Shown here: one piece after another, positions 1-34,950 of the stretch | Layout: every line of letters begins with the position of its first letter | Position numbering within the stretch: position 1 is the first letter of the stretch | Assembly (NCBI GenBank): GCA_002687905.1 | Contig: NZBM01000001.1 | Coordinates: 1 to 34,950, forward strand | From: a bacterium | GTDB lineage: Bacteria; Patescibacteriota; Minisyncoccia; Phycocordibacterales; JABMNX01 | Length of the DNA: 34,950 nt | Direction: 5' to 3' | Translations under genes and position numbers: made by a program | Notes under the pieces: generated by a model | What the model saw: the letters and a program-made list of their open reading frames with translations, nothing else | Database searches by the model: none | Told to the model about the DNA's origin: nothing

Positions 1-980
1 TCAAAAGAAAAAGACGAATCCGATAGTCTAAGACGGTTTAGAGCTTGGCGCAAAAGCAAGAAATCGTCTTGGCTTTCAGGATACAAAGATGCCCACACCA
101 CAGGACGAGGACTCATATAACCTGGAAGTGCCTCCGTTTTCTTTCCTGTTTCTATAAGAGTATCTCCAACAGATGCCATACCGGGTTCTTTAATACCGGT
201 AACGATATATCCTATCTCACCTTCTGAAAGACTCTCCTTTGGTTTTTGTTCTGGACTAAATGTGCCTACCTCAAGAACATTAAAAGCAGTCCCACTTGCA
301 GAAAAAGTTAGCTGGTCCCCCTTTGAAACGTCTCCGTCAAAAAGACGAGTATACACAATGACACCCCTGTGATCAGAATATGAAAAATCAAAGATAAGAC
401 TTCTAAGTGACCTTGCAGACGTATTCGAAGGATGAGGAATACGAGTCACAATTGCTTGAAGCAGTATCCCAACACCAGCTCCTGTTTTTCCAGAAGTTTC
501 AATTATATCTGAAGAAGAACAGCCTAAAAGTTCACATACTTCTTTTTTAACATCTTCAACACGAGCGCGGTTTGAATCCACCTTACTAAGCGCAGGTATC
601 ACTGAAAGACCCATTTCGCGAGCCATGGACAGTACGGTGAGTGTTTGAGCTTGTACTCCTTGAGTACTGTCTACAAGAAGAATCACCCCTTCAACCGCCT
701 TAAGTGCTCTTGAAACTTCATACGAAAAATCAATATGACCTGGTGTATCAATTACATTTAAAACATATGCTTTTCCATCATGCTCATATTCCATTCGAGC
801 GGGCTGCATCTTAATCGTAATACCACGCTCTCGTTCAAGCTCCATGGTATCAAGCACCTGCTCTCGCATTTCTCTTTTTGTGACCGTATTCGTTTGCTCA
901 AGCATACGGTCGGCAAGAGTTGATTTGCCATGGTCTATGTGGGCAATGATGGAAAAATTTCTTATAAATTCAGAACCCAT
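1..980 (-). CDS. lepA: Elongation factor 4 (LepA), 3' part cut off by window edge
   Basis: Translation from ATG at 980 on the minus strand: MGSEFIRNFSIIAHIDHGKSTLADRMLEQTNTVTKREMREQVLDTMELERERGITIKMQ...VIDTPGHIDFSYEVSRALKAVEGVILLVDSTQGVQAQT (G1-G3 GTPase motifs, LepA type). Open to the window edge, so absent from the ORF track. Confidence 0.95.
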   Translation of the reverse strand, partial: MGSEFIRNFSIIAHIDHGKSTLADRMLEQTNTVTKREMREQVLDTMELERERGITIKMQPARMEYEHDGKAYVLNVIDTPGHIDFSYEVSRALKAVEGVILLVDSTQGVQAQTLTVLSMAREMGLSVIPALSKVDSNRARVEDVKKEVCELLGCSSSDIIETSGKTGAGVGILLQAIVTRIPHPSNTSARSLRSLIFDFSYSDHRGVIVYTRLFDGDVSKGDQLTFSASGTAFNVLEVGTFSPEQKPKESLSEGEIGYIVTGIKEPGMASVGDTLIETGKKTEALPGYMSPRPVVWASLYPESQDDFLLLRQALNRLRLSDSSFSF

Positions 981-987
981 ACAATAT

Positions 988-2664
988 TTAGACTTCTTCT
1001 CCTGATGCAATGGTTTTTGCTTTCCAGAATTTGCGCCTTATGGATCGCCAGGCAACGTCGATCTCTTCATTTCCCATAATTTTGAGAAATACGACACCTA
1101 CTACAATACCTGCAAAACCAGAAAGAAACCCTTGAGAAAATATACCTATAAATGTATTTATATCAACTAAACCTGCAAGAATGTTTAAAAATAGGTACGC
1201 TGTAAAACCCATTGCAATTGCTGATATTCCACTCTGGAACAGGACTCGATAAAGTCCTCTGGAAAATCCTCGGAAATCCTTTTGGAACAATATTGTGAGC
1301 ACTACCGCATTTATGAGCATTGCTATTGAAAAACCTAGTGGAAGCATGAGTACTTCTGTACCTACAAGTCCTTCAACACGAAGTAGTCGCTCTACAAACA
1401 TCTGCACACTTTCTACCGATACAAACAATTGCACCAATATGTATGCAAATAAAATCGCTAACGCTGAAGATACCACATTAACGACAAGAGGTTTTCGTGT
1501 ATTTCCAGAAGCGTAATATCCCCGAACCAAAAGCATTACAATCCCTTGAGCAACAATAGATATAGCAAACAGAGCAAGAGCGGCAGCGGTCAGTCGCGTA
1601 TCATCCCAATCAAATTCCCCGGAACCTAAGATAACACGAACAATTTGGGCTCTCAAAACTACAAAAAGTGCAATTACAGGAAGTGACCAAAAAATAATGT
1701 GTCGTGCTGCAGTCGTAACCTGCTCAAAAAACTTTTCTTTCTCTCCATTCGAAAAAAGTTTGGCTAGCGTTGGAAATGCCGCTACAGAATAACTCACAGC
1801 AACAATTGATATAGGGATGCTTTGAAGATGGAAAGACAGATTAAATATTGCAATTGAACCGGGAGCCATGATAGATGCAAATGCCGCCATAAGAAGTAAA
1901 ACAACTTGGTTTGCAGAGAGAGCAATAGTACGTGGTATAGATGCCGATGCGACGCGCCACACTTCAGCAAAATTAAAAGCAAAAGTAAATCTAGGAAAGA
2001 ATTTGTTCTTGACAATAAATGGCACCTGAATAGCCATATGCATAAATGCTCCAAGAATCACACCGTATCCAAGCCCTAATATACCAAACGTCGGATAGAA
2101 AAATATAACACCAATGATAATTCCAACATTGTATAAGAGAGGTGAAATCGCGTATAAGATAAACTTTTGGTAGGTCTGAGTTACACTTGCATAGAGCGCA
2201 GACACACCGAGAAGAATTGGCTGTATTAAGAGAACTCTTGTAAGAAGTACCAGATCATTATAGAGAGCTCCTTCTGCTAATCCAGGAAAGAAGAAATTCA
2301 AAAATGTTGGGACTAAAAAGAATACCAATCCTGATACGCCGAGGATAAGAAGTGAAAAAGACGTAAATATACTACTTAAAAAGCGACGTCCTTCATCTCT
2401 AGAAGTCTCAAGTTTTTCTGCCAAAAACGGAATAAGTGCATAAACAGAAACAAGTGAAGCAATACTAACAAAAATAAGATCTGGAATGCGAAAAGCGGCA
2501 TAGTACACATCCAGCAGCTCCCCCGCTCCAAAAGAATGTGTAAGAATTCGATCACGAATAAGTGCAAGAAGTCCTGAAAAAATTGCAAATAGACCAAGTA
2601 GATACGCCGCCTCATGTAGGCCACGTACTTCTTTGTGTATAAAATTTACAATTCGTCTAACCAT
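988..2664 (-). CDS. murJ: Lipid II flippase MurJ/MviN family
   Basis: 558 aa polytopic membrane protein; N-terminus typical of MurJ (LLGLFAIFSGLLALIRDRILTHSFGAGELLDVYYAAFRIPDLIF). Confidence 0.92.
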   Translation of the reverse strand: MVRRIVNFIHKEVRGLHEAAYLLGLFAIFSGLLALIRDRILTHSFGAGELLDVYYAAFRIPDLIFVSIASLVSVYALIPFLAEKLETSRDEGRRFLSSIFTSFSLLILGVSGLVFFLVPTFLNFFFPGLAEGALYNDLVLLTRVLLIQPILLGVSALYASVTQTYQKFILYAISPLLYNVGIIIGVIFFYPTFGILGLGYGVILGAFMHMAIQVPFIVKNKFFPRFTFAFNFAEVWRVASASIPRTIALSANQVVLLLMAAFASIMAPGSIAIFNLSFHLQSIPISIVAVSYSVAAFPTLAKLFSNGEKEKFFEQVTTAARHIIFWSLPVIALFVVLRAQIVRVILGSGEFDWDDTRLTAAALALFAISIVAQGIVMLLVRGYYASGNTRKPLVVNVVSSALAILFAYILVQLFVSVESVQMFVERLLRVEGLVGTEVLMLPLGFSIAMLINAVVLTILFQKDFRGFSRGLYRVLFQSGISAIAMGFTAYLFLNILAGLVDINTFIGIFSQGFLSGFAGIVVGVVFLKIMGNEEIDVAWRSIRRKFWKAKTIASGEEV

Positions 2665-2738
2665 TCAACAATATAACTAACACAAATAGTAAAACGACAC
2701 AGATTTTATGTGCCTTTCTATTATGCACAGTCATGTAA

Positions 2739-5135
2739 TTACTCTACAATTGGTAAGTTGTTACGTCCTTCCGGATTTGCGAGTTCACCACTGTCCGCAA
2801 ACGGTGACCTTCCCTGACGTAGATTATCTATAATAAGTTTAATCTCATTATTATCAGGATTAAGTTTTTCGATACTTTCAAACTGGACAAGCGCCTCACT
2901 TGACTTTCCAACTCGATCGTACGAAAGGCCAAGGAAGTACCTAGCGTTTGAATATGAAGGGTTAAGTACAATCGCTCGCTCAAACGCCTCTATTGCTCCT
3001 CCGTTATTGTTTTGATTATATCTAAGTATTCCAAGCTGAAAGTATGCTACAGGATTGTTAGGATCAATAAGTGTCGCCGCTTCAGCAGATGAGATTGCTT
3101 CGCGAATGTTGCCTTCAGATGCCTCAATTTGTGTTAAGAGAAATATTGCCGCAGTATAATTCGACTTCTTTTCCAGAGCACTCGCAATATGTTCTCGTAC
3201 CTTTTCTGTGTCCCCGTTTAGAACTTCAAGCTGTGCACGAGCCAAGTCTATTGCAGGGTTTGTCGGATTTAACTCTCCAGCTCTATCATATGCACGTTTT
3301 GCCGCAGAGTATGACCCATCTATCCCAAGCGGAACGACTGCTTGATATACACGACCAAGACTCATCCAGTTTTGGTAATTTGTCTCATCTATCTCTGTAG
3401 CTGTAATAGCTCCCTGTATTGTCTCAGTAAGAGCGGTTTGGAACTGACTTCGAAGCTCGTCAGAAGATACACCTTCTTGAGAAAGAATTTGATTAAGCCG
3501 GACAAGTGAGATGTCAGTTGCAAGACGAATATGACGATCTCCAGAAGCAATATTTATTGACTTCTCTACACTTTCCCCTGCTATTTCAAGATTGCCAACT
3601 ACATTAAAAGCAGTTAGACCACGCTGTAAATACCAAGCCGATACATATCGTCCTCCAACCAAATACAGCGTTCCAATACTTGCTAGAAGCAGTAGTGTGA
3701 GAGCAAGAACCGAAACAAATCCGAGGCGCGGATTTTCTGCAAACGACACTTCACGAATTTTATATAGCGGTGTAGATCTCAGCGAAGCAATAAATAACCC
3801 AGTAAATACAAAAGCAAGTGCAATAACAACTATATTTGGAAGGTAGAAAATACTAAACACCCACAAATATGCACTTGAAAGAAATGTAGAAAGTGTAAAG
3901 TAATACGATGATCTATCAGTCATAGGTCCGGAAATTAGTGCACGGAATCCCATATAAAGAAAGATTATAAAGAACGCTATCCATGATATTCCTCCAACTA
4001 TACCGGTTGTCACAAACGATGTCGGTACAAACCCTATACCTGAATTGAAATCAATATTCCAGAATAATGTGCTGTTTATACCCTCCGGCTTGAAAAGTGC
4101 CCACTGTTTTGCAAACGTATTTGGCCCTGACCCAAATACTAAATTATCTTCATATGTTTCTTTAGTAATTGAGATTGTGCTTTGCCACGATGGTCGTGCT
4201 TCAAGCTGAACGGTATTAAATGTTTCAGAGAAGAAATTTCCAAGTGCTGTACCTTGCACCAAAAATACAATAGACACCGCAAGCACAACAAGAGTTGCAA
4301 CAGTAAGCTCGATGCTTCTGCGCTTACTTGCCGCCAAATCATTTTCCTGCGCCATTCTATGTTTCCAGAAAAGTCTACCTTTAGAAACAATATAAACAAA
4401 AAAGCCAAGAGCAAATAATCCTACAACAAGCCACGCAGTGAAGAAATTGACTACAGCAAGAAGAAGTATTGCAAGCACAAGTGCCGTATATAGTATTAGT
4501 TTATGAACTTTACCTAACGTTAGTCCTCCAAGAGAGACGAGAGAAAGAACGATTATAAGTCCATAGAAAATCGCTAAGTCATTCCACTTACCAAGAAGGT
4601 TGTCTACCGGAGTTGTAAATACACCAAATGAAAGAATTTCAGGACCGCCAATAAGCCGAATACTTTGAAATAGTGCGAGGATAATAAACGATATGAACAG
4701 TGCGAAATATATCCTTAAAATTTCCTTTTTTGTTGTAACGAGAATTGAGACAAGTGATAATAATAGTGCCATTACCGTCATGAATCCAAAAGTATCAACT
4801 TCAAAACGCTGACCTACTAATGAAAATAAAGTTGTGTTCCCCAACAATGATGAGATGAAGTAGGAAATAGGTAGTGCCCACGGAATCAAGAACAGAATAT
4901 TTCTAGAAAATATAGCCGTACCGCTTTTAAGCCGTGCAACTATAAAAAGAATAAATGTACTAAGAACTGCAAGCACTATGAGTAGTGTTTTTGTAAACTG
5001 GAATGGCGCTGACTCAGACGGAATAAAGAAAATTGGAAGTAGAAATATAAGAGCTGTAAGAACCCATAAAGCGATATTGTCTAACTGTTTTGGAAGTCTG
5101 GATTCTCTCAAGGTAGGGAGTGTATTTTCCTGCAT
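2739..5135 (-). CDS. O-antigen ligase/polymerase-like membrane protein with C-terminal TPR repeats
   Basis: 798 aa; about 12 hydrophobic segments then TPR-like repeats (NPVAYFQLGILRYNQNNNGGAIEAFERAIVLNPSYSNARYFLGLSYDRVGKSSEAL). Confidence 0.8.
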   Translation of the reverse strand: MQENTLPTLRESRLPKQLDNIALWVLTALIFLLPIFFIPSESAPFQFTKTLLIVLAVLSTFILFIVARLKSGTAIFSRNILFLIPWALPISYFISSLLGNTTLFSLVGQRFEVDTFGFMTVMALLLSLVSILVTTKKEILRIYFALFISFIILALFQSIRLIGGPEILSFGVFTTPVDNLLGKWNDLAIFYGLIIVLSLVSLGGLTLGKVHKLILYTALVLAILLLAVVNFFTAWLVVGLFALGFFVYIVSKGRLFWKHRMAQENDLAASKRRSIELTVATLVVLAVSIVFLVQGTALGNFFSETFNTVQLEARPSWQSTISITKETYEDNLVFGSGPNTFAKQWALFKPEGINSTLFWNIDFNSGIGFVPTSFVTTGIVGGISWIAFFIIFLYMGFRALISGPMTDRSSYYFTLSTFLSSAYLWVFSIFYLPNIVVIALAFVFTGLFIASLRSTPLYKIREVSFAENPRLGFVSVLALTLLLLASIGTLYLVGGRYVSAWYLQRGLTAFNVVGNLEIAGESVEKSINIASGDRHIRLATDISLVRLNQILSQEGVSSDELRSQFQTALTETIQGAITATEIDETNYQNWMSLGRVYQAVVPLGIDGSYSAAKRAYDRAGELNPTNPAIDLARAQLEVLNGDTEKVREHIASALEKKSNYTAAIFLLTQIEASEGNIREAISSAEAATLIDPNNPVAYFQLGILRYNQNNNGGAIEAFERAIVLNPSYSNARYFLGLSYDRVGKSSEALVQFESIEKLNPDNNEIKLIIDNLRQGRSPFADSGELANPEGRNNLPIVE

Positions 5136-5213
5136 ATAATAGTATTAAATTATTACAATATAATGCTGTAATTATAACAACTGCAGTCACAGGTACAAAT
5201 CCACTATAAGGTA

Positions 5214-5241
5214 TTGCAAATAAAGACTTTTGTGGTATACT
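5214..5241 (+). promoter_or_regulatory. Sigma70-like promoter of rnpB
   Basis: TTGCAA (5214-5219), 16 nt spacer, TATACT (5236-5241); predicted start near 5248 coincides with P1 of the RNA. Confidence 0.6.
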
Positions 5242-5248
5242 TTTTTAA

Positions 5249-5966
5249 GTTCTTATATTGGATAGTTACGCCAATGTTGCCTGCCGAAGGTGGTTGCGAC
5301 ATTGGTGAGGAAAGTCCGAACACTCGCCAATTTTTCCTGCCGCAGGCAGCTGCAAAATTGAGCGTCCGCCGAAACACTCTTGAAGGCGGACCCGCCGTCG
5401 CTCTTGCGAGCTATGGCGGATGCTCAGTCTCGCAACCACCTGCGGTGGGCGAGATTGGCAGACAGGTAGCGGGTAACACCCGTCGCATGCAAATGTAGAG
5501 GTGCGAGCAGAGACGATTTTACCTGAAAAGGTAAAATCGCCCTCCGAAGCTTTATGCGAAGGAGGGCGCAGATTGGCTATACCGTGAGTCCTCCTACGCC
5601 AAGGCTACGGAGGATTGACCGAAGGCCAAAGTGAAACGGCAAAATCCTTACCCGAGTGCAAGGCCGTGCTCCAATTTTCTTCGCCGGAGGTGATTAGAAA
5701 ATTGAGAGTCCACCGAAGCTTTATGCGAAGGTGGACCCGCCTTCGTTCGCAAGAGGCGAACTATGGCGGATACTCAATTTCTTGACATCGCTTCGCGCTG
5801 GAGAAATTGGCAGAGTGCCGCATGACCCGTCAGGCAACTGACGAGGCTAGATAAATGACTATCTCTTCTTCGCTTTTTGAGCTACGAAGGGCAAGCGCCA
5901 ATTTTGGTACTTGTCCTACGAAGCCTTGACGTAGGAGGACAGAATTCGGCTTATAGATATAAGAAC
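5249..5966 (+). ncRNA. rnpB: RNase P RNA (bacterial type), unusually expanded
   Basis: P4 5' strand GAGGAAAGTCC (5307-5317) and 3' partner ACAGAATTCGGCTTATAG (from 5939); conserved GGCTAGATAAATGACTATC (5845-5863); GGTGAAACGGCAAAATCC...GAGTGCAAGGCC-like core; P1 GTTCTTATAT (5249-5258)/ATATAAGAAC (5957-5966); P2 GATAGT (5261-5266)/ACTATC (5858-5863); P3 CCAATGT (5271-5277)/ACATTGG (5299-5305). Confidence 0.93.
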
Positions 5967-5977
5967 GAACAACATGA

Positions 5978-6005
5978 AAAGTTCCCGTTAACGCGGGAAT
6001 TTTTC
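5978..6005 (+). terminator. Intrinsic terminator of rnpB
   Basis: TTCCCG-TTAACG-CGGGAA followed by TTTTT. Confidence 0.8.
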
Positions 6006-6009
6006 ATTG

Positions 6010-8400
6010 CTACTCAATTTCACACGTACCTCCAGTACATGCGAGCTCTTTTTTCATTTCAGTCTCATCCTGAAGCTCGTACGTAAGTAATTTTGAATAA
6101 TCAATGGCACTGAGCCGTTCTACACGGTCTTCATACTCTTTTTTTGTAATCTCTTCGTAAGGAGCAAGTTGATAAACATGCTTACTTCTTGGAAGAAACG
6201 ACAACCCTCCAATGATTTCCCAGTTTTCATAAAGCCACCCACCAACGCCAATCCATTCATCTTCACCAACAGATACAGTAACTGACGGATTGTGTTCCGT
6301 ATAATTTTCCTTAACAACTTTCCAATGCTCTAACTGCTTAGATGCCGTTAAATCATTTTTATAAATTGAACCTTTTGGAGACTTAACTGGAAATTCAAGT
6401 ACATACGTGTTCGCAGTATCTTTAGACTGTCCAACTTCCGGATAGTACGGTACCCCCTGATCTCTAAGCATCTTAAATAACGAGTCTGTTGCAGAAATTC
6501 TTATTCGACGCACGTAGTATGGAGCATGACGTGGATGCATACCCGACGCACAATTAACCATTTGGGAAACAGTTCCAGACGGCTTCACACAAGTGATGCA
6601 CGATGATTCGTTAATTCCAAAACGTTTTGCGTACTGCTTGTTTATTTTAATTGTCTCCGCACGAAGTCGCGCTAAAATTTTTGAGTCGCGTGAAGCATCT
6701 GAATCCCATTGACCTGTAACAGATACACCAAGCAGTCTCTCTTTTTCACAACTCTTCTTCCAATCTTCAGAAAGATAACTGAAATTGGTAAGCGTTGACT
6801 GGTATGTGCCTAGTATCGTTGCAATACGAATTTTTTTGATAAGTGTTTCTTTTGTGTCATTCTTACGAGCAATAACTTCTGTTAAGTTACAAAATTGTTT
6901 TGACTGTAATATTATCTCTCCGCACGGATTTGTACCAGGGTCTCCCAACGGTCCTTTATCAGTTGCTTTCTTATATTTCTTGTGAAGAAGTTCTCGACGA
7001 CGTTCCGGAAGTGTTTTTTCCAAACCTCCGCGATTAAATATACCTCTCTCTCCTGCTCCACTTTTCATAAGAGAAATCCATTCGTCCATAAACTCTTCAT
7101 TTGATGGCCGCCTCTCATATACTGCAGAGTTATTAGCCATTGATCGCTGTGGTTCGGTAAGATAAAATTGTCCCTTTTTTGCATCGCGCATCCCCTCATC
7201 GTCAAGATCAGAAAGTGAAATCATCGCACTACGGCGTACTCCCCCTGCCACAATCGCTTCTCCGATCTTGCAGATTATGTCATGAGCATCTAGGTTGCTA
7301 AGCCTTCTTCCCTGCCGTGCAAGTATTTTTTCACGAGTAAAATTAAGGCATGACCTAAGCGGATCAGGCCCTGAAGCCTTACCACCCATTGTCTTTAGAC
7401 GTGCACCAGCAGGTCTGATTTTAGAATAATCAAACTCTATATCCTTACCAGAAAACCAGATTTTAAGCCCCAGTGTAAGAGCGTCACACCACCCTTCCTT
7501 TGAATCAATAATAGTATGTGTTTTAAGACTTTCACCGGATTGAGGTTTAATTTGCGGCAGTGCCTGAATATTTTTACTCTCAACCGCAAACCCAACTCCT
7601 GCGCCAGACGCAGACACATACATGATTTCAGCAAAGTCTTCTAACTTTGTTGGTGCAATAAATGAACAGTTGTATGCAGTGACATTGCATCGTTTTGCAG
7701 CCTTACCTGAAAATTGCAATAGACGCATAGATGGCATTGCTTCATGATTTAAAATTGCTTCTCTTACTTCCGTGTATTCTTTTTCCGTTAATTTTTTTCC
7801 AAGATTTTCACGCATGAAATCAATATAACGGTCAACGGTTTCAATCCAAGTTTCTCTTCTGTTTTCAGTTTCATTCCATCTCGCATACGTTCTCAAGTAC
7901 ACAAACTCACCAAGTGGATTGTTTTTAAAATACTTTTTACTTTTTTGTACTAATTCTTTTACTTGTTCCGGAACACTAACTCCCTGATCACGAAGTCGTG
8001 CTCGTTTGTCCCTATACAAAATATATCCTTTTGATGTTGCAACATAATCACTTAAGATTAACTCTTTTTCTACTGTATCTTGTATTCCTTCAACTGTTGG
8101 AAGAAAATTTCGATACTTTCTAGCGATACGAACAGCATCAGCCGTAACTTTATGTGCTACAAGCTCCGCTTCTTCCTGTGAACCTTCACCAGTCGCAAGC
8201 ATTGCTTTATAAATTGCTTTAGCAATGCGCTCAAAGTCAAACGAAACAATTGAACCATCACGTTTTTGTATTTGAGGAACAAATTCAGTGTACCTTTTCA
8301 AATCAGCACCACTTTCTTTTCCTTTAGAAGTGCTGGAATGAGAACTCAAACCTGTCTCGACTCTATCTTTTTTCGATTCTTTCTTTTCCGTTTTAAGCAT
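6010..8400 (-). CDS. nrdJ: Adenosylcobalamin-dependent (class II) ribonucleotide reductase with N-terminal ATP-cone
   Basis: QKRDGSIVSFDFERIAKAI (ATP-cone), CNVTAYNCSF, NPCGEI, CVKPSGTVSQ and C-terminal CTGGTCEIE motifs. ORF track extends to 8487; start placed at MLKTEKKESK (ATG at 8400). Confidence 0.9.
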   Translation of the reverse strand: MLKTEKKESKKDRVETGLSSHSSTSKGKESGADLKRYTEFVPQIQKRDGSIVSFDFERIAKAIYKAMLATGEGSQEEAELVAHKVTADAVRIARKYRNFLPTVEGIQDTVEKELILSDYVATSKGYILYRDKRARLRDQGVSVPEQVKELVQKSKKYFKNNPLGEFVYLRTYARWNETENRRETWIETVDRYIDFMRENLGKKLTEKEYTEVREAILNHEAMPSMRLLQFSGKAAKRCNVTAYNCSFIAPTKLEDFAEIMYVSASGAGVGFAVESKNIQALPQIKPQSGESLKTHTIIDSKEGWCDALTLGLKIWFSGKDIEFDYSKIRPAGARLKTMGGKASGPDPLRSCLNFTREKILARQGRRLSNLDAHDIICKIGEAIVAGGVRRSAMISLSDLDDEGMRDAKKGQFYLTEPQRSMANNSAVYERRPSNEEFMDEWISLMKSGAGERGIFNRGGLEKTLPERRRELLHKKYKKATDKGPLGDPGTNPCGEIILQSKQFCNLTEVIARKNDTKETLIKKIRIATILGTYQSTLTNFSYLSEDWKKSCEKERLLGVSVTGQWDSDASRDSKILARLRAETIKINKQYAKRFGINESSCITCVKPSGTVSQMVNCASGMHPRHAPYYVRRIRISATDSLFKMLRDQGVPYYPEVGQSKDTANTYVLEFPVKSPKGSIYKNDLTASKQLEHWKVVKENYTEHNPSVTVSVGEDEWIGVGGWLYENWEIIGGLSFLPRSKHVYQLAPYEEITKKEYEDRVERLSAIDYSKLLTYELQDETEMKKELACTGGTCEIE

Positions 8401-8552
8401 ATGTATATAGTTAAAGTTTTTATATTCGGAACTTAATTGTATCGCACAAAAATACTTTTCGGAGTGGATAACTGTTCGAAAAAGCACTAAGAAATAGAAA
8501 GAAGTCAGTGTAAATACTCTTGCTAACTTTTTTTCAAAAGGACAAAAATATT

Positions 8553-9026
8553 TTATCTATTTTTACTAAAGGTCACCTTATCACCAATGGAAATATTGAA
8601 TATTTCTACAAATCCGGAGGTCATTTCTAGAATATACAAGGAAGGACTCTCTGGTTTAAATATTTCAGGAAATGAATCAGGGCTTGCACCAGATTTTATA
8701 TCAATAATACTGCCACTTTCGTCAATCCATATTATATCAATGGGAAAATTCATATCTTTCATCCAAATTCCATACAAATCGGAATACTCAAAAGAAAACA
8801 ACATGCCTTCACCTCTTGGAAGCGCACTTCTTTTTGACAAACCCATACGACGAAGCTCCGGAGTATCCATTACTTCAACTGAAATTGGTACATTGCCAAC
8901 ATATATAGTGGAATATACTGATTTATCAAGCACGTCTGTAATAATGGAGTCGTCCTTAGCAATAAACCACACTGAAATAAGTACAGGAACAAGTAGTATT
9001 AAAAGTATTATGATTGTTTTCTGCAT
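8553..9026 (-). CDS. DUF192 family protein, membrane-anchored/secreted
   Basis: N-terminal hydrophobic segment, then VEVMDTPELRRMGLSKRSALPRGEGMLFSFEYSDLYGIWMKDMNFPIDIIWID (DUF192 signature). Confidence 0.88.
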   Translation of the reverse strand: MQKTIIILLILLVPVLISVWFIAKDDSIITDVLDKSVYSTIYVGNVPISVEVMDTPELRRMGLSKRSALPRGEGMLFSFEYSDLYGIWMKDMNFPIDIIWIDESGSIIDIKSGASPDSFPEIFKPESPSLYILEMTSGFVEIFNISIGDKVTFSKNR

Positions 9027-9079
9027 GTCTTTTATATAATTACATAATTGTCCTTTAGAAAAACAGCTCAGAATATCAT

Positions 9080-9239
9080 AGAGAGGATGGCTTGCCTGCC
9101 GCAGGGTGGGATTCGGTCACCCATCGCTAAGTATAATTGTTCACTTCGTTCCAATTCTACTAAGCGTGCTCGACCCCGACTCAAAATAAAGTCTGGGAGA
9201 CTTTATTTTTCCGTCTTTCGAATCCCATCCTTTCTCGCG
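9080..9239. repeat. tRNA-Ser-3'-end-derived inverted-repeat element with two internal hairpins
   Basis: Left arm GAGAGGATGG...TGGGATTCG and right arm CGAATCCCATCCTTTCTC match, in opposite orientations, the T-arm/acceptor of the adjacent tRNA-Ser. Internal hairpins CGCTAAGTATAATTG...CAATTCTACTAAGCG and AAATAAAGTC-TGGGA-GACTTTATTT. Confidence 0.65.
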
Positions 9240-9287
9240 TAATGATAATTTGCTCAAACAGCATAAAGCTGTTTTTGCAAATCATTA
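9239..9287 (-). terminator. Long hairpin immediately downstream of tRNA-Ser, probable terminator/processing signal
   Basis: Minus strand: GTAATGATTTGC...AAACAGC-TTTAT-GCTGTTT...GCAAATTATCATTAC. Confidence 0.5.
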
Positions 9288-9374
9288 CGGAGAGGATGGG
9301 ATTCGAACCCATGAAGGGCGTGAACCCTTACTCGCTTTCCAAGCGAGCGCCTTCGACCACTCAGCCACCTCTCC
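9288..9374 (-). tRNA. tRNA-Ser (anticodon GGA)
   Basis: GGAGAGGTGGCTGAGTGGTCGAAGGCGCTCGCTTGGAAAGCGAGTAAGGGTTCACGCCCTTCATGGGTTCGAATCCCATCCTCTCCG; long variable arm; anticodon loop TTGGAAA; CCA not encoded. Confidence 0.96.
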
Positions 9375-9388
9375 AGACGCTCTATATA

Positions 9389-10282
9389 CTATTTGCTCCC
9401 TCGAAGTGCTGCAACCCTCTCTACTACTGGCGGGTGCGTCATAAAAAACTTATGAAGTCCTTTTCTAGCTTCGGCTCCAAAAGGATTTGAGATAAAAAGG
9501 TGCGCTGTAGCATTATTTGCCCTTTTCATCGGCGCTTTGTACGTACTTATTTTTAGAAGTGCAGAAGCGAGTCCTTCAGGATAGCGCGTTAAAAGTGCGC
9601 CCGAGGCGTCAGCTAAAAACTCTCTTTTTCTTGAAATAGCGAGTTGAATAAGCTTTGCAATTATTGGTGAAAGTATTGCAAGCACAATCCCTGCAATCAC
9701 TAGAAATACACCCAATCTATTGTCGCGACTGTTTCCATGTCCCCCATAAAGACTCATTCGTATAAAGAAATCAGAGATAAGGGCAATAAAACCAACGAGA
9801 ACCACTACCACCGTCATTACGAGCATATCTCTGTTTCCAATGTGTGAAAGCTCGTGCGCTATCACTCCCTCAAGTTCATTTCTATCAAGCATAGAAAGAA
9901 GCCCTGAAGTCACTGCCACAACCGCATGCTCTTCATCTCGCCCCGTTGCAAAAGCGTTTGGTGCACTATCTTCAATAATATAGAGTTTGGGCATTTTAAG
10001 CCCTGCTGTAATAGAGAGATTTTCAACTATGTTCCACAATTCCCTATTTTCCTCTCGCTTCACCTCTCTTGCCCCAGTCATTTTGAGAACTATTCTGTCT
10101 GAATACCAATACGCACCAATGTTCATAAAAATACTTATCCCTACTGCAATCCAAAGAATAATCGGTGCATTCATAATGTATGAAAACGCAAAGCCAACAC
10201 CGATAACCACCACAAGAAATATGGTCATCAAAAACCACGTCTTTCTTACGTTACCATCTTGATGTGTGTAAATACTTGCCAT
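9389..10282 (-). CDS. htpX: HtpX-like M48 family zinc metalloprotease
   Basis: HELSHIGNRDMLV (HExxH) and REFLADASGALLTRYPEGLASALLKI. Confidence 0.93.
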   Translation of the reverse strand: MASIYTHQDGNVRKTWFLMTIFLVVVIGVGFAFSYIMNAPIILWIAVGISIFMNIGAYWYSDRIVLKMTGAREVKREENRELWNIVENLSITAGLKMPKLYIIEDSAPNAFATGRDEEHAVVAVTSGLLSMLDRNELEGVIAHELSHIGNRDMLVMTVVVVLVGFIALISDFFIRMSLYGGHGNSRDNRLGVFLVIAGIVLAILSPIIAKLIQLAISRKREFLADASGALLTRYPEGLASALLKISTYKAPMKRANNATAHLFISNPFGAEARKGLHKFFMTHPPVVERVAALRGSK

Positions 10283-10285
10283 ACT

Positions 10286-10795
10286 TTATGAAAAAATCTT
10301 CATTGTCTTTTTTACTTCGTCCTTAACCCCTTCTATACAGTCACATTTCATTACTTCGTCTTCATCAACCCAAGCAAAATCAGTGAATGCATCTTCTTCA
10401 AGAGACACTTCACCCTCCTTATACTTTGCCGCAAACCTAACAAGTATCACTGGAATGCCGTCAGGGCGTACAAAAAACACGCTGTTAATATACTCAAGAT
10501 AATCCTGTATCTCAATACCCGCTTCCTCCAGTGTTTCTCTTCTTAAAAGCTCCTCAATTGCATTTTCAAAATCAATAACATCTCCGTTCATACGTGTTGG
10601 ATTTTCTAAATCAAAATCCCCCCACTCAAGCTTTCCTCCCGGCACCGCCCATTTATTTGGATGCACCTTTTCTCTTGAATGACGCTTTAATATGAGACAT
10701 TTCTTATCACTCTCGTGATATACGACTACATTTGCAACAAAATAAAAGAGCTTGTCGCTCTTTGCACTCTCTGTACTTATTGCCTTAGTAGGCAT
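10286..10795 (-). CDS. NUDIX hydrolase
   Basis: Nudix box region GGKLEWGDF...AIEELLRRETLEEAGIEI. Confidence 0.9.
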   Translation of the reverse strand: MPTKAISTESAKSDKLFYFVANVVVYHESDKKCLILKRHSREKVHPNKWAVPGGKLEWGDFDLENPTRMNGDVIDFENAIEELLRRETLEEAGIEIQDYLEYINSVFFVRPDGIPVILVRFAAKYKEGEVSLEEDAFTDFAWVDEDEVMKCDCIEGVKDEVKKTMKIFS

Positions 10796-10796
10796 T

Positions 10797-11357
10797 TTAG
10801 AACTTCACCTTTACAGGTTCTTTTGCCGCAGCTTCACTCTCATCAAGTTCAAAGAAGTCTCGTTCTTCGAACTTAAAAGCATTCCCGACAATATTTTGAG
10901 GAAAACTCTGAAGTGCTGTATTTAGATCACGAACATTTGTGTTGTAGAAACGACGCGCTGCTTGAATTTTATTCTCCGTATCAGAAAGCTCGCGCTGAAG
11001 TTCAAGAAAGTTTTCATTTGCTTTAAGGTCTGGGTAGTTTTCAGACACTGCAAAAAGAGACTTTAGTGCTCCTGTAAGCATATTTTCAGCTCTCCCATGC
11101 TCCTCAATTGTGCCAGCATTCATTGCGGCTGTGCGCATCTCTGTTACTTTCTCAAATGTGTTTTTTTCGTGCGCGGCATAACCTTTGACTGTATCAACTA
11201 GATTTGGAATAAGGTCATAGCGACGCTTTAGCTGAACATCAATGTCTGCCCATGCCTCCTCCGCACGGTTTACCATTCTTATAAAACTGTTGTAAGCAAA
11301 GATTACCCAGAGGGCAACTACCGCAACTACTCCAATTACTATGTATAGAATATTCAT
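10797..11357 (-). CDS. lemA: LemA family protein
   Basis: N-terminal TM, then NRAEEAWADIDVQLKRRYDLIPNLVDTVKGYAAHEKNTFEKVTEMR. Confidence 0.93.
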   Translation of the reverse strand: MNILYIVIGVVAVVALWVIFAYNSFIRMVNRAEEAWADIDVQLKRRYDLIPNLVDTVKGYAAHEKNTFEKVTEMRTAAMNAGTIEEHGRAENMLTGALKSLFAVSENYPDLKANENFLELQRELSDTENKIQAARRFYNTNVRDLNTALQSFPQNIVGNAFKFEERDFFELDESEAAAKEPVKVKF

Positions 11358-11361
11358 ATTT

Positions 11362-11390
11362 TAAGCCAAAATTTGCGACTCAACCGGTTG
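11362..11390. repeat. Dispersed palindrome-containing repeat, copy 1
   Basis: TAAGCCAAAATTTGCGACTCAACCGGTTG is the exact reverse complement of 28456-28484 (29 nt). Confidence 0.85.
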
Positions 11391-11407
11391 GGTTGATTAT
11401 AGCACCA

Positions 11408-13382
<1,975 letters not shown>

Positions 13383-13402
13383 ATCTAAATTTATGCGCAG
13401 GA

Positions 13403-13431
13403 ATTATAGACTCTAAACACCTTTATGTCAA
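13403..13431 (-). promoter_or_regulatory. Perfect-consensus sigma70 promoter for groES-groEL
   Basis: Minus strand TTGACA - 17 nt - TATAAT, 20 nt upstream of the groES ATG. Confidence 0.8.
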
Positions 13432-13437
13432 ATCCAC

Positions 13438-13465
13438 TTGCCAAATTGATGGCCAGTGCTATACT
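13438..13465 (+). promoter_or_regulatory. Sigma70-like promoter for secG
   Basis: TTGCCA (13438-13443), 16 nt spacer, TATACT (13460-13465), 9 nt before the secG ATG. Confidence 0.6.
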
Positions 13466-13474
13466 CCCTCTCAA

Positions 13475-13705
13475 ATGGAAGCATTAGAGGCATTACTGCC
13501 ATATATACAGATTGCGCTCTCCATCCTACTAGTTATAGCCATACTGCTTCAGCAGACCGGCGCTGGGCTTGGAGGTGCTTTTGGAGGAGACAACTTTAGC
13601 GCGGGTTTTCACACAAGACGAGGTGCTGAAAGAACTCTTTTCTATGGAACCATAGTCATTGGCGTACTTTTTGGGCTTTCAGCATTTATTGCACTCATTA
13701 TCTAA
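13475..13705 (+). CDS. secG: Preprotein translocase subunit SecG
   Basis: Two hydrophobic segments flanking LLQQTGAGLGGAFGGDNFSAGFHTRRGAERTLFYGTIV. Start chosen at ATG 13475 (MEALEALLPYIQIAL) because the longer ORF in the track overlaps groES. Confidence 0.85.
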   Translation: MEALEALLPYIQIALSILLVIAILLQQTGAGLGGAFGGDNFSAGFHTRRGAERTLFYGTIVIGVLFGLSAFIALII

Positions 13706-13735
13706 TAACTAATCTCTAGACCGAGATAAAAATAC

Positions 13736-15472
13736 GTGAAATATAAAAGCTTTTTGCTAAGGAGATTTGAAATCCCTAAGGCTGAAACACTACGAAATAC
13801 TGTTAAAAATCTTTCTCCACTTGAGAAGGTAATTTTTAGTGTACTTGTTGGATTCCTCGCTATTACCACTTTCTCACTTCTCTCTTCTGTAAACAAATTC
13901 TTAATAAGCGATGTACCTGCTCGCGGAGGAGCACTTTCCGAAGGTATTGTTGGATTCCCAAGATTCATTAATCCAGTACTAGCCACAACTGATGCCGACA
14001 GAGATTTAACTGCGCTCATCTACTCGGGACTCCTTCGCGCAACCCCAGAAGGTCTTCTTACTCCAGATTTAGCAGAGAACTATTCAATATCAGAAGACGG
14101 TTTAACTTATAGCTTTGTAATAAAAGAAGACGCAGTATTTCATGACGGAAAACCTGTCACTGCTGACGATGTAGTATTCACAATTCTCCGCGCTCAAGAC
14201 CCGGCACTAAAGAGTCCTAAAAGAGCAAACTGGGACGGAGTATCGGTTGAAAAAATTGATGAAAGAGAAATCAGTTTTACACTAAATCGTCCATACGCTC
14301 CTTTTCTTGAAAATACAACTATTGGAATACTCCCATCTCATATATGGAGAGTGGTTGAGTCTGACCAATTCCCATTTAGCGACAGAAACACCGAGCCTGT
14401 AGGTTCTGGTCCTTATAAAGTAGACAAAATTGAGAGAAATAATTCGGGAGTACCGGAACTCTACATATTAAAATCATTCAATAACTATTCTTTAGGAGAG
14501 CCATTTATAAGCACACTTACATTCAAGTTTTACACTGGAGAGGATGAGCTTTTAAGAAGTTATGAAAGAGGTAAAATAGACTCACTAAACAGCATTGCCT
14601 CCGAATCACTTCGCCAAATAAACCCAAAGAGGACCGAAAAAGTTCCCCTGCCAAGGATGTTTGCAGTATTCTTCAATCAAAACCAGGCGCAAATATTCTC
14701 AAATTTTGAAGTAAGAAAAGCGCTGGAGGCTGTTATAGATAAGAGAAAGATTGTAAGTGAAGTGCTGGGAGGATACGCAACAATGGTAGATAGTCCAATA
14801 CCTCCAGGCCTACTCCCAAGGTCAACTACCCCGGACGAGAAGACCTTTAACGAGAAAGAGAAGCTGGAAGAAGGAAAAGAGATACTAGAGAAAAGTGGTT
14901 GGAAATTTGATGAGGAAGAAAATCTTTGGAAACACTCAAAAAAAGGAATCCTTTCTTTCTCCCTTGCTACCTCAAACGTAAAGGAGCTCAAGGCGGTCTC
15001 TCAAATCATTAAGGAGTCGTGGGAAAAACTTGGTATAGATGTAAATCTTCAAATCTTTGCTGTTGGAGATTTAAATCAAAACATAATAAGGCCTAGAAAA
15101 TACGATGCGCTTTTATTTGGAGAGATTGTCGGTAGAGAGCTAGATCTATTTGCTTTCTGGCATTCCTCACAAAGAAATGATCCTGGATTAAACATTGCCC
15201 TTTACGCAAACATTGATGCAGACGCTTTTCTTGAAAAAGGAAGAACCGCAACAGATAAGCGTATACAATTTGATGCATATAGAGACTTTGAGAAAGAAGT
15301 TAAGGTGGATTCCCCCGCTATCTTTCTTTATTCTCCCGACTTTATATACATAGTTCCCGAGCGAATAAAAGGTCTATCGCTTGGTTCAGTAACAACTCCT
15401 GCGGAACGTTTCTTAAATGTCCACGAGTGGTACATAAAAACAGATCGCGTATGGAATTTCTTTGCTAATTAA
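13736..15472 (+). CDS. ABC-transporter substrate-binding protein family 5 (peptide/OppA-like)
   Basis: N-terminal TM; DLTALIYSGLLRATPEGLLTPDLAENYSISEDGLTYSFVIKEDAVFHDGKPVTADDVVFTI (SBP_bac_5 signature); GTG start. Confidence 0.92.
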   Translation: MKYKSFLLRRFEIPKAETLRNTVKNLSPLEKVIFSVLVGFLAITTFSLLSSVNKFLISDVPARGGALSEGIVGFPRFINPVLATTDADRDLTALIYSGLLRATPEGLLTPDLAENYSISEDGLTYSFVIKEDAVFHDGKPVTADDVVFTILRAQDPALKSPKRANWDGVSVEKIDEREISFTLNRPYAPFLENTTIGILPSHIWRVVESDQFPFSDRNTEPVGSGPYKVDKIERNNSGVPELYILKSFNNYSLGEPFISTLTFKFYTGEDELLRSYERGKIDSLNSIASESLRQINPKRTEKVPLPRMFAVFFNQNQAQIFSNFEVRKALEAVIDKRKIVSEVLGGYATMVDSPIPPGLLPRSTTPDEKTFNEKEKLEEGKEILEKSGWKFDEEENLWKHSKKGILSFSLATSNVKELKAVSQIIKESWEKLGIDVNLQIFAVGDLNQNIIRPRKYDALLFGEIVGRELDLFAFWHSSQRNDPGLNIALYANIDADAFLEKGRTATDKRIQFDAYRDFEKEVKVDSPAIFLYSPDFIYIVPERIKGLSLGSVTTPAERFLNVHEWYIKTDRVWNFFAN

Positions 15473-15484
15473 TAATTAACTAAA

Positions 15485-17296
15485 ATGCCCCCAAGAAAAA
15501 CTACAAGACTAAACACTAGAAGAACTTCTCAAAGGAAAACCTCCGGCAGAAAAACTACAAATAGAGCTTCTAGAAATGCTCCCAGTCTAGCTCCTAGAAA
15601 AAAGGAAGTTGTAATACCTGCGCCCGGAGAAGATACGGTTAGAATAATACCTTTAGGAGGAGTTGAAGAGGTTGGAAGAAATATGACCGCAGTAGAAACT
15701 GCCGATGATATCGTGGTAGTTGATGCCGGTTTTCAGTTTGTGGCAGAAGAAGCTCCGGGTGTAGATTATGTGCTTCCAAATACACGCTATCTTGAACAAA
15801 GGAAAAATAAAATAAGAGCTCTTATAGTTACCCACGGACACTTAGACCACATAGGTGGTATTCCTTACATAATGGAAAGAATCGGAAACCCTCCGATTTA
15901 TACTAGCGAGCTTACCGCAATGATGATTAAGAAGAGGAATGAGGAGTTTCGTAATCTCAAACAGTCTGAAGTACATACTCTTGACCCAAACGCCCCTCTT
16001 ACGCTAGGAAAGATGAAAATAAAAACTTTCCCAGTTACTCACTCAATTCCTGATTCAACTGGAATAATAATTAGCACTAAACATGGAAACGTAGTTTTAA
16101 GTGGTGACTTAAAGCTTGAACACGAAGACGAAATACCAAGCAAAAGAGAGGAGGCAAACTGGGCAAAATTTGAAAAAGAGAAAAATATCATATTTATTGC
16201 CGACTCAACTAATGCTCAACAAGATGGATTCTCAATACCAGAGAGAAGGGTCTTTGAAACACTTGAAGATATAATCAAAGGTGCGAGTGGAAGAGTAATT
16301 ATTGGAACTTTTGCTTCACAGTTTGAGCGAATGATTAAGATAATTGAAATTTGCGAGAAGCTCAATAAAAAAATAGTCACAGAAGGAAGAAGTATAAAAA
16401 CAAACCTTGAAATTGCTGAAAGAGCAAAAAGAGTTGAACCAAAAAAAGGCACTATAATCCCCTCTCAAGAGATGTCTGATTATCCGCCAGACAAGATAGT
16501 TATTCTTTCTACTGGTGCGCAAGGTGAAGAATTTGCTGCTCTTTCAAGGATTGCGACCGGAAAACATAAGTTCGTTAAATTAACAAAAAGGGACACTATA
16601 GTTCTTTCATCTTCTGTCATTCCTGGAAATGAACTTGCGGTTCAGAGACTCAAAGACAACCTCTACCGACACGCAGGGAAGATAATCCACTACAGAGCTT
16701 CAGACGTGCATTCAACAGGCCACGGAAATACCGGCGAGCTAATCTGGATAAATAAAAAAGTGGGAGCTAAGTTCTTTATGCCCGCGTATGGCTATCGCTC
16801 AATGACGCAAAGCCATGCAAATGCAGTGATAGAGTCTGGCTTTCCGGAGAAAAACGTAGTTGTAGCAGACAACGGAACAATAGTTGATATAGAGAAAGGA
16901 GAAAAAATGACAGTTAGAAAAGAAATGGCGCCGTCAAATCCGATGATGGTTGACGGCTTTTCAATCGGAGATGTTCAAGATGTTGTTATTCGAGATAGAA
17001 AAAACATGTCCCAAGATGGAATGTTCGTCGTCATTGCTACTATTAATTTAAAGACTGGAAAGCTTAGAAAATCCCCCGACATCATATCCCGTGGTTTCGT
17101 ATACCTTAGAGAATCCCAAGACCTTCTTCAACAAACTCGTCTTATCATCAAAAAGAGTATTGAAAATTCCACAAATGGAATGCATCCTATAAACTTTGAC
17201 TTCGTGAAGGATAATCTGACGGATGAAGTAGCAAACTTCCTGTTCCAGAAGACTAATAAGCACCCAATAGTTATACCAGTGCTTCTCGGCGTATAA
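15485..17296 (+). CDS. rnj: Ribonuclease J (metallo-beta-lactamase/beta-CASP)
   Basis: VRIIPLGGVEEVGRNMTAVE, THGHLDHIGGIPYI, SGDLKLEHEDEIP, VHSTGHGNTGEL motifs; basic N-terminal extension. Confidence 0.96.
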   Translation: MPPRKTTRLNTRRTSQRKTSGRKTTNRASRNAPSLAPRKKEVVIPAPGEDTVRIIPLGGVEEVGRNMTAVETADDIVVVDAGFQFVAEEAPGVDYVLPNTRYLEQRKNKIRALIVTHGHLDHIGGIPYIMERIGNPPIYTSELTAMMIKKRNEEFRNLKQSEVHTLDPNAPLTLGKMKIKTFPVTHSIPDSTGIIISTKHGNVVLSGDLKLEHEDEIPSKREEANWAKFEKEKNIIFIADSTNAQQDGFSIPERRVFETLEDIIKGASGRVIIGTFASQFERMIKIIEICEKLNKKIVTEGRSIKTNLEIAERAKRVEPKKGTIIPSQEMSDYPPDKIVILSTGAQGEEFAALSRIATGKHKFVKLTKRDTIVLSSSVIPGNELAVQRLKDNLYRHAGKIIHYRASDVHSTGHGNTGELIWINKKVGAKFFMPAYGYRSMTQSHANAVIESGFPEKNVVVADNGTIVDIEKGEKMTVRKEMAPSNPMMVDGFSIGDVQDVVIRDRKNMSQDGMFVVIATINLKTGKLRKSPDIISRGFVYLRESQDLLQQTRLIIKKSIENSTNGMHPINFDFVKDNLTDEVANFLFQKTNKHPIVIPVLLGV

Positions 17297-17303
17297 TCTT
17301 ATA

Positions 17304-18485
17304 ATGGTATTTTCACGCCAGCTTATTCGCCAAAAACTCTCTTTTGGGGCTCTTTATGTAATTAATTTTGCATTCTCCTTCCATTTCTTCTTCACGATAT
17401 ATTTCAACTCAACATTCCTTGAGGAACGTGGAGTTGAGCAATCGCTTGTTGGACTCATCTATATAATTGGTTCTTTTCTTAGTATATTTGGTCTTTATTT
17501 TGCCCCAAGACTGTTTAGTCTAATCGGAAATTACTTTTCAATACTTCTTTTTGCATTAATTGAAGGTTTGGCTTTCTTAGGACTTTACGCAATTACCGAC
17601 ACCTTCGCTACCATATCTTTTTTCTTAATTTACTCCGTAATGTACCCATTGATAGTAGTCAGTTTAGACATATTTCTTGAAAATTGTACAAAGATTGAGA
17701 AAAACACGGGAAGTATCAGAGGTATATTTCTTACCACAACAAATATAGCGCTGATAGTTGCTCCGCTAATTGCAGGATTTGTACTTGATTCTTATGGGTT
17801 TGAGTCAATTTACCTTGTAGCCGCGCTCCTTCTTGTGCCAATTATGTTTTTAGTTTCAATGATCCTTAAAAATTTTGAGGACCCGGTGTACGAAAAACTG
17901 AGAATATTGCCTGCAATTAAGGAACTCCATCAAAGGAGTGATATGAGGAATATCCTCATACTTCATCTTCTTTTAAGATTCTTCTTTACCTTTATGGTTA
18001 TCTACACCCCGATATACCTTCACACACAAATTGGATTCACCTTCTCCCAAATAGGAATGCTCTCGGCAATAATGCTTATACCTTTTGCTCTTTTCGAGTA
18101 TCCCTTAGGGAAAATTGCTGATACATTTTTTGGAGAAAAAGAGATACTATTTCTAGGATTCCTTTTGATGATAGTAGCAACTTCCACTCTCTCCTTTATC
18201 ACATCAGCAAGCTTCATGCTTTGGGCAGTCATATTGTTTTTAACAAGAACTGGTGCAAGTGCAGTTGAGATTATGACAGAAAGTTATTTCTTTAAACATA
18301 TTGATGGAGATGATGCAGATAACATAAGTGTATTTAGAATAATGCGACCACTTGGATACATTGTGGGACCAGCAGTTGGTACTGCATTTCTGTTTTTCTT
18401 TGATTTTCAATATATTTTCTTGGTAATTGGAATAATATTATTACCAAGCCTTCTTCTTACTCCAAGGCTTAAAGATTCAAAATAG
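17304..18485 (+). CDS. Major facilitator superfamily transporter
   Basis: 393 aa, about 12 hydrophobic segments, MFS-like layout. Confidence 0.8.
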   Translation: MVFSRQLIRQKLSFGALYVINFAFSFHFFFTIYFNSTFLEERGVEQSLVGLIYIIGSFLSIFGLYFAPRLFSLIGNYFSILLFALIEGLAFLGLYAITDTFATISFFLIYSVMYPLIVVSLDIFLENCTKIEKNTGSIRGIFLTTTNIALIVAPLIAGFVLDSYGFESIYLVAALLLVPIMFLVSMILKNFEDPVYEKLRILPAIKELHQRSDMRNILILHLLLRFFFTFMVIYTPIYLHTQIGFTFSQIGMLSAIMLIPFALFEYPLGKIADTFFGEKEILFLGFLLMIVATSTLSFITSASFMLWAVILFLTRTGASAVEIMTESYFFKHIDGDDADNISVFRIMRPLGYIVGPAVGTAFLFFFDFQYIFLVIGIILLPSLLLTPRLKDSK

Positions 18486-18517
18486 GATAGAATAAAGATA
18501 GAAAGGAGTTTCTGAAG

Positions 18518-18754
18518 ATGAGTAAGGACAACTACGAAGTGGCGGGTGGTAACACCCTAAGACTCATCGGAGCAACTGCTCTGTTGGGATTTGTGCTGTT
18601 TGTGGCAGCTATTCCAATATTTTTTCCGGTCAGTGGTTATTCAAGACCACTTGCAGCGGGGTCTGTCGCAGTATTTGTACTCGCTGGGCTGATATTCCTA
18701 CCTCCCATCTATCGAATTGCAAGAAATGCGATTCGTAAGAAGCCGCCGAAATGA
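18518..18754 (+). CDS. Small two-TM membrane protein, unknown function
   Basis: 78 aa; SD-like GAAAGGAG upstream; two hydrophobic stretches; terminator overlaps the 3' end. Confidence 0.7.
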   Translation: MSKDNYEVAGGNTLRLIGATALLGFVLFVAAIPIFFPVSGYSRPLAAGSVAVFVLAGLIFLPPIYRIARNAIRKKPPK

Positions 18755-18773
18755 AGTAGGCGGCTTCTGTTTT
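18738..18773 (+). terminator. Intrinsic terminator overlapping the stop of the 78-aa gene
   Basis: AGAAGCCGCC...GGCGGCTTCT then GTTTTT. Confidence 0.85.
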
Positions 18774-18792
18774 TATGCCCAGAAATTAAAAC

Positions 18793-18863
18793 AGCAAAAC
18801 CCTCATTAAATAAATAGAGGGGTTGTTGTCGCCCTTCTCCTTGGGCGTTTAAAGAACAGGTCG
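18793..18863 (-). ncRNA. Candidate small structured RNA (or structured 3' region of the HAD gene)
   Basis: Minus strand: TTGATT-16 nt-TAGAAT promoter-like pair, hairpin CGCCC-AAGGAGAA-GGGCG, then CCCTC...GAGGG-TTTT terminator. Confidence 0.3.
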
Positions 18864-18910
18864 GCAACTATTCTAACAACACAAAAACTCAAATCAACCT
18901 GTGGATAGTA

Positions 18911-19594
18911 TTAGATTTCGTATATTACGTCTTTTCTTTCAACCACAACTTTCCAGCCCAACCTTTTTGCTTGTTTGTAGAGTTTTTGGTTCGGATTAAA
19001 GCAAATTGGCTTATCAACCAACTCAAGAAAAGGTATGTCCCCTTCAGTGTCGCCCACACCAATTGAGTCTTTGAGTGTGAGACCATCTTTCTCAATGGCG
19101 CGCCTTACAATATTTGCCTTATTCTCTATTAAGTGTTCATCAATAATCTTTCCGGTAAATCTGTCTTGCGGACCAAGTTCATATATTCGCCCATAGACTT
19201 TATTAAATCCTAAGCTTCTACAAAAACTATCAAGTATCGCTTTTGGAGATTGAGACACAGCTAAAAGATAGAAATTTTTACTCTTTAATTCTTTAATAAG
19301 ATCGCGTGTATAACGATAGACGTGCTTTCTCTGCTCGCTTACAACTTCTTTTGCCAAATCACTGAAATCTCCGTAGTGAACTCCTTTTATATTTTTCATA
19401 AAAGAAGCTGCAAGAGAGTAAATATATGCCTCATAGTCACCCTCTCTCTCAACCCATTTTCTATAATCTCTTTCGTATTCTTTTCTGGCTTTCTCAGGAA
19501 AAATCCCTCTTTCAATAAGCATCTCTGTAAGCTCAATTACGAGACTCGAGCGAAATATTGTTCCATCAACATCAAAAATAGCTGCTTTTTTCAT
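18911..19594 (-). CDS. HAD-IB family hydrolase (SerB-like phosphatase)
   Basis: AIFDVDGTIFRSS motif I; VSQSPKAIL; GVGDTEGDIPFLELVDKPICFNPN. Confidence 0.9.
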   Translation of the reverse strand: MKKAAIFDVDGTIFRSSLVIELTEMLIERGIFPEKARKEYERDYRKWVEREGDYEAYIYSLAASFMKNIKGVHYGDFSDLAKEVVSEQRKHVYRYTRDLIKELKSKNFYLLAVSQSPKAILDSFCRSLGFNKVYGRIYELGPQDRFTGKIIDEHLIENKANIVRRAIEKDGLTLKDSIGVGDTEGDIPFLELVDKPICFNPNQKLYKQAKRLGWKVVVERKDVIYEI

Positions 19595-19611
19595 ATAGAA
19601 ATCCTAGCATA

Positions 19612-19799
19612 AAAGAAAGAACCGACGCTCGGGACGTCGGTTTGGCGTCGGTCCGTGGAGATTGGGCCAGTTTTGCCTTCACAGGATTTCACCGTGGTGA
19701 CCTTCGCGCTCTTCTCGAAGAAGCTTGCAATTCGGGACCACACAGACGATGACCTCTTGAGAGTAAGGTGCCCTCTGCCCAATATCCCCACGAACAGAC
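19612..19799 (-). ncRNA. Candidate ~190-nt structured ncRNA, 6S-RNA-like architecture
   Basis: Minus strand: promoter TTGACA-17 nt-TATTAT; 5'/3' closing stem GUUCGUGGGGAUAUUGGGC / GCCCAAUCUCCACGGAC; apical hairpin CUUCU-UCG-AGAAG; terminator ACCGACG-TCCCGAG-CGTCGGT-TCTTTCTTTT. Confidence 0.6.
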
Positions 19800-19805
19800 A
19801 CATGG

Positions 19806-19834
19806 ATAATAACTCAAGGTGTACAGCATGTCAA
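19806..19834 (-). promoter_or_regulatory. Near-consensus sigma70 promoter of the ncRNA candidate
   Basis: Minus strand TTGACA (19829-19834), 17 nt spacer, TATTAT (19806-19811). Confidence 0.7.
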
Positions 19835-19836
19835 CT

Positions 19837-20790
19837 CTAAATCTCTCGATTTATAATCGCCTTTATCTCATCAACTGGAATAGAAAAACTTATATTCTCA
19901 CTCCCGCGTACGGTTGCTACATTTATTCCAATCACATTTCCATTAAGACCAGAAAGTGGGCCGCCGGAGTTTCCGGGATTAATCGCGGCATCCGTCTGTA
20001 TTACTCCGTTAAGTGGAACCAAGCCGCTATCGCTAAGTGCTTCGAGTTGTCTATTTAGCCCTGAAATTATTCCAACAGAAACAGAGTTACTAAACTCTCC
20101 AAGTGCATTTCCAATTGCAAAGACCGACTGCCCTAATTTAAGAGAGTCCGAGTTTCCAAGAGAAACTTTAGAAGAGCTTCCACTGATTTTTATTATCGCA
20201 AAGTCAATATCAGAGTCTTTATAAATTACTTGAGCGCCTTTTGTAGAACCGTCAGAGAGTATTACTGTGTAATCTGCTTCATTATCATTAACAACATGCC
20301 TGTTTGTTGCGATGTGTCCGTCTCTTGTTATAAAAAATCCTGTTCCTGCGCCAACCTGCTTTCTTTCAGTTCCTCTCTCAACAATTCTTGGAACTCTTAT
20401 ATCAAAATCCTTAAAGAAAGGGTCATCCCCAAATGGATTTACGTGTACTATTTCCATTTTTGGTACATCCTTGCTTATCACAATTGAAACAACAGAAGGA
20501 GCGATACTTGCTACCGCCGCAGTAAGTAAATCATCTTGTGATTTTTCCCGAAGCTCAGCTCTTCTTTCTAGCTCATCGCGCGCCTCAGATGCCTCATCGC
20601 GCACAAGGCCAATTCTCTCTTCCAAATCTGAAAGTCTCTCCTTTAGGGCGACTATCTCCTCGCTCTCAGGTGATATACTAAAACCAAAGAAAAAGCCTGC
20701 TCCGACGAGAAGCGTAATAAATAAGCTAATTATTGTGTAATAAATCTGATTCACAGCCAAAGTATACACGATTGCGTAAAGATACTGCAA
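19837..20790 (-). CDS. HtrA/DegP-like trypsin-family serine protease, membrane-anchored, no PDZ domain
   Basis: GHIATNRHVV, DIDFAIIKIS, QTDAAINPGNSGGPLSGLNGNVIGIN catalytic triad; ORF ends right after the protease domain. Confidence 0.92.
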   Translation of the reverse strand: MQYLYAIVYTLAVNQIYYTIISLFITLLVGAGFFFGFSISPESEEIVALKERLSDLEERIGLVRDEASEARDELERRAELREKSQDDLLTAAVASIAPSVVSIVISKDVPKMEIVHVNPFGDDPFFKDFDIRVPRIVERGTERKQVGAGTGFFITRDGHIATNRHVVNDNEADYTVILSDGSTKGAQVIYKDSDIDFAIIKISGSSSKVSLGNSDSLKLGQSVFAIGNALGEFSNSVSVGIISGLNRQLEALSDSGLVPLNGVIQTDAAINPGNSGGPLSGLNGNVIGINVATVRGSENISFSIPVDEIKAIINREI

Positions 20791-20795
20791 AAATA

Positions 20796-20839
20796 ACCAA
20801 TCTCCACTTTTACTCCATGGAGTAAAAGTGGAGATTGGT
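20796..20839 (-). terminator. 44-bp perfect palindrome, probable nth terminator
   Basis: ACCAATCTCCACTTTTACTCCATGGAGTAAAAGTGGAGATTGGT; followed on the minus strand by TATTTTTG. Confidence 0.75.
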
Positions 20840-20840
20840 C

Positions 20841-21551
20841 TTATATTAATTTTTGATTATTTTGAGGTGGCCAGACCTCTACTGCTTTTGGATATATTTC
20901 CGTCAGTGGATGCTCTAAGCAGTCATGTTTGTTTGCCTTGCATACGTAGCGGCCAAACATAACCAGTGTGTGATTTACATACAGCCACTCTTTTTTTGGA
21001 GTTATTTCCATTAAATCCCTCTCAATTTTTACAGGATCTTTTGAGTCGGTTAGATCAAACTTAATTGCTAGCCTTCGTACGTGAGTATCTACTGCTATTC
21101 CCTCATGAATTCCATAAGCACTCACCAAAACCACATTTGCGGTCTTTCTTGCGACACCCGGAATAGCGAGCATTTCTTCTATGGTCTTTGGAATCTTGCC
21201 GCCAAAGTCGTTTCTTACGACTTTGGCGGCAGCTAATACATTTTTTGCTTTGTTTTTATAAAATCCGGTAGAGCGTATGTCTTTTTCAAACTCTCCCAAG
21301 TCCGCGTTTACATAATCATCAAGCTTTTTGTATTTTTTAAATAACGTTTTAGTGACTTCATTCACTCTTTTGTCAGTGCACTGTGCAGAAAGTATTACAG
21401 CTACCAAAAGTTCCCAATTGTTTCCATAATTGAGTTCTGTTTTTGTTCCAGGGTAGAGTTTTTTTAATACTCTTAGCATCTTTATGATGCGCTCCTTTCT
21501 TTCCTTTATTTTATCTTCACTCAATTTCTTTCTCGTGCACTTCCTCTTCAA
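20841..21551 (-). CDS. nth: Endonuclease III (HhH-GPD) with divergent Fe-S motif
   Basis: LLVAVILSAQCTDKRVNEVT, IPGVARKTANVVL, GIAVDTHVRRLAIK. C-terminal CKANKHDCLEHPLTEIY lacks two of the four usual cysteines. Confidence 0.93.
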   Translation of the reverse strand: MKRKCTRKKLSEDKIKERKERIIKMLRVLKKLYPGTKTELNYGNNWELLVAVILSAQCTDKRVNEVTKTLFKKYKKLDDYVNADLGEFEKDIRSTGFYKNKAKNVLAAAKVVRNDFGGKIPKTIEEMLAIPGVARKTANVVLVSAYGIHEGIAVDTHVRRLAIKFDLTDSKDPVKIERDLMEITPKKEWLYVNHTLVMFGRYVCKANKHDCLEHPLTEIYPKAVEVWPPQNNQKLI

Positions 21552-21771
21552 TAATGTAAGACGGTAGTTTGCCTTCGGTCATAAGCCAGAACATAACAAT
21601 TGCTCCCCCAAATACAACAAAGAGTATTAAGGCGCCAATTGTTCCAAGCTCTCCTTTTGTCCCCTCATTTAGAAACTCTTCATATCCGATTAGTCCTCCA
21701 ATAAGAACGAAAAGTGGAATAACCCAGTAGCGCATCCATTTTGGTAGATATACTCTCTTTATTTTCTTCAT
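21517..21771 (-). CDS. Small membrane protein, unknown
   Basis: 84 aa with two hydrophobic segments; 3' end overlaps nth by 35 nt in another frame. Confidence 0.65.
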   Translation of the reverse strand: MKKIKRVYLPKWMRYWVIPLFVLIGGLIGYEEFLNEGTKGELGTIGALILFVVFGGAIVMFWLMTEGKLPSYIIEEEVHEKEIE

Positions 21772-21782
21772 ACTATTTTAAT

Positions 21783-22907
21783 CTAGCGCCTCTTCCAAAT
21801 CTTCTCGTAAGCAATAGTGATAAGCACCCCAAATGTTATTAGCCCAAATACCGCGCTAGCTAGCCACTCTAGAACCGGCACAAGTCCAATAATCCAAAGT
21901 GCTGTAATACCAAGCACAGCCCAGCGCCAATCAACTATTACTTCTTTTTTAAGCCATTTTGAAAGCGCGGCACCTACTACAATTCCTGCATAGATTTTTG
22001 TAACCACAAGAAGAAGTAAGAATAGAAGAAGTCCAACAGCCCCAAGAAGTAGCCCTAGAACTGACATAAACAAAAGAACTATTACAACTGGAATAACGAC
22101 CATCGTCACAAACCCAACAAGTAAGTTCTTTCCAGTTTTATCAAGAGCATTTCTTCCAATAGTTCCTGAAAGACGGTTAAAGAGTCTGACCGCAACAAGT
22201 CCAGCGATTAAAAGAAGTACAAGCTTTGCAACAGAAAGCGCTCCAAAGATTGCAGCAAAGTTTGGCTCAAATACCCCACGTACGTCACGCTTCTCAAATA
22301 TAGTTTCTCCTCCTATTGTGACACCTTCTCCTATTTCAACCGCCTCCGGCGCATGATACTCAAAATCGCCTCCTATAAATAAGTTCTCTCCTATTTCAAA
22401 TTTTCTACCCGAAAATATTTTTGCATTTCCTCCAACAGAACCTTTCAAAACTACCTCATCTGCATAAATGAGTAGGTCTTCGTTTATTGTTCCCTCTATT
22501 ACGACTCGCCCTCCAACGACTATCGCCTCGCCAGAAATCGTGGTTCCGGAAATCACATGAACTATTCCACCAGCTGCTATTAAATCATCTGCAACACTCT
22601 CTCCTATGGTTACTTGGCCGCCAGCAACTCTTAAGTCGTCCCCGATTGGACTAAGAACATCTATATCTCCACCGCCTAGTGTTACGTCACCTCGAACAGG
22701 CCCATTAACTAAAACACTTCCTCCCCCAGAGAAAACATCTCCATTAACTCTTCCAGAGACAACTACATTTCCGGCAGATATGTATATATCTTCATTAATT
22801 ACTTCCTCTTTTGATAATGAATATTCTTCTGAATTTGTAAAAAAAGCAGCGCTGGCTGGCATAGAAACCAGAGCAAAAAGCGCTACAAGTAGTATTAATT
22901 TCTTCAT
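21783..22907 (-). CDS. Polymer-forming cytoskeletal/bactofilin-like membrane protein
   Basis: Signal peptide (LILLVALFALVSMPASAAF), repetitive Gly/Val/Ile beta-helix-like region (AGNVVVSGRVNGDVFSGGGSVLVNGPVRGDVTLGGGDIDVL), then TM segments. Confidence 0.8.
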   Translation of the reverse strand: MKKLILLVALFALVSMPASAAFFTNSEEYSLSKEEVINEDIYISAGNVVVSGRVNGDVFSGGGSVLVNGPVRGDVTLGGGDIDVLSPIGDDLRVAGGQVTIGESVADDLIAAGGIVHVISGTTISGEAIVVGGRVVIEGTINEDLLIYADEVVLKGSVGGNAKIFSGRKFEIGENLFIGGDFEYHAPEAVEIGEGVTIGGETIFEKRDVRGVFEPNFAAIFGALSVAKLVLLLIAGLVAVRLFNRLSGTIGRNALDKTGKNLLVGFVTMVVIPVVIVLLFMSVLGLLLGAVGLLLFLLLLVVTKIYAGIVVGAALSKWLKKEVIVDWRWAVLGITALWIIGLVPVLEWLASAVFGLITFGVLITIAYEKIWKRR

Positions 22908-22940
22908 ATTGGCCTTATTTTACACTTATTTTACTAGGTC

Positions 22941-24029
22941 TCAAATAAGCTTCTCTATTCTTAGTCCAACGAGTCGAACCGCCTTTTTCTCTGGATTTTG
23001 AACCCCTTCAAAAAAAGGTAGCACAAGCTTCATGGCTTTTGCTTCAAGCTCCTTTGTGTATTTCATAACTTCACTGGTAGTAACTGAGCGAGTAAACGTG
23101 GTGAAATCTGCAAAACGCACAGTAAGGACCACTGTTCTAAAGCCAGAGAAACTTTTTCTATTCATAGAAGAAGTTATACTCCTCGCCATTTTTGATAGCT
23201 CGTAAAGTACAAAATTTAAATCGTATGTATCTTCTCTAAATGTTTCGTGCTTACCAATTGATTTTCTTGGCACTGGTTCGTGAAGTTCTCTCTCATCAAT
23301 CCCCCGAGCTTTCTCATACATCGAGAATCCCCACTTACCAAAATTTTTTTCTAACTCCTCCCACGACAGTTTCTGTAAATCTCCTACTGTTTTTATTTTA
23401 AAACGTCTGAGTTTTTCTTCCGCTTTAGGTCCGATACCCGGAATATCTCTAATTGAAAGTGGTCTTAGGAATTTATCAACCTTACTTGGTGTAATTACCG
23501 TTAGACCATTTGGTTTATCAAAATCAGATGCTATTTTTGCAACCAATCTATTTGGACCAATGCCCACGGAGCAAGATAGTCTTGTTTTTCTCTTAATTTC
23601 GCGTTTCATATTCTCAACATGAACTCGAGCGGCCTTAAAAGTTTTCAAATGAGACAAGTCTGTAGAGCCTTCATCAATTCCAGTCTGCATTAAAGTTGGA
23701 GTATATTTTGAAACTATATTAAAGATCTCTCTTGAAGCATCTGAGTACCTATTCATGCTGGGAGAAATAAATGCGCAGGCTGATTTTCCTTCCTTACGCG
23801 CAGCTTCTGAAAACCCCCATGCTTTTCTTATAGGAAGTGCTGAGTGTATGCCGTATTCTCTTGCTTTGTAATTTGCAGTTGAAACTACACCTCTCCCAAA
23901 ACCTCCCTCAGGGTCACTTCCAATAACCACAGGAAGTCCTTTTAAATAAGGATTGTCTCTTTCCTCAACTGATGCAAAGAAAGCGTCTAGGTCAATGTGA
24001 GCAATTATTCGCCCTTTCCCAGTACTCAT
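22941..24029 (-). CDS. dinB: DNA polymerase IV (Y-family)
   Basis: IAHIDLDAFFASVEERDNPYLKGLPVVIG; YSDASREIFNIVSKYTPTLMQTGIDEGSTDLS; IRDIPGIGPKAEEKLRRF. Confidence 0.96.
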   Translation of the reverse strand: MSTGKGRIIAHIDLDAFFASVEERDNPYLKGLPVVIGSDPEGGFGRGVVSTANYKAREYGIHSALPIRKAWGFSEAARKEGKSACAFISPSMNRYSDASREIFNIVSKYTPTLMQTGIDEGSTDLSHLKTFKAARVHVENMKREIKRKTRLSCSVGIGPNRLVAKIASDFDKPNGLTVITPSKVDKFLRPLSIRDIPGIGPKAEEKLRRFKIKTVGDLQKLSWEELEKNFGKWGFSMYEKARGIDERELHEPVPRKSIGKHETFREDTYDLNFVLYELSKMARSITSSMNRKSFSGFRTVVLTVRFADFTTFTRSVTTSEVMKYTKELEAKAMKLVLPFFEGVQNPEKKAVRLVGLRIEKLI

Positions 24030-24062
24030 ATAGAAAGATTATACACCTCTAAAAATGAAGAA

Positions 24063-24083
24063 AGCCGATCTCACGGATCGGCT
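24063..24083. terminator. Bidirectional hairpin terminator between dinB and the HNH-AP2 locus
   Basis: AGCCGATC-TCACG-GATCGGCT, with TTTC on the minus side. Confidence 0.7.
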
Positions 24084-24085
24084 CT

Positions 24086-24816
24086 TCAAAACGGTATGTC
24101 GTCTGGCTTGATGTTAAGGGAATTCGCAATCACTGCCGGGTGAAAGCCCCTTTTCTCAAGCTCCTTTCGGACAAAAGCGTCTCTAGCGGCTGCTGCCTCT
24201 ATTTCGGTCTCAAAATAACCGAGGTGTTTCTGCCTGCCATCACTATAACGGTAGGCTACATAAGGGGCTTGGATGTAGTGTAATCCGCTTCTCCTGGCTA
24301 CCCCTGTAAACCTGCTACTTGAAATGCCGTTTCTTCTTCCAGCGCCATGATTCGCCATGTTTTGCGAGTGGTTCATTCGCCAACGTTCCTGAGGCTATTT
24401 CCGTCCATGTGATCAATCAGCACTGTGCTTGGTTCCTTGAGCGCACCAGCGACATATCGATGAAGATAAATGCGCTTTTTGAAAAGTGGACCTTCAGACC
24501 TCTTACCATTCCTGCCTGCGTAAATCCTTCCATTTCCAACCGCGCAAGCGGTCCAGTTTTTGTAACCTTCATCCATCAATGTCTTGAATACTTCGTCATC
24601 CACTACAGTGACGTAAGGAATTGAAGGGTCATCTTTGATCCAAGGACCGCCGCCAAGAATGATAGTGGTTTCGCCGGGACGAGCTGTCGGATTTACCTCA
24701 TTTGGATGGGACCATCGAGGAATTTCCTTAGGCTCAAATTGAGGACGATTAACCATATCGTCCGTGAACTCAAATGCGTCGTCCACCTCAATTGGGGACA
24801 AAGCTGTTCTAGACAT
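24086..24816 (-). pseudogene. HNH homing-endonuclease-like gene with AP2-type DNA-binding domain, split by a frameshift (ORFs 24373..24816 and 24086..24376)
   Basis: First ORF ends ...KKRIYLHRYVAGALKEPSTVLIDHMDGNSLRNVGE* (HNH core); second starts MNHSQNMANHGAGRRNGISSSRFTGVARRSG...KHLGYFETEIEAAAARDAF (rest of HNH + AP2). The ORFs meet at ATGA in different frames. Confidence 0.85.
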
Positions 24817-24997
24817 CTTTTTCTCCCCGACTGTGTTTCAAACGACTGCAGCCCAGACGTTTTTCTAAATCCATACTATCAAAAATTTAAAGTGCTATCA
24901 GTAGAGAAAATTACAAACCCACGAAAAATTCTCTGTGTGAAGCCCAAAATCCTGAATCTTCTGGTATAACTTCCTCTGAAAGTTCGTTACAAAAATA

Positions 24998-25536
24998 ATG
25001 GAGAGTGTCATGCAAGTGACCCTTAACTCAAGAAGGGCTTACTGGCTTGTAGACACTCTCATAGAGCGTCTAGAGAAAGGCTGGTACCCGTTTGACGTTG
25101 CCGAGGATGAACTTCCTCAAAATATGATTCCTCAAGAAATACGCGAGGACGAAGTAGAGTTTGCAAGATTTCTTTTCTACGTCTGCATCTATATGCGTGG
25201 CAGGATTAAGAGCAAAACTGTATTCAAGAACCTGCTTCGTATGAAAGAAGAGTACCCTAAACTCTTCTCCCCTGAAGACGCCGCTGAGATGAATAAAGAA
25301 GAAATCGCGGCTATTTTGGGAGAATTTGTCGGATGGGATAAAGACAACGCTGCAAAATTCTGGAAGGAAAATTCCAGACGTCTCGCTGTGTACTGGGATT
25401 CAAATCCATTAAGCGTCATCCGCGGCGTGCGGGACTACGACGAAGCAGTTGAGCGCTTCGCCAACTTAACGGAAGAGGGCCCGAAACAACTACCGACCTC
25501 CAGGGAGACCTGGGATTTCCACAGCCCGAGAAGTAG
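24998..25536 (+). CDS. Hypothetical protein, probably frameshifted near its C-terminus (track ORF runs to 25681)
   Basis: Credible helical protein to about FANLTEEG; the neighbouring frame then gives PETTTDLQGDLGFPQPEK* with TAG at 25534-25536, just before a hairpin. The annotated frame instead runs antisense into tag. Confidence 0.5.
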
Positions 25537-25567
25537 AACCGTGAGTTCTTCCTCGGACTGTAGTCTT

Positions 25568-26140
25568 TTACACTTCCTTATATCTAAAGCAGTCAACCTC
25601 GTGGTCATTTACCATCCCTGTCGCCTGCATGTGTGCGTAAATAATTGTCGAGCCCACAAATTTAAAGCCACGTTTTTTTAAAGCCTTGCTCAATTCGTCC
25701 GACTCTTTACTGGTCGCTGGGATATCTTTTATACTCTTTCGCTTGTTTGTTATCGGATTTCCACCCACAAAGTTCCATATATACTTACTAAAAGTTCCAA
25801 ATTTCCTTTTTACCTCAAGAAATGCTTTTGCATTTGTTATGACCGCCTCAATCTTCAAACGATTTCTTATTATCCCTTCATTCTTTATTAATCGTTCTAC
25901 ATCTTTCTTTGTGTATTTTGAAATTTTGATTGGATCAAAATTAGAAAATGCCTTTCTATAGTTTTCACGTTTCTTTAGTACTGTCTCCCACGAAAGCCCT
26001 GCCTGCGCTCCTTCTAAAATTAGAAATTCAAACTGCAATTTATCATCATAAACTGGCACTCCCCACTCTTTGTCGTGATACTCAATCATTGACTCTCTTT
26101 CTGCCCATTCACACCTTTTCATTATGAGACTATACACCAA
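25568..26140 (-). CDS. tag: DNA-3-methyladenine glycosylase I
   Basis: RCEWAERESMIEYHDKEWGVPVYDDKLQFEFLILEGAQAGLSWETVLKKRENYRKAF...MQATGMVNDHEVDCFRY. Confidence 0.96.
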   Translation of the reverse strand: MVYSLIMKRCEWAERESMIEYHDKEWGVPVYDDKLQFEFLILEGAQAGLSWETVLKKRENYRKAFSNFDPIKISKYTKKDVERLIKNEGIIRNRLKIEAVITNAKAFLEVKRKFGTFSKYIWNFVGGNPITNKRKSIKDIPATSKESDELSKALKKRGFKFVGSTIIYAHMQATGMVNDHEVDCFRYKEV

Positions 26141-26206
26141 TTGACTTACCTATTGTGAAAATGTTCATAAAATTGTAGGTTTTCATAAACAGATCAAGAG
26201 GTCATT

Positions 26207-26350
26207 ATGACTAGATCAAGTAGTTCCCCCCAGAAACCAAGATGGAAGCTGCTGATGTGGATCTTGGGTACGCTTGCCGCGCTCTGTCTTGCTTACCTGA
26301 CACTTCAAAAGATCGTCGAACAACTGTTTATCGACTTTGTGTTCTTCTAG
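26207..26350 (+). CDS. 47-aa single-TM peptide, unknown (below ORF-track cutoff)
   Basis: MTRSSSSPQKPRWKLLMWILGTLAALCLAYLTLQKIVEQLFIDFVFF*; AGAGGT SD-like sequence upstream; strong terminator just downstream. Confidence 0.65.
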   Translation: MTRSSSSPQKPRWKLLMWILGTLAALCLAYLTLQKIVEQLFIDFVFF

Positions 26351-26365
26351 AGAGTCTCAAGTCGA

Positions 26366-26396
26366 AAATGCCGGCCCCACGGGGCCGGCTTTTTCT
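26366..26396 (+). terminator. Strong intrinsic terminator of the 47-aa gene
   Basis: GCCGGCCC-CACG-GGGCCGGC followed by TTTTTCTTTT. Confidence 0.9.
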
Positions 26397-26403
26397 TTTA
26401 TTC

Positions 26404-27459
26404 CTATAATCCCTTGCCAGTATCAAAAAGATTCTTTATCTCCGCAGCACTAAGAGCCACGTTATTTATCATCAGGTCATCGATAAAAAATGGATCAGAG
26501 AAAAACGAACTCGCCCCTACTTTTGTTCGATTAATTCTTATTTCATCAGTATTTTCTATACTCCCTATGGTTGGATCAGCAGAAGCAACCTCCCCCTCAG
26601 CTCCATCAAGGTAGAGCCTAATCACATCAGAAGACGCATCCCGCACTGCAGCAATGTGGTGCCAACCGGTGTCCCCACCAATGTTTGATATTACTTTTAC
26701 ACTTGCCGCTCGCGCTCCGTCAGAGATTCTAAACGAGGGATATCCGAGTTGGTCAATTCTTATGATAAAAGGACTGATTATGTTATCCGGCCCTTTGCCT
26801 ACAATCAATCTTTCCGTCTGCGGCCTTCCATCCCTCATAAACCAGAAAGATATAGTGTAACTCTCGCCTTCTTTTCCAAGATTAAGCGAACTTGAATGAG
26901 GGATACTTACGTAGTCATCATTGTTATCAAATTTAAGAGCACCTCCTAATATTCCTGTAGCCCAAGTAAAAAAGAAGTCTGCATTGAAAAGAGTTCCATC
27001 ATTTCCATTTTGAGATGAATCGGCAATGTTAGTCCCGGACCCATCATTAAACTTAAAATGACCAACCAGATTGCTTGCTTCGGGTTCAGGTTCTGGCTCG
27101 GGCTCTGGTGCCGGAGGTGTTGGTTCTGGTTCGGGCTCAGGTTCGGGTTCCGGCACTACAACCTCCGCTTCCTCTTCTTCTGCTGGAGTTTCTACTATAG
27201 GTTCTTCCTTAGGTTCTTCCTTAGGTTCTTCCTTAGGTTCTTGTTTTACCTCTTCTTTTGGTTCAGATTCTTTTTTCTCTTCTGTTTTGGGTGTGGTTAC
27301 TACCTTATTATCTTCTTTAGGCTCCTCTTTGGCAGAATCTTCAACTACTTCAGTATCTATCACTCCTTCTTCAACCGCAGAGTTACCGCCAAAAAACGCT
27401 ACCCAACCCGCAACTGCAATGAGTACAATAACTACCACTATAAGAGCGTTATTATTCAT
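26404..27459 (-). CDS. Membrane-anchored surface protein: low-complexity Pro/Glu linker + LamG/concanavalin-A-like domain
   Basis: N-terminal TM; (KEEP)n and (PEPE)n linker; LVGHFKFNDGSGTNIADSSQNGNDGTL...DDYVSIPHSSSLNLG...GWHHIAAVRDASSDVIRLYLDG. Confidence 0.88.
   Translation of the reverse strand: MNNNALIVVVIVLIAVAGWVAFFGGNSAVEEGVIDTEVVEDSAKEEPKEDNKVVTTPKTEEKKESEPKEEVKQEPKEEPKEEPKEEPIVETPAEEEEAEVVVPEPEPEPEPEPTPPAPEPEPEPEPEASNLVGHFKFNDGSGTNIADSSQNGNDGTLFNADFFFTWATGILGGALKFDNNDDYVSIPHSSSLNLGKEGESYTISFWFMRDGRPQTERLIVGKGPDNIISPFIIRIDQLGYPSFRISDGARAASVKVISNIGGDTGWHHIAAVRDASSDVIRLYLDGAEGEVASADPTIGSIENTDEIRINRTKVGASSFFSDPFFIDDLMINNVALSAAEIKNLFDTGKGL
27199..27242. repeat. 12-bp in-frame tandem repeat in the linker region
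   Basis: AGGTTCTTCCTT x3 plus AGGTTCTT, encoding KEEP repeats on the minus strand. Confidence 0.9.
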
Positions 27460-27526
27460 AGGGGTATTATATCTCTAAATTTATATAGGGACTATCAATA
27501 AAGAAACAAAATCTATAGAATAAGCT

Positions 27527-28276
27527 ATGCCTGAAATCTATGTATTGGTTATCGGAAGTGTCTTTCTTGTAAGCCTTATTTCTCTAGTCGGTATCTTTAC
27601 GCTCTCCTTCAGAACTAACGTTCTTGAGAGATATGTCTTTGTTTTTGTAAGTCTTGCTGTTGGGGCACTTCTTGGAGATGCTTTTATTCACCTCATTCCA
27701 GAATCTTTTGAAGCACTTAACGATACGACCTTAACTTCTCTTCTCATAATTTTAGGTCTTTTCATATTCTTCGTACTTGAGAAAGTGCTTCACTGGAATC
27801 ACGACCACAGGCTTCCAAAAAGTGGGCATTCAAATTTAAAACCGCTCGGTACTATGGCGCTTACTTCAGACGGAATCCACAATTTTCTTGACGGATTAAT
27901 AATCGGAGCAAGTTATCTTGTGAGTGTTGAGGTAGGAATTGCAACTACCATTGCTGTGATGCTTCACGAAATTCCACAAGAAATTGGGGATTTTGGGGTT
28001 CTTCTTCACGCCGGCTACAGCAAAATGCGTGCTCTTGCCCTCAATTTCTTTTCAGGGCTTCTTGCGGTTCTTGGTGCAATAGTTGTGCTTGTGTTTGGAG
28101 CAACAAGTAGCACGTTTATCTCCTACATCATTCCAATTGCCGCCGGTGGTTTTATATACATAGCCGTTGCAGATCTTATTCCAGAGCTTCAAAAGGTAAC
28201 TCGTATAAAAAGTTCCCTTATCCAAGTTACCGCAACTCTTGTAGGAGTTTTGGTAATGGGATTTCTTGCTTTATAG
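27527..28276 (+). CDS. ZIP family metal transporter
   Basis: GALLGDAFIHLIPESFEA; TSDGIHNFLDGLIIGASY; AVMLHEIPQEIGDFGVLLHAG. Confidence 0.94.
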   Translation: MPEIYVLVIGSVFLVSLISLVGIFTLSFRTNVLERYVFVFVSLAVGALLGDAFIHLIPESFEALNDTTLTSLLIILGLFIFFVLEKVLHWNHDHRLPKSGHSNLKPLGTMALTSDGIHNFLDGLIIGASYLVSVEVGIATTIAVMLHEIPQEIGDFGVLLHAGYSKMRALALNFFSGLLAVLGAIVVLVFGATSSTFISYIIPIAAGGFIYIAVADLIPELQKVTRIKSSLIQVTATLVGVLVMGFLAL

Positions 28277-28284
28277 GTTCTCTA

Positions 28285-28365
28285 AAACGGAAAAGCCACC
28301 CGTGAAGGTGACATTTCCCGCCGTGCCCACTTACTTACCCGAAAGCAATCAAGCGAACACTGAAA
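28285..28365 (-). ncRNA. Low-confidence small RNA candidate between the ZIP gene and tRNA-Gln
   Basis: Minus strand: TTGACT-16 nt-TAAACT promoter-like pair upstream; 3' hairpin GTCACC-TTCACG-GGTGGC followed by TTTT. Confidence 0.25.
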
Positions 28366-28442
28366 GAAGTTTATTCCTACAGAGAGAATAGTCAACCGCC
28401 AGAAATAGCTAATTTCGGGGATTTCCTGTGAATTTCTTGTGG

Positions 28443-28478
28443 AAAATTTGCGACTCAACCGGTTGAGTCGCAAATTTT
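28443..28478. repeat. 36-bp perfect palindrome (dispersed repeat, copy 2)
   Basis: AAAATTTGCGACTCAACCGGTTGAGTCGCAAATTTT; the right part plus GGCTTA recurs at 11362-11390. Confidence 0.95.
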
Positions 28479-28530
28479 GGCTTATTAGAGCCCTTTTGTT
28501 TTGTATCTTTTTTAGGTATCCTGCTAACAT

Positions 28531-28604
28531 TGCCGGATCGTCTAATGGTAGGACACAGGTTTCTGGCACCTGTAATCTAGGTTCGAGCCCTAGTCCGGCA
28601 GCCA
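28531..28604 (+). tRNA. tRNA-Gln (anticodon CTG), CCA encoded
   Basis: TGCCGGATCGTCTAATGGTAGGACACAGGTTTCTGGCACCTGTAATCTAGGTTCGAGCCCTAGTCCGGCAGCCA; acceptor TGCCGGA/TCCGGCA. Confidence 0.95.
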
Positions 28605-28648
28605 ACTTTTTACTATATAGCTTTGTTGTAAAAAACAGGAAAGAAAGC

Positions 28649-28960
28649 ATGCTTTTAAGGGCTACTAGAAATGCATTTCTCGCCGAGCTTTACATCATGT
28701 CGATTGTCTTTGTGATAAATAAGGCAGTCACGACGATCGAAGCGGCAAATGAAAATTCTCTTTTAATTCCCGTCGTAATTCTCTCACTCCTCGTCCTCTC
28801 TGTCTCTGTTATGGCTTATTTATTTCTCGCAGAGCCTCTACTTGCATACCTTGATGGTGGAAAAAAACGTGCTGCAAATCTATTTCTCTATACCATTTCT
28901 ATATTTGCAGCAATAACAGCGGTTATTTTTCTCATTCTACTTTCAAAGGTAGTAATCTAA
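28649..28960 (+). CDS. Small 3-TM membrane protein, unknown
   Basis: 103 aa from ATG at 28649 (MLLRATRNAFLAELYIMSIVFVINKAVTTIEAANENS...). The track start at 28439 reads through tRNA-Gln and is not credible. Confidence 0.7.
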   Translation: MLLRATRNAFLAELYIMSIVFVINKAVTTIEAANENSLLIPVVILSLLVLSVSVMAYLFLAEPLLAYLDGGKKRAANLFLYTISIFAAITAVIFLILLSKVVI

Positions 28961-29115
28961 GGTTAGGCAGTCTTCTTTTCTTTGCAGAGCCACTGTTTCT
29001 CCTACTAGAGAGGAAAAAGAAACAAGCCGTTAATTTATTTCTCTCAACAATTGCTATTTTCGGACTCATAATTACCAGAGAGTTCCTCATTTTTCTAGCG
29101 AGAGTTTTCTCCTAA
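28961..29115 (+). pseudogene. 3' remnant of a tandem paralogue of the preceding small membrane protein gene
   Basis: Open frame without a start: LGSLLFFAEPLFLLLERKKKQAVNLFLSTIAIFGLIITREFLIFLARVFS*, resembling LFLAEPLLAYLDGGKKRAANLFLYTISIFAAITAVIFLILLSKVVI. Confidence 0.65.
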
Positions 29116-29974
29116 AGAAGTTCCTTAGTCGGTCATTAAAATCAAGCGGCAGCTCTCCATGAAAGCCTTGCTCTGGGAAATAGAACTCCGCCTTACTGTT
29201 TTGCTCAAGTGCCCTCTCGAGTCGCTTGGCGTGAGAAAAAGCAATCTGCTCGTCTTGTTTTGTGTGGATTATAAAGACCGGAATATTAAGCTTCACCGCC
29301 GCTTGCTCTGGCGAAAGACTAGCAACTGAAGTACCAAATAACATCTTCGACCACAGATTCATAAGTTCAACAAGCGGATATTTTAAAAGCGAGATGACTC
29401 TGTAAGATTCCCATCCGAGATGCCGTAAATCAGAGTACACAGCATATGAGGCGACAGCATTAATACGATCATCTTCTGCTGCGCTCACAATCCCGATCGC
29501 CCCGCCAAGCGAGAAGCCAAATACACCAATATGCTCGTAGCCTCGCTCCTTTACAAAGTCAGTTGCCACTTGCATATCTCCTCGCTCTTTTACACCGAGT
29601 GTTGTGTAAGCTCCCTCGCTGTTGCCGAAATGCCTCAAATCAAGAAGAAGGAGTGAAAAATCAGGATAGAGTGCCGAAGCTATGCTAAGCATGTCGGATT
29701 TCTCTGCGGGATAACCATGGAGAATGATGATTATTTTCCGAGACTCCTTTTGAGAATGAGTGAGCCAGCCTGAGAGAGTGATGTTGTCTTTGGTTTTAAT
29801 ACTCACTTCTTCATATGGGAGTGAATAGTCTTCAGGAGAAGCTCCTATGTTTATTTGAGGAGGATGAATAACAATCCAAAAACTCCAGATCGATACGCCA
29901 ATAAATCCTACAATAAAGATGAGTAAATATGTCATCCACTTACGCATTACAATACAGTATATATTACCGCGCAC
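29087..29974 (-). CDS. Membrane-anchored alpha/beta hydrolase
   Basis: ILHGYPAEKSDML, GVFGFSLGGAIGIV (GxSxG), VFIIHTKQDEQIAF, FHGELP. Confidence 0.9.
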   Translation of the reverse strand: MRGNIYCIVMRKWMTYLLIFIVGFIGVSIWSFWIVIHPPQINIGASPEDYSLPYEEVSIKTKDNITLSGWLTHSQKESRKIIIILHGYPAEKSDMLSIASALYPDFSLLLLDLRHFGNSEGAYTTLGVKERGDMQVATDFVKERGYEHIGVFGFSLGGAIGIVSAAEDDRINAVASYAVYSDLRHLGWESYRVISLLKYPLVELMNLWSKMLFGTSVASLSPEQAAVKLNIPVFIIHTKQDEQIAFSHAKRLERALEQNSKAEFYFPEQGFHGELPLDFNDRLRNFFRRKLSLEK

Positions 29975-30051
29975 ACAATCTTTGAAAGACCAATTGAACC
30001 TAAAACTTGTACTTCTTTGAGAAGTATCAATGTGTGTTAAGAAATAGCTTC

Positions 30052-30086
30052 AACTCCCCCAACGCAAGACCTTGCGTGGGGGAGCT
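30052..30086 (-). terminator. Long hairpin terminator
   Basis: CTCCCCCAACGCAAGACCTTGCGTGGGGGAG, immediately 3' of ORF 30085..30312. Confidence 0.7.
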
Positions 30087-30312
30087 ATATGAATATAGAT
30101 AAAACAAGGAAGAACACTCCAGAAACTAGCAGGCCTCGCGCGACCAGTAGTCTCCTAAAGTCTTCCATGCTGAACTGGTCAAGCCTATCCAATGGGTGCT
30201 CTTCGTATAGAAAAGCTGCAAGTACAGACAAAACGCCTGCAAACAATAAAAAATGTCTGGTACTCATTAGTCCCACAACATCCTCCTTTAAACCAGTTGG
30301 GCCAAACCGCAC
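30085..30312 (-). CDS. Small membrane protein, unknown
   Basis: Up to 75 aa, two hydrophobic segments. AAGGAGG upstream suggests a GTG start giving VGLMSTRHFLLFAG. Confidence 0.55.
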   Translation of the reverse strand: MRFGPTGLKEDVVGLMSTRHFLLFAGVLSVLAAFLYEEHPLDRLDQFSMEDFRRLLVARGLLVSGVFFLVLSIFI

Positions 30313-30359
30313 TTAAAAGTACCAGAAAATCCCTTGTTTTCAAGACAGCTTTAGACGAC

Positions 30360-30617
30360 CTATTTATTCTTATAACAATCTAGACACTTTAAGTTTCCAG
30401 TCTCTCGCGGCTGAAACGGAAGCTTTTTAATTTCTGCTCCGCAAGTACCGCATTTCCAATCCCCTTCAAACATTTTCTTCTCGCCTTGTGTTCCTCCTCC
30501 CGAATTTTTATTCTTAAAACAATCTATACAGAGAAGACCATCTGTTCTGTTTGGTTCAAAAGGTAATTCTGTAATCGCTTTATTACAACTGCTACAACTC
30601 CAATTTCCTTGATGCAT
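30360..30617 (-). CDS. Tandem zinc-ribbon protein (two CxxC...CxxC repeats)
   Basis: HQGNWSCSSCNKAITELPFEPNRTDGLLCIDCFKNK followed by FEGDWKCGTCGAEIKKLPFQPRETGNLKCLDCYKNK. Confidence 0.85.
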   Translation of the reverse strand: MHQGNWSCSSCNKAITELPFEPNRTDGLLCIDCFKNKNSGGGTQGEKKMFEGDWKCGTCGAEIKKLPFQPRETGNLKCLDCYKNK

Positions 30618-30632
30618 AATCTGGTTATTATA

Positions 30633-32291
30633 TTACTTTTTTCTTTTTTTGCTTCTGCTGATAGCCGCTTTTATAAACGCCGTAAAAAGTGGGTGTGGTT
30701 CAAGCGGACGTGCTTGTAACTCTGGATGAAATTGTACCCCCAAGAAAAACGGATGCTTACCCTCCGGAAGCTCTGCTATCTCCATAAGTACTTTATCTGG
30801 AGATACTCCTGAAAATACAAGGTCTTTGCTCGCTAAGCGCTCTACATAGTCAGGATTTACCTCATAGCGATGACGGTGCCTCTCTTCTATTAATTCCTTT
30901 CCGTAGGATTTTCTGGCAATCGTTCCTCGCTTCAAGTACGCAGGATAAACTCCAAGTCGCATTGTTCCCCCATAATCTTCTTTCTCAAGTTTCTTTTTCT
31001 GATCGGGCATAATATCAACCACTAAGTCTTTCGCTTTTGGATCAATTTCGTGCGTTTGCGCACCTTTAATACCGAGTGCGTTTCTTGCGTATTCAATAAC
31101 CATTAATTGCATGCCATAACAAAGCCCAAAATATGGAATCTTATTCTCCCTAACGTAGCGTATTGCATTTAATTTTCCATCTATACCACGCTCCCCAAAT
31201 CCCCCCGGTACTAGCACTCCGTGATATTTTTTAAGCTCATTGGTTTTGCTCTTTTTCTCAAAATCTTTAGCGTTTAGCCAGTGTATTTCTGGTTCAACAC
31301 CAAGTTTGTAAGATGAAAACTTTATAGCCTCAATGACAGAGATATAAGCATCTGAAAGAACAAAATCTCCTGTGTCAAAATACTTACCTACTACAGCGAT
31401 CTTTATCTTTGGTTTTTTGGCATTTACCTTACTTACAAAGCTTCTCCATTTTGCAAAATTCGCTTTTCTGCTTTTCTGTTGCGATTTAAGAAGCTCCAAA
31501 ATAGTATTTCCTAAATTATCGCGCTCAAAATTAAGAGGGACTTCATAAATACTTTTAATATCAGGTGCGGAAATAACGTGCTCACTCTTTACACTGCACG
31601 ATGTTGCAATTTTCTCCTTCCTTCTCTTATCAAGCGCTACCTCACTTCGTGCAATTATGATGTCGGGCTGAACTCCGTATGAGTTAAGTGCGCGAATTGC
31701 GTTTTGCGTAGGTTTTGTCTTCATCTCGCCAAGCTTCCCTGGAATTGGCAAGTAAGAAACCATAATGAAAAGGACGTCATCTGGATTTTCAACTTTGAGC
31801 ACGCGCGCAGCTTCAATAAACATTATATTTTGGTAGTCGCCTATTGTTCCTCCGATCTCTATTACGGAAATTTCCGAGCCATTTACATCAGCTGCGCGTG
31901 TAAAACGTCTCGTTATTTCATCTCTTATATGCGGAATCGCCTCAACACACTTGCCGCGATAACCAAGAGAGCGTTCTTTTTGAATTACGTGGTTATACAC
32001 CATCCCACTTGTTATATAGTCTTCATCCGTTAAATCTTTACCCAAAAAGCGCTCATAATTTCCCATATCTTGGTCTGTTTCAAGCCCGGAGCGTAAAACA
32101 AAAACCTCACCGTGTTCGGTGGGGTTCATAGTGCCCGCGTCTACATTTAGATACGGATCTACTTTAATTAGGTTAACCTTAAAACCTTTTGACTGAAGAA
32201 TCTTACCAATTGAAGAGGTGGCAATCCCTTTTCCGACGCCAGACATAACCCCGCCAATGACGAATATGTATTTGTGTTCCTTGCGAGCCAT
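30633..32291 (-). CDS. pyrG: CTP synthase
   Basis: KYIFVIGGVMSGVGKGIATSSIGKIL; FGLCYGMQLMVIEYARN; FFLGVQFHPELQARPLEPHPLF. Confidence 0.99.
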   Translation of the reverse strand: MARKEHKYIFVIGGVMSGVGKGIATSSIGKILQSKGFKVNLIKVDPYLNVDAGTMNPTEHGEVFVLRSGLETDQDMGNYERFLGKDLTDEDYITSGMVYNHVIQKERSLGYRGKCVEAIPHIRDEITRRFTRAADVNGSEISVIEIGGTIGDYQNIMFIEAARVLKVENPDDVLFIMVSYLPIPGKLGEMKTKPTQNAIRALNSYGVQPDIIIARSEVALDKRRKEKIATSCSVKSEHVISAPDIKSIYEVPLNFERDNLGNTILELLKSQQKSRKANFAKWRSFVSKVNAKKPKIKIAVVGKYFDTGDFVLSDAYISVIEAIKFSSYKLGVEPEIHWLNAKDFEKKSKTNELKKYHGVLVPGGFGERGIDGKLNAIRYVRENKIPYFGLCYGMQLMVIEYARNALGIKGAQTHEIDPKAKDLVVDIMPDQKKKLEKEDYGGTMRLGVYPAYLKRGTIARKSYGKELIEERHRHRYEVNPDYVERLASKDLVFSGVSPDKVLMEIAELPEGKHPFFLGVQFHPELQARPLEPHPLFTAFIKAAISRSKKRKK

Positions 32292-33223
32292 TATTGAATT
32301 TTTAGATAACGGCGAACGGCCAAATAACTTGAGACTGCACCAAGAAGGATTCCAGTCCCCATAATAATCACGAAAATCTGTCCGAAATTGTTTAGATAAT
32401 ATTCAAATATGTTTATATTGCTGAAAAATCCTTCTGTTACTGAGCCGAGAGATAGCGTAATTGGATAGAAAAGAACCAGAGTAATGATTCCCGCAGCAAT
32501 GCCATAGAGAAGCCCCTCAACCACAAATGGATTCTGAATATAAGTGTTACTTGCTCCAACAAGCTTCATAACCGATATCTCATCTTTTGCAGTGTAAATT
32601 GCCAGACGAATCGTATTAAATGTAATAGCAACTGATGCAAGAGCTAAAAATATTATTACAAGAGTTCCAAAACGCTCTGCAGAGTTAATTATCTTCGTTA
32701 ATCTATCAATCGCTATTTTATTCTGAAAGAAATTAATCTTTTCAATTATAGAAGTTTTTCCTTGTGGAGTTGCGTCTTCTTGCTCCTGTAAAAAATTGGC
32801 AATTCCCTCATACTGACTCGTCTCCTTTGCTCGTATTGAAAGACTTGCGCCAAGTGGATTCTCTTCAAGCTCATCAAGTGCTTGGAGAGTGAGCTGATCA
32901 TCACTATGCCTTTCCCTAAAACGAAGGAGTGCTTCGTCACGTGATATATATTCCACCTCCCTCACCTCCGGCAGCACTTCAATTGATTTCTTTAAAGAAA
33001 GAATGTTACCTTCATCAGCCTCAACCGTGAAATATACGTTTATATCCACCTTATCTTCAAGCTGATCAAGAGTTGAATTAAGGAGTGCTCCAACAAATAC
33101 AAGCGAGCCAACAACAAAAAGAGTTACGGTCATCACTAGAATAGAAGCAATTGAGACAAAACTATTTCTCCAAAAACTTACAAACCCTGAACGAAGAATC
33201 CTTTTTGTGTTGGTCCATTTCAT
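32291..33223 (-). CDS. ftsX: Cell division protein FtsX (permease)
   Basis: FtsX topology; VREVEYISRDEALLRF; immediately downstream of ftsE. Confidence 0.95.
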   Translation of the reverse strand: MKWTNTKRILRSGFVSFWRNSFVSIASILVMTVTLFVVGSLVFVGALLNSTLDQLEDKVDINVYFTVEADEGNILSLKKSIEVLPEVREVEYISRDEALLRFRERHSDDQLTLQALDELEENPLGASLSIRAKETSQYEGIANFLQEQEDATPQGKTSIIEKINFFQNKIAIDRLTKIINSAERFGTLVIIFLALASVAITFNTIRLAIYTAKDEISVMKLVGASNTYIQNPFVVEGLLYGIAAGIITLVLFYPITLSLGSVTEGFFSNINIFEYYLNNFGQIFVIIMGTGILLGAVSSYLAVRRYLKIQ

Positions 33224-33226
33224 AAA

Positions 33227-33907
33227 TTACAAAACGTATTTGCCGGATTTATCGTCTCGCACTACTCTTCCGGCATCCAGCGTAATAACTCTCTTATTAA
33301 GAGAGTCTATCACTCCTTTGTTGTGTGTAGTAAGAATAACTGTTGTTCCGAGGTCATTAATCTTTTTTAGAATCTGAACTATCTCAAATGTGTTTAGTGG
33401 GTCAAGGTTTCCAGTAGGCTCATCTGCTATCACAATGTCTGGCTGGTTAACTATAGCGCGAGCAATTGCAACTCTTTGCTTCTCCCCTCCTGAAAGTTCG
33501 TGCGGGAAATTCCACATCTTCTCTCCCAAGTCCACTAAATCAAGTACGTATGGAACGTCAGCCTCTATTTCTTCGTCGGTGCGCCCCGCAGCCTCCATAG
33601 CAAACGCAATGTTTTCATAAACTGTCTTATGAGGGAGAAGCCTGAAATCCTGAAATACCATACCCATACGACGTCTCAAGTCGTTAAGACTTTCCTTCTG
33701 AAGCTCTGATATATTGCTTGATTCAAAAAACACCGCGCCGTCGGTCGGCTTGTCTTCAGCTAAAAGCATCTTTAAAAGAGTCGTTTTTCCAGCTCCGGAG
33801 TGTCCAACAATAGAGACGAACTCATTTGGTTCTATTGTAAGAGAGATGTTATCAAGCGCAGCGGGTCCTCCATTGTAGATTTTCGAGACTCTATCGAAAT
33901 AGATCAT
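33227..33907 (-). CDS. ftsE: Cell division ATP-binding protein FtsE
   Basis: GHSGAGKTTLLKMLL (Walker A), LSGGEKQRVAIARAI, VIADEPTGNLDP. Confidence 0.97.
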   Translation of the reverse strand: MIYFDRVSKIYNGGPAALDNISLTIEPNEFVSIVGHSGAGKTTLLKMLLAEDKPTDGAVFFESSNISELQKESLNDLRRRMGMVFQDFRLLPHKTVYENIAFAMEAAGRTDEEIEADVPYVLDLVDLGEKMWNFPHELSGGEKQRVAIARAIVNQPDIVIADEPTGNLDPLNTFEIVQILKKINDLGTTVILTTHNKGVIDSLNKRVITLDAGRVVRDDKSGKYVL

Positions 33908-33919
33908 GACACACCGATT

Positions 33920-34801
33920 TTACTCCAAATCACGCTCTGCGTCTATAAATTTTTGGATATCTCCATCAATAACACTGTCTACATCACGCACTTCAACCTC
34001 TGTTCTGTGGTCTTTAACCATCTGATATGGATGGAATACGTAAGAGCGTATCTGATTACCCCATTCAACGCTTGTTGTAGCACTTATTGAAAGTCCTTTT
34101 TCTTGTTTTCTTCTATCATCCTCCATTTTCTTGAAGATTTTGCCCTTAAGAATCTCCAAAGCCTTTTCTCTATTCTGTTGCTGGCTCCTTTCAGAGTCAA
34201 CGTGCACCGACAGATTGGTTGGCTTGTGAACTATGCGCACTGCAGTCTCTCTTTTGTTCACATTTTGCCCTCCTGGACCACCTGATTTAGCAAATTGTAT
34301 ATCAAAGTCATCCTCTGAAACATCAACTCCTTTTAAATCAGGAAGCTTTGGTGTCACCTCAACCATTGAAAACGAAGTATGTCTTTTTTTCTGTGCATTA
34401 AATGGTGAAATGCGAACGAGTCGATGTACTCCCGACTCATTTTTAAGCACCCCATATGCACCACTTCCTTCTACCTCAAAAGTGACATTTCTATATCCTC
34501 CAGTCTCGTTTGTATTTTCATGAAGTTTATTTAAAACCCAATTTTTGGAATCAATATATTTCTCATACATCCTAAAAAGAATTGCGGAAAAATCCTCAGC
34601 GTCATCGCCCCCAGCACCAGAAAAAATCGTGACAATTGCATTTCCTTTATCGTATTTCCCTACGCCAGCGAGCTGGTCTTTAAGCTCCTGATGTTTTGCA
34701 ATAGCCACTTGCGCAGCGCCTTTATCATCCCAAAAAGACGGTTCATTCATCCCCGCTTCTATCGCTTCAATCTGCTTTTCAATCTCTGACTTATCGCGCA
34801 T
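33920..34801 (-). CDS. prfB: Peptide chain release factor 2 with shortened N-terminal domain
   Basis: SGGPGGQNVNKRETAVRI (GGQ), VRISPFNAQKKRHTSF (SPF), WGNQIRSYVFHPYQMVKDHRTEVEV. prfB-ftsE-ftsX order as in many bacteria. Confidence 0.93.
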   Translation of the reverse strand: MRDKSEIEKQIEAIEAGMNEPSFWDDKGAAQVAIAKHQELKDQLAGVGKYDKGNAIVTIFSGAGGDDAEDFSAILFRMYEKYIDSKNWVLNKLHENTNETGGYRNVTFEVEGSGAYGVLKNESGVHRLVRISPFNAQKKRHTSFSMVEVTPKLPDLKGVDVSEDDFDIQFAKSGGPGGQNVNKRETAVRIVHKPTNLSVHVDSERSQQQNREKALEILKGKIFKKMEDDRRKQEKGLSISATTSVEWGNQIRSYVFHPYQMVKDHRTEVEVRDVDSVIDGDIQKFIDAERDLE

Positions 34802-34851
34802 TTATAGATTATACCTTGAGCCAGCGGTCGGGATTGGCGTCAGGTCACTAA

Positions 34852-34887
34852 ACCAAAAACCTTACGATATATCGTAAGGTTTTTGGT
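34852..34887. repeat. 36-bp perfect palindrome upstream of prfB
   Basis: ACCAAAAACCTTACGATATATCGTAAGGTTTTTGGT. Confidence 0.9.
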
Positions 34888-34908
34888 AAGTGCCTCCTGC
34901 CCGGACTC

Positions 34909-34936
34909 CCCAGCACCTAACGCGTTAGGTGCTGGG
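34909..34936. repeat. 28-bp perfect palindrome upstream of prfB
   Basis: CCCAGCACCTAACGCGTTAGGTGCTGGG. Confidence 0.9.
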
Positions 34937-34950
34937 TCCGTCTTTCAAGT

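Follow-up and report, generated by a model that had tools for sequence, protein, structure and literature searches.

Many bacteria carry two 6S RNAs. Bacillus has two of them (PMC7726162), and the Actinobacteria possess Ms1, a 6S-shaped RNA that binds core RNA polymerase and is linked to HAD-IB hydrolase genes (PMC9130861). The length of Ms1 is about 300 nt and it has extra terminal hairpins, its BLAST similarity between genera can be nil, and in Streptomyces the HAD gene lies on its 5′ flank (PMC9130861). No reports on the regulatory RNAs of Parcubacteria, which have very small genomes, were found in the literature searched.

The window analysed here is the entire 34,950-base contig G000:C1 of a genome (G000) that totals 591,505 bases over 18 contigs and whose nearest named relatives are Kaiserbacteria and Parcubacteria MAGs; the organism is tiny, uncultured and Kaiserbacteria-like. 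An unannotated RNA gene with 6S-like architecture had been predicted on the minus strand between the HAD and HtrA-like genes, and the promoter, closing stem, structured middle and terminator of such a unit were all found in the sequence.

The candidate RNA gene and its neighbours

The features of the region, in the direction of transcription, are the following.

19837..20790, minus strand: HtrA/Do-like trypsin-fold protease gene, the upstream neighbour of the candidate RNA
19806..19834, minus strand: sigma-70-type promoter (TTGACA 19834-19829, 17-nt spacer, TATTAT 19811-19806)
19591..19803, minus strand: 70-aa ORF over the candidate RNA, judged spurious (no similarity to the 61-aa ORF of the related genome G001)
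19611..19799, minus strand: candidate transcript of ~185-190 nt, its start placed from the −10 position and its end from the terminator
19777..19792, minus strand: closing stem, 5′ strand, CGUGGGGAU-(AU bulge)-UGGGC (from the fold; 0/2000 shuffles)
19749..19766, minus strand: motif UUACU.CUC(4)GAGGU.CAU on the 5′ side of the middle region, common to G001 (hand alignment A6)
19689..19752, minus strand: apical hairpin domain of the minimum-energy fold, with its base formed by UCAUCGU (19752-19746) and ACGGUGA (19695-19689)
19670..19674, minus strand: AAAAC, directly before the 3′ closing strand, common to G001 (alignment)
19654..19667, minus strand: closing stem, 3′ strand, GCCCA-AUCUCCACG (from the fold; 0/2000 shuffles)
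19611..19642, minus strand: intrinsic terminator, a 9-bp hairpin AACCGACGUCCCGAGCGUCGGUU and T-rich tail (from the sequence)
19601..19611, minus strand: TATGCTAGGAT, putative extended −10 of a separate leaderless HAD promoter, the same in G001
18911..19594, minus strand: HAD-IB family hydrolase gene (TIGR01490), the downstream neighbour of the candidate RNA

The promoter begins 2 nt past the htrA stop codon. It is the near-consensus TTGACA-N17-TATTAT of the original prediction, and sites with a match of 11/12 or better number only 23 in the genome, both strands counted. The terminator foreseen at the other end of the transcript was likewise confirmed, with its hairpin at 19642-19620 and its tail reaching 19611; the HAD-IB gene starts 17 nt past this tail.

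The strands quoted earlier for a long closing stem lie at 19795-19777 (5′) and 19667-19651 (3′), and the fold contains such a stem, CGUGGGGAU.(AU).UGGGC / GCCCA.AUCUCCACG, of 14 bp with a 2-nt bulge in the 5′ strand. The end-to-end pairing of the RNA amounts to −26.1 kcal/mol, a value reached by none of 2000 dinucleotide shuffles. A loose genome-wide scan, in which many windows were tried, gave 22 hits with an upstream duplex below −20 kcal/mol from 348 terminator-like sites, so that the closing stem alone is notable, not decisive. Folding of the whole transcript yields −71.2 kcal/mol (z −2.4), and the body without the terminator has a z of only −1.65; the body has a GC content of 0.54, compared with a genome value of 0.41, which places it in the top 2.9% of windows. 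The apical hairpin that had been described is present in the minimum-energy fold. The less-paired internal region is open in the centroid structure, as had been proposed, but is partly filled by pairing in the minimum-energy fold of the window copy.

Between htrA and nth lies a palindrome with perfect 20-bp arms (20795-20840). It belongs to a repeat family with diverged copies on further contigs (L145 18706-18764, L160 7427-7477 and L157 18301-18335), and shares the 11-mer CCAATCTCCAC with the closing stem of the candidate RNA. A derivation of the candidate from this repeat was considered and rejected, as the candidate is single copy and shows no similarity to the repeat beyond the 11-mer. On other contigs of the genome, a structured element occurs in two similar copies with GACGCAAAGG...CCTTTGCGTC arms near tRNA genes (L154 4863 and 5148, on G000:C17), and G000:C13 (L150), which carries archaeal 16S and 23S rRNA genes, is probably a contaminant contig within the MAG.

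Relationship to 6S RNA

A resemblance to 6S RNA (ssrS) had been suggested for the candidate. RF00013, the Rfam 6S model, gave no match to it, also in a search of all Rfam to E 10. Applied to 288 genomes of the phylum, RF00013 found 24 loci, none of them in the candidate's order or class. A Patescibacteria 6S model (R2) was built from nine of these loci; among the 15 held-out loci, 12 were recovered at 30–67 bits and one at 18.9 bits, and two weak ones were missed. Even with every filter off, R2 gave the candidate's strand no more than 0.2 bits. The GGGA...ACCCACCU core, which flanks the bubble in Patescibacteria 6S RNAs and is present in the 6S hits of both phylum and order, is absent from the candidate by inspection.

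Of 98 relatives, 49 gave an R2 match at E ≤ 1, for more than 20 with E ≤ 0.001, and many of the matches carry the full core GGGAGNCC...GGNCACCCACCU together with promoter boxes and terminators. The 6S RNAs of Paceibacteria missed by RF00013 comprise L106-L135 besides loci in G000, G001 and G003, and in this family the 6S gene sits downstream of ndk. The best R2 site in G000 (G000:C6:13584-13684, corresponding to L136 4585-4685) is on the minus strand, directly downstream of ndk. By itself it scores weakly with R2 (14.4 bits, E 0.78). The site carries the 6S core, and aligns with the syntenic 6S RNA of G001 (G001:C3:12881-12988; R2 28.5 bits, E 2.5e-4) at z 34 and with that of G003 (G003:C2:6192-6326) at z 17. 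Judged from these sequence comparisons, the site is this organism's 6S RNA.

Aligned pairwise with the organism's own 6S RNA, the candidate scores at chance or close to it (z 1.5 at best, otherwise −1.2 to −0.1). The candidate is ruled out as a 6S RNA by the Rfam and R2 results, by the absence of the core and by the presence of the organism's own 6S RNA on another contig. The likeness is architectural only: the two agree in outline in length class, in a closing stem with a 5′ bulge, in a weakly paired middle (partly filled in the candidate's minimum-energy fold), in the apical hairpin and in having a single-gene promoter and terminator, whereas the candidate is without the GGGA-GNCC...GGNC-A-CCCACCU core and is matched by neither RF00013 nor the phylum model.

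SRP RNA was also considered, as RF00169 found none in G000 (nor in 59 relatives). The candidate contains no SRP S-domain motif and has no SRP Rfam match. The SRP54/FtsY GTPase domain was not found in G000 either, for which reason this identity was rejected; matches across 21 genomes numbered just three, all of them marginal and partial. Loss of SRP in Parcubacteria has already been reported (PMC4508563).

Comparison with the second genome of the genus

The one other genome of the genus in the comparison set is the MAG JADHUY010000008 (G001), and the comparison rests on two sequences. Ahead of its HAD orthologue (78% identity) lies a unit of like design: a TATTAT box, a closing stem of 16 bp whose 5′ strand has a 1-nt bulge, an apical hairpin and a terminator. 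From stem to stem the span is exactly 137 nt in both genomes. The promoter of the G001 unit is weak (8/12). The body of the G001 RNA has a fold z of −5.0 with the middle bubble open, and its closing duplex, as in G000, beats 2000 of 2000 shuffles.

A hand alignment (A6) contains 20 aligned pairs, chosen by hand, all of which are standard in both genomes; seven differ on both sides, three on one side, and none is broken. At the base of the apical hairpin, this alignment keeps seven pairs in G001, three of them via changes on both sides. The interiors of the two RNAs align at z 3.0 (0/150 shuffles) when sequence and structure are combined, either alone being weak (z 1.7). Plain local alignment of the two RNAs is at chance level (z 0.8), BLAST makes no link between them, and a covariance model built from G001 alone (R3) fails to recover the window copy, so that homology of the units rests on synteny and plan. 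MAFFT alignments of the divergent RNAs were poor, and the sequences used for R2 and for a two-sequence model (R1) were trimmed or padded for model building only. The 6S RNA of the genus shows good conservation between these two genomes, with the z of 34 given above.

Because the body fold in the window is weak and the loose scan returned 22 hits from its terminator-like sites, the comparison with G001 carries much of the weight. As read from the two sequences, the unit, its span, its plan and the pairing of its closing stem are retained despite sequence change, nearly all differences in that stem leaving the pairing intact, and by place and plan the two units are orthologous and very fast evolving.

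Beyond these two genomes the unit was not recovered. A DNA search of 98 relatives with the candidate RNA matched only itself, R1 found only its two training loci among 60 relatives and the sister genera, and no third homologue was found in GTDB r220 (same-genus copy and other HAD loci). Among the loci upstream of HAD across the order, no other shows this unit, and the sister genera are without it beside HAD. The candidate RNA gene may be genus-restricted, or diverged beyond detection elsewhere; it may also be dispensable, since sister genera do without it at this place. A Vogelbacteria genome (L063) has a further structured element with a long stem in the intergenic region about 290 nt upstream of HAD; judged by eye, its sequence is dissimilar.

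Interpretation of the candidate RNA

The candidate is probably, if by no means certainly, an independent small structured RNA gene that is not 6S and is restricted, as far as seen, to one Kaiserbacteria-like genus. The proposal of an unannotated non-coding RNA gene is supported by the promoter, the stem, the terminator, the syntenic unit of G001, an overlapping ORF that is not conserved and a promoter of HAD's own. Transcription would begin at the sigma-70 promoter after htrA and end at the RNA's own intrinsic terminator, before the HAD-IB gene, and the folded RNA would consist of a long closing stem, bulged on its 5′ side, a middle with weak pairing and an apical hairpin. The persistence of shape and span through sequence change makes it most likely that the RNA would act through its fold, by binding a protein, and not through seed pairing with mRNAs. 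RNA polymerase, on the analogy of 6S and Ms1, would be the most concrete candidate partner.

This analogy could be taken further, with the candidate as a second, strongly diverged 6S-type or Ms1-like RNA acting as a polymerase decoy, its stem and open middle mimicking melted promoter DNA. Architecture and size would fit, the 5′ bulge of the closing stem is as in Patescibacteria 6S RNAs, and a second 6S RNA would not be unusual among bacteria. The resemblance to Ms1 consists of a 6S-like plan without recognisable sequence similarity, cross-genus detection mainly by synteny and a HAD-IB neighbour, here of the TIGR01490 family. Such an RNA is nevertheless unlikely given the lack of any R2 score, the near-chance alignment with the organism's own 6S RNA and the missing GGGA...ACCCACCU core. 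Ms1 is, moreover, ~300 nt long, compared with ~185 nt here, and has HAD on its 5′ flank in Streptomyces, where the candidate has it on the 3′ flank; the linkage of RNA and HAD is also absent at the other loci of the order. Since HAD lies on the opposite flank and the order does not retain the linkage, the Ms1–HAD parallel is a lead only. That a HAD-IB-linked, polymerase-binding decoy parallel to Ms1 might have arisen, or become unrecognisable through divergence, in a ~0.6-Mb genome that has a canonical 6S RNA as well would be quite improbable.

The order of promoter, structured RNA, intrinsic terminator and gene is also the classical layout of an attenuator, and the candidate could be read as a cis-acting leader of HAD (a riboswitch or attenuator) with conditional read-through at the terminator; an AGGA 7 nt before the HAD ATG could then serve as a ribosome-binding site. 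In both genomes, however, TATGCTAGGAT stands after the terminator, with its last T 6 nt before the HAD ATG, and a TANNNT box is found 5–8 nt before the HAD start at 14 of 26 loci of the order, usually at exactly 6 nt (shuffles, mean 3.0 and maximum 10 in 500). The position of TATGCTAGGAT and the box across the order argue that HAD has its own leaderless promoter past the terminator, and so would not depend on the promoter of a leader. Relatives without the candidate RNA retain HAD with its TANNNT box. Aptamers normally conserve their sequence, whereas the candidate does not and shows no conserved aptamer-like core. A leader is thus distinctly unlikely, though some conditional read-through may occur. 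The −10 box is conserved about 6 nt before the HAD-IB start codon at the order's HAD loci (L057-L097), which points to leaderless transcription.

The absence of any dedicated RNA gene, with a GC-rich terminator and spacer folding by chance, would be in keeping with the z of the window body, the lack of sequence conservation and the comparable upstream duplexes of the loose scan. It is made very improbable by the recurrence of the plan and the 137-nt span in G001, the stronger fold there, the closing stems that no shuffle equalled in either genome and the near-consensus promoter.

A small protein gene of 70 aa, translationally coupled to HAD, can be dismissed as extremely improbable: the ORFs of both genomes do end at the HAD ATG (ATGA overlap), but their amino-acid similarity is confined to a shared promoter-encoded tail (97/1000 shuffles score as high in the comparison with the 61-aa ORF at the same place in G001), the ATG lies 2 nt past the −10 hexamer and ahead of any likely transcript start, there is no Pfam match, and the frame, as originally described, runs through the terminator and is without a ribosome-binding site. 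Orthologues conserving this frame had been named as the observation that would speak against an RNA gene; in G001 the frame is not conserved.

The case warns against calling an RNA 6S by outline alone. The 6S RNA itself occurs widely in an order for which Rfam reports none, being detected by R2 in about half of the relatives, and because R2 finds it where Rfam does not, its apparent absence from such genomes reflects a detection limit and not loss. As for the candidate, that so small a genome (0.6 Mb) keeps a dedicated gene for a structured RNA suggests that this gene is useful to the cell.
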